A stretch of DNA of 64,000 bases, from positions 186,001 to 250,000 of the forward strand of contig NZ_CP059215.1 in NCBI RefSeq assembly GCF_014252295.1, given 5' to 3'. The notes under the pieces are model-generated. The model was given only the letters and a program-made list of their open reading frames with translations. It made no database searches and was not told where the DNA came from. Shown here piece after piece: positions 1 to 64,000 of the stretch. Numbering within the stretch: the stretch's first letter is position 1; each line of letters opens with the position of its first letter. The stretch comes from Blattabacterium cuenoti (GTDB lineage: Bacteria; Bacteroidota; Bacteroidia; Flavobacteriales; Blattabacteriaceae). Both the position numbers and the translations under genes were made by a program.

Positions 1-598
1 CTCTAAGAGATATTCTAACTGTATATTCAGAAAAACCTAAACATTGAAAAACATAAAAAACTAAATTAATAACCTTTTTAAATTCTTCTAATAATTGATC
101 ATGTGTACAAAAAATATGTGCGTCATCTTGAGTAAAACACCTAACTCTAGTTAAACCATGAAGTTCTCCACTCTGTTCGTAACGATATACTGTTCCAAAT
201 TCAGAAAAACGTTTAGGAAGATCTCTATAAGACCATTCTTGAGAACGATAAATTTCACAATGATGAGGACAATTCATAGGTTTCAATAAAAATTCCTCAC
301 CTTTGTGAGGTGTATGGATAGATTTAAAATTATCTTTTCCATACATTTCCCAATGACCACTTCTAACATACAGTTTTTTATGTCCAATATGAGGAGTTAC
401 TACCATTTCATATCCAGATTTTTTTTGAATATCAGTTAAAAATTCTTCTAAATTTTTTCTAAAAATTGCCCCTAAAGGCAACCATAGAGGTAGTCCACTT
501 CCTACTCTATTAGAAAAAATAAAAAATTTTAGTTTTTTCCCTATTTTTCTATGATCTACAGTATTGGTTTCTTCTTTTAAAGAATATGATTTATCCAT
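1..598 (-). CDS. thrS: threonyl-tRNA synthetase, 5' part of gene, N-terminal domains absent
   Basis: Class II aminoacyl-tRNA synthetase charging tRNA-Thr. The gene runs off the left edge; 199 codons are visible. The protein opens with a short lead and then DHRKIGKKLKFF, which in ordinary ThrRS lies around residue 240 where the catalytic domain begins. Visible catalytic features are the zinc-ligand Cys in KPMNCPHHC, motif 2 around YRYEQSGELHG, and the zinc-ligand His in FTQDDAHIF. The TGS and editing domains that normally precede this are missing: the same frame meets a stop at 653-655 only 18 codons upstream, and glpF ends at 624. The ATG at 598 is the only good start. The anticodon-binding domain should lie beyond the edge. 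Family assignment is certain; loss of the N-terminal domains is read directly. Confidence 0.93.
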   Translation of the reverse strand, partial: MDKSYSLKEETNTVDHRKIGKKLKFFIFSNRVGSGLPLWLPLGAIFRKNLEEFLTDIQKKSGYEMVVTPHIGHKKLYVRSGHWEMYGKDNFKSIHTPHKGEEFLLKPMNCPHHCEIYRSQEWSYRDLPKRFSEFGTVYRYEQSGELHGLTRVRCFTQDDAHIFCTHDQLLEEFKKVINLVFYVFQCLGFSEYTVRISLR

Positions 599-623
599 TA
601 AAAAAAAGTTACAAATTTTTTTA

Positions 624-1367
624 TCATGATAAAAATAAATATAATGTTGAAGCTATTAAACACCCCAAAATAGGACCTAATACAGGAACAAATGCATAAT
701 CCCAGTTACTTTTTCCTTTTCCAGGAATTGGAATGATAGAATATATAATTCTCGGACCTAAATCACGAGCAGGATTAATAGCTGAACCAGTATTTCCTCC
801 TAATGATAAAACAACACCTAATAATACTAAAGAAGGTAATAATGCCCCTAAAGATCCTAAACCTATAGGATATTTATTTTCTTTCAAAAAAAGGGTACCC
901 TCTACTGTTAGGTATAAAGAAATGAATATAAAAATAAAAGTAGATAATACTTCACTTAAAAAGTTAGAAAATAAATTCTTTATAGAAGGAACTGTAACAA
1001 AAACAGATAGTTTATCTTGTTCTTTTTCCGTTTTTACAAAATGATCCTTATACAAAAACCATACAAATAAAGATCCTAACATAGCTCCAATTAATTGAGC
1101 AATTATATAAAATGGAACCATATTCCAATTGAATTTTCCAATTATAGCAAAACTTATTGTAACACATGGATTCAAATGAGCTCCACTATAAGGAGCAGAA
1201 ACTATTATTCCCATAAAGACGGCTAATGACCATCCTATGGTAATCGTTAGCCATTCTACATTACGGCTGTGACCTTTAGTTTTTGACAAAATTACATTTG
1301 CTACTACTCCATTTCCTAAAAGAACCAAAATCATTGTTCCTATAATTTCTCCATATATTTTTGTCAT
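624..1367 (-). CDS. glpF: glycerol facilitator, MIP/aquaporin family
   Basis: Inner-membrane channel of the aquaglyceroporin family that lets glycerol diffuse into the cell. It has 247 residues and about six hydrophobic helices. The two half-helix signature motifs are visible: HLNPCVT at residues 64-70 and NPARD at 198-202. The first motif is NPC rather than the usual NPA; the second is normal and followed by the Arg expected of the selectivity filter. It follows glpK by 29 bases and glpD lies before that, so the three form a glycerol-use unit. Family is clear; glycerol as substrate is inferred mainly from the neighbours. Confidence 0.92.
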   Translation of the reverse strand: MTKIYGEIIGTMILVLLGNGVVANVILSKTKGHSRNVEWLTITIGWSLAVFMGIIVSAPYSGAHLNPCVTISFAIIGKFNWNMVPFYIIAQLIGAMLGSLFVWFLYKDHFVKTEKEQDKLSVFVTVPSIKNLFSNFLSEVLSTFIFIFISLYLTVEGTLFLKENKYPIGLGSLGALLPSLVLLGVVLSLGGNTGSAINPARDLGPRIIYSIIPIPGKGKSNWDYAFVPVLGPILGCLIASTLYLFLS

Positions 1368-1396
1368 TTTATTTTATTTTTTATATATTGACAATA

Positions 1397-2887
1397 TTAT
1401 TGACAAGACCATGAACGAGTTGCTTTTACCGCTTTTTCCCATCCTTTAATTCTTTCTAAACGATTAGACATTTTTTTCGGTTCAAAAATATGTTCTAATT
1501 GCCATTTTTTTTGAATATCTTCAAGACCGGTCCAATAATTTACAGATAATCCAGCTAAATAAGCTGCTCCAGCCGCTGTAAGCTCTGATATTTTAGACTT
1601 TACTACTCTTACATTTAAGATATCAGACTGAAATTGCATTAGTAATTTATTTACTGTTGCTCCTCCATCTACACGAAGTTCCTTTATAGAAATTCCAGAA
1701 TCTGCTTCCATAGCTTTCAAAACATCCATATTTTGAAAAGCAATACTTTCTAAAGCGGCTCTAACAAAATGAGCAGAAGAAGTTCCTCTTGTTATTCCAA
1801 CAATAGTTCCTCTAGCTTTTTGATCCCAATAAGGAGCTCCTAAACCTGAAAAAGCTGGAACCAAATATAACCCTTCTGTATTCTTGACTGAAGAAGCTAA
1901 AATTTCTGCTTCATTTGAAGATAAAAGTAATCCTAATCCATCCCTTAGCCACTGTACAACAGCACCCGCAATAAAAACACTTCCTTCTAGTGCATATTGA
2001 ACTTGATTTTGAATTTTCCAAGCAATAGTGGTTATTAAATTATTTTGAGAAAAAACAGGTTTGTCTCCTACATTCATTAACATAAAACAACCTGTTCCAT
2101 AAGTATTTTTTACCATTCCAACTTTAGTGCACATCTGACCAAAAAGAGAAGCTTGTTGATCCCCCGCAATTCCTGATATAGGAATTTTATGAGAAAGAAT
2201 GTGTCCTGTAGTATATCCAAAAATTTCACTAGAAGATTTAACTTCTGGAAGCATTGTTATAGGAATATCAAACAGATCAATTAATTCTTGATCCCAACTG
2301 AGTGTATGAATATTAAAAAGCATAGTACGAGATGCGTTAGTGACATCTGTCACATGAATTTCTTTTCCTGTTAAATTCCATATTAACCATGAATCTATAG
2401 TTCCAAAAGCTAAAGATCCAGAATTAGCTTTTTTTCTTGCTTCTGGAACATTATCTAATATCCATTTAATTTTTGTTGCGGAAAAATAAGGATCTATGAT
2501 TAGACCTGTTTTTTTCCTAATCATTTCAGTTAATCCTTCTTTTTTAAGAAGATCACAATATTTATATGTACGTCTATCTTGCCAAACTATAGCATTAAAA
2601 ATAGGCTCTCCAGTTTTCCTTTCCCAGACTACAGTAGTTTCTCTTTGATTGGTAATTCCTATCGAAACAATATTTTGACCTTCTAAATTTGCTTTTAAAA
2701 TTGCCTCTAAAGCAACTGAAGCCTGAGTAGACCATATCTCTTCTGCATTATGTTCAACCCATCCAGGATAAGGATAAATTTGTGTAAATTCTCTTTGAGC
2801 TACGGAAATAATATTCCCAATCTTATCAAAGATGATAGCTCTAGAACTAGTAGTTCCCTGATCTAATGATAGCACATATTTTTTCAT
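1397..2887 (-). CDS. glpK: glycerol kinase
   Basis: ATP-dependent phosphorylation of glycerol to sn-glycerol 3-phosphate in the cytoplasm (FGGY carbohydrate kinase family). The N-terminal phosphate-binding motif [12 protein letters not shown] is intact. Further signatures are [34 protein letters not shown] and the C-terminal [12 protein letters not shown]. The length of about 496 residues is typical. An ATG two codons upstream (2893) is also possible; the second ATG was chosen because known family members begin directly at M-K-K-Y. It sits between glpD and glpF in one transcription direction. Confidence 0.95.
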
Positions 2888-2917
2888 AAACATATGATGA
2901 ATAAAGGTGTTACAACA

Positions 2918-4531
2918 TCAAGCAATCGGATAATAGTACCGAACAGCTAACTTTTTGAAAGCAGCTATTTGTGATTTTTCCCATTTTTCATCTTTAGATA
3001 GTTCTTTAGCCATTAACTTTGCTACTCTTGGCGCTATATTTATTGCTTCCTTCGCATTCAAAAACAATAAACGAAACCTTCTTGCCAAAACATCTTCCAC
3101 TGTTCTAGCCATTTCATAACGAACCATCCATATAACTTCTGCTTCCGTACAATAATAATAAGAAGTAGCATTCTGATATTTTGGGATCAAGGGTGTTTCT
3201 AATAATGGATTTTCCTCAATTAATTTTTTTATATGATATTCATCCTCTCCATATTTTTTCCAATGATAATTTTCGTTTTTATATGAATAATTTGATCCAT
3301 AAATTCTAATATTTTTTGTAATAGAAGGTATTTTATCTAATTTTCCTATTTCAATAGCTTTATTAACAGTTTCTTCTGCCATTTTTCTATACGTAGTCCA
3401 TTTTCCACCTATAATGCTTATTAATCCGGATGAACTAATCATAAGTTTATGTGATCTAGAAATATCTTTTGTTTTAGTAGAAACAGAAGAATCACTAGAA
3501 ACAAAAAGAGGACGTAATCCAGAAAAAGCGCTGAGAATATCAGTTTTTTTTGGTGGTGAAACAAAATATTTGTTAAAAGTTTGCAAAATAAAATCTATTT
3601 CCTCTTCTAAAGGCTTCGGTTCAAGAACACTTTTTTTTAAAAAAGTATCTGTAGTCCCTACTAACACATGATTGTACCATGGAACACAAAATAATATTCT
3701 TCCATCCGAAGTTTTTGGAATAACTACTGCATTTGAACTGCTAAAAAAAGATTTATTTAATACAATATGAGTTCCTTGACTAGGTTTTATTAAAATAGGG
3801 CATTCTGACTCATCCATTCTAGAAATAGAATCAGAAAAAACTCCAGTAGCATTTATAACTATTTTTGAATAAATAGAATACTTTTTTTGAGTTTCAAGAT
3901 CATAAGCGACAACTCCAGATACTCTATTACCAACCTTTTTTATAAGATTTTTGACTTGAAAATAATTTAGAAGAATTCCACCCTTTTGAACACAAGTTTG
4001 TGCTAGATTAATAGCTAAACGAGCATCATCAAATTGACCATCATAATATAAAATTCCTCCTTTTAAATTATTTGTTTTTAATTCAGGAAAATTTTTAATT
4101 ATTTCATTTTTTGATAAAAATTGAGACTTTCCAAAACTTAATGATCCAGATAAACATTCATATAGTTTTAATCCAGTCCAATATAAAATTCCCATTTTCC
4201 AACTGAAAATTGGAATAATAAATTTTTGCTTTTTCACTAAATGAGGAGCATTTTTTAACAAAAGACCTCTTTCTTGTAATGCTTCATAAACTAATTTTAT
4301 ATTTCCTTGAGATAAATACCGTATTCCTCCGTGAACTAATTTTGTACTACGACTTGAAGTTCCTTTAGAAAAATCAGATTGTTCTAAAAGAAGAGTTTTA
4401 TATCCCCTGGAAGAAGAATCCAAAGCTATGCCTAATCCTGTAGCTCCTCCTCCAATAATGATAATATCCCAAATATTGACATTCTCCAAAATATTCAAAA
4501 ACCTATCTCTATTTAAAAAACCTTTCATCAT
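2918..4531 (-). CDS. glpD: aerobic glycerol-3-phosphate dehydrogenase (FAD)
   Basis: Membrane-associated flavoprotein oxidising glycerol 3-phosphate to dihydroxyacetone phosphate and passing electrons to the quinone pool. The FAD-binding dinucleotide fold is visible near residue 20 as IIIGGGATGLGIALDSSSRG, followed by GTSSRSTKLVHGGIRYL typical of GlpD. The C-terminal half holds the DAO C-terminal domain with IGGKWTTYRKMAEE. Length is 537 residues, as usual. It leads the glp genes, with glpK 24-30 bases downstream. The product enters glycolysis or gluconeogenesis and the electrons can feed the cbb3 oxidase encoded elsewhere in this window. The start could be either of two adjacent ATG codons. 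Confidence 0.95.
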   Translation of the reverse strand: MMKGFLNRDRFLNILENVNIWDIIIIGGGATGLGIALDSSSRGYKTLLLEQSDFSKGTSSRSTKLVHGGIRYLSQGNIKLVYEALQERGLLLKNAPHLVKKQKFIIPIFSWKMGILYWTGLKLYECLSGSLSFGKSQFLSKNEIIKNFPELKTNNLKGGILYYDGQFDDARLAINLAQTCVQKGGILLNYFQVKNLIKKVGNRVSGVVAYDLETQKKYSIYSKIVINATGVFSDSISRMDESECPILIKPSQGTHIVLNKSFFSSSNAVVIPKTSDGRILFCVPWYNHVLVGTTDTFLKKSVLEPKPLEEEIDFILQTFNKYFVSPPKKTDILSAFSGLRPLFVSSDSSVSTKTKDISRSHKLMISSSGLISIIGGKWTTYRKMAEETVNKAIEIGKLDKIPSITKNIRIYGSNYSYKNENYHWKKYGEDEYHIKKLIEENPLLETPLIPKYQNATSYYYCTEAEVIWMVRYEMARTVEDVLARRFRLLFLNAKEAINIAPRVAKLMAKELSKDEKWEKSQIAAFKKLAVRYYYPIA

Positions 4532-4597
4532 ATTTCATTCATATCAAATTCCAAACGGAATATTTTTCCTATTGGGGTTTTGAAAATGTTCAACGAA

Positions 4598-4605
4598 CAA
4601 AATTA
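4598..4605 (-). promoter_or_regulatory. predicted -7 element upstream of glpD
   Basis: On the minus strand this reads TAATTTTG, matching the Bacteroidetes -7 consensus TAnnTTTG, about 70 bases before the glpD ATG in the 124-base gap between ffh and glpD. No well-spaced TTG at -33 was found, so the call is tentative. A short inverted repeat (TTCC/GGAA around 4543-4554) follows in the presumed leader. Confidence 0.35.
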
Positions 4606-4655
4606 AAAATATTTTCAACAAAAGAAAATTTTAAATTAACACGACCTAAACATTA

Positions 4656-5999
4656 TTATTTTTTATTCATCATTTTATACATAAAATCTTTTATGATTTT
4701 TTGTCCTGAATTATCATTAATTTTCTTCATTATCTTGTTTATATCGTAAAATTTTTTGAAGAAAATATCTATGTGATTTAACGTAACTCCAGATCCTTTA
4801 GATATTCTTTTTCTTCTTTTAAGATCAGTAAATAATTTCGGGTTTTCTCTTTCATTAGGAGTCATAGAATAAATAATTGACTCTATTCTTTTAAAAGAAT
4901 CTTTATCTCCATTATGAAAAAATGAAAAATATCTATTAAGTCCAGGAATCATAGAAACAATATTTTTTATATTTCCTATTTTCTTGATTTGTTGAATTTG
5001 TTCCAATAAATCATTAAAATTAAAACGATTTTTTGAAATTTTTTGATAAATTTTTTTAGTTTTTTTTTCGTCAAATTTTTCCTGTACTTTTTCTACTAAA
5101 GAAACTATATCTCCCATACCTAAAATCCTATTAGCTATTCTATCTGGATGAAAAATTTCTATATCTTCTATTTTTTCACCATTGCTAATAAATTTAATAG
5201 GTTTTCCCACTATGCTAGACATAGTTATAGCAGATCCACCTCTACTATTTCCATCTAATTTAGTCATTACAATTCCATCAAAATTCAATATTTCTGAAAA
5301 AGATTTAGTAGTATTCACAGCATCTTGTCCAGTCATTGCATCTACAACAAATAAAATTTCATCTGGATTTGAATGTAGATTAATTATTTCGATTTCTTCC
5401 ATCATGACCTTATCAATAGCTAATCTACCAGCTGTATCAATGATAATTACATTTCTATTCGTTTGAGAAGCAACAATAATAGATTTATCTATTATTTCTA
5501 TAATATTTTTACTTTTTTTTAAAGAAAAAACAGGAATATTTACTTCTCCTGCAAGAAATTTCAATTGGTCTATAGCTGCAGGTCTATGAATATCTGCAGC
5601 TACTAATAAAGGACGTTTATTCTTTTTTTTTAAAAAAAAAGCAAGTTTAGAAGAAAAAGAAGTTTTTCCACTTCCCTGTAATCCACAGATTACAATAATA
5701 GAAGTCTCTTTAGAAAGATTTATATCTACACTTTTTCCGCCCATAAGTTTTACCAACTCATCATATACTATTTTTATAATAAGTTCTTTTGGACTTAATG
5801 AAGTCAGTACTTTTTCTCCAAGAGATTTTTTTTTAACTTTTTGAATAAATTCTTTAGCAATTTTATAATTTACATCTGCATCAATAAGGGCTCTTCCAAT
5901 TTCTTTCATAGAAGATGCAATATTAATTTCTGTAATTGTATCATTTCCCTTCAAAAATTGAAGAGCTTTGTGAAATTTATTTTGTAAATTTTCGAACAT
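4656..5999 (-). CDS. ffh: signal recognition particle GTPase Ffh (SRP54)
   Basis: GTPase of the signal recognition particle; binds 4.5S RNA and nascent signal sequences and delivers ribosomes to FtsY at the membrane. The N domain covers residues 1-95. The G domain shows GLQGSGKTS (106-114), DTAGR (188-192) and TKLDG (246-250). The C-terminal M domain includes the RNA-binding motif RRKRISKGSG and ends in a Met/Lys-rich tail. It has 447 residues, close to the family norm. It is separated from argS by 52 bases and may share its transcript. Confidence 0.97.
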   Translation of the reverse strand: MFENLQNKFHKALQFLKGNDTITEINIASSMKEIGRALIDADVNYKIAKEFIQKVKKKSLGEKVLTSLSPKELIIKIVYDELVKLMGGKSVDINLSKETSIIVICGLQGSGKTSFSSKLAFFLKKKNKRPLLVAADIHRPAAIDQLKFLAGEVNIPVFSLKKSKNIIEIIDKSIIVASQTNRNVIIIDTAGRLAIDKVMMEEIEIINLHSNPDEILFVVDAMTGQDAVNTTKSFSEILNFDGIVMTKLDGNSRGGSAITMSSIVGKPIKFISNGEKIEDIEIFHPDRIANRILGMGDIVSLVEKVQEKFDEKKTKKIYQKISKNRFNFNDLLEQIQQIKKIGNIKNIVSMIPGLNRYFSFFHNGDKDSFKRIESIIYSMTPNERENPKLFTDLKRRKRISKGSGVTLNHIDIFFKKFYDINKIMKKINDNSGQKIIKDFMYKMMNKK

Positions 6000-6051
6000 A
6001 TAATGTATTTTTATTTAATCTTTACATGACTATTTTATTTAATGAATTTTA

Positions 6052-7806
6052 TTACATACGATCCAGCATTTTGATACCTAATAAATTCATTCCAGATTTT
6101 AACACATTTCCTGTAACATGGATAATATTCATACAAATATTACTCTGAACAAGATTTAGAGGATCTATCAGTCTTTTCTTTTGATAAAGAAGATTGAAAG
6201 TTTTGGATACTTCAAAAACATAATTTGCTATCAACGAAGGATTTAAACTTTTTGATGATTTTTTTAATATTAATGGATATTTTTGAAGAATTTTAATCAT
6301 ATTTTTCTCATACACATCAAATTTTATATTTGACCAATAATCATTTAACAATGAACATAAATTGAAAAATTTACGTTCTAAAGAACGAATTCTTGAATAA
6401 GTATACTGAATATATGTTCCTGTTTTTCCTTTAAAATCTATAGATTTTTCAGGATAGAATACGATTTTTTTTTTCGGATCTACTTTAAGAAAATAATATT
6501 TCATAGCTCCTAATCCTATAATTTTAGCGGAACTATCTTGTTCTTTTTTTTCTTTTAATTTTGAATATTTATTTAAAAAATTTTTTTTTGCGATAGAATA
6601 CATTTTTAAAAATAGGCTATCTGCATCTATTATATTTCCTTCTCTAGATTTCATTCTACCACTTGGTAAATATACCATTTCATAAGAAAAATGGGATAAT
6701 TTATTTACCCATGAATATCCCAAACATTTTAATATTTTGAAAAGAATCTGAAAATGATAATCTTGTTCTTTTCCAACAATGTAGATTAACTTATCTATGT
6801 TATATTTCTTAAAACGTTCTACTGCAGTTCCAATATCCTGAGTTATATATACTGAAGTTTGATCGGATCGTAACAAAAGTTTCTTATCAAAACCTTCTTT
6901 AGTTAAATCAATCCAAACAGATAAGTCTTTTTTCTGAAAGAAAATTCCTTTTTTAAGACCTTTTTTAATAATTTCTTTTCCAGTTTTATACACATTACTT
7001 TCGTATTCTATTTTATCAAAATTTATTTCCAACTTTCGATAAGTTTCCTCAAATCCATTGTAAACCCAACGGTTCATTCTTTCCCAAATTTTTCTAGTTA
7101 TTAAATCTCCATTTTCCCATTTATTTAATAATTCTCTAGCTTCGTTTAAAATAGAAGAATTTTTTTCTTTGGGAACTTTTGAAAGTTCTTCACGATAGAT
7201 TTTATCAAACAAACTGTAATATTTTCCGACAAAATGATCTCCTTTCATATTAACATCATCTGGTGTTTCTCCTTTCCCAAATTTTTTCCATGCTACCATT
7301 GATTTACATATATGAATACCTCTATCATTAATAATTTGAATTTTTATTATTTGATGTCCAACCATTTTTAATATTTCAGCTATAGAAGATCCAATTAAGA
7401 TATTTCTAACATGTCCTAAATGAAGAGGTTTATTAGTATTAGGAGATGAATATTCGATCATAATTTTTTTAGATGGTAATTTTAAATGATAAAAATTTGT
7501 ATTTAACATTCTTTTTAAAAGAAAAATATAATAACCATCTTCGAAAATAAAATTTAAAAAACCTTCAATAATAGAAAATCGAATTAATCCTTTTAATTGA
7601 TTTTGAACATATGTTCCTATATTTTTCCCTATATCTTCTGCAGGTTTTCTTAATTTTTTAGATAAGGAAAATAAAATAAAAGTAAGATCTCCTGGATATT
7701 CTTTTTTCGTATATTGAAAATCTAATTCAGGACAATATTCTAATTTATACAAAACAAATATAGATTCTTTTGTTATTTCCTCTATAGATTGAAAATGATC
7801 ATTCAT
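6052..7806 (-). CDS. argS: arginyl-tRNA synthetase
   Basis: Class I synthetase attaching arginine to tRNA-Arg. The HIGH-type motif is seen as SPNTNKPLHLGHVRN, and the region equivalent to KMSKS as SGRMKSREGN, where ArgRS is usually degenerate. A DALR-type anticodon-binding domain lies at the C-terminus (TYIQYTYSRIRS onward). The length of about 584 residues is normal. An ATG five codons upstream (7821) is an alternative start; the internal one was preferred because the N-terminal arginyl additional domain begins right after it. ilvE ends 31 bases upstream on the same strand. Confidence 0.95.
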   Translation of the reverse strand: MNDHFQSIEEITKESIFVLYKLEYCPELDFQYTKKEYPGDLTFILFSLSKKLRKPAEDIGKNIGTYVQNQLKGLIRFSIIEGFLNFIFEDGYYIFLLKRMLNTNFYHLKLPSKKIMIEYSSPNTNKPLHLGHVRNILIGSSIAEILKMVGHQIIKIQIINDRGIHICKSMVAWKKFGKGETPDDVNMKGDHFVGKYYSLFDKIYREELSKVPKEKNSSILNEARELLNKWENGDLITRKIWERMNRWVYNGFEETYRKLEINFDKIEYESNVYKTGKEIIKKGLKKGIFFQKKDLSVWIDLTKEGFDKKLLLRSDQTSVYITQDIGTAVERFKKYNIDKLIYIVGKEQDYHFQILFKILKCLGYSWVNKLSHFSYEMVYLPSGRMKSREGNIIDADSLFLKMYSIAKKNFLNKYSKLKEKKEQDSSAKIIGLGAMKYYFLKVDPKKKIVFYPEKSIDFKGKTGTYIQYTYSRIRSLERKFFNLCSLLNDYWSNIKFDVYEKNMIKILQKYPLILKKSSKSLNPSLIANYVFEVSKTFNLLYQKKRLIDPLNLVQSNICMNIIHVTGNVLKSGMNLLGIKMLDRM

Positions 7807-7837
7807 ACATATACAACGCATACTATTAAGAATATTT

Positions 7838-8905
7838 TTATAAATATTTTTTTAGTTGAACTCTCCATCCAAAAGGATCTTTTGATAAATTATGTTGTAT
7901 ATCCAATAATCTTTTTTTCAAACGAAGAGATATTCGTTCTTTTTCAGAAATATTTGGTAATAAAAAATTACGACCTTTATAACTGATCATTTTAAAATAA
8001 TTTATGACAGCTGCAGTTCCACATCCAAAAGATTCTTTTAACTTTTCTTTTTCTAATCCATTTATAATTTCTGAGACACTTAAATCTCTTTCTTCTACGT
8101 GAATTCCTTCTTCTTTCGCTAAAGAAAGAATGCTTTTACAAGTAATTCCACTTAAAATGTTATCATTCAATTTTGGAGTTACAAGTTTATTATTTAACCA
8201 AAAAAAAACATTCATAGTCCCTAATTCTTCTATCATTGTATGAGTAGAAGAATCTGTCCACAATATTTGATCAAATCCTTCTTCATTTGCTAGTCTAGTA
8301 GGATAAAAAGAAGAAGCATAATTTCCAGCAGCTTTAGTAAATCCAATTCCACCTGCTGAAGAACGACTATATTTTTCTTCTATTTTAATTTTCAAAGGAT
8401 GTTTGTAATAGGAATCTGCAGGAGTAGATATTATTATAAACATATAATCTTGAGAAGGTTTTGCCGATAAAACTCCATTTGTAGCAATTAAAAAAGGACG
8501 AATATATAAAGATTGTCCATAGTTTTTAGGAATCCAATTCCTGTCTATATCTATTAATTTTATAAGTCCATTCATAAAAATATCTTTTGGGATAGAAGGC
8601 ATTTCTAAACGAGCAGCAGATCTATTTATTCTTGTAAAATTTTCTTTTGGACGGAATAAAAAAACTTCTTCGTTTTTATCTTTATAAGCTTTCATACCTT
8701 CAAAAACAGCTTGTCCATAATGGAAAACAGGAGATACAGGAGAAAACATGATATTTCCAAAAGGCTTAATAATAGAATTTATCCATTCTCCATTTTTGTA
8801 TTCAGAACAAAACATATGGTCTGAATACTGATTCCCAAAGGAAATATTGTTAAAATCCATTTTTTCAATTCTTGATTGAAAGATTTTTTCTATTATCATT
8901 CTCAT
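7838..8905 (-). CDS. ilvE: branched-chain amino acid aminotransferase
   Basis: PLP-dependent class IV aminotransferase performing the last step of Ile, Leu and Val synthesis, or the first step of their breakdown. The PLP lysine is Lys191 in GIGFTKAAGNYASSF, followed by the EELGTMNVFF motif characteristic of BCATs and the phosphate-binding GITCKSIL. At 355 residues it matches the larger type-2 (eukaryote-like) BCAT. It lies downstream of the fused 2-oxoacid dehydrogenase E1 (87-base gap), which suggests branched-chain keto-acid metabolism, though this linkage is inference. Confidence 0.93.
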   Translation of the reverse strand: MRMIIEKIFQSRIEKMDFNNISFGNQYSDHMFCSEYKNGEWINSIIKPFGNIMFSPVSPVFHYGQAVFEGMKAYKDKNEEVFLFRPKENFTRINRSAARLEMPSIPKDIFMNGLIKLIDIDRNWIPKNYGQSLYIRPFLIATNGVLSAKPSQDYMFIIISTPADSYYKHPLKIKIEEKYSRSSAGGIGFTKAAGNYASSFYPTRLANEEGFDQILWTDSSTHTMIEELGTMNVFFWLNNKLVTPKLNDNILSGITCKSILSLAKEEGIHVEERDLSVSEIINGLEKEKLKESFGCGTAAVINYFKMISYKGRNFLLPNISEKERISLRLKKRLLDIQHNLSKDPFGWRVQLKKYL

Positions 8906-8992
8906 AAATAAAGTAAAAAAATTAGTGAAAACAAATATAACAAATGATTATTATGTTTAAATAAAAATTTTATAATAAAAAACTTACTTTTT

Positions 8993-11488
8993 TTAAGTAT
9001 CATACATTATCTCTAACACTTTTTCTACAATATTTTCAACAGAAGGTTTTGAAAAATAATCACCATCTGATCCATAGGGAGGACGATGTTCTTTCGCAGT
9101 AATTGTAACAGGAGGACTATCTAAGTAATAATATCCATTTTGTTCTTCTAATATTTTTTGTAAAATATAAGCGGAAGCTCCACCTGGAACATCTTCATCT
9201 ATAATTAATAGTCTATTTGTTTTTTGTAAACTTTTAACAATATTTTTTCGTAAATCAAAAGGAATTAAGGATTGAACGTCAATTATTTCTGAATCTATAT
9301 TAATCTTAGATAATTCTTCTGCTGCTTCATTTACAATCCTCCAAGTAGAACCGTAAGTAACTATAGTTATATCTTTTCCTTTTCTTGTAATTTCTACGAT
9401 TCCAATAGGAGTTTTAAAAAAACCTAAATTTTCCGGTAGTTTTTCTTTTATCCTATATCCATTTAAACATTCAATAACTAAAGCAGGATCATCTCCAGAT
9501 AATAAAGTGTTATAGAATCCAGCAGCTTTTACCATATTTCTTGGGACTAAAACAAGAATTCCTCTTAAATAATTAATAATACCTCCCATAGGAGATCCTG
9601 AGTGCCATATACCTTCTAGTCTATGTCCTCTAGTACGAATAATGACAGGAGATTTTTGACCTCCTTTTGTTCTGTATTGTAAGGTAGCAAGATCATCACT
9701 CATTATTTGTAATGCATATAAAATATAGTCTATATATTGAATTTCAACTATAGGTCTAAGTCCACGCATAGCTAGACCAATTCCCTGTCCAATAATAGTA
9801 GATTCACGTATTCCAGTATCAAAAATTCGAGTTTTTCCGTATTTTTTTTGTAATCCCTCTAATCCTTGATTTACATCTCCTATTTTTCCGACATCTTCTC
9901 CAAATATTAAAAGATCAGGATATAACTCTAATAATTTATCAAAATTTTCTCTTAATACAATTCTTCCGTCTACTTCAAAATTACTATTTTTATATATTGG
10001 AAAAATTTCTGTTATCTTGAAAGAAGATTTATCGGAAATACTATATAAATGAGAAGAATAATTTTCTTGTTCTTGATTATACTTATTTTTGACCCATTCT
10101 ATCAAACAATACTTTGAATTTAATTCTACTTTAGATAGTAGATATAAAATTTTTCGAGCAATACGAAATATTGATTTTTTTGTTGAAAAATTTTTTTGTG
10201 TATCATTTAATTCTTGAATATGTTTTTTGATACATTTGTTAATCCATTTTTTATTCTTAGTTAAAGAAGAAGAATTTTGCATTTTATGCAAAATTCTTAC
10301 AACTTCATTCTTAATTTTAAGAATTGGAGATTGAAAGGATTTCCAAGCTTTTTCTTGTTCATTTTTTACGTATTTTTTGGCTTCTACATCTATTTGATCT
10401 AAATAATAAACGTCTGTTAAACTTTGTAAGTTATTTTTTTTGTTGAACTTAAAATTTAAAATCCAATTTCTAAATTTTTTGATACCATCGTTGTTTATTT
10501 CCCACTCTAAACGTTCTTTTGATTTATATCTTTCATGAGAGGAAGATGTGGAATGTCCTTGTGGTTGAGTTAAATTTGTGACATGAATAATAACTGGAAC
10601 ATGCTCATAACGAGCAATTTTATCTGCATGAACATATGTTTGTGTAAGATTCATATAATCGTATCCATTTACGCGAATAATTTCTATTCCTTTCTCTTTT
10701 TTATTTCTATGAAATCCAGACAAAAGGTCACTAATATTTTTTTTAGAGAATTGGTATTTATTAGGAACAGAAATTCCATATTCATCGTCCCAAATAGATA
10801 AAATGATAGGAATTTGTAAGACTGAAGCTGCATTCAATGTTTCCCAAAATAATCCTTCCGAAATACTAGCATTTCCAATAGTTCCAAATGCAACTTCGTT
10901 TCCATTATTAGAAAACATTTTATGTGTTTCTCTTAAATTTTTTAATTTTTTATAAATTTTAGAAGCCTGAGCTAATCCTAATAATCTAGGCATTTGAGAT
11001 GCTGTAGAAGAAATATCTGCAATAGAATTTTTTTTTTGCACAATATTTTTCCAAGTTCCATCATTATTGATAATACGAGTTCCAAAATGTGATGTCATCA
11101 TTCTTCCAGATGAAACAGGTTCAGATTCCAAATCTGAATGTGCATATAATTGGGAAAAAAAATTTTTTACAGTTAAAACACCAATAGCCATCATAAATGT
11201 TTGATCTCTATAATATCCAGATCTAAAATCTCCATTTTTAAAAACTTTTGCCATAGCTAATTGAGGAATTTCTTTTCCATCCCCAAATATTCCAAACTTA
11301 GCTCTTCCATTTAAAACTTCTTTTCTTCCTAAAAGACTAGTTTCTCTACTAATTCGAGCTAATCTATAATCATTCAGAACTATTTGTCTAAATGAATCAA
11401 AAGAATTTTCTTCTTCATCGTTAGTATTATTTTTATTGTTGCAATTCATAATTTCTAATTTTTTAGATGAAAATACAGGAATTTTCAT
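8993..11488 (-). CDS. fused 2-oxoacid dehydrogenase E1 (alpha-beta), thiamine-diphosphate dependent
   Basis: Decarboxylating E1 component of a 2-oxoacid dehydrogenase complex. A single 831-residue chain holds both subunits: alpha-like in roughly residues 1-470 and beta-like from about 490 (IFGEDVGKIGDVNQGLEGL) to the end. The ThDP motif reads GTIGNASISEGLFWETLNA, ending in WDDEYGISV, so the classical GDG...NN is GNA...DD. I believe this pattern is usual in the Bacteroidetes fused family. The neighbouring ilvE favours a branched-chain substrate, but pyruvate or several substrates are possible; a separate pdhB lies at 18084. Divergent ndk starts only 24 bases away. Confidence 0.88.
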   Translation of the reverse strand: MKIPVFSSKKLEIMNCNNKNNTNDEEENSFDSFRQIVLNDYRLARISRETSLLGRKEVLNGRAKFGIFGDGKEIPQLAMAKVFKNGDFRSGYYRDQTFMMAIGVLTVKNFFSQLYAHSDLESEPVSSGRMMTSHFGTRIINNDGTWKNIVQKKNSIADISSTASQMPRLLGLAQASKIYKKLKNLRETHKMFSNNGNEVAFGTIGNASISEGLFWETLNAASVLQIPIILSIWDDEYGISVPNKYQFSKKNISDLLSGFHRNKKEKGIEIIRVNGYDYMNLTQTYVHADKIARYEHVPVIIHVTNLTQPQGHSTSSSHERYKSKERLEWEINNDGIKKFRNWILNFKFNKKNNLQSLTDVYYLDQIDVEAKKYVKNEQEKAWKSFQSPILKIKNEVVRILHKMQNSSSLTKNKKWINKCIKKHIQELNDTQKNFSTKKSIFRIARKILYLLSKVELNSKYCLIEWVKNKYNQEQENYSSHLYSISDKSSFKITEIFPIYKNSNFEVDGRIVLRENFDKLLELYPDLLIFGEDVGKIGDVNQGLEGLQKKYGKTRIFDTGIRESTIIGQGIGLAMRGLRPIVEIQYIDYILYALQIMSDDLATLQYRTKGGQKSPVIIRTRGHRLEGIWHSGSPMGGIINYLRGILVLVPRNMVKAAGFYNTLLSGDDPALVIECLNGYRIKEKLPENLGFFKTPIGIVEITRKGKDITIVTYGSTWRIVNEAAEELSKINIDSEIIDVQSLIPFDLRKNIVKSLQKTNRLLIIDEDVPGGASAYILQKILEEQNGYYYLDSPPVTITAKEHRPPYGSDGDYFSKPSVENIVEKVLEIMYDT

Positions 11489-11512
11489 TTATGAATTTCT
11501 TTATTTAATTTT

Positions 11513-11965
11513 ATGTTTTCTTTCAAAAAAAATTATAATTTGTTTGGAAAAATAACTCTTTCTATTATAAAACCGGATGCAGTTGAAAAAGGATATAGTA
11601 TATCTATTTTATCTAAAATAATTGATGCAGGATTTCATATTATCGCTCTTAAAATGATGGAACTTTCTAAAAAATCTGCCTTCATATTTTATGAAGAACA
11701 TAAAGAAAAATATTTTTTTGATTCTTTAATAGAATTTATGTCTTCTGGACCAATTATATCTAGTATCTTAAAAAAAGAAAATGCTGTAAAAGATTTTAGG
11801 ATTTTAATAGGAGATACAAACCCAATAAATGCTAAAAAAGGAACTATACGAAATCTATATGCTACTTCTTTAGAAAAGAATGCTATACATGGATCAGATA
11901 GCAATAAAAATGCATTTAAAGAATGTCAATTTTTTTTTCCAATAGAAAAATTTTATTACAAATGA
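11513..11965 (+). CDS. ndk: nucleoside diphosphate kinase
   Basis: Transfers the gamma phosphate from ATP to nucleoside diphosphates through a phosphohistidine. The N-terminal TLSIIKPDAVEKG and the active-site block NAIHGSDS with catalytic His126 are intact, as is the NDK tail EGxIR-like segment KKGTIRNLYA. At 150 residues it is slightly longer than the usual ~140, mainly from about ten extra residues before the first strand. It heads a three-gene run: its TGA overlaps the ATG of the next gene by four bases. Confidence 0.95.
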   Translation: MFSFKKNYNLFGKITLSIIKPDAVEKGYSISILSKIIDAGFHIIALKMMELSKKSAFIFYEEHKEKYFFDSLIEFMSSGPIISSILKKENAVKDFRILIGDTNPINAKKGTIRNLYATSLEKNAIHGSDSNKNAFKECQFFFPIEKFYYK

Positions 11966-12567
11966 AAGAAAAAAATTTTATAATAACGATTTCCTCTATT
12001 TTTATTTTAATATTCATAATTGGATTATGGATTTCCAGTATATATAATCACCTAGTAGAGCTAAACGAAAATATTAAAACGCAATGGGGACAAGTAGAAA
12101 ATGTTTATCAACGAAGAGCGGATTTAATTCCGAATTTAATAAATACAGTAAAAGGATCTGCAAATTTTGAAAAAAATACATTAACACAAATAATAGAAGC
12201 CAGAACAAAAGCTACTTCTATTCATACCAATACAAATAACTTAAATCAAAATCAAATCAATAAATTTCAGAAAGTACAAGAAAATTTAAATGACTCTGTT
12301 AGCCGATTTCTTCTTATTGTGGAAAATTATCCTAATTTAAGCTCTACAAAAAACTTTTACGAATTACAAAATCAATTAGAGGGAACAGAAAATCGTATTA
12401 ATATAGAAAGAAATCGATTTAATGATCATGTCAATTATTTTAACACTTATAGAAATCAATTCCCTAAAATTATCATAGCAAATTTTTTTGATAAGTTTCA
12501 AGAAAAAGGATATTTCCAATCTAAAATAGAATCCAGAAAATCTCCTGTTGTAGATTTTTCTAAATGA
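11962..12567 (+). CDS. lemA: LemA family protein
   Basis: Single-pass membrane protein of the LemA family, function unsettled. There is one N-terminal transmembrane segment (about residues 5-25). It is followed by the helical domain signature with GQVENVYQRRADLIPNLI, then a region rich in Asn and Gln. The length of 201 residues fits the family. The ATG at 11962 was chosen because it overlaps the ndk stop by four bases and directly starts the membrane segment. The downstream TPM-domain gene overlaps by another four bases; LemA and TPM proteins are paired in many Bacteroidetes and may act together at the envelope. Confidence 0.9.
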   Translation: MKEKNFIITISSIFILIFIIGLWISSIYNHLVELNENIKTQWGQVENVYQRRADLIPNLINTVKGSANFEKNTLTQIIEARTKATSIHTNTNNLNQNQINKFQKVQENLNDSVSRFLLIVENYPNLSSTKNFYELQNQLEGTENRINIERNRFNDHVNYFNTYRNQFPKIIIANFFDKFQEKGYFQSKIESRKSPVVDFSK

Positions 12568-13328
12568 GAATTGAAAAAAAAATTCAAAAAATCATGAGAA
12601 AAATTATTCAAATAATCATTATAATTTCTTTTTATATAAACCTAGTACAAGGACAATTTTATTTACCTGATGCTCCTAAAAAAATATACCCTGTTCAAGA
12701 TTACGCCGGTGTACTATCCAAAATACAGATAGAAAAATTGAATCAAAAACTTGTTTTATACTCTAAAAAAACATCAACAGAAATTTTAATTTCTATTATT
12801 CAGGATCTTCACGGAGAAGATCCAAATTTTCTAGCTGCAAAATGGGGAGAAAGATGGAAAATTGGAAAATTTCATAAAAATAATGGAATAGTTATATTAT
12901 TGTCTATAAATGATAAAAAAATATCTATCCAAAATGGATACGGATTAGAACCCTATCTAACTGATTTTTTGACTAAAAAAATTATAAAAGAAATAAATCC
13001 TATGTTAAAAAATCATTTATATTATCAAGCTATAGATTTTTGCACTAAAAAAATATTTAAAACTATTGATAATAAAAATTATCAAAAAAAGAAAAAAAAG
13101 AAAGTTTTTTATGGATGGAATTTTTTTATTTGCATGAGTTTTTTATTTTTTGTGTCCTTTCTTCTTTACAGAAAAAGAATAATAGATTTTCCATTATTAA
13201 ATACTTTATTTTTGACAAATTTTTTATTTAAAAATAATAATTCTAATAACCATGAAAATGATGATAATTTTGATGGATTTGGGGGGGGGGGACATTTTGG
13301 AGGAGGAGGAAGTAGTGGTACTTGGTAA
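12564..13328 (+). CDS. TPM-domain membrane protein with glycine-rich tail
   Basis: A 254-residue TPM (YgcG) domain protein. A basic start is followed by a signal segment (about residues 14-30). The extracytoplasmic TPM domain follows (about 40-165) with YAGVLSKIQIEKLN, EILISIIQDLHG and the GxxxNNGIVILLS block. A transmembrane helix lies near 185-205, and the tail is glycine-rich ending in GGGGSSGTW. Methionine 11 (12594) is an alternative start. It overlaps lemA by four bases. A run of 11 G lies in the tail. Biochemical role unknown; partnership with LemA is inferred from gene pairing. Confidence 0.85.
   Translation: MRIEKKIQKIMRKIIQIIIIISFYINLVQGQFYLPDAPKKIYPVQDYAGVLSKIQIEKLNQKLVLYSKKTSTEILISIIQDLHGEDPNFLAAKWGERWKIGKFHKNNGIVILLSINDKKISIQNGYGLEPYLTDFLTKKIIKEINPMLKNHLYYQAIDFCTKKIFKTIDNKNYQKKKKKKVFYGWNFFICMSFLFFVSFLLYRKRIIDFPLLNTLFLTNFLFKNNNSNNHENDDNFDGFGGGGHFGGGGSSGTW
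13281..13291. repeat. G11 homopolymer inside the TPM-domain gene
   Basis: Eleven consecutive G in a genome that is otherwise very AT-rich, encoding part of the glycine tail. The run keeps the frame as read here. Insertion or loss of one base would change the last dozen or so residues. Confidence 0.95.
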
Positions 13329-13346
13329 TTTTTCTAATTATTGAAT

Positions 13347-16022
13347 TTAATTTTTGTCTTTTTTTAAAAATTCTAAATACTTTTCGAGTTTATATATTTT
13401 TTTCAGTGTGTCACTTTCTTTTTTTTTCTCTTTCAAAAGAACATTTTCTGATACAGAAATTACATATTTATCATTGGATAAATTTTTTCGAATTGAAGAT
13501 AAAAAGTTATAAAAATATTGAATTTTTTTCTTAATATTAAGAATATCAAGATTACGACTAATATTAAGATAATTTTCCGGATCTGTTAAAGATAAAAAAA
13601 ACTGATCCGTATCTAAAAAAAAAGAAAATAATTTTGATATATTCTTCGGTTTTTTTAATACGTAAATAATTTCCGATAAATTAGCCAATTTTAATATAAT
13701 AGGATCGTATTCTTTTTTTTCTTTTTTTATCGGAGAAAATAATATAAGACTTCTTTTATAAGAAATATTATTACTATTTCTAATATTACGTATTTTAGAT
13801 ATTATTTTAGTGACTTTTTCAAAAGAAGCTAACATTTTATAATCGTAACTTTTTTTCTTAGGCCAAGAAGAAATAATCAAAGCTTCTTTCGGGTTCCTTT
13901 TCTTAAAAAGATTCCAAATTTCTTCGGATAAAAAAGGCATATATGGATGTAATAATTTCAATATTTTTTCAAAAAATTTCACAACGTTTAAGTATTCTAT
14001 TTTTGAAATATATTTACATTCATGAGTAGGTTTAATGACTTCAAGAAAGTAAGAGCAAAAATCACACCAAATAAATTTATATAAAACCATTAATGATTCA
14101 TCAAATTTATATTCTTGAAAATGTTTTTCAAAAATTTCCAAAATATAATAAAAACGATTTTTTAACCATTTAATAACGATTATAGAAGAATTAGGTATAT
14201 TCTTATTTTTCTGTACTTTCCAACTTTTTATTAAACGAAAAGCATTCCAAATTTTGTTGGAAAAATTTCTTCCTTGTAAACATATTTTTTCCTCAAAATG
14301 AAAATCTTGTCCTGCACTAGTTTTTAGTATCAAACCTATGCGTACAGCATCGGCCCCATATTGATTAATTAAATCTATAGAGTTTGGAGAATTATTCAAT
14401 GATTTTGATATTTTTTTATTATTAGAATCTCTAATAATTCCTGTAAAAAAAACTTTTTTAAAGGGTTTTTTCTTTTGAAAAAGGAATCCTGCCATAATCA
14501 TACGAGCTACCCAAAAAAATAATATATCTGATCCTGTTACGATATTTTCAGTTGGATAGTAATAACAAATTTCTTTATTATTAGGATGACAAATACCATC
14601 AAAAACAGATAATGGAAATAACCAAGAAGAAAACCAAGTATCTAAAACATCGGTATCTTGCCATATTTTTTCACAACTTAAATATGAATTTTTACTTTTT
14701 TTTCTTGCTTCTTTCAAAGCTACCTCTAAATTTTCTGCAACTACAAATTCATTAGGTTTTTCTCCATAGTAATAGACAGGAAGACGATGTCCCCACCATA
14801 ATTGTCTAGAAATATTCCAATCACGGATCTGATTCATCCACTGAAAATAAATTTTATTTAATTTTTTTGGATAAAATTGAATATCTCCATTCTTTACTGC
14901 TTCTATAGCGGGAATAGATATTTCCTTCATTCTAAGAAACCATTGAAGAGATAATTTTTGTTCTACTACTGATAAAGTTCTTTCTGAAAAACCTATTTTA
15001 TGACTATATTTTTCTATCTTTACTAAAGATTCTAATTCTTTTAATTCTTCAATAATTTTCTTTCTGACTTCAAATCGATTCATCCCTTTATAATGAAGAG
15101 CTTTTTCGTTTAAGGAAGCATCTTCATTAAAAATGTCAATTACGTCTAATTTATGTTTATCCGCTATATTCTTATCATGTATATCATGAGCTGGAGTAAT
15201 TTTTAAACATCCTGTACCGAAATTTTTATCTACATAAGGATCTTGTATAATGGGAATATATCTATTAATTATTGGAATTTTTGCAAATTTTCCTTTTAAA
15301 TGAAAATAACGTGAATCACATGGATGAAAACAAAGAGCCGTATCTCCAAATATTGTTTCAGGACGAGTTGTTGCTACAATTACATAATTTTCCTCTCCTT
15401 TTATTTGATACTTTAAATAACAAAGCTTACTATTACGTTCTTTATAAATAACTTCCTCATCCGAAAGAGTAGTTCTAGCTTCTGGATCCCAATTAACAAT
15501 ATGATATCCTCTGTATATATATCCATGTTTATATAAATCTATAAAAATTTTTGAAACAGATTTCGACAATTTTTTGCTCATTGTAAATTGAGCACGATTC
15601 CAATCACACGAACACCCCAACTTTTTAAGTTGATTAAAGATAATATTTTGATGTTTTTCTGACCATTCAAGAACATAATGCAAAAATTTTTCTCTTCCTA
15701 AAAGAAACTTGGATAAACCTTGTTTTTTTAATTGATTAACTACTTTAGCTTCTGTTGCAATAGATGCGTGATCAGTTCCAGGAATCCAACATGCGTTATA
15801 CCCTTTCATTCTAGCATGTCTAACCAAAATATCTTGAATGGTATTATTCAACATATGTCCTATGTGGAGAGCACCAGTAATATTTGGAGGAGGCATAATT
15901 ATTGTATAAGGAATTCTACTATCTGGATAAGATGAGAAATAATTTCCTTTCATCCAATAATGATATCTTTTTTTCTCTACAGATTCAGGGTCATATTTAA
16001 TTGAAATATCCGAAATATCCAT
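13347..16022 (-). CDS. valS: valyl-tRNA synthetase
   Basis: Class I synthetase for tRNA-Val, 891 residues. The HIGH motif is in PPPNITGALHIGHMLNN and the KMSKS equivalent is KKISKSLNNSPNSID. The editing (CP1) domain looks intact, with TTRPETIFGD and the conserved Asp in KITPAHDIHDK, in contrast with the shortened ThrRS in this window. The C-terminal anticodon-binding and coiled-coil arm are present (KIYKLEKYLEFLKK end). folA starts 30 bases away on the opposite strand. The 3' end nearly meets the TPM gene, with an 18-base gap. Confidence 0.96.
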   Translation of the reverse strand: MDISDISIKYDPESVEKKRYHYWMKGNYFSSYPDSRIPYTIIMPPPNITGALHIGHMLNNTIQDILVRHARMKGYNACWIPGTDHASIATEAKVVNQLKKQGLSKFLLGREKFLHYVLEWSEKHQNIIFNQLKKLGCSCDWNRAQFTMSKKLSKSVSKIFIDLYKHGYIYRGYHIVNWDPEARTTLSDEEVIYKERNSKLCYLKYQIKGEENYVIVATTRPETIFGDTALCFHPCDSRYFHLKGKFAKIPIINRYIPIIQDPYVDKNFGTGCLKITPAHDIHDKNIADKHKLDVIDIFNEDASLNEKALHYKGMNRFEVRKKIIEELKELESLVKIEKYSHKIGFSERTLSVVEQKLSLQWFLRMKEISIPAIEAVKNGDIQFYPKKLNKIYFQWMNQIRDWNISRQLWWGHRLPVYYYGEKPNEFVVAENLEVALKEARKKSKNSYLSCEKIWQDTDVLDTWFSSWLFPLSVFDGICHPNNKEICYYYPTENIVTGSDILFFWVARMIMAGFLFQKKKPFKKVFFTGIIRDSNNKKISKSLNNSPNSIDLINQYGADAVRIGLILKTSAGQDFHFEEKICLQGRNFSNKIWNAFRLIKSWKVQKNKNIPNSSIIVIKWLKNRFYYILEIFEKHFQEYKFDESLMVLYKFIWCDFCSYFLEVIKPTHECKYISKIEYLNVVKFFEKILKLLHPYMPFLSEEIWNLFKKRNPKEALIISSWPKKKSYDYKMLASFEKVTKIISKIRNIRNSNNISYKRSLILFSPIKKEKKEYDPIILKLANLSEIIYVLKKPKNISKLFSFFLDTDQFFLSLTDPENYLNISRNLDILNIKKKIQYFYNFLSSIRKNLSNDKYVISVSENVLLKEKKKESDTLKKIYKLEKYLEFLKKDKN

Positions 16023-16052
16023 ATATTTAAAAATATAAAAAAAATTGAAATA

Positions 16053-16562
16053 ATGACAAAAATTATTTTAATTGCTGCTGTATCAAAAAACGGATTTATA
16101 GGAAAGAATAATCAGATAATGTGGAATTTACCTAATGATTTAAAACGTTTTAAAAATTTAACCATTGGAGAAACAGTTTTAATGGGAAGAAAAACTTTCG
16201 AATCCATTGGAAAAACACTTCCAAAAAGAACAAACATTATATTAACAAAAAATAGAATAGACTTCATAAAGTCATTATCATTACAAAACAAAAAAAACAT
16301 AAAAGTTTTCTCATCCATTAAACAGATAGATTATTTAAATAATAAGAGAATATTTATTATAGGAGGAGAAAAAATATATGCTTCTACAATTGAAAAAGCA
16401 CAAACTATAGAATTAACATTAGTTCATAAAAAATTTTATGGAGATGCAAAATTTCCTAAAATAGATACAAAAAAATGGAACAAAATATTAGAATTTTTTT
16501 ACAAAAAAGACAAATACCATTCATGTAATTATAGTTTTATCAGATTTGAAAGAAAAAAATAA
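16053..16562 (+). CDS. folA: dihydrofolate reductase
   Basis: NADPH-dependent reduction of dihydrofolate to tetrahydrofolate. Substrate-site residues Trp24 and Asp29 are visible in MWNLPNDLKRFK, followed by the NADPH-binding VLMGRKTFESIG and IFIIGGEKIYA. Length is 169 residues, the usual size. It is divergent from valS and converges with the nuclease-like gene three bases beyond its stop. Together with metF and folD it shows that one-carbon metabolism is retained. Confidence 0.95.
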   Translation: MTKIILIAAVSKNGFIGKNNQIMWNLPNDLKRFKNLTIGETVLMGRKTFESIGKTLPKRTNIILTKNRIDFIKSLSLQNKKNIKVFSSIKQIDYLNNKRIFIIGGEKIYASTIEKAQTIELTLVHKKFYGDAKFPKIDTKKWNKILEFFYKKDKYHSCNYSFIRFERKK

Positions 16563-16565
16563 TTA

Positions 16566-17204
16566 TTATCTTCTATCTAATTCTTTTTTAATTCGTGCTG
16601 CAAGTTCATAACACTCATTGACTACCGCATGATTTAATAAGGCATTTAAATCTCTTTCAGTCATTTTTTCCAAATCTTGTTGACTTTTTTCTTTAAAAAA
16701 AATAAATTCACCATTTTCTATTCCTTCTTCAGAATATTCATTTTCTTTATCAATAGGAAACCCATTTTCAAAATAAATACCAGCTTTATCAAAAATTTCT
16801 CTGGTGGTATAAATAGGAGCTTGAAATCTTACTGCCAAAGCTACAGCATCTGACGTTTTTGAATCTATTTTATGCTCTATTTTATCTGTTTTTTCTCCTT
16901 CTATGTTTTTTTCCAATTCGAATAAGATGTAAGAAAAAAATATTCCATTCACTAGTTTATATATTACTACTGCTTTTAATCTTATATGAAAAACTTTTGC
17001 GAAAGTAAGAAATAGATCATGTGTAAAAGACCTAGATGTATCTCTTTTTCCTAAAGCAGAAGCAATTGATTGAGCTTGTAGACTTTCTATGATAATAGGA
17101 AGTTTTATTCTTCCAGAATCTTCTTCAAGCAATAAAACATATATCCCAGATTGTATTTGACTCAAGGATATACCCCGTATAGCTAATCTAATGAATTCAT
17201 CCAT
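16566..17204 (-). CDS. bifunctional nuclease (DUF151) family protein with UVR motif
   Basis: A 212-residue protein with an N-terminal BFN/DUF151 domain (about residues 1-150; VLLLEEDSGRIKLPIIIE, SRSFTHDLF, DAVALAVRFQAPIYTT) and a C-terminal UVR-type helix pair (LLNHAVVNECYELAARIKKEL). This architecture is common in Bacteroidetes. Nuclease activity has been described for plant and mycobacterial relatives, but the role in bacteria of this group is unclear. The gene stands alone, convergent with folA and divergent from the lipoprotein gene. Confidence 0.85.
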   Translation of the reverse strand: MDEFIRLAIRGISLSQIQSGIYVLLLEEDSGRIKLPIIIESLQAQSIASALGKRDTSRSFTHDLFLTFAKVFHIRLKAVVIYKLVNGIFFSYILFELEKNIEGEKTDKIEHKIDSKTSDAVALAVRFQAPIYTTREIFDKAGIYFENGFPIDKENEYSEEGIENGEFIFFKEKSQQDLEKMTERDLNALLNHAVVNECYELAARIKKELDRR

Positions 17205-17363
17205 AGGAAAATTTAAATTATATAATAAATCTTTCTATTGTACAACCAAACATCCTAAATTTAATTAAGGATATTTCTATTTATTTATAATATATAAAAA
17301 TTATTCTTAATATGTAGTAATTTTTTTTATATATTTATTATCAGTAATTTAAACTTTTTTATC

Positions 17364-17972
17364 ATGAAAACTTTTGTGAATTTTGTAAATTCAACGTTTT
17401 TTTTTACGTTGGGATTTATTCTATCTTGCAATGATAACGTCACCCCAGTAAAAAAAGAAAAATCTGAAGGTGATAATCCTCCTGACATTGTGGGAATTTA
17501 TTCCCCTAATCTTCCTCCTAATTTTATTTCTTCTTCCATGGTTTCTTCTAATACACCTAATCATTATCAACAAAATTCCAACTCTGAAAAAAATCTTCTA
17601 GATATAGAATATGAAGATTTGTCTAGACAAATCCAAGAAAAAGATGATAAAATAAAAATACTAGAAAAAGAAAGTGAACAATATTTTGATGAATATTATT
17701 CATTAATAGATGTTCAGAAGGGAATATTGAATGAAATTATAAGAACAAAAAAGATTATGAGATCTAAACCTGTTGGATCACAAGAAGAAAAAGATGCTCA
17801 AAAAGAATTTGAACATCAAAAAAAATTAGGAAAAGAAAAATTAGAAATAATAAAGGATAAAAATATATTTTTGAATAAAAAAATAAAAAAAATAATGGAA
17901 ATAAGAAATGAAAAAACAGATTTGCAGATGAGACAAGAAGAATTGAAAAAACAAAAAGAACAAAGTAATTAG
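17364..17972 (+). CDS. predicted lipoprotein with coiled-coil, function unknown
   Basis: I do not recognise a family. The 202-residue product starts with a hydrophobic signal and a lipobox-like FILSC, with the modified Cys predicted at residue 22. A Pro/Ser/Asn-rich linker covers about 30-75. From about residue 75 to the end it is a highly charged Lys/Glu/Gln helix (KIKILEKESEQYF, LQMRQEELKKQKEQ) that should form a coiled coil. The layout resembles small periplasmic coiled-coil lipoproteins, but no motif fixes a role. It has its own 159-base upstream region and a strong terminator downstream, so it is probably transcribed alone. Confidence 0.75.
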   Translation: MKTFVNFVNSTFFFTLGFILSCNDNVTPVKKEKSEGDNPPDIVGIYSPNLPPNFISSSMVSSNTPNHYQQNSNSEKNLLDIEYEDLSRQIQEKDDKIKILEKESEQYFDEYYSLIDVQKGILNEIIRTKKIMRSKPVGSQEEKDAQKEFEHQKKLGKEKLEIIKDKNIFLNKKIKKIMEIRNEKTDLQMRQEELKKQKEQSN

Positions 17973-18008
17973 ATTAATTAATTTATTTTTTGTTTTCATT
18001 TTTTTTAT

Positions 18009-18038
18009 AACGGAAAAGAAAAATTTTTCTTTTCCGTT
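18009..18038 (+). terminator. strong inverted repeat, terminator of the lipoprotein gene
   Basis: A perfect 15 + 15 base inverted repeat (AACGGAAAAGAAAAA and its complement). It contains the run TTTTTCTTTTCCG on the descending arm, 36 bases after the lipoprotein stop and before pdhB. Its symmetry means it could act in both directions. Confidence 0.8.
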
Positions 18039-18083
18039 TATTATTTATAAAATAAAAACAATATCCATTTAAATTATATGTAC

Positions 18084-19064
18084 ATGAAAGAAAAGACTTT
18101 TCGTGAAGTTATAGCAGAAGCAATGAGTGAAGAAATGAGAAGAGATGATTCTATTTTTCTTATGGGAGAAGAAGTTGCCCAATATAATGGAGCTTATAAA
18201 GCATCTAAAGGAATGTTAGAGGAATTTGGATCAAAAAGAGTTATTGATACACCTATATCAGAATTAGGATTTTCTGGAATAGGTATAGGTTCTGCAATTA
18301 ACGGATGTAGACCTATTATTGAATTTATGACTTTTAATTTTTCTTTAGTTGCCATGGATCAAATTATTAATAACGCATCAAAAATACGTTATATGAGTGG
18401 AGGCCAATGGAATATTCCAATTGTGTTTCGAGGTCCTACTGGTTCTGCAGGACAATTAGGAGCTACACATTCTCAATCTTTTGAAAGCTGGTATGCAAGT
18501 TGTCCAGGATTAAAAGTAATAATTCCATGTAATCCTTATGATGCAAAAGGTCTTTTAAAAGCAGCAATAAGAGATAATAATCCAGTAATTTTTATGGAAT
18601 CTGAACAAATGTATGGAGATAAAATGATGATTCCAGAAAAAGAATATATTTTACCTATTGGAAAGGTAGATATAAAAAAAGAAGGAACTGACATAAGTTT
18701 AGTTTCTTTTGGAAAAATCATAAAAATGGCTTTAGATATAGCAAAAAAATTAGATAATGAAAATATTAGTGTAGAAGTTATAGATCTACGGACTATACGT
18801 CCTTTAGATTATGAATCTATAATTTTTTCTGTAAAAAAAACGAATCGATTAGTTATTTTGGAAGAATCATGGCCTTTTTCATCTATTGCTTCGGAAATTT
18901 CATATTTTATACAAAAAAAAGCATTTGATTATCTAGATGCACCTATTCATAGAATAACTTTGTTAGACACTCCAGCCCCTTATGCTCCAAACTTAATTAA
19001 AGATTGGTTTCCAAATGAAAAAAAGATAATAAGTGGAATAAAAGAAACTCTCTATTTAATTTAA
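18084..19064 (+). CDS. pdhB: pyruvate dehydrogenase E1 component, beta subunit
   Basis: Beta chain of a heterotetrameric E1 that decarboxylates pyruvate with thiamine diphosphate. Signatures are FREVIAEAMSEEM, MGEEVAQYNGAYKASKGML (ThDP-contacting Glu), RVIDTPISELGFSGIGIG and GGQWNIPIVFRGP. The C-terminal transketolase-like domain is complete (DLRTIRPLDYESI). About 326 residues, typical. An ATG two codons earlier (18078) is possible. No alpha subunit or E2 gene is adjacent, so the partners must be encoded elsewhere. The 3' end overlaps convergent metF by nine bases. Confidence 0.92.
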   Translation: MKEKTFREVIAEAMSEEMRRDDSIFLMGEEVAQYNGAYKASKGMLEEFGSKRVIDTPISELGFSGIGIGSAINGCRPIIEFMTFNFSLVAMDQIINNASKIRYMSGGQWNIPIVFRGPTGSAGQLGATHSQSFESWYASCPGLKVIIPCNPYDAKGLLKAAIRDNNPVIFMESEQMYGDKMMIPEKEYILPIGKVDIKKEGTDISLVSFGKIIKMALDIAKKLDNENISVEVIDLRTIRPLDYESIIFSVKKTNRLVILEESWPFSSIASEISYFIQKKAFDYLDAPIHRITLLDTPAPYAPNLIKDWFPNEKKIISGIKETLYLI

Positions 19065-20018
19065 AGCTTGAACGATTTTATAAATATTTTCTGGTTTATC
19101 CATAGTGTAATAATGGATAACTTCTACTCCAGAATTTTTTAATTCTTTGGATTGATGAATAGACCATTCGATTCCAATATGGGATACAATTTTTTTATCT
19201 TTTGCTTTTTCAACTTCTTTGACCAATTCGTTAGGAATATTTAAGTAAAAACGAGAGGGAAGACTATTCAATTGTTTTTTTGAAGAAATAGGTTTGATTC
19301 CAGGTATAATAGGAATAGAAATACCTTCTGATCTACATTTTTTTACAAAAGAAAAATATTTTTTATTGTCAAAAAACATTTGAGTTACAATATAATCAGC
19401 TCCTGATTCTACTTTTTTTTTCAAAAAAAATAAATCACTTTCAATATTTGGAGCTTCTAAGTGTTTTTCTGGATATCCTGCTACTCCAATGCAAAAATCA
19501 AATAATGGAGACTCTTTCTGTTCAATAAAAGTTTTATCAAGGTATATTCCTCTATTTAAATCGTTAACTTGCTTAACGAGTTCTACTGCATATTTATGTC
19601 CATCTTTTTTTGCAAAAAAACTTTTTTCTGATTTTAAAGGATCTCCTCTAAGAACTAAAACATTATCTATTCCCAAAAAATTTAAATCTATTAAAGCATT
19701 TTCTGTCATTTGTTTATTAAATCCACCACAAATAAGATGTGGAACTGCATCTACTCCATATTTATTCATGATAGCAGCACAAATTCCTACAGTTCCTGGA
19801 CGTCTTGAAATTTTTCTTCTTTCTAATAATCCATTATCCTTTTCTACATAAAGAAATTCTTCTCTATGATAAGTAACATCAATAAAAGGCGGATTAAATT
19901 CCATTAGAGGATCTAAAGTAGAAAAAATATTTTTAATATCATGTCCCCTTAAAGGGGGTAATATTTCAAAGGAAAATAAAGTTTTTTTTGCTTTATATAT
20001 ATGATCAATCACTTTCAT
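19056..20018 (-). CDS. metF: methylenetetrahydrofolate reductase
   Basis: FAD enzyme reducing 5,10-methylene-THF to 5-methyl-THF for methionine synthesis. The catalytic Glu lies in FSFEILPPLRG near the N-terminus. FAD-site segments VLVLRGDP and GVAGYPEKHLEAP are clear, as is TQMFFDNKKYFSFV. At 320 residues it is a standard bacterial enzyme. It follows serS by 14 bases on the minus strand and overlaps the end of pdhB by nine bases. Confidence 0.95.
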   Translation of the reverse strand: MKVIDHIYKAKKTLFSFEILPPLRGHDIKNIFSTLDPLMEFNPPFIDVTYHREEFLYVEKDNGLLERRKISRRPGTVGICAAIMNKYGVDAVPHLICGGFNKQMTENALIDLNFLGIDNVLVLRGDPLKSEKSFFAKKDGHKYAVELVKQVNDLNRGIYLDKTFIEQKESPLFDFCIGVAGYPEKHLEAPNIESDLFFLKKKVESGADYIVTQMFFDNKKYFSFVKKCRSEGISIPIIPGIKPISSKKQLNSLPSRFYLNIPNELVKEVEKAKDKKIVSHIGIEWSIHQSKELKNSGVEVIHYYTMDKPENIYKIVQALN

Positions 20019-20032
20019 AACATTGGAATATT

Positions 20033-21298
20033 TTACTTTATATGATCAAATTCGGTATAAGGAACCAAAACTTTAGGAATGTTAATTTTATTTTTAGTTT
20101 GGTTATTTTCTAATAGAGCAGCCATAATTCTTGGTAAAGCTAAAGAACTACCATTAAGAGTATGACAGTATTTCATTTTTCCTTTAAGAGTTCTGTATTT
20201 AATATTTAATCTATTAGATTGAAAATCATTACAGTTAGATATAGAACTTACTTCTAACCATTTTTTTTGTGCTATAGAATAAACCTCAAAATCATAAGTC
20301 ATAGAAGAAGAAAATCCAAGATCAGGAGCATTTAAACGAATTAGACGAAATGGCAAATTTAAAGATTTTAAAATACTTTTAACATGCAAAATCATTTCTT
20401 CTAAAGAAATATTTGATGATTCTTGTGTAGTGATTTGAATGATTTCCACTTTTTCAAATTGATGCAACCTATTCAACCCTCTAACTTTAGATCCATAAGA
20501 CCCTGCTTCTCTTCTAAAACAAGAAGTATGAGTAGTAGCTTTAATAGGAAGATCTATATCTGTGAATATTTTATCTCTATAACAATTCATAATAGGAATT
20601 TCTCCGGTAGGAATTAAATAAAGATTATCTCTCTCTATGAAATACATTTGATTTTCTTTATCTGGAATTTGTCCTGTAGAATATCCAGATTTTTCATTTA
20701 TAAGATAAGGGAGACTGTATTCTTTATATGAAGCTTGGATGTTTTTATCTAAAAAAAATTGAATTAAACTTCTTTGTAATTTTGCTCCTTTTCCCATACA
20801 AACTGAAAAACCAGGAGCACTTATTTGTGTACCTAAATTTGAGTCAAATAAACAAAACTTTTTAGACAATTCCCAATGTGGAAGTGGAGTTTCAATATTA
20901 CAATTCATCTTTCCTTCTTGAAAAAGAATATCGTTTTTTTCAAAATTATTTCCTATTTTATCATTAGGAATGTTAGGAATTTGGTTTAATTTTTTTTCTA
21001 AAATTTTTATAATTTTTTGTAACTTAATATTTACATTATTTTTTTCTCTCTTTAAAAAGAGAGATCTTTCTTTCAAAAATTCTATTTGAGTTTTTTCACC
21101 AGAATTTATAATTTTTCCTATTTTTTTGGATATTAAATTTTCTCTTTCTAATATTTTGTTCAGTACATTTTGAACTATTTTTTTTTTTCCGTCTAAAATT
21201 AATATTTCATCTATCAGATGTATTTCTTGAAAATTTCTTTTTTTCAATCCTAATAAAACTTTTTCTCTATTTTCTCGTATAAAAGAAGTTCTCAGCAT
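20033..21298 (-). CDS. serS: seryl-tRNA synthetase
   Basis: Class II synthetase for tRNA-Ser. The first ~110 residues form the Lys/Glu-rich antiparallel coiled-coil arm that grips the long variable arm of tRNA-Ser. Motif 2 reads TSCFRREAGSYGSKVRGL and motif 3 reads LNGSSLALPRIMAAL. The 421-residue length is normal. It is divergent from rsmA (70-base gap) and precedes metF. Confidence 0.96.
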   Translation of the reverse strand: MLRTSFIRENREKVLLGLKKRNFQEIHLIDEILILDGKKKIVQNVLNKILERENLISKKIGKIINSGEKTQIEFLKERSLFLKREKNNVNIKLQKIIKILEKKLNQIPNIPNDKIGNNFEKNDILFQEGKMNCNIETPLPHWELSKKFCLFDSNLGTQISAPGFSVCMGKGAKLQRSLIQFFLDKNIQASYKEYSLPYLINEKSGYSTGQIPDKENQMYFIERDNLYLIPTGEIPIMNCYRDKIFTDIDLPIKATTHTSCFRREAGSYGSKVRGLNRLHQFEKVEIIQITTQESSNISLEEMILHVKSILKSLNLPFRLIRLNAPDLGFSSSMTYDFEVYSIAQKKWLEVSSISNCNDFQSNRLNIKYRTLKGKMKYCHTLNGSSLALPRIMAALLENNQTKNKINIPKVLVPYTEFDHIK

Positions 21299-21329
21299 AT
21301 ATAATAGAATAAAATACTGTTTGTTATAA

Positions 21330-21364
21330 TTTGAACAAGATACAAATAAAATTTTCTATATTTG
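21330..21364 (+). promoter_or_regulatory. predicted Bacteroidetes promoter of rsmA
   Basis: TTTG at 21330-21333 and TATATTTG at 21357-21364 are separated by 23 bases, matching the TTTG / TAnnTTTG consensus of Bacteroidetes sigma factor. The -7 element ends only four bases before the rsmA ATG at 21369, so transcription would start at or just inside the start codon. Confidence 0.5.
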
Positions 21365-21368
21365 TACA

Positions 21369-22160
21369 ATGCGAATGCATAATCCTGTTTTTAGAATTCG
21401 AAACAAATTTGATCAATATTTTTTGAAAGATAAAAATATAGCAAAAAAAATTGTAAAAATTCTTTCTTTTCAAGATTATGATTCTGTAGTAGAAGTAGGT
21501 CCTGGATTAGGAATTTTAACCCAATATTTATTAAATTATCGTAATAATATTTTTTTAATAGAAATTGATGGTGAATTAATTTCCTTTTTAAGAAAAAATT
21601 TTTCTATTTCTAGAAACAGAATTATTCATAAAGATTTTTTAAAATGGAGTCCTGAAGAGGTAAACTTGCGAAAGTTTGCAATTATTGGTAATTTTCCTTA
21701 CAGTATTTCTTCTAAAATATTATTTCATATATTAAGATATAACCAATATATACCAGAATGCGTTGGCATGTTTCAAAAAGAAGTAGTTAAACGTATTACA
21801 TCTCATGCAGGAGAAAAAACTTATGGTATCTTATCAGTTTTAATTCAAACATTTTATGAGGTAAAACATATTTTTACTGTAACTAAGAAAGTTTTTTATC
21901 CTATTCCAAATGTAAAATCCGCAGTTGTTTTTTTAAGAAAAAAAAATAATCCTTTACATTGTGATAAGGATTTATTATTCAAATGTGTTAAAACAGCCTT
22001 TAATCAAAGAAGAAAAAAATTAAGAAATTCTTTACAATTATTTAAACATCTTCCAAACTTTTATGATATATCATTTTTGAATAAAAGAGCAGAAGAATTA
22101 TCTGTAAAAGAATTTCTCAAACTAACAAAAGAAATAGAAATTAGAATAGGATATGACTAA
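21369..22160 (+). CDS. rsmA: 16S rRNA dimethyladenosine transferase RsmA (KsgA)
   Basis: Methylates two adjacent adenosines near the 3' end of 16S rRNA using SAM. The SAM-binding motif VVEVGPGLGILTQYL and the catalytic NFPY (in IIGNFPYSISSKIL) are intact. C-terminal FNQRRKKLRNSL is characteristic. At 263 residues, length is normal. A second ATG at 21375 may be the true start given the position of the promoter. It overlaps folD by eight bases. Confidence 0.94.
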   Translation: MRMHNPVFRIRNKFDQYFLKDKNIAKKIVKILSFQDYDSVVEVGPGLGILTQYLLNYRNNIFLIEIDGELISFLRKNFSISRNRIIHKDFLKWSPEEVNLRKFAIIGNFPYSISSKILFHILRYNQYIPECVGMFQKEVVKRITSHAGEKTYGILSVLIQTFYEVKHIFTVTKKVFYPIPNVKSAVVFLRKKNNPLHCDKDLLFKCVKTAFNQRRKKLRNSLQLFKHLPNFYDISFLNKRAEELSVKEFLKLTKEIEIRIGYD

Positions 22161-23028
22161 ATTACTAGATGGAAATCAATTAGCAATAGAAATAAGAAAA
22201 GAAATTTCCAATGAAATAGAAAAAAATATTATAAATAAAAAACAACGAGTTCCACATCTCGGAATTATTTTAACAGGAAACGACCAATCTAGTATCACAT
22301 ACGTAAATAGTAAAATCAAAGAATGTAAAAATATAGGAATAAAATCTTCTTTAGTTCATTTACCATTAGGATCTTTAGAGAAAATTTTATTGAAAGAAAT
22401 CAAAAAAATGAATAAAAATCCATTAATAGATGGATTTATTGTTCAATTACCCATTGAAAAACATATTAATCAAAATAGAATAATTTTATCTATCAATCCT
22501 AAAAAAGACGTAGATGGGTTTCATCCTGAAAATTTTGGAAAAATGGCTTTAAATATGAAAGCATTTTTTCCTGCAACTGCATTAGGAATATTAACTCTTT
22601 TAGAAAGAAACAAAATTAATATTTCTGGAAAACACACTGTAGTCCTTGGAAGAAGTAATATAGTTGGAAGACCTATTAGTATTTTAATGAGTAGGAAATG
22701 TAATTTTGGTAATAGTACTGTAACCTTAATTCATAGTAAGACTCCAAATATAGAAAATTATACAAAACAGGCTGATATCATTATAGTTGCAATTGGTATT
22801 CCAGAATTTATTAAAGGAAAAATGATTAAAAAAGGATCCATTGTTATAGATGTAGGAATAAATAGCAAAAAGGATGAAAAAAAAATAATAGGAGATGTTG
22901 ATTTTCATAGTGTTTATGGAATAGCATCATATATTACTCCTGTTCCAGGTGGAGTTGGGCCCATGACTCGTGTCATGTTATTAAAAAATACTTTAATAGC
23001 TGCATTGAATAATAGAAAAGAAAAATAA
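22153..23028 (+). CDS. folD: methylenetetrahydrofolate dehydrogenase / methenyl-THF cyclohydrolase
   Basis: Bifunctional enzyme interconverting 5,10-methylene-THF and 10-formyl-THF with NADP. The catalytic Lys lies in TYVNSKIKECKNIG. Other signatures are DGFIVQLPIEKHI, PKKDVDGFHPENFG, the Rossmann segment VVLGRSNIVGRPIS and PVPGGVGPMTRVML. Length 291, typical. It overlaps rsmA by eight bases and queE follows after three bases, so the three are probably co-transcribed. Confidence 0.96.
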   Translation: MTKLLDGNQLAIEIRKEISNEIEKNIINKKQRVPHLGIILTGNDQSSITYVNSKIKECKNIGIKSSLVHLPLGSLEKILLKEIKKMNKNPLIDGFIVQLPIEKHINQNRIILSINPKKDVDGFHPENFGKMALNMKAFFPATALGILTLLERNKINISGKHTVVLGRSNIVGRPISILMSRKCNFGNSTVTLIHSKTPNIENYTKQADIIIVAIGIPEFIKGKMIKKGSIVIDVGINSKKDEKKIIGDVDFHSVYGIASYITPVPGGVGPMTRVMLLKNTLIAALNNRKEK

Positions 23029-23031
23029 TAG

Positions 23032-23643
23032 ATGAAAGGAATTTCATTTCCTATAAAAGAATCTTTCTATTCCATTCAAGGAGAAGGTTATTATTATGGT
23101 ATAGCTGCATATTTTATTCGTTTTGAAGGGTGCAATATAAAATGTGATTGGTGCGATACAAAAGAAAGCTGGAAAATAGAAAAAAAAGATTTTGTTCCTA
23201 TTCATCAAATTATTACTAATATTAGCGATTATGCTGTAAAAAATATAGTAATTACTGGAGGGGAGCCTATGATGTGGAATTTATATCCTTTAACAAAAAT
23301 TCTTAAAAAAAAAGGATATCGAATTCACGTTGAAACCTCAGGATCTTATCCTATAAAAGAAAAATATATAGATTGGATTACAGTTTCTCCTAAAGAAATA
23401 AGACCTCCTTTAAAGGAAAATTATAAAAAGACTAATGAGTTAAAAATCATTATTTCTAATGAAAAAGATTTTCATTTTGCAGAAGAACAATCCATTCATG
23501 TAAATACTACTAATTGTTTTCTATTTTTACAACCTGAATGGAATCATTTGGATAAAATCCTTCCAAAAATAATCTTCTACATAAAGAAAAATCCAAAATG
23601 GAGAATCTCTCTTCAAATTCATAAAATTTTAAAAATTCCTTAA
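23032..23643 (+). CDS. queE: 7-carboxy-7-deazaguanine synthase
   Basis: Radical SAM enzyme making 7-carboxy-7-deazaguanine in the queuosine pathway. The iron-sulfur cysteines are in GCNIKCDWCDTKESW, and the family start is clear in FYSIQGEGYYYGIAAYFIRFEG. VITGGEPMMW is the SAM-binding GGE motif. Length 203 is ordinary for the family. It is last in the rsmA-folD-queE run, one base from the convergent hisIE stop. No other queuosine gene is in this window. Confidence 0.9.
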   Translation: MKGISFPIKESFYSIQGEGYYYGIAAYFIRFEGCNIKCDWCDTKESWKIEKKDFVPIHQIITNISDYAVKNIVITGGEPMMWNLYPLTKILKKKGYRIHVETSGSYPIKEKYIDWITVSPKEIRPPLKENYKKTNELKIIISNEKDFHFAEEQSIHVNTTNCFLFLQPEWNHLDKILPKIIFYIKKNPKWRISLQIHKILKIP

Positions 23644-23644
23644 T

Positions 23645-24268
23645 TCAATTTTTAGAATTGGAATAATGTCTTTTTTTTAGAACATTTATAACATCTTGTA
23701 TAGAAAAACCTTTTTCATGTAAAAGAATCAGATAATGAAAGAGTAAATCTGAAGATTCATTTAAAAATAAATTTTTATTATTGTCTTTAGATTCAATAAT
23801 AAGCTCTACTGCTTCTTCCCCTAATTTTTGAGATATTTTATTAATTCCTTTTTTTGATAATTGATATATATAAGAATTTTTTTTCTTTTGATTTATTCTA
23901 TTGGCAATTAAATCTTCTAAATAAAATAAAAAATTCTTTTTATTAATTTCTTTCCAACATGTATCTGTTCCTTTATGACAAACAGGTCCGGCAGGTTCTG
24001 CTTTAATTAATAATGTATCTTCATCACAATCTATCAATATTTTTTTAATAAATAAGTAGTTGTTACTTATTTCTCCTTTAGTCCACAATCTTTTTTTAGA
24101 TCTACTATAAAAAGTAACTTTTTTCTCATGAATACTTTTTTCATAAGCTTCTTGATTCATATATCCGAGCATTAATACTTTATCCGTGTTTACATCTTGA
24201 ATAATCACAGGTATTAAGTCTACAGATAGATTACAGAATATTTTTTCTTTGAAAAATCCTTCTTTCAT
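23645..24268 (-). CDS. hisI: HisIE: phosphoribosyl-AMP cyclohydrolase / phosphoribosyl-ATP pyrophosphatase
   Basis: Two steps of histidine synthesis in one chain. The cyclohydrolase domain (about residues 1-115) shows VLMLGYMNQEAYEKS, TFYSRSKKRLWTKGE and the metal-binding IDCDEDTLL plus CHKGTDTC. The pyrophosphohydrolase domain (about 125-207) shows KLGEEAVELIIESKD. The fusion is the normal form in Bacteroidetes. It is the last gene of the his operon, five bases after hisF. Confidence 0.95.
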   Translation of the reverse strand: MKEGFFKEKIFCNLSVDLIPVIIQDVNTDKVLMLGYMNQEAYEKSIHEKKVTFYSRSKKRLWTKGEISNNYLFIKKILIDCDEDTLLIKAEPAGPVCHKGTDTCWKEINKKNFLFYLEDLIANRINQKKKNSYIYQLSKKGINKISQKLGEEAVELIIESKDNNKNLFLNESSDLLFHYLILLHEKGFSIQDVINVLKKRHYSNSKN

Positions 24269-24273
24269 AAAAA

Positions 24274-25035
24274 TTATATTGTAGTTCTAACAGGTATATG
24301 AAAACGTTCTAAATAATATTTTAAATTTGAAATTTCTATTTCTCTATAATGAAATATGCTAGCAGCTAGAGCTGCATCTGCTTTTCCAATATGAAATATT
24401 TTATAAAAATCTTCTAATTTTCCAGCTCCACCTGAAGCAATGACAGGAATAGAAATATTTTCTGATATTTTTCTAGTAATATCTAAAGCAAATCCGTTTT
24501 TTGTTCCATCATGATTCATTGAGGTCAATAATATTTCTCCTGCTCCTCTATTAAAAGCTTCTTTAGCCCAATCTAAAGTTTTTGTTTGAGTAGAAATTCT
24601 ACCTCCATTTAAATACACCCACCATTCATTGTTCTCATATTTTGTATCAATAGCTAATACAATACATTGACTTCCAAATCTTTTAGAAAGATCCTCTAGA
24701 AGATTTGGATTTTTAAAAGCAGCTGTGTTAATAGATATTTTATCTGCTCCAGCATTTAATAATAATTCTACATCTTCTTCTTCTCGAACCCCTCCTCCAA
24801 CTGTAAAAGGAATATTAATATGACTAGAAATATCTCGTACTAAACTAGTCAACGTTTGACGTTTTTCATTTGTAGCTGTTATATCCAAAAATATTAATTC
24901 ATCTGCTCCTTGTTTCGTATACCAACAAACTAATTTAATTGGATCTCCAGCGTCTTTTAAATGTTGAAAATTAACACCTTTAACTGTTCTTCCATTTTTA
25001 ATATCTAAACAAGGGATAATACGTTTAGCTAACAT
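24274..25035 (-). CDS. hisF: imidazole glycerol phosphate synthase, cyclase subunit
   Basis: Beta/alpha barrel that joins with HisH to form imidazole glycerol phosphate and AICAR. Catalytic Asp11 is in [16 protein letters not shown] and the second in [10 protein letters not shown]; phosphate-binding [12 protein letters not shown] and VIASGGAG are present. At 253 residues the length is standard. It overlaps hisA by 11 bases. Confidence 0.97.
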
Positions 25036-25777
25036 ATTTATTTTTATTATTCTTTTTTTGCCAATTTTTAAGCTCTAATAATGATATTTTATTTTCATAT
25101 ATAGCTTTTCCAATAATCACTCCACCACAACCTAAATTGTATAATCTATTTACATCTTCTATATTTCTAACACCTCCACTTGCTATAAGTTGAATATTTG
25201 GAAATTTTTGAATAATTTCCTTGTATAATGAAAAAGAAGGTCCGGTACCAGAAAGAACTCCATCTCTAGATATATCCGTACAAAAAAATTTTTTTATTCC
25301 ATAATTTTTTTTTTCTTCTAAAAAATCAAAAAATGGAATATCAAAAAATTTTGTCCATCCATTAGTTGCAATTTTTTTATTTTTAAGATCTACTCCTAAT
25401 AAGATTTTATCTTCTCCATAAATATGAAGAATTTTTTTCAAAAGCATTGGTTTTTTTACAGCAATACTACCAATAGTAGCCATATCCCCACCATTTTCAA
25501 ATACAGTACGAACATCCTCTTCAGTATGAATACCTCCTCCAAAATCTATAATCAGACGTGTATGTTTTGCTATTTTTTCTAAAATTTTCCAATGTACTAC
25601 TCTCCCTTTTTTTGCTCCGTCTAAATCTACCAAATGAAGTCTAGATATTCCATTATTTTCTAATAAAAAAGCCGTTTCTAACGGATTAGAATTATAAATT
25701 TTTTTTCTTTGAAAATCACCTTGTGTTAAACGAACGCATTTTCCATCAATTAAATCTATAGCTACTATAATATTCAT
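25025..25777 (-). CDS. hisA: ProFAR isomerase (HisA)
   Basis: Isomerises the aminoaldose ProFAR to the ketose in histidine synthesis. Catalytic Asp is in [18 protein letters not shown], with the second acid in LGVDLKNKK. Phosphate sites [13 protein letters not shown] and [12 protein letters not shown] are typical of the half-barrel repeat shared with HisF. Length 250. It overlaps hisF by 11 bases and follows hisH after 13 bases. Confidence 0.96.
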
Positions 25778-25790
25778 CCATTAATTATTT

Positions 25791-26381
25791 TTATAATCGT
25801 ATAAAATTTTCCAATATTTTATGCCCTACATAAGAAGATTTTTCTGGATGGAATTGCACAGCATAAAAATTTTTTTTTTGTAAAGCGGCACTATAAGAAA
25901 TTATGTACTCTGTTCTTGCTGTTGTATATTTTCCTAAAGGAGCATAATAACTATGAACAAAGTATTGATAACTACCATCTGGAATATTTTCAAATAAAGG
26001 TCCTTTTAGGTTATGAACAGTGTTCCAACCTATTTGAGGAATTTTATCATTTCTGTTCTTTGATTGAAATTTTTTAACTAACAAATTAAAAATTCCTATA
26101 CATGTAGTGTTGCTTTCTTCTGATAACTTACAAAGTAATTGCATTCCCAAGCATATTCCTAATACAGGTTGTTCCAATTCAGATAAAAGTACATCCAATT
26201 TCTTTTCTTTCAAATATTTCATTGCACAACTAGCTTCTCCTACTCCTGGAAGAATAATTTTCTCTGCATTTTTAATAGACTCTTTAGAATCTGTGACTAT
26301 TGCTTTGACTCCTATCCTTTCTAGAGAAAAAAGAACAGATTGTACATTTCCAGCAGGATATTTTATGATAATTGTTTTCAT
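25791..26381 (-). CDS. hisH: imidazole glycerol phosphate synthase, glutaminase subunit
   Basis: Class I glutamine amidotransferase that hydrolyses glutamine and channels ammonia to HisF. The nucleophile Cys is in LGICLGMQLLC, and the His-Glu pair is in AVQFHPEKSSYVG. The oxyanion-strand segment ILPGVGEASCAM is present. Length 196, normal. It sits between hisB and hisA in the operon. Confidence 0.96.
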   Translation of the reverse strand: MKTIIIKYPAGNVQSVLFSLERIGVKAIVTDSKESIKNAEKIILPGVGEASCAMKYLKEKKLDVLLSELEQPVLGICLGMQLLCKLSEESNTTCIGIFNLLVKKFQSKNRNDKIPQIGWNTVHNLKGPLFENIPDGSYQYFVHSYYAPLGKYTTARTEYIISYSAALQKKNFYAVQFHPEKSSYVGHKILENFIRL

Positions 26382-26402
26382 AATTTTTCATTAAAAATTT
26401 TT

Positions 26403-27569
26403 TTACAATAGACCTTTAGAACTTGGTATTTTATTAGAAGAATTTTTTCTTATTGCCATTTTAATAGATTTTCCAAAACACTTAAAAATGGATTCTATTT
26501 TATGATGTTCATTTTTTCCTTGTGAATGGATATATAAATTGCATTTTGCAGATACAGAAAAAGATTTAAAAAAATGATAAAACATCTCTGTAGAAACTTT
26601 TCCTATTTTTTCTCTAAAAAACTTGACTTTCCATATTAATTGACTTCTACCTCCAAGATCTAACGCTACTGTGGATAAACTATCGTCCATAGGAATCAAA
26701 TAAAATCCATAACGTTCTATTCCTTTTTTATTTCCTAAAGATTTATCAAAAATTTCTCCTAAAGCAATTCCAGTATCTTCTATAGTATGGTGCTCATCTA
26801 CGTAGAGGTCTCCTTTTGTTTTAATATTCAAATCAATAGAACTATGAAATGCCATTTGTTGTAGAAGATGATCAAAAAAACCAATTCCTGTTTGAATATG
26901 GGACGACCCTTTTCCATTTAGAAAAATGGATATTTTAACATTTGTTTCTAGCGTAATACGATTGTGTTCTAATCTATTATTGGAAATGGATAATAAATAT
27001 TCATAAATATTTTTCCAACTATTTGTTTTTAAAGATATTGTTTTTTTTAAATCTTTTTTATTTATAGTGGAGTAATAATCTTTTTCATCTTTCGTTAAAT
27101 TTTTATAGTGATCATTTTCTTTTATCCATATAGATTTGCATCCTAAATTTTTAGCGAGTAATACATCAGTTAATCTATCTCCAATAACAAAAGATTCAGA
27201 AATATTGTATAAACCATTTGATTGCAAATAATTAACAAGCATATCTATTCCAGGTTTTCTGGTAGAAGACTTTTCTTCTGGAAAAGTTTTATCTATATGA
27301 ACAGAAGAAAAATTAATTCCTTCTGATTTTAGAACATTTAAAATATGATTATGAATAGGCCAAAATATTTTTTCAGGAAATTTTTCCGTTCCTAAACCAT
27401 CTTGATTAGTAACCATTACTAAATCATAGTTTAGATCTTGTACTATTTTTGCTAAAAAAAATATAACCTTCGGATAGAAATTTATTTTTTCAATAGAATC
27501 TATTTGATATGTATGGTGGTTTTCTCTAATAAGAGTACCATCTCTATCAATAAATAATACTTTTTTCAT
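26403..27569 (-). CDS. hisB: HisB: histidinol-phosphatase / imidazoleglycerol-phosphate dehydratase
   Basis: Bifunctional enzyme for two steps of histidine synthesis. The N-terminal HAD phosphatase (about residues 1-165) begins VLFIDRDGTLIRE. The Cys/His zinc loop of the E. coli enzyme is not present (DKTFPEEKSSTRKPG), which I believe is usual in this phylum. The dehydratase domain (about 200-388) shows TGIGFFDHLLQQMAFH, DEHHTIEDTGIALGE and EHHKIESIFK, the repeated manganese-binding His/Glu motifs. Length 388. It follows hisC by four bases. Confidence 0.95.
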   Translation of the reverse strand: MKKVLFIDRDGTLIRENHHTYQIDSIEKINFYPKVIFFLAKIVQDLNYDLVMVTNQDGLGTEKFPEKIFWPIHNHILNVLKSEGINFSSVHIDKTFPEEKSSTRKPGIDMLVNYLQSNGLYNISESFVIGDRLTDVLLAKNLGCKSIWIKENDHYKNLTKDEKDYYSTINKKDLKKTISLKTNSWKNIYEYLLSISNNRLEHNRITLETNVKISIFLNGKGSSHIQTGIGFFDHLLQQMAFHSSIDLNIKTKGDLYVDEHHTIEDTGIALGEIFDKSLGNKKGIERYGFYLIPMDDSLSTVALDLGGRSQLIWKVKFFREKIGKVSTEMFYHFFKSFSVSAKCNLYIHSQGKNEHHKIESIFKCFGKSIKMAIRKNSSNKIPSSKGLL

Positions 27570-27573
27570 TATT

Positions 27574-28707
27574 TTACTTTTTTATTTTTTGAATGGAGTA
27601 TTTTTTAATTTGATTAATTAAATACTCGTTTTCTTTGTGAATTCCTACCGTAATTCTTAAACAATTATTGCATAAAATAATTTTGGAACGATCTCTAACA
27701 ACAATTTTTTTCCCTACCAAATATTGATAAAGATTTTTTGAAGAAAAATTGAGTTTTGTTTTAATTAATAAAAAATTAGCAGAACTAGGGTATACTTTTT
27801 CTATAATAGGAATTTTTTCTAATGATTTTTTTATATATTCTCTTTCTAAAAGAATATTTTTTAAATGATAAAAAAACAAATCTCTATTTTCGAGAGATTG
27901 TATAGCAATTTTTTGAGAATGAAGACTGATATTATATGGATGTTTAATTTTATTCATCCATTGAATAATATCTGCAGAAGCAATAGCTATTCCTATTCTC
28001 AAACCTGCTAACCCCCAAGATTTAGAAAGTGTTTGCAAAATAATTAAGTTTGGATACTTATCAATATCCAAGGATAAAGATTTTTGATTTGAAAAATCAA
28101 TATAAGCTTCATCTAAAACAACAATTCCTGTAAATTTCTTGATAAGATATTCAATATCTTTTCTTTTTATATCGTTTCCTGTTGGATTATTTGGAGAACA
28201 AATAAAAATAATTTTACTTTTCTTAGTAAGAGATTTTTCTATTTTTTCCAAATCTAATTGATATTTTTCCTTTGTAAGATAAATTTTCACAATATTTACT
28301 CCATGAATTTTTCCACTTACTTCATACATACCATAAGTAGGAGGAAAAATGATAGAATTGTCTACTTCTGGACGAGAAAAAATACGATAAATTAAATCAA
28401 TAATTTCATCACTTCCATTCCCCAAAAATATTTTAGATGAAGGTATATTTTTTAAATTAGATATTTTCTCTTTTAGTTCCTTTTGCAAAGGATCTGGATA
28501 TCTATTATAAGAGTTCAAAAAAGACAAAGGAGATCCAAAAGAATTTTCATTAGCATCTAAGAAAACATAATTTTTCTCTTTATCATGTTCTATTCTTGCG
28601 GATATATAAGGATCTACTTCTAAAATATTCTTTCTTATTATAGAATTCAGATTAAAACTAGAACTACAATTTTTATCTTTACTATTGTTCATGCATTTAA
28701 AATTCAT
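27574..28707 (-). CDS. hisC: histidinol-phosphate aminotransferase
   Basis: PLP aminotransferase (class I/II fold) converting imidazole acetol phosphate to histidinol phosphate. PLP lysine is in QTLSKSWGLAGLRIG. SPNNPTGNDIK and VLDEAYIDF are the substrate and cofactor segments. At 377 residues it is slightly longer than usual, with a hydrophilic N-terminal lead of about 25 residues before NILEVDPYISAR. It overlaps hisD by four bases. Confidence 0.95.
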   Translation of the reverse strand: MNFKCMNNSKDKNCSSSFNLNSIIRKNILEVDPYISARIEHDKEKNYVFLDANENSFGSPLSFLNSYNRYPDPLQKELKEKISNLKNIPSSKIFLGNGSDEIIDLIYRIFSRPEVDNSIIFPPTYGMYEVSGKIHGVNIVKIYLTKEKYQLDLEKIEKSLTKKSKIIFICSPNNPTGNDIKRKDIEYLIKKFTGIVVLDEAYIDFSNQKSLSLDIDKYPNLIILQTLSKSWGLAGLRIGIAIASADIIQWMNKIKHPYNISLHSQKIAIQSLENRDLFFYHLKNILLEREYIKKSLEKIPIIEKVYPSSANFLLIKTKLNFSSKNLYQYLVGKKIVVRDRSKIILCNNCLRITVGIHKENEYLINQIKKYSIQKIKK

Positions 28708-29993
28708 TTTTGTAATCTAATATTAATGGATTTTTGGTGTGCTATTAATCCCTCTTCGGAAGATAAAATATTTACACATTTCGATAAATTTTGTAATCCT
28801 TCTTTAGATATTTTTTGAAAAGTAATTTTTTTTACAAAGCTATCTACAGATACTCCACTATAAGATTTTGCATAACCATATGTAGGTAATACATGATTTG
28901 TTCCAGAAGCATAATCTCCAACACTAACTGGAGAATAATTTCCTAAAAAAACGGAACCAGCGTTAATTACTTTTTTACTCCAGTAAGAAGAATCATTACA
29001 ATTAATAATGAGATGTTCTGGAGCTATTTGATTTATTAAATCCATACATTTTTTTAAAGAAGAACAGACAATCATTTTACTATTTTTTATAGATTTTTCA
29101 ATGATATCCTGTTTTTCAGTTATTTGAGAAAATTGCTTTTTCAATTCTTCTTTTACTTTTTCTATCCAAAATTTATTGTTGGTGGTTACTAAAAGAATAT
29201 AACTTTCTGGATCATGTTCAGATTGAGATAGTAAATCGGAAGCAACATATTCAGGATTTGCTTTTTCATCAGCCATAATAACAATTTCTGAAGGACCTGC
29301 AGGGATGTCTATAGATACAATTCCATTGTGTGAAACAATTTGTTTAGCTATTGTAACATAAGAATTACCAGGTCCAAATATTTTGTATACAGAAGGAATG
29401 CTTTCAGTTCCATAAGCCATAGCAGCTATTGCTTGAACACCTCCTACTTTGTATACACTTGTTATTCCAATATATCTAGCTGTATATAATATAGATGGAT
29501 GAATATCTCCGTTCTTATTGGGAGGACTGCATAAAATAATATTTTTACATCCAGCTATTTTTCCAGGAACTCCTAACATCAATACAGTAGATAATAAAGG
29601 AGCAGATCCTCCTGGGATATACAAGCCTACTTTTTCTATTGGGATAGATTTTCTCCAACAAAAAACTCCTGTTGTTACTTCTATTTTTTTTTCTTCATGT
29701 ACTTGTTTTTGATGAAAAAATTCAATATTCTTATGTGCAATTTCTATGGATTTTTTCAAAGAATTTGAAACTTTCATGTTTGCTTTTTGAAAATCTTCTT
29801 CTGTAACTTGAAGATTTTTTACGTTAACATTATCATACTTTCTAGTATAACTTCTTACAGCAGTATCTCCATAGTTTTTTACATCATTTATAATAGGAAA
29901 CACTAAATCTGTTAACTGAGAAATTTTTTTCGATGATCTATTTAAAATAGATTTACATGTTTTGTATGTAGGATCAATATACACTTGAATCAT
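28704..29993 (-). CDS. hisD: histidinol dehydrogenase
   Basis: NAD-dependent zinc enzyme oxidising histidinol to histidine in two steps. Catalytic Glu-His is in QIAPEHLIINC, and zinc ligands appear in SQSEHDPESY and the C-terminal segment SVGDYASGTNHVLPT. FGPGNSYVTIAK and IDIPAGPSEIVIMAD are family signatures. Length 429, typical. It lies three bases after hisG and overlaps hisC by four. Confidence 0.97.
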   Translation of the reverse strand: MIQVYIDPTYKTCKSILNRSSKKISQLTDLVFPIINDVKNYGDTAVRSYTRKYDNVNVKNLQVTEEDFQKANMKVSNSLKKSIEIAHKNIEFFHQKQVHEEKKIEVTTGVFCWRKSIPIEKVGLYIPGGSAPLLSTVLMLGVPGKIAGCKNIILCSPPNKNGDIHPSILYTARYIGITSVYKVGGVQAIAAMAYGTESIPSVYKIFGPGNSYVTIAKQIVSHNGIVSIDIPAGPSEIVIMADEKANPEYVASDLLSQSEHDPESYILLVTTNNKFWIEKVKEELKKQFSQITEKQDIIEKSIKNSKMIVCSSLKKCMDLINQIAPEHLIINCNDSSYWSKKVINAGSVFLGNYSPVSVGDYASGTNHVLPTYGYAKSYSGVSVDSFVKKITFQKISKEGLQNLSKCVNILSSEEGLIAHQKSINIRLQK

Positions 29994-29996
29994 AAA

Positions 29997-30854
29997 TTAT
30001 AGTATAATTTTTTCTATTGGTAGTACTAATATATCTTGCGCTCCAAGTGCTTTTAAGTTTTCTACAATTCCCCAAAAATCATTTTCGTTTACAACGGAAT
30101 GAACAGAACTACATTCTGAATTAGCTAGAGGAAGAACAACTGGGCTTTTAATTCCTGGAAGGTAAGATATTATTTTTTCTAATCGTTCATTGGCAACATT
30201 TAATAAAATATATTTATTATTCTTTGCTTTTTTTACAGCTCTAATTCTGAATAATAATTTATCCATAATTATATTTTGAGGATGTCCTAAATATAAATTT
30301 GAAGCTAATACAGCTTCAGATTGAAGAACTGTTTCTACTTCTTTTAGTCCATTCATAAAAAGTGTAGAACCACTACTAACTAAATCGCAAATACAATCAG
30401 CTAATCCTATTCCAGGTGCAATTTCTACAGCTCCAGATATTTCGTGAATTTCTGCATTGATATATCTTTTTTTGAAAAATTCTTGAACTAAAAAAGGATA
30501 ACTTGTTGCAATTTTTTTCTCGTTTAAATCTTTTATATTATTATAAGATAAAGATTTAGGGACAGCAATAGAAAGTCTACATTTTCCAAAGCCTAAAGCT
30601 TCTTTTATTTTTATTTTTTTTCTTTTTTCTAAAAGAACATTTTTTCCTACAATTCCTATATCAGCCACTCCATCTTCTAAATATTGAGGGATATCATCAT
30701 CTCTTAAAAAAAGAATTTCTAACGGAAAGTTAAGAGCCGTTGTTTTTAATTTATCTATGCCAATATTAACTTCAATACTGCAGTCTTTCAGTAATTTTAT
30801 TGAGTCGTCATAAAGACGCCCTGATTTTTGAATAGCTATTTTAAGTTTATCCAT
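29997..30854 (-). CDS. hisG: ATP phosphoribosyltransferase, long form
   Basis: First committed step of histidine synthesis, joining ATP and PRPP. At 285 residues this is the long HisG with a C-terminal ACT-like regulatory domain (from about residue 210), the form that does not need HisZ. Signatures are IAIQKSGRLYDDSIKLL, DIGIVGKN and DLVSSGSTLFMNGL. It leads the operon hisGDCBHAF(IE). A predicted promoter and a hairpin lie in the short upstream leader. Because the regulatory domain is kept, histidine feedback may still operate, but this cannot be judged from sequence alone. Confidence 0.96.
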   Translation of the reverse strand: MDKLKIAIQKSGRLYDDSIKLLKDCSIEVNIGIDKLKTTALNFPLEILFLRDDDIPQYLEDGVADIGIVGKNVLLEKRKKIKIKEALGFGKCRLSIAVPKSLSYNNIKDLNEKKIATSYPFLVQEFFKKRYINAEIHEISGAVEIAPGIGLADCICDLVSSGSTLFMNGLKEVETVLQSEAVLASNLYLGHPQNIIMDKLLFRIRAVKKAKNNKYILLNVANERLEKIISYLPGIKSPVVLPLANSECSSVHSVVNENDFWGIVENLKALGAQDILVLPIEKIIL

Positions 30855-30868
30855 AAGGAAAAAATAAC

Positions 30869-30892
30869 AAAAGCTTACTGTTGTAAGCTTTT
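30869..30892 (-). promoter_or_regulatory. hairpin in the his operon leader
   Basis: A perfect 10-base stem (AAAAGCTTAC with its complement) and a four-base loop. On the transcribed minus strand it is followed by GTTATTTTTTCC and then the hisG ATG 14 bases from the stem. It lies between a predicted promoter and hisG with no gene upstream to terminate, so an attenuator or a translation-controlling hairpin fits best. Confidence 0.6.
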
Positions 30893-30921
30893 TAATAGTA
30901 GATTAAATTAATGCATTAAGG

Positions 30922-30929
30922 CAAATATA
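30922..30929 (-). promoter_or_regulatory. predicted -7 element of the his operon
   Basis: Reads TATATTTG on the minus strand, matching TAnnTTTG. Transcription would begin near 30915, giving a leader of about 60 bases. No clear -33 TTG at the expected spacing. Confidence 0.45.
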
Positions 30930-30986
30930 AAAACTATTTTGAATATTTTATAATTAAATTGATCAACTAAAAATAACATAATTTAA

Positions 30987-31754
30987 ATGAAAATTATTAG
31001 TTATAATATAAATGGAATAAGATCTGGAATTAATAAAGGATTATTTGATTGGATTGAAAAAAAAAATCCAGATATCTTATGCTTACAGGAAATAAAAGCT
31101 TTTCCAGAACAAATAAATACAAAAATTTTGGATAAATTAGGATACAATTATTATTGGCATCCTTCAAGAAAAAAAGGTTATAGCGGTGTCGGAATTTTAT
31201 GCAAAGAAAAACCTATTCATGTGGAATATGGAATAGGATATGATCCTATTGATGAAGAAGGGAGAGTATTGCGTATAGATTTAAAAAAATTGTCAGTAAT
31301 TAGCCTTTATCTTCCTTCAGGAAATAATATAAAAAAAAGATTGAGTTTTAAATTTCTTTTTATGAAAAAATTTTTTTTTCATATGAAAAAAATCATAAAT
31401 CAATTCAATAATCTTATTGTTTGTGGAGATTACAATATCTGTCATCATGAAATAGATATTTATGACCCTATTAAACATCAAAAAATTTCTGGTTTCTTAT
31501 TAGAAGAAAGAGAATGGATGACTAAGTTTATTAACTTAGGATTCGTAGACAGTTTTAGAAAATGTGTAAAAGATGCGCATCATTATAGTTGGTGGAGTTA
31601 CCGTTTTAATTCTAGAATAAAAAATAGAGGATGGAGAATTGATTATATTATGGTTAGATCTTTTTTAAAAGAAAAAATTAAAAATGCTTATTTATTGTCA
31701 AATGTAAAATTTTCTGATCATTGTCCTTCTGTATTAGAATTTATAGATCTATAA
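30987..31754 (+). CDS. xth: exodeoxyribonuclease III (AP endonuclease)
   Basis: Exonuclease/endonuclease/phosphatase-fold enzyme cutting at abasic sites in base-excision repair. Catalytic segments are SYNINGIRSG, ILCLQEIKA (metal-binding Glu), VCGDYNICHHEIDIY and the C-terminal GWRIDYIMV plus SDHCPSVLEF. Length 255, normal. An A10 run lies at 31057-31066. It is divergent from the his operon; the stop is two bases from tRNA-Lys on the other strand. Confidence 0.95.
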   Translation: MKIISYNINGIRSGINKGLFDWIEKKNPDILCLQEIKAFPEQINTKILDKLGYNYYWHPSRKKGYSGVGILCKEKPIHVEYGIGYDPIDEEGRVLRIDLKKLSVISLYLPSGNNIKKRLSFKFLFMKKFFFHMKKIINQFNNLIVCGDYNICHHEIDIYDPIKHQKISGFLLEEREWMTKFINLGFVDSFRKCVKDAHHYSWWSYRFNSRIKNRGWRIDYIMVRSFLKEKIKNAYLLSNVKFSDHCPSVLEFIDL

Positions 31755-31756
31755 AA

Positions 31757-31829
31757 TGACCTGACTGGGATTCGAACCCAGGACCCTTACATTAAAAGTG
31801 TAATGCTCTACCATCTGAGCTACCAGGTC
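31757..31829 (-). tRNA. tRNA-Lys (anticodon TTT)
   Basis: On the minus strand the sequence folds as a complete cloverleaf: acceptor 5' GACCTGG with 3' TCAGGTC, D-arm AGCTCAGATGGTAGAGC, anticodon loop CTTTTAA, T-loop GGTTCGAATCC. The discriminator is A and no CCA is encoded. Length 73. Confidence 0.97.
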
Positions 31830-31865
31830 TTCTAAATCAAATTATTAATCATTTCATTGAGAAAA

Positions 31866-31873
31866 CAAATATA
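31866..31873 (-). promoter_or_regulatory. predicted -7 element of tRNA-Lys
   Basis: Reads TATATTTG on the minus strand, 37 bases before the tRNA 5' end; matches TAnnTTTG. No obvious -33 partner. It lies just before the divergent aroK ATG. Confidence 0.45.
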
Positions 31874-31882
31874 CTATAAATT

Positions 31883-32398
31883 ATGAAAATCACTTTAATA
31901 GGATACATGGGAAGTGGAAAAACTTCTATAGGAGAAAGATTATCTCAGATAATAAATTATAATTTTTATGATTTAGATTCTATTCTTGTTGAAAGTGAAA
32001 AAGATTCTATTTATAATCTCTTTAAAAAAAAAGGAGAACTTTCTTTTAGAAAAAGAGAACATTCAGTTTTAAAGAAAATTTTAAAAAATAAAGATAAATA
32101 TGTTTTGTCTGTTGGAGGAGGAACTCCTTGTTTTCATAATAATATTTATTTATTGAATAGATATTCAAAAACATTTTATTTACAAACGAATAGTTATACA
32201 TTATTCAGAAGGTTACTTTTAGAAAAAAATTCAAGACCTTTAATTTCTCATCTATCTAAAAATGAATTGTTTCAATTTATTATGAAGCATTTATCACAAA
32301 GGATTTATTTTTATGAGAAATCTTATCAAAAAATTAACGTAAGTGCAAAATCTAAAGATGATATAGTTCAAGAACTTATAAAATATATTAAAATATGA
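31883..32398 (+). CDS. aroK: shikimate kinase
   Basis: Phosphorylates shikimate with ATP on the way to chorismate, the precursor of tryptophan. The P-loop GYMGSGKTSIG starts at residue 6. Substrate Arg is in ELSFRKREHSVLKK and the Walker-B-like VLSVGGGTPC is present. The lid region is LEKNSRPL. Length 171, typical. It overlaps tilS by four bases (ATGA). Together with aroA and the trp operon it supports aromatic amino acid supply. Confidence 0.95.
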   Translation: MKITLIGYMGSGKTSIGERLSQIINYNFYDLDSILVESEKDSIYNLFKKKGELSFRKREHSVLKKILKNKDKYVLSVGGGTPCFHNNIYLLNRYSKTFYLQTNSYTLFRRLLLEKNSRPLISHLSKNELFQFIMKHLSQRIYFYEKSYQKINVSAKSKDDIVQELIKYIKI

Positions 32399-33729
32399 TA
32401 ACACATCATCATGTTTTTATAGAGAAAATAAAAAAATATTTATCATTTCAAATAAAAAAAAAAGTATGTGTTGCTTTAAGTGGAGGATTAGATAGTATGG
32501 TTCTAATCAATCTATTACTTCACATTTCTAACATTGAATTAGAAGTAGCTCATTGCAATTTTACATTAAGAAATAAAGAATCGGATGAAGATGAAATTTT
32601 TATAAAAAACTTTTGTATAAAAAAAAAAATTATATGTCATGTTAAGAGATTTGATACTTTAAATTTTGCTAAAAAAAATAAATTATCCATACAAATGGCT
32701 GCTAGAAGACTTAGATATGATTGGTTTTTTGAGTTATTAAAAAAAAATTCGTATGAATACATAGTTTTAGGGCATCATCTCAATGATTCTATAGAAACTT
32801 TTTTTCTCAATATTTTGAGGGGGACTGGAATCAAAGGATTGTTAGGAATACCACATAAAAATGAAAAATTTTTACGGCCTCTTTCTGATTTTACAAAAAA
32901 AGAAATACTACATTATGCTAAAACAAAAAATATAAAATGGAGATCTGATAGTAGTAATCAAGATACTAAATATTTAAGAAATAAAATTCGTTTAATTTTA
33001 TCCGAATTTTCTTCTTTTTCATCTTTTTTTTATAGAGGGTTTGAAAAAACCATAAATTATCTTTATGATGAAAATTTTTTAATAGAAGAAAGAGTAAAAG
33101 AAATCCATCACAAAATTACAGTAGAAAAAAAAGATAATCCATTTTTTTGGAAAATAAAATGTAGTAAGATAAAAAAACTACATCCTTTATCCTTTTACTT
33201 ATTTAAATTATTTTCTCCATACGGATTTAACGATATAAAAAGTCTCAAACATCTTATTCAGGCGCAATCAGGAAAACAACTTATATCAAAAAAATATCGT
33301 ATTATTAAAAATAGAAATGATTGGATTTTAATTTCCAAAAAATTATTATCCGAAAATAATAAAAAAACTTACACGATATTCAATATAAAAGATGTTGAAA
33401 AAGTTTCATTACCTATTAATATCAGATTTTTTTTGGATCCAAAAAAAAAAGATAGAAGAAAAATTTTTCTTGTAGATTTTGATAAAATTCAATTTCCATT
33501 ATTATTTAGAACGTGGAGAAAAGGAGATTTTTTTTTCCCTATAAAAATGAAAGGTAAAAAAAAGTTAAGTAAATATTATAAAGAAAAAAAATTTTCTCTT
33601 TTGGAAAAAGAACAAACATGGTTATTGATTAACGGAAATGGAGATATAATTTTTATTGTAAAAAATCGTTTAGACGATAGGTTTAAAGTAACAAAAAAAA
33701 CAAAAAAAATATTAGGAATAAAAATATAG
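32395..33729 (+). CDS. tilS: tRNA(Ile)-lysidine synthetase
   Basis: Modifies C34 of tRNA-Ile(CAU) with lysine so that it reads AUA, a very common codon in an AT-rich genome. The PP-loop SGGLDSMVL lies near residue 30. VAHCNFTLR and LGHHLNDSIETFFLNILRGTGI are the N-type ATPase family segments, and the C-terminal domain contains FRTWRKGDFFFP. Length 444, normal. The gene carries three long A tracts: 32454-32463 (10), 32619-32629 (11) and 33441-33450 (10), all in frame as read. It overlaps aroK by four bases. Confidence 0.94.
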   Translation: MITHHHVFIEKIKKYLSFQIKKKVCVALSGGLDSMVLINLLLHISNIELEVAHCNFTLRNKESDEDEIFIKNFCIKKKIICHVKRFDTLNFAKKNKLSIQMAARRLRYDWFFELLKKNSYEYIVLGHHLNDSIETFFLNILRGTGIKGLLGIPHKNEKFLRPLSDFTKKEILHYAKTKNIKWRSDSSNQDTKYLRNKIRLILSEFSSFSSFFYRGFEKTINYLYDENFLIEERVKEIHHKITVEKKDNPFFWKIKCSKIKKLHPLSFYLFKLFSPYGFNDIKSLKHLIQAQSGKQLISKKYRIIKNRNDWILISKKLLSENNKKTYTIFNIKDVEKVSLPINIRFFLDPKKKDRRKIFLVDFDKIQFPLLFRTWRKGDFFFPIKMKGKKKLSKYYKEKKFSLLEKEQTWLLINGNGDIIFIVKNRLDDRFKVTKKTKKILGIKI

Positions 33730-33813
33730 TTAATCTATTTTCCACTACATTTACAATTTCAATTAGTATTTTTTTTAATTTTGGAGAATTAGTTGTTCTA
33801 TTTATTTATGTTT

Positions 33814-34881
33814 ATGAAAATACATAATTTCAATGCAGGACCTTCTATTTTACCCAAAGAAGTTATTAGAAAATCAGCTGAATCTGTAATCGATTTTAAT
33901 GAATCCGGTTTATCTTTACTTGAAATCTCTCATAGAAGTATAGAATTTTTAGAAATAATAGAAAGAACTACTTCTTTAGTAAGAAAAGTTATGAACTTGA
34001 ATCATGATTATGCTATTTTATTTCTTCAAGGAGGAGCTACATTACAATTTTCAATGGTACCATATAATTTGATGAATAAAGAAGCCGCCTATTTAGATAC
34101 AGGTTTTTGGGCAAAAAATGCTATTAAAGAAGCAAAAAAATTTGGAAAAGTAAAAATTCTATTTTCTGGGAAAGATCAAGAATATACATATATATTGAAA
34201 AATTATCAAATTCCATGTAATATAGATTATTTTCATTGTACATCTAATAATACAATAGTTGGAACACAGGTAAAAGTTTTTCCTAAAACATCTGTTCCGA
34301 TAGTTTGTGATATGTCTTCCGATATTTTTAGTAGAAAATTAAATTTTTGTCAATTCAGTTTAATTTATGCTTCTGCACAAAAAAATGTAAGTTCTGCTGG
34401 AATGACTATTGTCATAGTAAAAAAAGATGTTTTAGGAAAGATAAAAAGAAATATGTCATCTTATATGGATTATGAAATTCATATAAAGAATAAAAGTATT
34501 TTAAATACTCCGAATGTTTTTTCTATTTATACATCTATGTTGACTTTAGAATGGATAGAAAATAAAGGAGGTTTATCTATTTTAGAAAAAGAAAATCAAC
34601 ATAAGGCTAAATTGTTATATGACGAAATAGATAAAAATAATTTTTTTGAAAATAAAATACATAAAGAAGATCGTTCTAATATGAATGTATCCTTTTTTTT
34701 AAAAGAGAAAAAACTAGAAGAAGAATTTAATAAAATGTGGAAACAAGAAAATATTGTTGGATTAGATGGGCATAGATTTTTAGGAGGATATAGAGCTAGC
34801 ATTTATAATGCTCTTCCATTAAAAAGTGTTCAATTTTTGATTGAAGTTATGAAAGAATTTGAAAGAAAATTTTCATCATGA
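33814..34881 (+). CDS. serC: phosphoserine aminotransferase
   Basis: PLP enzyme converting 3-phosphohydroxypyruvate to phosphoserine in serine synthesis, and also used in PLP synthesis in some bacteria. The start HNFNAGPSILP is diagnostic, and the PLP lysine is in YASAQKNVSSAGMTIV. GLDGHRFLGGYRASIYNA is the C-terminal signature. The ATG at 33814 gives 355 residues; upstream in-frame ATG 33808 and TTG 33793 are less likely. It overlaps the YggS-type gene by four bases. Confidence 0.95.
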   Translation: MKIHNFNAGPSILPKEVIRKSAESVIDFNESGLSLLEISHRSIEFLEIIERTTSLVRKVMNLNHDYAILFLQGGATLQFSMVPYNLMNKEAAYLDTGFWAKNAIKEAKKFGKVKILFSGKDQEYTYILKNYQIPCNIDYFHCTSNNTIVGTQVKVFPKTSVPIVCDMSSDIFSRKLNFCQFSLIYASAQKNVSSAGMTIVIVKKDVLGKIKRNMSSYMDYEIHIKNKSILNTPNVFSIYTSMLTLEWIENKGGLSILEKENQHKAKLLYDEIDKNNFFENKIHKEDRSNMNVSFFLKEKKLEEEFNKMWKQENIVGLDGHRFLGGYRASIYNALPLKSVQFLIEVMKEFERKFSS

Positions 34882-35519
34882 TAGAAAATAGATTTTTTTC
34901 TATAAAAAAATTAATTCCTAAAAATGTAAAAATATTAGCAGTTTCTAAAAATCAAAAAATTTCTTCTATAGAAAATTTATATAAATTAGGGCAGAGAGAT
35001 TTTGGAGAGAATTATATTCAGGAGATGATGAAAAAATATAAAGTTTTGCCTAAAGATATCCGTTGGCATATGATTGGAAAAATTCAAAGTAATAAGTTAA
35101 AATATATAGTACCTTTTATTCATTTAATTCATAGCGTTCAAAACTTAGAAGAAATTCAAATAATAAATAAAATTGCATTAAAAAATAATAGAATTATTAA
35201 TTGTCTTTTACAAATAAAAATTAGCAATGAAAAAAATAAATCTGGAATAACTGAGAAAGAGTCTTATAAAATATTGGAAAATAATATTTATAATTCGATG
35301 AATAACGTTAAAATAGTAGGAATAATGGGTATGGCCTCTTTTCAAGACCTTACTAAGGTTCGTAATGAATTTTCGTATTTACATACGTTATATAATGAAT
35401 ATAAGAAAAAATACGGACATTATATACTTTCTATGGGAATGAGTCGAGATTATAACATAGCAATAAAATATGGGAGCACTATCATTAGATTAGGAACTTC
35501 TCTTTTTGGAGAAAGATGA
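34878..35519 (+). CDS. YggS/PLPBP-type pyridoxal phosphate homeostasis protein
   Basis: Single-domain alanine-racemase-fold protein that binds PLP and helps keep free PLP in balance. PLP lysine is in LAVSKNQKISSIEN. RDFGENYIQEM, WHMIGKIQSNKLKYI and LSMGMSRDYNIAIKYGSTIIRLGTSL-type C-terminal motifs are clear. At 213 residues it is a little short of the usual ~225. It overlaps serC by four bases; both are PLP-related. The 3' end is five bases from convergent trpA. Confidence 0.92.
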   Translation: MIENRFFSIKKLIPKNVKILAVSKNQKISSIENLYKLGQRDFGENYIQEMMKKYKVLPKDIRWHMIGKIQSNKLKYIVPFIHLIHSVQNLEEIQIINKIALKNNRIINCLLQIKISNEKNKSGITEKESYKILENNIYNSMNNVKIVGIMGMASFQDLTKVRNEFSYLHTLYNEYKKKYGHYILSMGMSRDYNIAIKYGSTIIRLGTSLFGER

Positions 35520-35524
35520 AAGAA

Positions 35525-36310
35525 TTAACTTCTAATATATTTTATATATTTTTTTATATTTTCTTCTAATTTATCGTCATTCGATACTAATTCCAATGAT
35601 TGAATAAAAGAACTTCCGATTATTCCTCCATTTGCATATTTACATGAAAAATCAAAGGATTTTTTGTTTTTTATTCCAAAACCAACTAATTTCGGAATAT
35701 TTGTAGATGATTGTTTTATACGTTCAAAAAAAGATACTTGTTTTTTTCCAAAAAAATCTACTACTTTTCCTGTAGTTGAATTGGAAGATACTAAATATAG
35801 AAATCCGTCAGTAATTTCACTGAGAAAAGCAACTCTATGTGAATTTGTTTGAGGAGTCACTAAAAATATCATTGATAATGAATATTTTTTAAATAAACTT
35901 TGATATTTATTAATAAAAAGATCTACAGGAAGATCTGGAATAATTAGTCCAGAAATACCTGATTTCTGGCATTTTTTTAAAAATTTATCTTCTCCAAATT
36001 TATAAATTTGATTATAATATCCCATAAGAACAATGGGTGTTTTTATTATATTTTTACATTCTTTAATTTGAGAAAATAATAAAGATAGATTCATTCCATT
36101 ATTTAATGATTTTTTGTTACTGTTTTGAATAATCATACCATCTGCCAAAGGATCGGAATAAGGAATTCCTATCTCTATCATATCAACAGAAAGATCCTGA
36201 AGTATTTTTATTATTTTTACTGTGCTATTTAAATTTGGAAATCCAGCTGTAAAATAAATGCACAATATTTTTTCACTTTTTTTTATAAATAAATTATGTA
36301 TTTTATTCAT
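35525..36310 (-). CDS. trpA: tryptophan synthase alpha chain
   Basis: Cleaves indole-3-glycerol phosphate, passing indole to TrpB through the complex tunnel. Catalytic Glu and Asp are in MIEIGIPYSDPLADGMIIQ. GISGLIIPDLP and LVGFGIKNKKS follow the normal barrel order. Length 261. It is the last gene of trpEGDCFBA and overlaps trpB by four bases. Confidence 0.96.
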   Translation of the reverse strand: MNKIHNLFIKKSEKILCIYFTAGFPNLNSTVKIIKILQDLSVDMIEIGIPYSDPLADGMIIQNSNKKSLNNGMNLSLLFSQIKECKNIIKTPIVLMGYYNQIYKFGEDKFLKKCQKSGISGLIIPDLPVDLFINKYQSLFKKYSLSMIFLVTPQTNSHRVAFLSEITDGFLYLVSSNSTTGKVVDFFGKKQVSFFERIKQSSTNIPKLVGFGIKNKKSFDFSCKYANGGIIGSSFIQSLELVSNDDKLEENIKKYIKYIRS

Positions 36311-37497
36311 TGATTAGATAATTTTTCAAAAAATTTTTCATAAATATTAATATCTTTATCTCCTCTTCCAGATAAAGTTACAATAACAACATCATCATTT
36401 TTAAATGAAATATTTTTTAATGCAGCTAATGCATGAGAACTTTCTAAAGCAGGAATTATTCCTTCTAATCTTGTTGATTCATATCCAGCTTGCAAAGCTT
36501 CCTCGTCTGTAGAAGACAAAAAATGGACACGTTTTTTTACAAAAAGATTGGCAAACATAGGACCTATTCCAGGATAATCTAATCCAGGAGATATAGAATG
36601 AGCAGGGAGCACTTGTCCATCTTTATTTTGTAATAGTATAGTCATACTTCCATGTAATACTCCCTGAGATCCACAATGGATAGATGCAGCTGTTTTTCCT
36701 GTATTTATACCTAATCCTGCAGCTTCTACTGCTATAAGATTAACTGATTCCGTATCTAAAAAATGATAAAAAGATCCTGCTGCATTACTTCCTCCTCCTA
36801 TGCAAGAAATTACATAATTAGGAAAATTAGATCCTTCTTTTTCTTTTAATTGTATTTTAATTTCTTCACTAATAATAGATTGAATATCCGCTACCATTTG
36901 AGGATAAGGATGAGGTCCAACTGTAGAGCCTATTAAATAATAACTTTCCGGATGATTAATCCAATAACGAATAGCTTCGTTGACTGCGTCTTTTAAAGTT
37001 TTATCTCCACTATAAACAGGAAGAACTTCTGCCCCGAGAGTTTTCATCCTAAGAACATTAGTATATTGACGATTTATATCTTTTTCTCCCATAAAAATAA
37101 TACATTTTAAATTCATTAATGCGCAAGCAGTAGCAGTTGCTACTCCATGTTGTCCGGCTCCCGTTTCGGCAATAATTTTTGTTTTCCCTAATTTTTTTGC
37201 TAACAGTGATTGACCAATAGCATTGTTAATTTTGTGAGATCCTGTATAATTTAGATCTTCTCTTTTAAAGTAAATTTTAGCTTTATACTTTTTGGAATAT
37301 TTTTTGCAAAAAAATAAAGGAGTAGGTCTTCCTGCATAATTTGTTAGTATTTCTTTATATAATTTTTGAAATTCAAAACTTGTAATCAATTTTTTATATT
37401 TATCCTGTAAATTTTTTATATTTGGGTATAACATTTCAGGGATAAAAGCTCCTCCAAATTCTCCGTAATACCCATTTTTATCAACAAAGTATTTCAT
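36307..37497 (-). CDS. trpB: tryptophan synthase beta chain
   Basis: PLP enzyme condensing indole and serine to tryptophan. PLP lysine is in LNYTGSHKINNAIGQ and the Glu of the active site in IAETGAGQHGVATA. The PLP-phosphate loop is CIGGGSNAAGSF. Length 396, the TrpB1 form that pairs with TrpA. It overlaps trpF and trpA by four bases each. Confidence 0.97.
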   Translation of the reverse strand: MKYFVDKNGYYGEFGGAFIPEMLYPNIKNLQDKYKKLITSFEFQKLYKEILTNYAGRPTPLFFCKKYSKKYKAKIYFKREDLNYTGSHKINNAIGQSLLAKKLGKTKIIAETGAGQHGVATATACALMNLKCIIFMGEKDINRQYTNVLRMKTLGAEVLPVYSGDKTLKDAVNEAIRYWINHPESYYLIGSTVGPHPYPQMVADIQSIISEEIKIQLKEKEGSNFPNYVISCIGGGSNAAGSFYHFLDTESVNLIAVEAAGLGINTGKTAASIHCGSQGVLHGSMTILLQNKDGQVLPAHSISPGLDYPGIGPMFANLFVKKRVHFLSSTDEEALQAGYESTRLEGIIPALESSHALAALKNISFKNDDVVIVTLSGRGDKDINIYEKFFEKLSNQ

Positions 37498-38111
37498 ACT
37501 TTTCTTATTTTTTTTATAAAAGAATTTAATAAGATATCGTTTTTTTCCCCTGGAAAAATTTCGAATTTACTATTTACATCGATTCCAAACATTTTAGGAT
37601 GTGTAAAATTTTTAATTTTATCAAAATCTTTTTCTCCAATTCCTCCACTTAAAAAAAATGGAATATCAAAATTATATTCATGAAGTTTTTCCCAACAAAA
37701 TTTTTTTCCACTACCTCCATTATTATCAAATAGAAAATAAGTACAAAAAGGAATGTAATCTACAATGTTTTCTTTAAAAGAAAAGGAATCATTTATTCTA
37801 AAAGATTTAATTATTTTTAATTTTTTCTTAAATAATTTTTTACAATAAAAAGAACTTTCTGTTCCGTGTAATTGAATAAAATCCAATTTATTTCTTTTAT
37901 TTATTTCCAATAAATTTTCCTCTGATTCATTTACAAAAACACCAACTTTTGATATTCTTTTTTTTAGTTTTGGAATTATAAAATTAAAACCTACAAATCT
38001 TGGAGAATGAGGATAAAATATAAAACCTATAAAATCAGGTAATAAATTAGAAATTTTCTGTATATGAGATTTAATTCCACATATCTTTATTTTTAATGAT
38101 TTATTTATCAT
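37494..38111 (-). CDS. trpF: phosphoribosylanthranilate isomerase
   Basis: Converts phosphoribosylanthranilate to CdRP. The catalytic Cys is in KIKICGIKS and the catalytic Asp in YFLFDNNGGSGKKFCWE; phosphate-binding FFLSGGIGEKDF follows. Length 205, normal and as a separate protein rather than fused to TrpC. It overlaps trpC by 11 bases and trpB by four. Confidence 0.95.
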   Translation of the reverse strand: MINKSLKIKICGIKSHIQKISNLLPDFIGFIFYPHSPRFVGFNFIIPKLKKRISKVGVFVNESEENLLEINKRNKLDFIQLHGTESSFYCKKLFKKKLKIIKSFRINDSFSFKENIVDYIPFCTYFLFDNNGGSGKKFCWEKLHEYNFDIPFFLSGGIGEKDFDKIKNFTHPKMFGIDVNSKFEIFPGEKNDILLNSFIKKIRKV

Positions 38112-38895
38112 ATTTTGAAGACAAATATTTTATTAAATTTTTGCAAATTTTTCCAGGATCTTTTCTTTTCATAAAATATTCTCCAATCAAAAAACCTTTA
38201 AATCCTTTTTTTCTTAATTCTAAAAGATTATTTATATTACTAATTCCACTTTCTGCTATTTTTATATATTTTTTAGGAATTTTAGAATATAAATTCAAAC
38301 AATTATTATAGTTTATGATAAAAGTTTGTAAGTCTCTATTATTAATTCCCACAATATCTAAATTATCTGTTATTTTATTTATTTCAAATTCATTATGAAT
38401 TTCAATAATAACTTCTAATCCAATATCTTTTGCTATTTGAGTAAAATTTTTTATTTGATTTTTAGAGAGGATACTAGCAATTAATAAAATAACATCAGCT
38501 CCTATAGATTTAGATTCTATAATTTGATACTCATCTATAATAAAATCTTTTCTAAGTATAGGAATAGAAACTATGGAACGTGATTTTTCTAAATCTTCAT
38601 TTTTACCAGAAAAAAAATTATAATCCGTAAGTATAGATATACCACTTACTCCTGATAATTCATAATCTTTCACGACCTTTTCTACTGAAACTATATTATT
38701 TATAACTCCTCTAGATGGTGATTTTATTTTAAATTCTGCAATAATTCCACTTTCTTTTCTATTTAAACTTTCAATTAAGGAGAAAGTTTTTCTTTTGAAT
38801 AAGGAACTTTTTTCCAATTCTTTTATAGAATGGGCATTTTTCTTGTTAGAAATTTCTTTTTTTTTAACACATATTATTTTTTCAAGAATTTTCAT
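38101..38895 (-). CDS. trpC: indole-3-glycerol phosphate synthase
   Basis: Barrel enzyme closing the indole ring from CdRP. Signatures are IIAEFKIKSPSRGVI (catalytic Lys and Glu region), ILRKDFIIDEYQI, DVVLLIASIL-like DVILLIASIL, GINNRDLQTF and IAESGISN. Length 264. It overlaps trpD by four bases and trpF by 11. Confidence 0.96.
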   Translation of the reverse strand: MKILEKIICVKKKEISNKKNAHSIKELEKSSLFKRKTFSLIESLNRKESGIIAEFKIKSPSRGVINNIVSVEKVVKDYELSGVSGISILTDYNFFSGKNEDLEKSRSIVSIPILRKDFIIDEYQIIESKSIGADVILLIASILSKNQIKNFTQIAKDIGLEVIIEIHNEFEINKITDNLDIVGINNRDLQTFIINYNNCLNLYSKIPKKYIKIAESGISNINNLLELRKKGFKGFLIGEYFMKRKDPGKICKNLIKYLSSKYDK

Positions 38896-39911
38896 AAACT
38901 CAATAATTTTTTAAGAACATTCTTTGCTTTTCCGCTTTGTAAAGATTGTTTTGCTTTATCATAATTATTTTCAATACTATCCTTATTCAATAAACTTAAT
39001 GCAAATGCAGAGTTTATCAAAACAACTTCATTTTGATATAAAGTTCCTTCTCCTGATAAAATTCTTGTGAACAGACGCACATTTTCTTCTGTATTTTTTC
39101 CTCCTTTTAATTCATCTGGAATTACTTTTATTTTATCTTTTCCTATTCCTATTTCTAATAATTTTTCAACAGAATAAAATTTTTCTCCCTTTGGGGTATA
39201 ATATTTTATATCATTAGTAAGTGTTATTTCGTCGTATCCATCTATTGAATGAACAATAGCATAATTATTTTTTGTTTCTTGATAGAAGTAATAATAAATT
39301 CTAGCAATTTCTAAACTAGAAACTCCTAAAAGTTGATTTTTTGGTTCTCCTGGATTAATTAATGGACCAAGCATGTTAAAAATAGTTTTATTTCCTAATT
39401 CTTTTCTTTCTAGAGAAAGAATATTTAAGGTTTTATGAAATACAGGAGCATGTAAATAACAGATTCCAACTTTATCCAACTGATGTTTTAAATTTTCTTC
39501 TTTATTTGTGAAGTGATATCCTAAACTTTGCAATATATTTGAAGACCCTGTTATAGATGAAGAATTAAAACTTCCATGTTTAATTACTTTTTCTCCTGCT
39601 CCTGCTACAATAAAACATGTTAAAGTGGAGATATTAAAAGTATTTTTTTTATCTCCACCTGTTCCTACTATATCAACAGCATTAAATTCTTTCAAATTAA
39701 TTTTTATACATAATTCCATTAACGCTTGTCTGAAACCTATTATTTCTTCTAATGTAGGAGTTCTCATGTTATATATAGTTGTTATAGCAATTGCTTGAGT
39801 TTTATTAATTTTTCCTTTTGATAATCCTATAAGAAAATTTTTAGCCTCTTTTTTTGTTAAAGTTTTTTCTGAAAAAAGATTTTCTAATATTTTTTCCATG
39901 TTTTTCTTCAT
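38892..39911 (-). CDS. trpD: anthranilate phosphoribosyltransferase
   Basis: Joins anthranilate to PRPP. The PRPP-binding motif DIVGTGGDKKNTFNIST and KHGSFNSSSITGSSN are intact, with LGPLINPGEPKNQLLGV in the middle. Length 339. It follows trpG by four bases and overlaps trpC by four. The gene is separate from trpG, unlike the E. coli fusion. Confidence 0.96.
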   Translation of the reverse strand: MKKNMEKILENLFSEKTLTKKEAKNFLIGLSKGKINKTQAIAITTIYNMRTPTLEEIIGFRQALMELCIKINLKEFNAVDIVGTGGDKKNTFNISTLTCFIVAGAGEKVIKHGSFNSSSITGSSNILQSLGYHFTNKEENLKHQLDKVGICYLHAPVFHKTLNILSLERKELGNKTIFNMLGPLINPGEPKNQLLGVSSLEIARIYYYFYQETKNNYAIVHSIDGYDEITLTNDIKYYTPKGEKFYSVEKLLEIGIGKDKIKVIPDELKGGKNTEENVRLFTRILSGEGTLYQNEVVLINSAFALSLLNKDSIENNYDKAKQSLQSGKAKNVLKKLLSL

Positions 39912-39915
39912 TATT

Positions 39916-40485
39916 TTATTTTAACCAATTGCTTATTATTTTTTCTCCATATGGAGTTAAAATAGATTCTGGATGAAATTGAACGCCACAAACATCATAA
40001 AACTTATGACGTAGAGCCATAATTTCTCCCTTACCTCCAATAGCTGTAATATGAAGATTTTCAGGAAAATTATTCGGAGATATAATCCAAGAATGATAAC
40101 GTCCAACTTTAATTTCTTTAGGTAGTTCCTGAAAAAGAATTTCTTCTTGGTCTACAATTTTTATCAAACTAGATATTCCATGATAAACTTTTTTTGTGTT
40201 TATGAGAGTGGCTCCGAAAACTTCTCCTATAGCTTGTTGTCCTAAACAAACTCCAAAAATACTTTTAGTAGAAGAAAAAGTTTTTATTAAAGATTTTAAA
40301 ATATGTGCTTCATCAGGGATTCCAGGACCCGGAGAAAGAATAATTTTATTATATTTTTCTATATCAGAAAGTTGAATTTCATTATTCCTAGATACTTGAA
40401 CAGGATTTTTTGTTAATTTTTTTACAGCATGAACAAGGTTATAAGTAAAAGAATCATAATTATCTAAAATCAGTATTTTTTTCAT
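39916..40485 (-). CDS. trpG: anthranilate synthase, glutaminase component
   Basis: Glutamine amidotransferase supplying ammonia to TrpE. The nucleophile Cys is in FGVCLGQQAIGEVFG, and the His-Glu pair in VQFHPESILTP. LDNYDSFTYNLVH is the N-terminal signature. Length 189. The gene lies seven bases after trpE. It may also serve p-aminobenzoate synthesis, as in some bacteria; no pabB is in the window. Confidence 0.96.
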   Translation of the reverse strand: MKKILILDNYDSFTYNLVHAVKKLTKNPVQVSRNNEIQLSDIEKYNKIILSPGPGIPDEAHILKSLIKTFSSTKSIFGVCLGQQAIGEVFGATLINTKKVYHGISSLIKIVDQEEILFQELPKEIKVGRYHSWIISPNNFPENLHITAIGGKGEIMALRHKFYDVCGVQFHPESILTPYGEKIISNWLK

Positions 40486-40492
40486 ATAAACT

Positions 40493-41911
40493 TCATATAT
40501 TTTTAGCTAATTCTATAGCTTTAAATAAGGCCATCAACTTATTATTTACTTCTTTTAGCTCATTTTTTTCCTTAGAATCAGCAACAATTCCTGCACCAGC
40601 TTGAAAAAAAAGAATATTGTTTTTACTTACAAAGGAACGGATCACAATAGCTGTATTTATATAAGAATTATTCAATCCAAAAAATCCAATCGCGCCACCG
40701 TATATTCCTCTATTTTGATTTTCTATTTTATCTATTAACTCCATTGCTTTATACTTAGGTGCTCCTGATAAAGTTCCTGCAGGAAAAGTATCTCCAAATA
40801 CTTTTATGATTGATATCTTGTCTTCTATCTTTCCAGATACTTTAGATACCATATGTAATACATGAGAAAAAATTTGAATTTTTTTAAATTCTTCTACTTT
40901 AACATCTGAAGAATTTTTGCTTAGATCATTTCTAGCTAAATCTACCAACATAACGTGTTCTGCGTTTTCTTTTGTATCCTTAGCCAGAATTTCATATAGC
41001 TTTTTATCCTTTTCTTCATTTCCAGATCTACGTATAGTCCCTGCTATTGGGTTGATATAAGCTATTTTATTATTAATAATCAATTGTGATTCTGGAGATG
41101 ATCCAAATAATTTATAATTTCCGTAATCAAAATAGAAAAGATATGGAGAAGGATTTATAAATCGTAATGCTCGGTATACATTAAATTCATCTCCTAAAAA
41201 TTTTTGTTGAAATTGTCTAGATAATACTATTTGAAAGACATCCCCCCGTAAACAAGATCTTATACCTTTAGATACCATTTTTTGGTATTCCATATCTGTC
41301 ACATTTGAAGAACGAGTTCCAATAGATTTAAATGAAAAACAAGGAAAATTTTTCTTTTGAATTAATTCTATTAACTGGTCGATGTAAGTCTTTTTATCAA
41401 TATTGATATTGAGAAATTGGTGTTCTACTAAATAAATTTCATTGTAAAACTGTCGAAATATTATTAGATTTTTGTAAAAACTAAGTCGTATTTTCGGAAG
41501 ATTATATGTTTTTTTAATAGGAGCATTAAGTTGAATATTTTCAAAATATTGAATACTATCGTAAGATATATATCCATATAATCCAGTATAATAAGGAATA
41601 AAAAGATCTTTGCTTTCAAACTTTTTGAAAAAATCTTCAATCAAAAATTGGATATCTAATCGATCATTTATAAAAATATTTTTATGAATGAAATTTGGAT
41701 ATGATATCTGTAAGACATTATTATTTAGAATAAATTCAGAAATTGGGTTCATGCAAAGTATAGAGGAATTATATTTAAATTTCTGATCATCAGAAATTTC
41801 TAGCAATAATGTTTTTGGAAAAATATCTCTTAGTTTTAAATATAATTCTATCGCTGTAGTACTATCAGCTAAAATTTTTTTCTGAATAGTTCTAAAATTA
41901 AACTTAAACAT
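40493..41911 (-). CDS. trpE: anthranilate synthase component I
   Basis: Chorismate to anthranilate, first step of tryptophan synthesis. The chorismate-binding domain is intact (PSPYLFYFDYGNYKLFGSSPE, PIAGTIRRSGNEE, DLARNDLSK, AGTLSGAPKYKAME). The N-terminal allosteric motif reads LLLEISDD at residues 35-42. The Ser of LLES that contacts feedback tryptophan in enteric TrpE is Ile39 here, and the Met of NPSPYM is Leu258. The length of 472 residues is normal. It leads trpEGDCFBA behind a structured leader. Confidence 0.96.
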   Translation of the reverse strand: MFKFNFRTIQKKILADSTTAIELYLKLRDIFPKTLLLEISDDQKFKYNSSILCMNPISEFILNNNVLQISYPNFIHKNIFINDRLDIQFLIEDFFKKFESKDLFIPYYTGLYGYISYDSIQYFENIQLNAPIKKTYNLPKIRLSFYKNLIIFRQFYNEIYLVEHQFLNINIDKKTYIDQLIELIQKKNFPCFSFKSIGTRSSNVTDMEYQKMVSKGIRSCLRGDVFQIVLSRQFQQKFLGDEFNVYRALRFINPSPYLFYFDYGNYKLFGSSPESQLIINNKIAYINPIAGTIRRSGNEEKDKKLYEILAKDTKENAEHVMLVDLARNDLSKNSSDVKVEEFKKIQIFSHVLHMVSKVSGKIEDKISIIKVFGDTFPAGTLSGAPKYKAMELIDKIENQNRGIYGGAIGFFGLNNSYINTAIVIRSFVSKNNILFFQAGAGIVADSKEKNELKEVNNKLMALFKAIELAKNI

Positions 41912-41934
41912 GGTTTATGGTATTTTACATGATG

Positions 41935-41964
41935 AAAAAAAAGGCCGTCATTGAGACAAGCCTT
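41935..41964 (-). terminator. terminator-like hairpin in the trp leader
   Basis: On the minus strand AAGGC...GCCTT encloses an inner GTC/GAC pair and is followed directly by eight T, then the trpE ATG 23 bases later. No gene lies upstream on this strand, so it is placed as an attenuator rather than an end-of-gene terminator. Confidence 0.75.
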
Positions 41965-41973
41965 AGAATTAAA

Positions 41974-41990
41974 AAGGATTTAAGATCCCT
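41974..41990 (-). promoter_or_regulatory. upstream hairpin of the trp leader
   Basis: AGGGAT and ATCCTT pair (six bases, one G-T) around CTTAA on the minus strand. The CCTT arm could instead pair with the AAGG arm of the downstream terminator, giving mutually exclusive structures. Confidence 0.5.
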
Positions 41991-42050
41991 CAAAATTAAT
42001 TTTTTAAGAATACCATTTACTTTAAGATAAGAAATGACATTTACCTATTA

Positions 42051-42058
42051 CAAATATA
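42051..42058 (-). promoter_or_regulatory. predicted -7 element of the trp operon
   Basis: Reads TATATTTG on the minus strand, matching TAnnTTTG; transcription would start near 42045, giving a leader of about 135 bases before trpE. Short open frames in that leader hold no tryptophan codon. Confidence 0.5.
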
Positions 42059-42101
42059 TATAAATTTTTTATAACGAATAAAAATTATAAACAGTATTAT
42101 A

Positions 42102-43997
42102 ATGGAAATATTTATTTTTTCTTTTTTATTTTTTATATCTCCTTTTTCATCTATATCTATGAAATCTGGAGATTTTTCTATAAAAAATAAAGACATGTTT
42201 AATCTGGATAAAGATTGTAAAAATAATACTGGTATGGAAAAGAATAATATAGGTATTAATATTTATAATCCAACTTATCAAGATTATAAATTTTGGACAG
42301 AAGAAAATCGATTCAAGAAAGTTTTATTGGATACTGATTCTTTTTCAATTGAAAAATATTATTCTCACAATTTTTTTAAACATGATAATTTTGGATTATT
42401 TCATAATATTGGAAATGGAAAAAATTTATTAATTCCCAACAATTTTTTTTTACAAAGAAATTCATATTATTTTCAAAAAATTAGTTTTTTTGAAGATCCT
42501 TTTTTTTACCGTGAAAAAATTCAATATTTTGATGTTAAAACTCCTCTTTCAGAAATTTTTTATGAAAATAATTTTTCTCAAGAAAGAGGATTAGGTGGTT
42601 TTTTTTCTCACAATTTAAATGAAAAAATTAACTATTCCATAGAGTATAGAAACGTCAAATTCCAAAAAGATGAAATTGACTTTCAGAAAAATCAAGAATT
42701 ATTATTAACTACTTTTAATTATCAAGATCAAAAAGATGATTTTTATTATAAATTATGGGGTCATTATATTAAACAAAATTTCCTTTTCAAAGAAAAAGAA
42801 GAAATCATAAAATGGAAAAACATAAAAAACTATAAAAATGTTTTTTTTGATTTTTTTGATCAAAAAAAAATCAATTATAATAGATTTTATATTAGTTTCC
42901 TTCAAAAAATTTTTCCTAAAGAAACTTTTTTTTTTAAAAATTATATAGAATATGAAAAATATTCTAAAAGTCATTGTTTTTCTGAACAGAAAAATAAAAT
43001 AAATTTTTTTTATTTAAAAAATGGTTTTTTTTTTCTTTTTAAAAAAAATGAATTTGATATAGAAATAGGATCTATTTTTGATAGAATAGATTATGAATTA
43101 TTTTCTAATAAATATTATTCTAATAATAGAATAGTTCCGAAGAAAAAGCACATAAATAATTTTTCTATAGAAGCTCAAATAAATTATCCCATTAGTAATA
43201 CTTTTATATTTCATTCATTTAGTAAATGGATGGTGGAATTTAATAATTTGAAGAAACCATTGTTCCATATAAATATGGAATTAAACACTTTTTTATTCCC
43301 AAAGTTTCATTTTATCACTCAATTTTATATTACTGAAAATAAAAAACTTTCACCCAATTTTATTCATCTTTATACTCTAAAAGAAAATAATGATTGTTAC
43401 AATAATAGAAGAAAAAATATGCCATTCTTTGATAAAGAAAGAACAATAGATTTTTCTTTTTCTTACATGAAGAACTATAATATTTCTTTTTATGTATCTA
43501 AATTAGGACATTTGTTTCTAGATGAAAAAAAAGAAATGGAAACGTTTTTATATCGTAAATTTATAAAATCATATGGTTTAAAAATTGGAACAAAAAACAA
43601 AATATGGAAATTTCAAATTTCCAATCTTTTTTTCTATCAAAAATATGATTCTAATCCATTAATTTTTTCTATTCCTACTTTTTTATCGAGAAATACAATA
43701 TCTTATCAAGATCGTTATTTTAATAAATCATTATTAATGGAAACTGGTTTTTCTCTCCATTATTTTAATAATTTTTCTTACCAAAGAATTTATTATCCTT
43801 TTGATAATTATATTTTTTCTTCAGAAAAAGAATGTTATCCAAATAAAACAGGAAGACATTTATTTATGGATTATTTTTTCAATTTTAAATTGAATAGAAT
43901 TACATTCTATTTTGGGATTCAAAATATTAATTGTAAAAAATTTTTTAATGAAGAATCATTTATTAGAACTGGTTTATTGTGGACTTTTTTTACTTAA
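42102..43997 (+). CDS. putative outer-membrane porin (Bacteroidetes Porin_10-like)
   Basis: A 631-residue protein with an N-terminal signal segment (about 1-20) and a long stretch of alternating aromatic and polar residues expected of a beta barrel. The segment FDVKTPLSEIFYENNFSQ, followed by NEKINYSIEYRNV, resembles the flavobacterial putative porins that carry PxTELYY and a nearby FNLSIAY-like strand. The C-terminus (FIRTGLLWTFFT) ends in an aromatic-rich strand as barrel proteins do. It is strongly drifted toward Phe, Lys, Asn and Ile. The role in uptake of host nutrients is inferred. An unrelated surface protein is possible but less likely. Confidence 0.65.
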   Translation: MEIFIFSFLFFISPFSSISMKSGDFSIKNKDMFNLDKDCKNNTGMEKNNIGINIYNPTYQDYKFWTEENRFKKVLLDTDSFSIEKYYSHNFFKHDNFGLFHNIGNGKNLLIPNNFFLQRNSYYFQKISFFEDPFFYREKIQYFDVKTPLSEIFYENNFSQERGLGGFFSHNLNEKINYSIEYRNVKFQKDEIDFQKNQELLLTTFNYQDQKDDFYYKLWGHYIKQNFLFKEKEEIIKWKNIKNYKNVFFDFFDQKKINYNRFYISFLQKIFPKETFFFKNYIEYEKYSKSHCFSEQKNKINFFYLKNGFFFLFKKNEFDIEIGSIFDRIDYELFSNKYYSNNRIVPKKKHINNFSIEAQINYPISNTFIFHSFSKWMVEFNNLKKPLFHINMELNTFLFPKFHFITQFYITENKKLSPNFIHLYTLKENNDCYNNRRKNMPFFDKERTIDFSFSYMKNYNISFYVSKLGHLFLDEKKEMETFLYRKFIKSYGLKIGTKNKIWKFQISNLFFYQKYDSNPLIFSIPTFLSRNTISYQDRYFNKSLLMETGFSLHYFNNFSYQRIYYPFDNYIFSSEKECYPNKTGRHLFMDYFFNFKLNRITFYFGIQNINCKKFFNEESFIRTGLLWTFFT

Positions 43998-44063
43998 GAA
44001 AAAATTTCCTATTTTTAGATTTTTGAAAAAAAATGTAATTTCACATATCAAAAGTTGATAAAA

Positions 44064-44759
44064 ATGAAAAATTTTTTTTATTTTATATTATTCCTTTTGA
44101 TATCTTTATTCTCATTTTCAAAAGAAGCAAAAGAAACAAAAGAAGCAAAAGAAGCAAAAGAAGCAAAAGAGATAGAAAATGTTATTGAGTACATTAAAAA
44201 ATATGCTGTTTTTGCAATTGAAGAAATGGAAAAATATGGAATACCAGCTAGTATAAAGCTAGGACAAGGAATCTTGGAATCATCTACTGGACAAAGTACT
44301 TTATCCAAAGAGACAAATAATCATTTCGGAATAAAGTGTGGAAAAAAGTGGATGGGAGAAGTTTCTTACCATGATGATGATCTTCCACAAGAATGCTTCC
44401 GCAAATATAATTCTGTACGAGAATCTTTTCAGGATCATTCAAAATTTTTGCAACAACCACGTTATTCCAAATTATTTCTTTTAAACAAAAATGATTATCA
44501 ATCTTGGGCATTAGGTCTTAAGAAAGCCGGTTATGCAACATCATTAAATTACGCAGACTTATTGATTTATCAGATAGAAAAGTACTTACTGTGGAAATTT
44601 GATGAAGAAAATTCTTATGGAATAGAAAAGAAGATAAATCTGTATTTAGATTCCATTTCGAAAAAAAATGAAAAAAATGATTCTTTTATGAAAAAGAATA
44701 TATATTTTCTTTATAAAATTTTTCTTTTGATTAAACAAAAATTGATATCTATCAAATAA
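44064..44759 (+). CDS. glucosaminidase-family peptidoglycan hydrolase
   Basis: Predicted exported N-acetylglucosaminidase (GH73-like) cutting the glycan strands of the wall. It has a signal peptide (about residues 1-20), a KEA repeat (about 20-35), then the catalytic domain with YGIPASIKLGQGILESSTGQS, carrying the catalytic Glu, and NNHFGIKCGKKW. YNSVRESFQDHSKFL and WALGLKKAGYATSLNYAD are typical. There is no LysM domain, which many relatives have. The ATG at 44064 was chosen over an in-frame TTG at 44055. Length 231. Confidence 0.88.
   Translation: MKNFFYFILFLLISLFSFSKEAKETKEAKEAKEAKEIENVIEYIKKYAVFAIEEMEKYGIPASIKLGQGILESSTGQSTLSKETNNHFGIKCGKKWMGEVSYHDDDLPQECFRKYNSVRESFQDHSKFLQQPRYSKLFLLNKNDYQSWALGLKKAGYATSLNYADLLIYQIEKYLLWKFDEENSYGIEKKINLYLDSISKKNEKNDSFMKKNIYFLYKIFLLIKQKLISIK
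44121..44165 (+). repeat. five-copy 9-base tandem repeat in the glucosaminidase gene
   Basis: Unit AAAGAAGCA, five copies with one base changed in the second, encoding Lys-Glu-Ala (once Lys-Glu-Thr). It sits just after the signal peptide. Copy number could vary without loss of frame. Confidence 0.95.
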
Positions 44760-44790
44760 AAGAAAATCATTGTTAAAAAAAATTTTATTT

Positions 44791-45189
44791 ATGAATCCCA
44801 ATAATTTGAGGTATAGTAAGAACCATGAGTGGGTAGGGTTAATAAACAAGAAAAACAATAAAGCATATGTAGGGATTACTCATTTTGCACAAAAAGAATT
44901 GGGGGATATTGTTTATTTAGATATAGAAGATTCTATAATAGGAAAGAAAATAAACAAAGAAGAAACATTTGGAACAATAGAAGCTGTAAAAACTGTTTCC
45001 GATTTATTTATGCCTGTTTCTGGATACATAATTGATATTAACAAAGAAATAATATCTCATCCTGACCTTATTAATACCAGTTATTATGATGATGGATGGA
45101 TTATACAAATAGAAATTTTAAATATCGATGAATATAATAATTTAATGAAATTAGAAGAATACAAAAATTATATACAAGAATATAATTAA
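44791..45189 (+). CDS. gcvH: glycine cleavage system H protein
   Basis: Lipoate-bearing carrier of the glycine cleavage system. The lipoylation site is Lys67 in GTIEAVKTVSDLFMP. YSKNHEWVG, AYVGITHFAQKELGDIVYLD and GWIIQIEI complete the fold. The ATG at 44791 gives 132 residues; an upstream in-frame TTG (44770) is unlikely. The T, P and L proteins are not in this window. Confidence 0.95.
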   Translation: MNPNNLRYSKNHEWVGLINKKNNKAYVGITHFAQKELGDIVYLDIEDSIIGKKINKEETFGTIEAVKTVSDLFMPVSGYIIDINKEIISHPDLINTSYYDDGWIIQIEILNIDEYNNLMKLEEYKNYIQEYN

Positions 45190-45216
45190 TTCAGGAATTA
45201 TAATTTTTTATGATTT

Positions 45217-47448
45217 ATGAAAAAAATTAATTCTTTTGATTTTCTTGATGATAAAAAAATTTCGGAAAAAATCATTTATTTTCATCATAATAATGTTACA
45301 ACCGTTCGTTTTTTAATACCTTCTATTCATTGTAGTTCTTGCATTTTTATTTTGGAAAGTTTACCTAAATTTCATAAAAATATTTTAGAATCTACTGTAG
45401 ATTTCTCTAGTAAACAAGTTTGGATAACATTCAATAATATTGAATTGAGACTAAGTCATTTAGCTGAATTACTAGAGAAAATGGGATATAAACCTTCAAT
45501 TAATTTTGAATCAATAGAAAAAAGAAAAACAGAAAAAAATTATTTTGATAGAAAATTAATAGGAAAATTAGCTATTTCCTTTTTTTGTTTTGGAAATATT
45601 ATGCTTTTAGCTATTCCAGGATACATTGGAGCTTATAAAGATTCATGGTTTTTAGAAAATAGAAATTTTTTTCGTTATTTAATGTTAATTTTATCTTTAC
45701 CAGTAGTAATCTTTTCATTTGTAGATCATGTAAAACATGCGATTTTTGGATTAAAAAAACATGTTTTGAATATAGATGTTCCCATTTCAATTGGAATATT
45801 AGTTCTTTTTTTATGGAGTTTGTATGAAGTTTTTTTTGACTTAAGTTCCGGATATTTTGATACTATTTCTAGTTTTTCTCTATTTCTTCTTATTAGCAAA
45901 ATGCTTCAAGTTCACACTCATAATAAAATTCTTTCTTTTAAGAATAGTTATAAATCTTTTTATCCAGTTTTAATAACGAAAATAGATAATGATAATAATG
46001 AAAAAAAAATTTTTCTTTCTTCATTAAAAAAAAAAGACATTATTATAATTAGAAATGAAGAAATCATTCCTGCTGATTCCGTTTTAATAAAAGGAAAAGC
46101 TATTTTGGATAATAGTTTTATTACAGGGGAATCTTATTTAACAATAAAAAAAATAGGAGATAGAATATATGCGGGATCTAAACAGAAAGGAGAATCTATT
46201 GTTTTAAAAGTTCTTAAAAATATAGATCATAGTTATTTAAGTCATTTATGGAACAAAAATAAATCTAATTCTAATTATTATAAAAAATTATATTATCTAA
46301 ATTCTATATCCAATAAATTAAGTCAATATTTTACTCCTACAATTTTAATGATTTCAATAATAACTGGAATTTATTGGTATTTAAACAATGATATTCAAAA
46401 AATATTTCAAACTACTTTTTCTGTTTTAATTATTACTTGTCCTTGTGCTTTGGTACTTTCTACTCCATTGATATTTGGAAGTATAATACGATTCTTTTCA
46501 AGAAAGAATTTTTATGTAAAAGATATTTTTACAATGGAAAAAATTTCCACAGTAGAAACTTTAATTTTTGATAAAACAGGAACTTTAACTTCTCCAGATA
46601 AAGAGAAAATATTTTTTATAGGAAATATTAAATATGAGGAAAAAAAAATTATAGCATCTCTATTAAAAAATTCTATTCATCCTTTGAGTCAAAAAATATT
46701 ATCAGAATTATCTATAAAAAATTTTTATTCTATACAAAATTTTAGAGAAATAGTTGGAAAAGGATTAGAAGGTATTATAAATAATATACCGGTTAAAATT
46801 GGATCTCAAAAGTATTTGGGAATTACAAAAAAATTAAATGATAAGACAACAGTTTCTGTTTCTATAAACAATAAATTTATAGGTTATTTTTTATTTAGAA
46901 ATCATTATAGAAAAGGTATAAGAAACATTTTTCAAAATTTAAAGGAATACAAGATAGTTATTCTTTCTGGAGATCAAAATGAATTAGAAAAGAAATATTT
47001 GAAATCTATCTTACCAAGATCTGGAAAAGTTTTTTTTAGTCAAAGCCCTGAAGATAAACTTAATTATGTAAAAAAATTACAAAAAAAAGGAGAAAAAGTG
47101 ATGATGTTTGGAGATGGGATTAATGATTGTGCCGCTTTAAGTCAAAGCGAAGTAGGTGTTGCTATATCTGAAAATACAATTGGTTTTTTTCCAAGTTGTG
47201 ATGCTTTTTTGCAATCTGATTATTTAAATCAAATTTTTTTATTTTTGAAGATATCCAAAATTTCCAGAAAATTAGTAATTATTAATTTTATGATTAGTAT
47301 ATTTTATAATGTTGTAGGAATTTTTTTTGCTGCGACTGGAAATTTAAAGCCTTTGATAGCATCTATTTTAATGCCTTTAAGTTCCTTTTCTGTTATTTTT
47401 TTTTCTGTCATATCTACTTGGATAATTTCACGGAAATTTATATTTTAA
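45217..47448 (+). CDS. ccoI: copper-translocating P-type ATPase for cbb3 oxidase assembly
   Basis: P1B-type ATPase exporting copper for insertion into cytochrome cbb3 oxidase (CcoI/FixI type). The N-terminal metal-binding domain has Cys39 and Cys42 in IHCSSCIF. The transmembrane metal motif is Cys408-Pro-Cys410. The phosphorylation motif DKTGTLT starts at 452, HPL is in SIHPLSQ, and GDGINDCAAL starts near 632. About eight membrane helices are visible. Length 743. It directly precedes ccoS and the oxidase genes, which fixes its role better than the family alone. An A10 tract lies at 46026-46035. Confidence 0.92.
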   Translation: MKKINSFDFLDDKKISEKIIYFHHNNVTTVRFLIPSIHCSSCIFILESLPKFHKNILESTVDFSSKQVWITFNNIELRLSHLAELLEKMGYKPSINFESIEKRKTEKNYFDRKLIGKLAISFFCFGNIMLLAIPGYIGAYKDSWFLENRNFFRYLMLILSLPVVIFSFVDHVKHAIFGLKKHVLNIDVPISIGILVLFLWSLYEVFFDLSSGYFDTISSFSLFLLISKMLQVHTHNKILSFKNSYKSFYPVLITKIDNDNNEKKIFLSSLKKKDIIIIRNEEIIPADSVLIKGKAILDNSFITGESYLTIKKIGDRIYAGSKQKGESIVLKVLKNIDHSYLSHLWNKNKSNSNYYKKLYYLNSISNKLSQYFTPTILMISIITGIYWYLNNDIQKIFQTTFSVLIITCPCALVLSTPLIFGSIIRFFSRKNFYVKDIFTMEKISTVETLIFDKTGTLTSPDKEKIFFIGNIKYEEKKIIASLLKNSIHPLSQKILSELSIKNFYSIQNFREIVGKGLEGIINNIPVKIGSQKYLGITKKLNDKTTVSVSINNKFIGYFLFRNHYRKGIRNIFQNLKEYKIVILSGDQNELEKKYLKSILPRSGKVFFSQSPEDKLNYVKKLQKKGEKVMMFGDGINDCAALSQSEVGVAISENTIGFFPSCDAFLQSDYLNQIFLFLKISKISRKLVIINFMISIFYNVVGIFFAATGNLKPLIASILMPLSSFSVIFFSVISTWIISRKFIF

Positions 47449-47478
47449 TTTCAATAAAAATTATGAAATTTTCATATT

Positions 47479-47628
47479 ATGGATATATTAATTATTATGA
47501 TATTATCTAGTATTTCTTTAGGAGCACTCTTTCTTATATTATTTTTAATTTGTCTTTCTTCTGGACAATTTGATGATTACGAATCTCCTAGAATTAGAAT
47601 TTTGATTGAAGATATTGAAAAAAAATGA
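47479..47628 (+). CDS. ccoS: cbb3 oxidase maturation protein CcoS
   Basis: A 49-residue membrane protein too short for most gene finders. It has one N-terminal helix (LIIMILSSISLGALFLILFL) followed by the CcoS hallmark SSGQFDDYESPRIRIL. CcoS is needed to insert haem and copper cofactors into cbb3 oxidase. It begins 30 bases after ccoI and ends eight bases before ccoNO, the usual order in Bacteroidetes. Confidence 0.92.
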   Translation: MDILIIMILSSISLGALFLILFLICLSSGQFDDYESPRIRILIEDIEKK

Positions 47629-47635
47629 TTTTTTA

Positions 47636-49828
47636 ATGAAAATGCAATTGAATACATCATATAATAATCGCATTGTAAAAGCTTTTTTATACGCTACAAT
47701 ATTTTGGGCACTTCTTGCATTTTTGGCTGGATTATTTATAGCACTATTATTGTTTTCCCCTGAAATTCCTGATTTCATTTTTGGAGATAGACTCAAGGAT
47801 TCTCAAGGAATTATGGGATTTGGACGATGGAGGATGTTACATACAAATACTGCTGTTTTTGCATTTGTAGGAAACATAATATTTACAGGTTATTATTATG
47901 CTTTACAACGTCTATTAAAAACTAGAATTTTTAGTGATACTCTTAGTATTATTCATTTTTGGGGTTGGCAAATATTTATTGTTTCTACTTGGATTACTTT
48001 TTTATTAGGGATAAATACTAGTAAGGAATATTCTGAACATGAATGGCCATTAGACATAGGACTCTTTTTTATTTGGATAGTTTATGGAATTAATATGATA
48101 GGAACTATTTTAAAAAGAAGAATTAAACATTTATATGTTAGTATTTGGTTTTTATTAGGAACATGGGTGGCTGTAGCTATGTTGCATTTATTTAATAATC
48201 TGGAATTACCTATATCCCTCTTATCTTTTAAAAGTTATTCTATATATGCCGGAGTACAAGACGCTTTAATGCAATGGTGGTATGGACACAATGCTGTTGC
48301 GTTTATTTTAACTACTCCTATACTAGGGTTAATGTACTATTTTGTTCCAAAAGCTTCTAATCAACCTATTTTTTCTTATAAGCTTTCTATTATACATTTT
48401 TGGTCTCTAATATTTGTATATATATGGGCAGGGCCCCATCATCTTATGTATACATCTCTCCCTAACTGGGCTCAAATGTTGGGTACTATTTTCTCTATTA
48501 TGTTAATTGCACCTTCTTGGGGTGGCATGCTGAATGGAATTTTAACATTAAGAGGAGATTGGAATAAAGTAAAAAAGGACCCTATTTTAAAATTTTTTGT
48601 TATTGGAATTACTTGTTATGGAATGGCTACTTTTGAAGGTCCAATGCTAGCTACTAAAACTCTAAATTCTATTGGACATTTTACGGATTGGATTATAGCT
48701 CATGTCCATTTGGGAACTTTAGGATGGAATGGATTTATGGCTTTTGGAATTATATATTGGATAACAAAAAAGATATGGAATACAGAATTATATTCTGTTT
48801 CCTTAGCTAATATTCATTTCTGGTTAGGAGTTTTAGGAATCGTGTTATATATTTTTCCTATGTATTTCGGATCTGTATTACAATCTATGATGTGGAAAAA
48901 ATTCAATCCAGATGGGACTTTAACCTATAAAAATTTTTTAGATTCAGTGTTATCTATTCTTCCATTTTATAAAATAAGATTTGTAGGTGGAATGATATAC
49001 TTTGTAGGTTTTGTTTTAATGATTTATAATATTTTTAAAACAATTCAAAACGGACATTCTGTTGATAATGAACATTTTAAATGTGATCCTTTTCATAAAA
49101 AAACAGAAGAAAAAAATGATAATTTTCACAATTGGTTAGAAAGGAAACCAATTCAATTAACAATCCTTTCTTTTATAGCAGTAGCTATTGGAGGATTTAT
49201 AGAAATAATTCCTACTTTAGTAATCAAGTCAAATGTTCCTACCATTCACAATGTTAAACCTTATAAAGCACTTGAATTAGAAGGTAGAGATATATTTGTT
49301 AGAGAAGGATGTAATTCATGTCATAGTGCACAGGTTCGTCCATTTAGAGATGAAGTAGTTCGTTATGGTGAATATTCTAAGGCAGGTGAATTTGTGTATG
49401 ATCATCCATTTCTTTGGGGATCAAAAAGAACAGGCCCTGATTTAGCTAGAGAAGGAGGAAAAAATCCTAGTTCCTGGCATTATAATCATATGTACAACCC
49501 TAGATCAACTTCTCCTGGTTCCATTATGCCAAGATATCCTTGGTTAATTTATAACAAATTGAATAGGTCTAATACTGAAAAAAAAATAAAAGCAATGATA
49601 AAGTTAGGAGTTCCATATACTTTAGAATATGTAAAAAATTTTAATCAAGATATGGATCTCCAAGCAGGTAAAATTGTATCTGATATTTATAAAGAGTATC
49701 CGAGTTTAAAAATAGAAATTAATCAACAAAAAAAAATAGAAAAGGAAAAATTTGTACCCCTAGAAAAAAGAGAAATTATAGCAATAATTTCTTATTTACA
49801 AAGACTTGGAACAGATATAAAATCTTAA
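47636..49828 (+). CDS. ccoN: cbb3-type cytochrome c oxidase, fused subunits I and II (CcoNO)
   Basis: Catalytic core of a high-affinity terminal oxidase in the inner membrane. Residues ~1-480 are CcoN with about 12 helices and the haem/copper His residues (WWYGHNAVAFIL, IWAGPHHLMYTS, IIAHVHLGTLGW). The C-terminal ~230 residues are CcoO, a membrane-anchored monohaem cytochrome c with C559-x-x-C562-H563 in REGCNSCHSAQVRP and Met ligand region in PGSIMPRYPWL. The fusion is common in Bacteroidetes. The ATG at 47636 was chosen; an in-frame TTG at 47606 would overlap ccoS. Length 730. Confidence 0.95.
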   Translation: MKMQLNTSYNNRIVKAFLYATIFWALLAFLAGLFIALLLFSPEIPDFIFGDRLKDSQGIMGFGRWRMLHTNTAVFAFVGNIIFTGYYYALQRLLKTRIFSDTLSIIHFWGWQIFIVSTWITFLLGINTSKEYSEHEWPLDIGLFFIWIVYGINMIGTILKRRIKHLYVSIWFLLGTWVAVAMLHLFNNLELPISLLSFKSYSIYAGVQDALMQWWYGHNAVAFILTTPILGLMYYFVPKASNQPIFSYKLSIIHFWSLIFVYIWAGPHHLMYTSLPNWAQMLGTIFSIMLIAPSWGGMLNGILTLRGDWNKVKKDPILKFFVIGITCYGMATFEGPMLATKTLNSIGHFTDWIIAHVHLGTLGWNGFMAFGIIYWITKKIWNTELYSVSLANIHFWLGVLGIVLYIFPMYFGSVLQSMMWKKFNPDGTLTYKNFLDSVLSILPFYKIRFVGGMIYFVGFVLMIYNIFKTIQNGHSVDNEHFKCDPFHKKTEEKNDNFHNWLERKPIQLTILSFIAVAIGGFIEIIPTLVIKSNVPTIHNVKPYKALELEGRDIFVREGCNSCHSAQVRPFRDEVVRYGEYSKAGEFVYDHPFLWGSKRTGPDLAREGGKNPSSWHYNHMYNPRSTSPGSIMPRYPWLIYNKLNRSNTEKKIKAMIKLGVPYTLEYVKNFNQDMDLQAGKIVSDIYKEYPSLKIEINQQKKIEKEKFVPLEKREIIAIISYLQRLGTDIKS

Positions 49829-49834
49829 AAATTA

Positions 49835-50023
49835 ATGATGGGTTTTTTTAAAAAATATTTTACAGAAGAAAAAAATGTAGGAATTTTTCAATCTATTATG
49901 CTAATTTTATTTTTATTAATTTTTTTTTTGATTTTATTTTTTATTTTTTCAAAACCAAGAAATTATTATGAAAAAATAAGTTCTCTTCCTTTAGAAAAAG
50001 AAAAAACAAAGAAAAAATTATGA
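49835..50023 (+). CDS. ccoQ: CcoQ-like small cbb3 oxidase subunit
   Basis: A 62-residue protein with one transmembrane helix (IMLILFLLIFFLILFFIF) and a short charged tail, placed between ccoNO and ccoP exactly where CcoQ/FixQ is found. Sequence similarity of this family is low, so the call leans on position and topology. It overlaps ccoP by four bases. Confidence 0.75.
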   Translation: MMGFFKKYFTEEKNVGIFQSIMLILFLLIFFLILFFIFSKPRNYYEKISSLPLEKEKTKKKL

Positions 50024-50904
50024 GATCTAAAATTCCTTTTTTCATTATGATTCCTTCTTTTTTATCTGTTATAACATTTATGTTTTATGTTTTTTTTAGA
50101 AGTTATAATCGTATGCATTATTTTTTTCATCCTATAACAGTGTCTTTCTTTGTTATAATAACAATATTATTATTCGTTTTAGAATCTATTGATAATTTGA
50201 TTTTCATAAAAAAAATACAGTCACTTTCAGAGGAAGAAAAAGTAAAAATCTTCGAAGAAAATGAAGGAAATTACTTTTATAGGCTTTATAAATTTATATT
50301 TCATGATCATAAAAAAATGAACCATGGAGTGAAAAAAATAGATCATGGATTTGATGGAATTATAGAATTAGATAATAAACTACCAATGTGGTGGGTTCAT
50401 CTTTTTTATTTAACAATTATTTTTTCCGCAATTTATTTTTTTTCTTATTTATTATTAGATTTTTCTAATCCTTATAAAGAATATGATATAGCTTATACAA
50501 AACAGATGAAAGAAATAGAAATTTTTGAAAAAAATACTCCACAGACAACTACAGAAAATGCTTTTTTTAAAAAAGATTTAGTAAATAGTGGAAAAATTCT
50601 TTTTAATGAAAATTGTGCCACTTGTCATCAATCAGATGGAAGCGGAAATATAGGCCCTAATTTAACAGATGACTATTGGATTAATAGAAATGAAAAAGAT
50701 TTATTTAAAAACATATTTTCTATTATTTGGAATGGAAGTGATAATAACCCAACTATGCGTGCTTTTGGAAAATCAGGAGAAATTAAAGGAAATGATATTG
50801 AAAAAATATCTAGTTATGTTTATTCTATCAATAGAAATTCTAAAAAACCTTTAAACTCTAAATCTCCTCAAGGTAAAAAAATAATAGAATGGAGTAATGT
50901 ATAA
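50020..50904 (+). CDS. ccoP: cbb3 oxidase subunit III, monohaem cytochrome c (CcoP)
   Basis: Electron-entry subunit of the cbb3 oxidase. There are two N-terminal membrane segments, then MWWVHLFYLTIIFSAIYF as the anchor before a periplasmic cytochrome c domain. It has one CxxCH site, C199-x-x-C202-H203 in NENCATCHQSDGSG, with the fifth/sixth ligand region around NNPTMRAFG. Proteobacterial CcoP carries two haems; single-haem forms are, to my knowledge, normal in flavobacteria. Length 294. Confidence 0.93.
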   Translation: MRSKIPFFIMIPSFLSVITFMFYVFFRSYNRMHYFFHPITVSFFVIITILLFVLESIDNLIFIKKIQSLSEEEKVKIFEENEGNYFYRLYKFIFHDHKKMNHGVKKIDHGFDGIIELDNKLPMWWVHLFYLTIIFSAIYFFSYLLLDFSNPYKEYDIAYTKQMKEIEIFEKNTPQTTTENAFFKKDLVNSGKILFNENCATCHQSDGSGNIGPNLTDDYWINRNEKDLFKNIFSIIWNGSDNNPTMRAFGKSGEIKGNDIEKISSYVYSINRNSKKPLNSKSPQGKKIIEWSNV

Positions 50905-50974
50905 TATTTTACTATTATATACATTTTTATTTTTCATTATCATTTTTTTCTGTAAAATCTGTAAAATTTGAATT

Positions 50975-51424
50975 ATGAAAATTAAATTCAATTGGGAGAT
51001 CGGAATTATATTGTCTTTAATTACTTTTATAGTTTTTATTACTTATATTGCTTTTTTTTTCCCTCATGGAAAAAGAGAACTAGTATCGGATAGATATTAT
51101 GAAGAAGAAATAAAATATCAAGAAATTATAAATGAAAAAAAAAACGTACTAGAACTTCCTAAAAATAAGAAAATAAAAATTTCTATTTTACCTTATGGTA
51201 TTGGAATTTTATTTCCACCTAACGATAATTTTTATGGATTTTTCACTTTATTTAGACCAAATTCTAAAAAATTAGATATTACAAGATCTTTTAAGATATT
51301 GAAATATTCAAAAAATATATTATTTATTCCTAAAAAATTCTTAAAAAGAGGATACTATAAACTTATAATAAGATGGAAGTCAGATAAAAAATATTTTTTA
51401 GAAGAAGAAATTTTTTGGAAATGA
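50975..51424 (+). CDS. FixH/CcoH family protein
   Basis: A 149-residue protein with one N-terminal helix (about 10-30) and an extracytoplasmic domain beginning ELVSDRYYEEEIKYQEII, the characteristic opening of flavobacterial FixH. FixH aids assembly or stability of cbb3 oxidase. In many Bacteroidetes ccoG lies between ccoP and fixH; here only 70 non-coding bases are left between them. Function is inferred from family and position. Confidence 0.85.
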   Translation: MKIKFNWEIGIILSLITFIVFITYIAFFFPHGKRELVSDRYYEEEIKYQEIINEKKNVLELPKNKKIKISILPYGIGILFPPNDNFYGFFTLFRPNSKKLDITRSFKILKYSKNILFIPKKFLKRGYYKLIIRWKSDKKYFLEEEIFWK

Positions 51425-51507
51425 GAATTTCAATTTCTCATTTGGATAGATTATTTCTTCTTCAGAATTATTAATTAATATTTTACACTGTTTAACTATA
51501 TGAAAAA

Positions 51508-53790
51508 ATGATAAAAAAAATAAGTAATCTTCGTGAAGAATCTTTGAATTATCATAGTCAATTTCCTTCTGGAAAAATACAGATTACTCCTACAAAAAAG
51601 TATAATAGTCAAAGAGATCTTTCTCTTGCTTATTCTCCAGGAGTAGCAGAACCTTGTAAAGAAATAGCTCGTTCTTCTCAAGAAGTATATAAATATACAT
51701 CTAAAGGGAATCTTGTTGCAGTTATTACTAATGGATCAGCTGTATTAGGTCTTGGAGATATTGGAGCATTAGCCTCTAAACCTGTTATGGAAGGAAAAGC
51801 TCTTTTATTTAAAATTTTTTCTGGAATTGACGTGTTTGATATAGAAATCGACGAATCGGATCCAGAAAAATTCATAGAAATAGTAAAATCTATTGCTCCT
51901 ACTTTTGGAGGGATTAATTTAGAGGATATTAAAGCTCCAGAAGCTTTTGAAATAGAAAGAAGACTTCAAAAAGAACTTGATATTCCTGTCATGCATGATG
52001 ATCAACATGGAACGGCTATTATATCTGGAGCTGCATTAATTAATGCTATTACTTACGTTGGAAAAAAAATTAATGAGATTAAAATGATTATTAATGGAGC
52101 TGGCGCTGCTGCTATTTCCTGTACAAGAACTTATAAAAAACTCGGAGTTAATCCAAAAAATATTTTTATGTTTGATAGTAAAGGATTACTACATTCTTCG
52201 AGAAATGATTTAAATAAAGAAAAAAAAGAATTTTCTATTAACATTTCTCATCCTATACAAAACTTAAGTCAAGCTATGAAAAATGCGGATGTTTTTATTG
52301 GGTTGTCTATAGGAGGAATATTAACTCCTAATATGTTGAAAAGTATGGCAAAAGATCCTATTGTTTTTGCTATGGCGAACCCTGACCCAGAAATAGATTA
52401 TAATGTAGCAATAAAGATTCGTCCAGATGTTATTATGGCCACTGGAAGAAGTGATTATCCAAATCAAGTCAACAATGTATTAGGATTCCCTTATATTTTT
52501 AGAGGAGCCCTAGATGTTCATGCTAGTGTTATTAATGATGAAATGAAATTAGCAGCAGTACATGCTATTGCTTCTTTAGCAAAAGAACCTGTTCCAGAAC
52601 AAGTAAATATTGTTTATAATAAAAAAAACATTTCTTTTGGAAAAGAATACATTATTCCTAAACCTTTTGATAATCGTTTAATTACTCGTGTTTCTCCTGC
52701 TGTAGCTAAAGCAGCAATGGATTCCGGTGTAGCTAAAAATCCTATTTTAGATTGGGATACATATCGAGAAAAATTGCTTGATAGGATGGGATATGAAAGT
52801 AAAATGCTTAGAATGATTCAAAATAGAGCTCGAACAAATCCTAAAAAAGTTGTTTTTTGTAACGGAGAAGAATACAACATATTGAAATCTGTTCAAATTC
52901 TTCATGAAGAAGGAATAATATCAGTTCCTATAATTTTAGGAAATGAAGATCGTATCAAACGTTTAATAAATGAAAATAAGTTTGATATGGAATTAGAAAT
53001 TATAGATCCAGAAAAAGAAAAAAATAGAGAAAAAGTAGAATATTTTGCTCAAATTCTTTGGAAAAGAAGACAGAGAAAAGGTTTAACTTTATACGATTCA
53101 AAAATTCGTATGCGTACCAATGATCACTTTGGTGCTATGATAGTTGATCAAGAAGAAGCAGATGTAGTGATTACTGGATACTCAAGAAGTTTTTCATTAA
53201 GTTTACGTCCTATGTTAGAAGTTATTGGAAAAGCAAATCATGTTCATAAAACAGCAGGAATGATGATTTTATTAACAAAACGTGGTCCTTTATTTCTAGC
53301 AGATACAGCAGTAATTCCCAATCCAACAAGTGAAGAATTAGCTAGAATAGCATTAATGGCTTCTCATGTAGTTAGAGGATTTGATATTGAACCACATATA
53401 GCAATGTTATCTTTTCAAAATTTTTCATCTAATTCAACAATATCTACTAAAGTATCTCAAACAGTAGATTTTTTACACAAAAAATATCCAAAATTGATAG
53501 TGGATGGAGAATTGCAACCAGATTTTGCTCTAAATGAATTTTTATTAGCTAGTAAATTTCCTTTCTCTAAACTTGTTAAAAAGAAAGCAAACATTTTCAT
53601 TTTTCCAAACCTGGAATCAGGAAATTTAACCTATAAATTTATTAGAGGATTAGGAAATATTCAAACTATTGGACCTGTCATGTTAGGAATGCGAAAACCT
53701 GCACATGTTATGCAGATGCAATCTAGCATAGAAGAAATAGTTAATTTAACTACTTTATCTGTTATAGATGCACAAATCAGGAAAAATTAA
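51508..53790 (+). CDS. maeB: NADP-dependent malic enzyme with phosphotransacetylase-like domain
   Basis: Oxidative decarboxylation of malate to pyruvate. The malic-enzyme part (about 1-425) shows AYSPGVAEPCKEI, GDIGALASKPVMEGKALLFK, the metal-binding MHDDQHGTAIIS and the Rossmann IINGAGAAAISC. The C-terminal ~320 residues are homologous to phosphotransacetylase, as in all MaeB proteins, and usually have a regulatory rather than catalytic role. Length 760. It lies 83 bases after fixH and overlaps convergent murI by 14 bases. Confidence 0.95.
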   Translation: MIKKISNLREESLNYHSQFPSGKIQITPTKKYNSQRDLSLAYSPGVAEPCKEIARSSQEVYKYTSKGNLVAVITNGSAVLGLGDIGALASKPVMEGKALLFKIFSGIDVFDIEIDESDPEKFIEIVKSIAPTFGGINLEDIKAPEAFEIERRLQKELDIPVMHDDQHGTAIISGAALINAITYVGKKINEIKMIINGAGAAAISCTRTYKKLGVNPKNIFMFDSKGLLHSSRNDLNKEKKEFSINISHPIQNLSQAMKNADVFIGLSIGGILTPNMLKSMAKDPIVFAMANPDPEIDYNVAIKIRPDVIMATGRSDYPNQVNNVLGFPYIFRGALDVHASVINDEMKLAAVHAIASLAKEPVPEQVNIVYNKKNISFGKEYIIPKPFDNRLITRVSPAVAKAAMDSGVAKNPILDWDTYREKLLDRMGYESKMLRMIQNRARTNPKKVVFCNGEEYNILKSVQILHEEGIISVPIILGNEDRIKRLINENKFDMELEIIDPEKEKNREKVEYFAQILWKRRQRKGLTLYDSKIRMRTNDHFGAMIVDQEEADVVITGYSRSFSLSLRPMLEVIGKANHVHKTAGMMILLTKRGPLFLADTAVIPNPTSEELARIALMASHVVRGFDIEPHIAMLSFQNFSSNSTISTKVSQTVDFLHKKYPKLIVDGELQPDFALNEFLLASKFPFSKLVKKKANIFIFPNLESGNLTYKFIRGLGNIQTIGPVMLGMRKPAHVMQMQSSIEEIVNLTTLSVIDAQIRKN

Positions 53791-54586
53791 AAACATGTGT
53801 TTTAATAAACACTTTTTCTCCAAAAAAAATTCTGACTTTTTTTTCAAAAAAAGTAGGAATTAAATTAGATGTATAAAAAATAGGATCTTTTCCTTTTTTA
53901 TTTGAAATAAAACACAACAATTTTTCTTCATATAATTTTTTTCTTATTTCTTTTACTACTATTTTTTGTATATCAATTAAATGAACCTTTCCATTATAAA
54001 AATTATCTATTTCTTTTCTCAAAAATAAATAATGAGTACAAGCTAGTAATAAAGTGTCTATGGATTTAAAATGATTTAAGTAATTTCCAATAATATTTTT
54101 TTTGATTTTTAAACCTTTCTCAACCATTGGAGCTAGTAAAGCTGCGGATATTTGAACTATATCTAAATGTTGATAATATTTTTTTATTTTTTTTATATAA
54201 AAATTTGATCGTATTGTAGCAGGTGTAGCTATTATTCCTATTCTTTTGGAAGAAAGGAGAATTTTATTTTTCACTATAGGATCTATAACATTGAATATTA
54301 ATATTTTATTATGAAATTTTTTATAAATAAAATCTAAAGCATTGGAAGCTATTGAATTGCATGCTATCACTAAAGCTTTACATTTTTTTTCATAAAGAAA
54401 AGATGCTATTTTCGTAGAATTTTCTATAATAAATTCTTTGGATTTTTCTCCATAAGGCATATTGATTGTATCTCCAAAATAAATAAAATATTCATTAGGC
54501 ATTTGTATTTTAATTTCTTTAGCTATAAGGAGTCCACCAATTCCAGAATCAAATATTCCTATTGGGGATAATGAACTAATTTTCAT
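53777..54586 (-). CDS. murI: glutamate racemase
   Basis: Makes D-glutamate for peptidoglycan. The two catalytic Cys are in LVIACNSIAS and LLACTHYLFL; the N-terminal GIFDSGIGGLLIAKEI and YFGDTINMPYGEKS are diagnostic. Length 269. It is convergent with maeB (14-base overlap). Its presence, with the wall hydrolases, shows a wall is still made. Confidence 0.95.
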   Translation of the reverse strand: MKISSLSPIGIFDSGIGGLLIAKEIKIQMPNEYFIYFGDTINMPYGEKSKEFIIENSTKIASFLYEKKCKALVIACNSIASNALDFIYKKFHNKILIFNVIDPIVKNKILLSSKRIGIIATPATIRSNFYIKKIKKYYQHLDIVQISAALLAPMVEKGLKIKKNIIGNYLNHFKSIDTLLLACTHYLFLRKEIDNFYNGKVHLIDIQKIVVKEIRKKLYEEKLLCFISNKKGKDPIFYTSNLIPTFFEKKVRIFFGEKVFIKTHVFNFS

Positions 54587-54715
54587 AAATTAATTAATTT
54601 AAAAAGAAAACGAATCATTTTATTTCTTTTTTATAGAATTTACAACTACAACATAGAAAGATGAATCATATTACAGAACAAGTATAGCTGAAAAAAAATA
54701 TTTCATTTAATATTA

Positions 54716-54961
54716 TCATTTAATATTAGATAACAGTTTTTTATTCAATTGTGTTTTCAATCTGGATGCCTTGTTGATATGTATAATATTTTTTTTAGCT
54801 AATTTATCTATCATAGAAATTACAATAGAATGTTTTTCCATTTCTTTCCGGGTTAATAATTTTTTGATAGCTGTTTTTGTACTTTTATATACATATCTGT
54901 TACGCAAACGTCTAGTATTATTTTGTCTAATTCTTTTCAGAGAAGAAAGATGATTTGCCAT
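54716..54961 (-). CDS. rpsT: 30S ribosomal protein S20
   Basis: Binds 16S rRNA in the 30S subunit. The sequence begins MANHLSSLKRIRQNNTRRLRN and continues with the Lys/Arg-rich three-helix pattern (STKTAIKKLLTRKE, INKASRLKTQLNKKL). The ATG at 54961 gives 81 residues; an in-frame TTG two codons upstream is not needed. tRNA-Glu lies 21 bases upstream on the same strand and may share a transcript. Confidence 0.95.
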   Translation of the reverse strand: MANHLSSLKRIRQNNTRRLRNRYVYKSTKTAIKKLLTRKEMEKHSIVISMIDKLAKKNIIHINKASRLKTQLNKKLLSNIK

Positions 54962-54982
54962 AATCAATAATTAATTTATTAG

Positions 54983-55054
54983 TAGCCCATAGGGGAATCG
55001 AACCCCTCTTTCCAGGATGAAAACCTGACGTCCTAACCAATAGACGAATGGGCC
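54983..55054 (-). tRNA. tRNA-Glu (anticodon TTC)
   Basis: Complete cloverleaf on the minus strand: acceptor GGCCCAT with ATGGGCT, D-arm with GGTTAGGAC, anticodon loop TTTTCAT between CAGG and CCTG, T-loop GGTTCGATTCC. Discriminator A, CCA not encoded, 72 bases. First acceptor pair is G-T. Confidence 0.96.
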
Positions 55055-55091
55055 TTCGACAAAAAAATTTAAAAATACAAATTAAATTTTT

Positions 55092-55125
55092 TTTGTATTC
55101 AATACAAGTATTTTATTTATATTTG
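55092..55125 (+). promoter_or_regulatory. predicted promoter of the NlpC/P60 gene
   Basis: TTTG at 55092-55095 and TATATTTG at 55118-55125 with 22 bases between, a good match to the Bacteroidetes -33/-7 promoter. Transcription would start near 55131, well upstream of the first ATG of the hydrolase at 55357 but just before the in-frame extension at 55156. A 15-base palindrome (TTGTATTCAATACAA, 55093-55107) overlaps the -33 box. Confidence 0.55.
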
Positions 55126-55155
55126 ACATTATTGGAATTACTTTTTGAAATTTAA

Positions 55156-55356
55156 AATTTATTAATTATCCTTAATAAAAATAGAATTTTCTTACTTATA
55201 ATTTTTTACTATCATTTCATTTCTGTATCTGTATTTTCTTTATATGGAAATGAAAAACAGAAATATGGAAAAACATTTTTTCGAAAAAAAAATTATGATA
55301 CATGCAGTGATAATTACAAAAATTCGAAAAATTATTTTCAAATTTTTAACAAAAAA
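55156..55356 (+). other. in-frame, signal-peptide-like extension of the NlpC/P60 gene lacking a canonical start codon
   Basis: This holds most of the ~300-base stretch between tRNA-Glu and the annotated ATG. In the frame of the hydrolase there are 67 codons without a stop, from just after TAA at 55153. They encode NKNR followed by the hydrophobic run IFLLIIFYYHFISVSVFS and a polar linker. No ATG, GTG or TTG occurs in it; ATT at 55165 or ATC at 55168 are the only near-start codons in the right place. The rest of the stretch (55055-55155) holds a predicted promoter and nothing else I could identify. Confidence 0.6.
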
Positions 55357-55755
55357 ATGATCCTTGAAAAGGAATTTCTTATAGAAAAAGCAAAAAATTA
55401 TATGTTTACCCCATATAGATTTGGAGGAAAAACAAAATCTGGAATTGATTGTTCTGCTCTTATAAAAAATATATTTGCTTATTATAAAATATCTTTGCCA
55501 AGAATTTCTTATCATCAAGCAAAAAAAGGTTGTTTTATTCCTAAAAAGAGGATAGAAAAAGGAGATTTATTATTTTTTGCGACAGGAACATCGAAAAAAA
55601 TAAATCATGTAGGAATGGTAATTAACGTTAATTCCAAGGACATATTTTTTATCCATTCTTCTACATCTAGTGGTGTAATAATTTCCCAATTATATCAAAA
55701 AAAATACTGGCATAATAGATTTATTATGGCAAGAAGAATTCTTTATTCTTCATAA
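55357..55755 (+). CDS. NlpC/P60 family cell-wall hydrolase
   Basis: Papain-fold peptidase of the type that cuts peptidoglycan stem peptides. Counting from this ATG, the catalytic Cys is residue 32 in SGIDCSALIKNIF, His84 is in INHVGMVIN and the third polar residue His100 is in FFIHSSTSSG; all three are intact. PYRFGGKTKSG precedes the Cys as usual. As a 132-residue protein it would have no signal peptide. The upstream extension described separately probably belongs to it. The end overlaps convergent aroA by 13 bases. Confidence 0.85.
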   Translation: MILEKEFLIEKAKNYMFTPYRFGGKTKSGIDCSALIKNIFAYYKISLPRISYHQAKKGCFIPKKRIEKGDLLFFATGTSKKINHVGMVINVNSKDIFFIHSSTSSGVIISQLYQKKYWHNRFIMARRILYSS

Positions 55756-56999
55756 GAATCAATGAAAAATCCTAAATATTTCAAATCCTCCCAAAAATTG
55801 GGATATGATTTTTTGACGACATTTGGCTCTTCTATTTGTAAAAAAGAAGAACATAATCCAAACGGAGAAAAAGACATTGCCATTCTGTGATCTTGATAAG
55901 TCTTTACTCTTATAAAAGAATTGATTTTTTTTCTAGAAAAATTCGTTATTTCTAAAGAAGAATCTGTAATTTTTGTTATTACTCCAAATTTGAATAATTC
56001 TTCTTTTAATGCTAGCAACCTATCTGTTTCTTTAATTTTTAATGTTTCTAATCCTTTTAAAATACATTTTATTCGAAGGGCTGAACAAGTAATAATAATA
56101 GTTTGTGCAATATCTGGAGTTTTATTCAAATTTAATTCAATAATTTTTTTTGGAAAAGAATTAATTTTTTTATTTAATGTAATAGTATTTTTATCAAAAA
56201 CAGTAGATACTCCAAAATTTTTTTCATATATAGAAACGATATCTTTATCTCCTTGTAAACTCATATTATTATATGAGCATAAAGTAATGTTACTTTTTTT
56301 TGCAATAGCTGCCATTGAATAATAATAAGAAGCAGAACTCCAATCTGATTCTATGTAAAAAAATTTTTTACCCTCTTTTTTTTTTGGATAAATATGGATA
56401 ATTTGTTCTTCCCAAGACGTTTTTATTCCTGACAGAACTAGCAAATCAAAAGTCATTTTTATATATGGAATAGATGTAATTTTTCCTTTTAGATGAATTG
56501 TCAGTCCCATTTTAAATTGACTAGCTATTAACATCAAAGAACTAATATACTGACTGCTGATTTTTGCATTTACATCTATTTCTCCTCCTAAAATTTTATT
56601 TCCAAATATTTTTATTGGTGGAAAACCTTCTTTTTCCAAATAATAAATTTTTGCCCCTAGTTTTCTTAGAGCTTCCACAAGAATAGAAATTGGTCTTTCT
56701 TTCATTCTTTTTGATCCCGTTAATACAATTTCTTTTCCCTCTTGTATAGAAAGATAGGAAGTTAAAAAACGCATAGCAGTTCCAGCATGATGAATGTCTA
56801 ATATATTAGAATTGCTAATTAAACTTTTCTTTAATACTTCTGTATCTTCACAATTTGAAATATTTTCAATTTGAATATCATCTTTATAAATCGCTTTTAA
56901 AATTAAAAGACGATTAGATATGCTTTTAGATCCTGCTATAGATATAAAACCGGATAGATAATTCTTTTCTTTTTTATAAACTCTAATATAAGAAGACAT
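55743..56999 (-). CDS. aroA: 3-phosphoshikimate 1-carboxyvinyltransferase (EPSP synthase)
   Basis: Sixth step of the shikimate pathway. Active-site segments are SIAGSKSISNRLLILKA (PEP/shikimate Lys), HAGTAMRFLTSYL, SDWSSASYYYSMAA, KETDRLLALKEE and the C-terminal DHRMAMSFSPFGL. Length 418. With aroK and the trp operon it supports tryptophan output. It is four bases after the MazG-like gene and overlaps the NlpC gene. Confidence 0.95.
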   Translation of the reverse strand: MSSYIRVYKKEKNYLSGFISIAGSKSISNRLLILKAIYKDDIQIENISNCEDTEVLKKSLISNSNILDIHHAGTAMRFLTSYLSIQEGKEIVLTGSKRMKERPISILVEALRKLGAKIYYLEKEGFPPIKIFGNKILGGEIDVNAKISSQYISSLMLIASQFKMGLTIHLKGKITSIPYIKMTFDLLVLSGIKTSWEEQIIHIYPKKKEGKKFFYIESDWSSASYYYSMAAIAKKSNITLCSYNNMSLQGDKDIVSIYEKNFGVSTVFDKNTITLNKKINSFPKKIIELNLNKTPDIAQTIIITCSALRIKCILKGLETLKIKETDRLLALKEELFKFGVITKITDSSLEITNFSRKKINSFIRVKTYQDHRMAMSFSPFGLCSSFLQIEEPNVVKKSYPNFWEDLKYLGFFIDSYEE

Positions 57000-57002
57000 A
57001 TT

Positions 57003-57338
57003 TTATTTTAGTTTTTTATTTTTATGGTGTCTTGTATGATCTCTTATTTCTTTTTTCTTTAATTTTTTGAGAAAAGATTCTTCTAAATCAATATCAGTTT
57101 GATTAGCTAAACAAACAACAATAAATAAAACATCTGATAATTCTTCTCCAAGATCTTCATTTATTTGAAAATTTCTCTTTTGAGATTGTTCTCCATAATG
57201 TCTAGCGATAATTCTAGAAACTTCACCAACTTCTTCTGATAAAAGAATAGTGTTAGTTAATATATCAAAATAACGCACACCATGATTTATGATCCAATTA
57301 TGAACCAAACTTTGTATATTTTTAATTTTCAATGTCAA
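57003..57338 (-). CDS. MazG-like nucleotide pyrophosphohydrolase
   Basis: Short all-alpha NTP pyrophosphatase of the MazG/dUTPase superfamily, 111 residues. Metal-binding acids are in LLSEEVGEVSRIIARHYG and NEDLGEELSDVLFIVVCLAN, the EExxE...ExxD pattern of the family. The tail is basic. It could clean up non-standard nucleotides; the substrate cannot be told. It overlaps the C-terminal transketolase gene by four bases and leads directly to aroA. Confidence 0.85.
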   Translation of the reverse strand: MTLKIKNIQSLVHNWIINHGVRYFDILTNTILLSEEVGEVSRIIARHYGEQSQKRNFQINEDLGEELSDVLFIVVCLANQTDIDLEESFLKKLKKKEIRDHTRHHKNKKLK

Positions 57339-58300
57339 TTTTTCTTTTTTTTCAATAAAAATTTTACATGATTGATGATAGAATCACGATCAATATTATA
57401 TTTTTTTAAAAGCTCCATAGGTTTTCCACTTTCTCCAAAAACATCGTTTACAGCAACTAAACTTTGTGGAATAGAACACCCTTTTGTTGTAAGTATCCTT
57501 GCTATACTTTCTCCTAACCCCCCCCAATAATTATGCTCTTCTGCAGTTACAATGCATTTCGTTTTATTTACAGATTTCAATATAGAATCTTCATCCAAAG
57601 GTTTTATTGTGTGAATATTAAGAACTTCACATTCTATTCCTTGTTCTTTGTATAAAATTTTAGAAGCTTCTAAAGCTTCCCATACTAAATGCCCTGTACA
57701 AACAATAGTAATATCTTTTCCTTTTGTTAAAAAGAGAGCTTTTCCTATTTCAAATACTTGGTTTCTCTCTGTGAAGTTAGCTACAGAAGGACGTCCAAAA
57801 CGCAAGTACACTGGACCAAAATAATTGGCGATAGCTATAGTAGCAGCATAAGTCTGATTATAATCACAGGTATTGATAACGGTCATTCCAGGTAACATTT
57901 TCATCATTCCAATATCTTCCAAACTTTGATGTGTTGCTCCATCTTCTCCTAAAGTCAATCCAGAATGAGAAGCACATATTTTTACATTTTTATAAGAATA
58001 AGCAATAGATTGACGAATCTGATCATATACACGAGATGTTGCAAAATTTGCAAATGTTCCAGCAAACGGAATATATTTTCCAATGCTGAGTCCAGCAGCT
58101 ATTCCCATCATATTTGCTTCTGCTATTCCTATTTGAAAAAACCTTTCTGGAAATTCTCTAGAAAATTGATTCATAAATAAAGAATTAGTTAAATCTGCGC
58201 ATAATGCCACCACTTTACTATCTTTTCTTCCTAAGAATGTTAAAGCTTCTCCAAAACCAGCTCTAGTTTCTTTTAGACCTTTATTTTCATATTGTTTCAT
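57335..58300 (-). CDS. transketolase, C-terminal subunit
   Basis: Pyrimidine-binding plus C-terminal domains of a split transketolase, 321 residues. Signatures are RAGFGEALTFLGRKDSKV, QIGIAEANMMGIAAGLSIG (catalytic Glu), HSGLTLGEDGATHQSLED and YLRFGRPS. It acts with the N-terminal subunit encoded just upstream (gap 23 bases) in the non-oxidative pentose phosphate pathway. Two-gene transketolases are common in some bacteria and archaea, so this is not a broken gene. Confidence 0.93.
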   Translation of the reverse strand: MKQYENKGLKETRAGFGEALTFLGRKDSKVVALCADLTNSLFMNQFSREFPERFFQIGIAEANMMGIAAGLSIGKYIPFAGTFANFATSRVYDQIRQSIAYSYKNVKICASHSGLTLGEDGATHQSLEDIGMMKMLPGMTVINTCDYNQTYAATIAIANYFGPVYLRFGRPSVANFTERNQVFEIGKALFLTKGKDITIVCTGHLVWEALEASKILYKEQGIECEVLNIHTIKPLDEDSILKSVNKTKCIVTAEEHNYWGGLGESIARILTTKGCSIPQSLVAVNDVFGESGKPMELLKKYNIDRDSIINHVKFLLKKKKN

Positions 58301-58323
58301 ACTAAATAATTAATTCTACATTA

Positions 58324-59181
58324 TTATGTAATTGGATAATCACCCAAAGTTTCATTAAGTTGAGATAGTGCTGTTTCTAATTCTTTATTATTAGGATATT
58401 TGCCATGCCATGTATTTTTTCCTACCATAAAATCTACTCCGTATCCCATTTGAGTGTATAAAAGCACCAAAACTGGTTTTCCTTTCCCTGTTTCATTTTT
58501 TGCTTCTTTTAAGATAGAAACTACTTTTTCAATATTATTTCCTTCTAATTCTTCTAAAACTTTCCAATCGAAGGATTCAAATTTTTTTTTTAAATTACCA
58601 AGAGGTAATACTTCATCTGTAGTTCCATCTATTTGTTGCCGATTGTAATCAATTGTTGCTATGTAATTATCTATATTTTTTCCCCCAGCATATAATACAG
58701 ATTCCCAAATTTGTCCCTCATTTAATTCTCCGTCCCCATGTAAACTGTAAATAGTTCTATCCAATTCTCCGTTTAATTTTTTAGATAAAGCTGCACCGAT
58801 AGATATGGACATTCCTTGTCCTAAGGATCCAGAAGAAATCCGTATTCCTGGAAGTCCTCCATGCACAGAAGGATGCCCCTGTAAACGAGAATTTAATTTT
58901 CTGAAAGTAGATAATTCTTTGATTGAAAAAAAACCAGACCGAGATAATATGCTATAATAAACAGGAGAAATATGTCCGTTAGATAGGAAAAAAAGATCTT
59001 CATCTTTTCCTTCCATAGTAAAATTCCTAGAATCAAAATGCATAATTTCTTGATATAATGCTACGAAATATTCTGTACATCCCAATGATCCACCTGGATG
59101 TCCAGATTTTGCATCATTGACCATTCGTAGAATATCTCTTCTCACCTGGGAACATAAGTTTTTTAGATAATTTACATTCAT
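58324..59181 (-). CDS. transketolase, N-terminal subunit
   Basis: Thiamine-pyrophosphate-binding domain of the split transketolase, 285 residues. DAKSGHPGGSLGCTEYFVALY and the ThDP motif SLHGDGELNEGQIWESVLYAG ending in ATIDYNRQQIDG are intact (given here in parts around HGDGELNEGQIWE and DYNRQQ). The ATG at 59181 was taken as start; an ATG 17 codons upstream is possible but gives an unlikely lead. It is followed by the C-terminal subunit, then the MazG-like gene and aroA. Divergent smpB starts 66 bases away. Confidence 0.92.
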   Translation of the reverse strand: MNVNYLKNLCSQVRRDILRMVNDAKSGHPGGSLGCTEYFVALYQEIMHFDSRNFTMEGKDEDLFFLSNGHISPVYYSILSRSGFFSIKELSTFRKLNSRLQGHPSVHGGLPGIRISSGSLGQGMSISIGAALSKKLNGELDRTIYSLHGDGELNEGQIWESVLYAGGKNIDNYIATIDYNRQQIDGTTDEVLPLGNLKKKFESFDWKVLEELEGNNIEKVVSILKEAKNETGKGKPVLVLLYTQMGYGVDFMVGKNTWHGKYPNNKELETALSQLNETLGDYPIT

Positions 59182-59247
59182 TTTTATTTTTACTTTTGAA
59201 AATAAAATATTTGTATATTCACAATTCTGCAAAATTAATAATTAATT

Positions 59248-59703
59248 ATGAGTATTCTAAATAGAAAAGCAAAATTCCAATATCATTTTTTAGAGCATTA
59301 TGTAGCTGGAATACAACTTTTTGGAAATGAAGTAAAATCTATCAGGCAAAATCAAGTCAGTATTATAGAAAGTTTTTGTCAAATAAAAAATGGAGAACTA
59401 TATTCTTTTAATATGTATATAGCTAAATACCAATTTGATACTGATATAAATTGTGATTATTCAAATAGAAGGGAAAGAAAATTATTATTAAAAAAAAATG
59501 AACTAACGAGAATTAATAAGAAATTAAAGAATAAAGGTCTAACTGTTATTCCAATTGAATTATTTATCAATGATAAAGGGTATGTAAAAATGAAAATAGT
59601 TTTGGCAAAAGGAAAAAAAATATATGATAAACGAGAATGCTTACGAAAAAAGGATTCTCTGAGAGAAATAGATAAAAACAAAAAATATTTAAAAATCATT
59701 TAA
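59248..59703 (+). CDS. smpB: SsrA-binding protein SmpB
   Basis: Partner of tmRNA in rescue of stalled ribosomes. The fold is shown by NRKAKFQYHFLEHYVAGIQLFGNEVKSIR, here AGIQLFGNEVKSIRQNQVSI and GELYSFNMYIAKYQ. The basic C-terminal tail KGKKIYDKRECLRKKDS is typical. Length 151. The tmRNA gene itself was not seen in this window. Confidence 0.94.
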   Translation: MSILNRKAKFQYHFLEHYVAGIQLFGNEVKSIRQNQVSIIESFCQIKNGELYSFNMYIAKYQFDTDINCDYSNRRERKLLLKKNELTRINKKLKNKGLTVIPIELFINDKGYVKMKIVLAKGKKIYDKRECLRKKDSLREIDKNKKYLKII

Positions 59704-59725
59704 TTTATTTTTGAAAATATTTATA

Positions 59726-59733
59726 TATTTTTG
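59726..59733 (+). promoter_or_regulatory. possible -7 element of the OmpA-family gene
   Basis: Reads TATTTTTG, a fit to TAnnTTTG, 27 bases before the ATG at 59761. No TTG at a suitable -33 distance; low confidence. Confidence 0.3.
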
Positions 59734-59760
59734 TATTTGTTTCAAAGAAATTATAGTTTT

Positions 59761-61044
59761 ATGAAAAACGTAAATTTTTTTATTGTTGCTTTATTTGTTT
59801 TTTTTTCGTCTATTTCACATATCTTTTCTCAGGATTTAGAGAAACAAGAAGAAGGTAATGGGAAATGGTTGATTAAAATAGGGACGCATAGTATTAATTA
59901 TTATCCTATAACGTCTCCTTTCGATGGTTTTTTTCTGAAAAAAAATAATAGTTTTGATCCTACTATATCTAGTCTAGGATTAGAACATAAAATCAAAAAA
60001 AATATTGGATTATATGTAGATGGATCAGTGGGATTTGTAAATAATAACAGGTGGGACATAGAAGATTGTTTTTTCGTCAAGTTGAGTCATGGAGTTAATT
60101 TATACATTTTCCCTTATCACAAATTTGATCCTTATGTGCGACTAGGTGCAGGTTATCATAAATTTAACGAGTATCTACAAAGAGATTTAAGGATCTCAGA
60201 CACAAAATATTTTAAAACAAATAGAAAGGATTTTTTTGTTTTAGACGGTGGATTAGGGTTAAATTTTTGGATTGTTCCTAATCTAGGAATAAACGTACAA
60301 AGTACTTATAATCAAGTATTTGCGTATCAATCAAGAGATTACTTAAATTTTTGGAAACACAACGTAGGAGTTGTTCTTCGTTTTGGAAATTTAAAATTTG
60401 TAGAAAATGATAAATATGATCAAAATTGGAGAAACAGGAACAGGAAAATAATAAATAAAGACCGTCCTCGTATTCCCACTCCCTTTATTTCTGAAAAATC
60501 TGAAAAAGAAAAAAAGGAAGAAGATAAAATTTGTTGTCATAAACAGTATCAACAAAAAGAATTTAAAGATTCTGATAATGATGGAGTTTTAGACAAAGAA
60601 GATTTATGTCCAAATCAATTTGGATTAAAGAAATTTAAAGGTTGTCCTGATACAGATTTTGATAATATTCCAGATCATGAAGATAAGTGTCCTAATAAAT
60701 TTGGAAAAAAAGAAAATAAAGGTTGTCCTGATATAGTTTTTAGTCCTATTTTATTTGATGTAGGTAAGTTTGGATTATCTCATAGATCCTTAGTTATTAT
60801 CAATGAAATAGCTAAAATTATGATCAATAATTTACCTAATTCAAAATTTTATGTAGATGGATACACAGATATTCATGGAAAACTTTTTTATAACAAAATT
60901 TTATCTCTAAAAAGAGCAAACTCGGTATTTGAGGCTTTAGTTTCTAAAGGAGTAGATCCTTCTAGAATAGAAATTAGAGGATTAGTAGGAGGTAAAAAAA
61001 AGGGAAGACGTGTTGAAATAACAATACGAAAATTTTTAAACTAA
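59761..61044 (+). CDS. OmpA-family outer-membrane protein with TSP3 repeats
   Basis: Outer-membrane beta barrel tethered to peptidoglycan. It has a signal peptide (residues 1-23, cleaved after IFS), an eight-strand-type barrel (about 30-215) and a Lys/Glu linker. Two calcium-binding thrombospondin-3-like repeats follow (DSDNDGVLDKEDLCPNQFG, DTDFDNIPDHEDKCPNKFG). The C-terminal OmpA domain has the peptidoglycan-binding Asp in YVDGYTDIHG and Arg in SLKRANSVFEAL. Length 427. An in-frame start at 59731 is possible, but the signal peptide begins at 59761. A terminator follows. Confidence 0.92.
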   Translation: MKNVNFFIVALFVFFSSISHIFSQDLEKQEEGNGKWLIKIGTHSINYYPITSPFDGFFLKKNNSFDPTISSLGLEHKIKKNIGLYVDGSVGFVNNNRWDIEDCFFVKLSHGVNLYIFPYHKFDPYVRLGAGYHKFNEYLQRDLRISDTKYFKTNRKDFFVLDGGLGLNFWIVPNLGINVQSTYNQVFAYQSRDYLNFWKHNVGVVLRFGNLKFVENDKYDQNWRNRNRKIINKDRPRIPTPFISEKSEKEKKEEDKICCHKQYQQKEFKDSDNDGVLDKEDLCPNQFGLKKFKGCPDTDFDNIPDHEDKCPNKFGKKENKGCPDIVFSPILFDVGKFGLSHRSLVIINEIAKIMINNLPNSKFYVDGYTDIHGKLFYNKILSLKRANSVFEALVSKGVDPSRIEIRGLVGGKKKGRRVEITIRKFLN

Positions 61045-61071
61045 TAAAACAAAAATCATCAAACAAAAATG

Positions 61072-61096
61072 CCTCTTGAAATCAAGAGGTTTTTTT
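61072..61096. terminator. bidirectional terminator between the OmpA-family gene and tatC
   Basis: CCTCTTGA and TCAAGAGG form an eight-base stem followed by seven T on the plus strand. On the minus strand the stem is followed by GCATTTTTG. The tatC stop codon lies inside the stem. Confidence 0.85.
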
Positions 61097-61888
61097 GTTT
61101 ACAGAAACAGAGAACGATATATATATACTTATTTGATAAAGTATTAACAAGGGGATTAGAACAATTATTGTACTTAAAATGTCACCAGGAGTAATAGCAG
61201 AAGCTATAATTAACATTATCAAAAATGCATGTTTTCTATATTTTTTTAAAAAAATATAAGAGATTAATTCCATTTTAGTAAGAAGAAATATAAAAAATGG
61301 AAACAAAAAAATAATTCCCATAGATAATACAGTATGTAGAATTAAACAGATATAATCCGATAAATCGAATATATTTTTTGGAACTTCGCTTATCCTAAAA
61401 GAATATCCAAAGTGAATTAAAAATGGACATAAAATAAAATAACCAAAAAAAACTCCCAATAAAAATAAAAAAGTTACTACTACAAGTATGATTTTGGAAT
61501 ATTTTCTTTCTTTCTTCGAAAGGGCAGGTTGTAAAAACCTCCAAAACTCATAAAAAACATAAGGAAACGATAAAATAAATCCTCCTATAAAACAAGTCCA
61601 CAGATAAATATTAAATTGTCCAAATATTTGTCTATTTTGTATTTCCAGATTTTTGGATAAAAGAAAAATAGGATGTAAATGAATTCCAAAAAATGTATTT
61701 GTAAATTTATAAAAGATACGGTAAGTGATGAAATCCGTTTTAGATGGAGCAAAAATAATTTTGTCAAAAATAATATTTTTATTATTCATTAGAATAATCA
61801 TTGCAATGATTATTGCAAAAAGACAACGAATAATATGTTTTCTTAGTTCTTCAATGTGTTTCCAAAACGGCATTTTATTTTCTTTCAT
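61082..61888 (-). CDS. tatC: Sec-independent protein translocase TatC
   Basis: Multi-spanning inner-membrane subunit that recognises twin-arginine signals. The N-terminal MPFWKHIEELRKHIIRCLFA with the conserved Glu, then PYVFYEFWRFLQPALSKKE and six hydrophobic helices fit TatC. Length 268. The ATG five codons later (MPFWKH) may be the start. No tatA is adjacent. The stop lies inside the shared terminator. Confidence 0.93.
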   Translation of the reverse strand: MKENKMPFWKHIEELRKHIIRCLFAIIIAMIILMNNKNIIFDKIIFAPSKTDFITYRIFYKFTNTFFGIHLHPIFLLSKNLEIQNRQIFGQFNIYLWTCFIGGFILSFPYVFYEFWRFLQPALSKKERKYSKIILVVVTFLFLLGVFFGYFILCPFLIHFGYSFRISEVPKNIFDLSDYICLILHTVLSMGIIFLFPFFIFLLTKMELISYIFLKKYRKHAFLIMLIIASAITPGDILSTIIVLIPLLILYQISIYISFSVSVNKKTS

Positions 61889-61956
61889 TCATTAAATGAA
61901 AATTAATTGGTGATTAAATTGATTAACTGATAAAAATATTAAATTAAATAAAATCA

Positions 61957-62973
61957 ATGAACTGTGGAATAGTAGGTCTTCCCAACTCAGGAAAATCGAC
62001 ATTTTTTAACTTTATTTCAAATTCGAAAGTTTTATCAGGAAATTTTCCTTTTTGTACTATAGAACCCAATTATGGAATGACAAAAATTCCAGATAAAAGA
62101 CTATATGAACTTAAAAAAATAGTTGATCCTATGAAAATAATTCCATCCGAGATAAAAATAGTGGATATAGCTGGTCTCATTAAAGGTTCTCATAAAGGAG
62201 ATGGATTAGGGAATAAATTTTTATCTCATATTCGTGAAACAAATCTCATAATCCATATGATACGTTGTTTTAATGATATGAATGTTTTGCATGTAGAAGG
62301 TTCTATAAATCCTATCAGGGATAAAGAAATTATTGATATGGAATTACAGTTAAAAGATCTAGAAACAATAGAAAAAAGATTGAACAATATAAAAAAGAAA
62401 AACGAAATTAATAGATCTGTAAATACACTACAAAAAATTCTATCTTTTTTAAAAAAAGGAAAAAATATTAGAATGTATCCGTTTCAAGAAAATGAAAAAG
62501 AACATATAAAGGATTTACAATTATTAACAGTTAAACCTGTTCTTTATGTATGTAATACTGATGAAAAATTGAATGATAAAACTAATTTTCATATAAAAAG
62601 AATGAAAAAAATAGTAGAAATGGAAAATTCTATTTTGGTTATTTTATCGTTGAAAAAAAACTGTATATCCTATGAACTCAAAAAAATTTTGAATGAATCT
62701 TATAAGTTATTAAACTTGCAAAGTTTTTTTACAATAGGAAAAAAAGAGATAAGATCTTGGACTATTTCCAATAAATGTACAGCATATGAAGCTTCTTCAG
62801 TGATTCATACAGATTTTAAAAAAGGATTTATAAGAGCAGAAGTAATTCATTACGAAGATTTTATAAAATATAAATCAGAGGAAAAAATAAAAAAATTAGG
62901 AAAAGTTTTTCTAGCAGGAAAAAACTATCTTATTCAAGATGGAGATATTATTCATTTTCGATTTAATCGATAA
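61957..62973 (+). CDS. ychF: ribosome-binding ATPase YchF (OLA1 family)
   Basis: TRAFAC-class P-loop protein that prefers ATP and binds ribosomes. P-loop GLPNSGKST starts at residue 7, and switch segment IVDIAGLIKGSHKGDGLGN is intact. The G4-like CNTDE and the C-terminal TGS-like domain ending LAGKNYLIQDGDIIHFRF are present. At 338 residues it is about 25 shorter than most members, mostly in the middle helical region. The end overlaps the convergent M42 peptidase by 11 bases. Confidence 0.93.
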   Translation: MNCGIVGLPNSGKSTFFNFISNSKVLSGNFPFCTIEPNYGMTKIPDKRLYELKKIVDPMKIIPSEIKIVDIAGLIKGSHKGDGLGNKFLSHIRETNLIIHMIRCFNDMNVLHVEGSINPIRDKEIIDMELQLKDLETIEKRLNNIKKKNEINRSVNTLQKILSFLKKGKNIRMYPFQENEKEHIKDLQLLTVKPVLYVCNTDEKLNDKTNFHIKRMKKIVEMENSILVILSLKKNCISYELKKILNESYKLLNLQSFFTIGKKEIRSWTISNKCTAYEASSVIHTDFKKGFIRAEVIHYEDFIKYKSEEKIKKLGKVFLAGKNYLIQDGDIIHFRFNR

Positions 62974-64000
62974 AAAATTTTTTAGAGTTATTAATTTCTT
63001 GTAAAGTTTCGAATATTAATAATATAGTTTTTTCTACATCTTTTTTATGAACCATTTCTACTGTAGTATGCATGTATTTTAATGGTATAGATATCAAAGC
63101 AGATGATACTCCTTTGTTGGAATAAGCAAAAGCATCTGTATCTGTTCCTGTATATCTAGGTGATACTAAACGTTGAAAAGGAATTTTATTATTATTAGCA
63201 GTATGAACAATAAATTCTCTGATATTTTTTTTTATCGATGGAGAATAACCAATAACTGGTCCTAACCCACATTTTATATCTCCTTGTATTTTTTTATCAA
63301 TCATAGGACTATATGTGTCATGCGTTACATCAGTGACAATAGCCATATTTGGTCGTATTTCTTGAGAAATCATTTTAGCTCCTCTAAATCCTACTTCTTC
63401 TTGAACAGAATTTACTATATATAATCCAAATTTTAAACGAATGTTATTCTCCATAATTATCTTTGCAATTTCTGCTATTATAAATCCTCCTATTTTATTA
63501 TCTAACGCTCTGGATACAAAATAATTTTTATTCATGATAAAAAATTCGTCAGGATAAGTAATAATACAACCTACATGAACTCCTAAGTTCATAACTTCAG
63601 TTTTACTAGAAGCACCAATATCTATAAATATATTATCTATACTAGGATATTTTTCTTCTGAAGATTTTCTTGTATGAATAGCTGGCCATCCAAATATTCC
63701 GTGAACAAATCCCATTTCTGTATGAATAAGAACTTTTTTAGATGGAGCTATTTGATGATCGGATCCTCCATTACGAGAAACATATATAATACCATCTTCT
63801 GTTATATAATTTACATACCAAGATATTTCATCAACATGAGCTTCAATAATTAATTTGTATGGAGAATCCACATTTATAATTCCTACGGCTGTTCCATATA
63901 AATCTGTTTGAATTTTATCTACATAAGAATTAATATAATCCATCCATATTTTTTGTCCTTCACTTTCACATCCTGTTGGAGAAGTTCCATTTAAATATTT
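62963..64000 (-). CDS. M42-family aminopeptidase (FrvX-like), 5' end beyond window
   Basis: Dinuclear-metal aminopeptidase of the M42 family, usually a large tetrahedral cytoplasmic particle trimming peptides. Metal ligands appear in order: His in IEAHVDEISWYV, Asp in SRALDNKIGGFI, catalytic Glu pair in SVQEEVGFRGAK, Asp in IVTDVTHDTYS and His in KYMHTTVEMVH. The frame is open through 64000 upstream of the first visible ATG (63943), and that stretch reads NGTSPTGCESEGQKIW, the normal start region, so the gene continues past the right edge. Confidence 0.92.
   Translation of the reverse strand, partial: KYLNGTSPTGCESEGQKIWMDYINSYVDKIQTDLYGTAVGIINVDSPYKLIIEAHVDEISWYVNYITEDGIIYVSRNGGSDHQIAPSKKVLIHTEMGFVHGIFGWPAIHTRKSSEEKYPSIDNIFIDIGASSKTEVMNLGVHVGCIITYPDEFFIMNKNYFVSRALDNKIGGFIIAEIAKIIMENNIRLKFGLYIVNSVQEEVGFRGAKMISQEIRPNMAIVTDVTHDTYSPMIDKKIQGDIKCGLGPVIGYSPSIKKNIREFIVHTANNNKIPFQRLVSPRYTGTDTDAFAYSNKGVSSALISIPLKYMHTTVEMVHKKDVEKTILLIFETLQEINNSKKFFID

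Follow-up and report, generated by a model that had tools for sequence, protein, structure and literature searches.

The infC gene, which encodes IF3, starts with AUU, AUC or AUA in E. coli, Streptomyces and S. aureus. Another non-canonical start, that of Streptomyces sigR, is used in a genus that, unlike Blattabacterium, has Shine-Dalgarno sequences. IF3 represses both infC and sigR, the latter initiated at GTC (PMC5472188). In S. aureus, ribosome profiling and reporters identified AUA starts for infC, ccpN and citZ; AUA and AUU starts there give about a tenth of the expression obtained from AUG, with ccpN reaching up to 30% in rich medium (PMC13009471). For Listeria, the order of start codons is ATG > ATA > ATT (PMC13068326).

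The window analysed here is a stretch of 64,000 bases (bases 186001-250000) of a Blattabacterium genome that consists of a single contig of 624,952 bases. Blattabacterium is an endosymbiont that lives inside the cells of cockroaches. Within the window, we compared an NlpC/P60 gene lacking a conventional start codon ahead of its signal segment with its counterparts in sister genomes. The gene is likely an intact one for an exported hydrolase, with translation predicted to begin at a near-cognate AUH codon. In most Blattabacterium this would be AUA, and in the window AUC 55168 or AUU 55165.

The feature is real and conserved, and its kind, that of conserved near-cognate start codons, is already known. 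It resembles infC in this respect, but nlpC does not encode a translation factor, its putative start varies among ATA, ATC and ATT, and no autoregulation is expected for it. Streptomyces sigR is likewise a gene outside translation whose start is non-canonical throughout its genus (PMC5472188); its control by IF3 was demonstrated experimentally, whereas for nlpC such control is only plausible. The same codons are found at S. aureus ccpN and citZ (AUA) and cvfC1 (AUU), with a roughly ten-fold attenuation relative to AUG, but those sites carry extended Shine-Dalgarno motifs, whereas Blattabacterium has no anti-Shine-Dalgarno (PMC13009471). As to the protein, NlpC/P60 lipoproteins of free-living Flavobacteriaceae (L120, from a Maribacter MAG, and L121) have the same domain, an N-terminal signal segment and a linker. 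At the corresponding place they have an ATG and a lipobox-like signal segment ending in Cys, as does L180, a family member with a larger genome, whereas the Blattabacterium signal has neither the Cys nor an ATG.

The NlpC/P60 frame and its predicted product

The features of the locus are collected in Table 1. The NlpC/P60 frame (frame 1) is limited upstream by a TAA at 55153-55155 and, as the sequence-only reading had stated, it then stays open for 67 codons without an ATG, GTG or TTG until the ATG at 55357. That reading considered such openness unlikely by chance, and the calculation agrees: the probability of a stop-free stretch of this length is ~0.003, whether estimated from genome composition or from a first-order Markov model fitted to the region. 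The missing ATG, GTG and TTG are not evidence by themselves, since 11% of the internal 67-codon windows in the genes of this genome lack them as well. An out-of-frame ORF of 38 codons (window 55244-55360, + strand) ends in a TGA that overlaps ATG 55357 as ATGA, and coupled internal initiation could take place there in this genome only.

Table 1 Features of the nlpC/P60 locus (positions are those of the window)
Feature	Position	Strand	Basis or remark
tRNA-Glu (TTC), divergent neighbour	54982..55054	-	ARAGORN
-33 element TTTG, Bacteroidota-type promoter	55092..55095	+	Sequence
-7 element TATATTTG (TAnnTTTG)	55118..55125	+	Sequence
Putative 5' leader	55131..55164	+	Transcription start predicted from the promoter
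Whole open frame, stop codon included	55156..55755	+	Sequence; stop at 55753-55755
ATT ATC, where translation most likely starts	55165..55170	+	Exact codon presumed
Signal-peptide-like segment, NKNR and 18 hydrophobic residues, without lipobox Cys	55174..55239	+	Sequence
Linker, genus-wide motif KYERI(S/F/Y)FRKKK, window version KYGKTFFRKKN	55240..55407	+	Alignment
First in-frame canonical start, ATG	55357..55359	+	Sequence; no counterpart in sister genomes
NlpC/P60 domain (PF00877)	55408..55737	+	Pfam, E 7e-25

The promoter, TTTG-N22-TATATTTG, is located exactly where it had been placed in the sequence-only reading, and a TAnnTTTG box precedes the gene in 27 of the 29 loci checked. The window leader consists of A and T only, bar a few G or C.

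The segment that follows the putative start opens with NKNR (55174-55185), after which come 18 hydrophobic residues (55186-55239), again as originally described. Its typical sister version reads (I)I-NSKI-LLIIFYYHLISISLYGN, continuing into KYERIxFRKKK. In one sister copy (L036, from genome G037) the linker contains about four tandem copies of FLYSDKKKSIKNH. The domain itself scores 87.5 bits with PF00877, for which the curated cut-off is 23, and covers profile positions 2-105 of 105. Its predicted catalytic Cys codon (55450-55452) lies within a DCSAL motif, and by inspection the window and the 29 aligned sequences all have the putative Cys-His catalytic motifs DCSA, NHVG and FIH. The best reading of the product is a predicted exported NlpC/P60 peptidoglycan hydrolase, and the window gene is the one NlpC/P60 gene found in this genome. 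Signal peptidases of families S26 and A8 are encoded as well. Because the signal lacks the lipoprotein-like Cys of the relatives, it probably either serves as an anchor for the protein or allows its release.

Conservation of the upstream segment and its boundary codons

To place the frame in context, we turned to a Blattabacterium sample of 49 genomes; the gene was matched in 33 of these congeners, and 30 of the loci entered the comparison. All 30 genomes with an intact gene, the window included, have an open upstream frame encoding the same signal segment. Relatives whose upstream frame is broken by stops, a finding that the sequence-only reading had named as refuting it, were sought, and none was encountered among the intact copies: across 29 aligned genomes (window included) the segment contains no in-frame stop, while its other two frames contain 0-4 and 2-12 stops. 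The dN/dS of the upstream segment is 0.55 for close pairs; when the window is compared with five relatives it is 0.23-0.46, and that of the NlpC/P60 domain is ~0.23. These values are descriptive, since the pairs are not independent. The upstream signal segment is under purifying selection. There was no match in 16 of the 49 congeners, and three further copies (L181-L183, in G008, G033 and G035) are shortened, decayed or damaged; the gene is therefore dispensable in some lineages.

In 26 of the 30 genomes, the stretch from the predicted transcription start to the signal segment contains no canonical start. Three others (L027, L030 and L034) have an in-frame TTG 39 bases upstream of the segment. 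It had been suggested that sister genomes might reveal an ATG in place of the rare codon, but only L031 has one, and there it precedes the conserved NSK segment by 30 bases (10 codons). At the opposite extreme, the first in-frame canonical start of L037 corresponds to residue 167, past the catalytic Cys at residue 113, so that the protein could not be made from a canonical start there.

Just ahead of the NSK segment lies a two-codon slot that contains ATA, ATT or ATC in every copy (30 loci). In first place 27 of them have ATC or ATT and the other three GTT, and in second place 25 have ATA. All three GTT copies have the ATA, and the five copies without it (the window, L015, L027, L036 and L038) all have ATC or ATT. 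The counts were made by eye, with L032 shifted by one codon, L014 added and the window taken on an alternative alignment. The invariance of the ATA alone is weak proof of a start, because some internal Ile columns are just as invariant; more telling is that it sits where conservation begins.

The window itself lacks the ATA kept by most sisters. What it has is ATC 55168, preceded by ATT 55165 and followed by CTT, with both the ATT and the ATC in frame. Allowing for one extra codon downstream, as in L028, ATC 55168 aligns with the ATC or ATT of the sisters, and it was counted as the first codon of the slot; MAFFT had set it one column earlier. Owing to this placement and to the consecutive hydrophobic codons, the choice between ATT 55165 and ATC 55168 is ambiguous.

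Alternative routes to the hydrolase

The sequence-only reading had left two options, namely a start at ATT 55165 or ATC 55168, or a recent loss of the start after which the wall hydrolase would be made without export. The former is supported, as the signal frame is kept throughout the genus without a canonical start and one of ATA, ATT or ATC is always found at its boundary; the latter is not. It would have the protein made from ATG 55357 without its signal, perhaps by re-initiation coupled to the ORF at 55244-55360. Although such a start would leave the NlpC/P60 domain whole and the ATGA overlap would permit coupling, we consider it very unlikely, given that the sisters too are without canonical starts, that ATG 55357 is not conserved among them and that the upstream segment is also selected in the lineage of the window. 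With 30 conserved frames, 26 of which lack a canonical start, and with the first canonical start of L037 coming after the catalytic Cys, we conclude that the start was not lost recently and that the ancestral state was not a cytosolic product made from ATG 55357.

Poly(A) slippage has been proposed for other AT-rich endosymbionts, and it could restore the frame if initiation took place at a canonical codon out of frame. The genus does have genes that are split at poly(A) tracts, runs of A7-A11 lie just ahead of the segment in some sisters, and ten further copies have a theoretical route through an A or T run of at least 7. Nevertheless, in 15 of the 29 copies none of the frames that a run of at least 7 could join to the segment offers a canonical start. 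The window, whose leader contains no such run, is one of these, and slippage was rejected for it; as a general explanation it is highly improbable.

The open frame could also be a relic, the gene being a pseudogene decaying across the whole genus. The 16 genomes without a match and the three damaged or shortened copies would fit such a decay, but we give it hardly any credence in view of the 30 intact copies, the purifying selection on both domain and upstream segment, and the conserved promoter box. Finally, initiation at the in-frame TTG 55132, directly after the window promoter, followed by read-through of the TAA at 55153, is scarcely conceivable: when every copy was checked, the position of the stop and the peptide upstream of it varied among the sisters, several of which have no TTG or GTG there, and read-through was rejected for the window.

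Other boundary codons and initiation without Shine-Dalgarno pairing

To find out how widespread such starts are, we scanned 563 ortholog groups common to four genomes (G000, which is the genome of the window, G031, G027 and G022) for protein sequence that is conserved ahead of the first canonical start, the latter being determined for each genome separately and the condition applying to all of them. An earlier criterion, which required the four genomes to share one canonical column, proved too strict, yielding 190 false candidates, and was replaced. Once frames that overlap an upstream gene, lie antisense to rRNA or belong to a gene split at poly(A) had been removed, the pattern proved rare, with four groups left: infC, glnS, nlpC/P60 and a sanA/YdcF-like gene, the last in three of the four genomes.

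Outside the window, at 184760-185348 (- strand) of G000, infC has ATA as its boundary codon in 29 of 29 genomes (loci L214-L242). For glnS (453399-455067, + strand; loci L184-L213) the codon is ATA in 26 of 27, a count made after reading two shifted rows, with L209 shifted by two codons; the exception, L204, has ATT together with an in-frame TTG. In both genes the codons ahead of the ATA vary freely, and in many genomes the first in-frame ATG, GTG or TTG of glnS comes only after the HIGH motif. The sanA/YdcF-like gene (589771-590362, - strand) has ATA AAA as its boundary codons in three genomes, while the fourth, G000, has an A10 run in their place and could use slippage from an ATG. It seems that glnS and infC likewise start at a rare AUH codon, as perhaps does sanA, judging by these boundaries. 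Along with nlpC/P60, glnS and perhaps sanA are apparently new members among the conserved non-canonical starts; a literature search, with partial coverage of the literature, returned no report of such starts in Blattabacterium.

Two other genes are interrupted at or near poly(A) tracts in all four genomes. A deaminase-like gene (G000 136772-137156, + strand) is split at exactly 11 A, as are its orthologs in G031, G027 and G022; the N-terminal part ends ...SFC and the remainder opens KKKVGA, and this is likely a conserved poly(A) slippage site. The rnpA gene (G000 133088-133340, - strand) is broken near its tract.

The 3' end of the 16S rRNA reads GGCTGGAACATCTCTTTT in the four genomes, so that the anti-Shine-Dalgarno has been lost: no CCTCC was found at the 16S 3' end of G000, G031, G027 or G022, where the sequence is GGCTGGAACATCTCTTTTTTT. 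Such a loss has already been reported for Blattabacterium (PMC6107228). Among 178 genes with a conserved ATG, only 6 have a Shine-Dalgarno core; the region upstream of these 178 is A-rich, with 54-64% A at -17 to -10. The genome encodes one standard initiator-like tRNA-CAU, whose anticodon stem contains GGG/CCC and whose position 1 is C, as well as an IF3 with both domains.

For the preferred reading, an intact nlpC/P60 gene with an AUH start, transcription would begin just past TATATTTG and the 30S would bind the short A/T-rich leader without Shine-Dalgarno pairing. The fMet-tRNA would then initiate at the AUH codon through a third-position mismatch, and the N-terminal signal segment would route the product through Sec. 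Such initiation is presumably weak and its yield low, and IF3 may limit it further, as for infC; by analogy, IF3 sensitivity of the nlpC start is plausible. Whether the four genes form a group is a more tentative matter: that infC, glnS, the sanA-like gene and nlpC/P60 are kept genus-wide on AUH starts as an IF3-sensitive regulon, in a lineage without Shine-Dalgarno pairing, is possible but rather doubtful.

Gene finders admit ATG, GTG and TTG only, and genes with such AUH starts are therefore likely to be annotated as truncated. With its HIGH motif upstream of the first canonical start, the essential glnS gene offers a natural case for start choice without anti-Shine-Dalgarno pairing. For nlpC/P60, the position of the start decides on the export of the only NlpC/P60 enzyme of the genome, and, if the genes did form a regulon, the start codon would be one of the few translational controls left to Blattabacterium.
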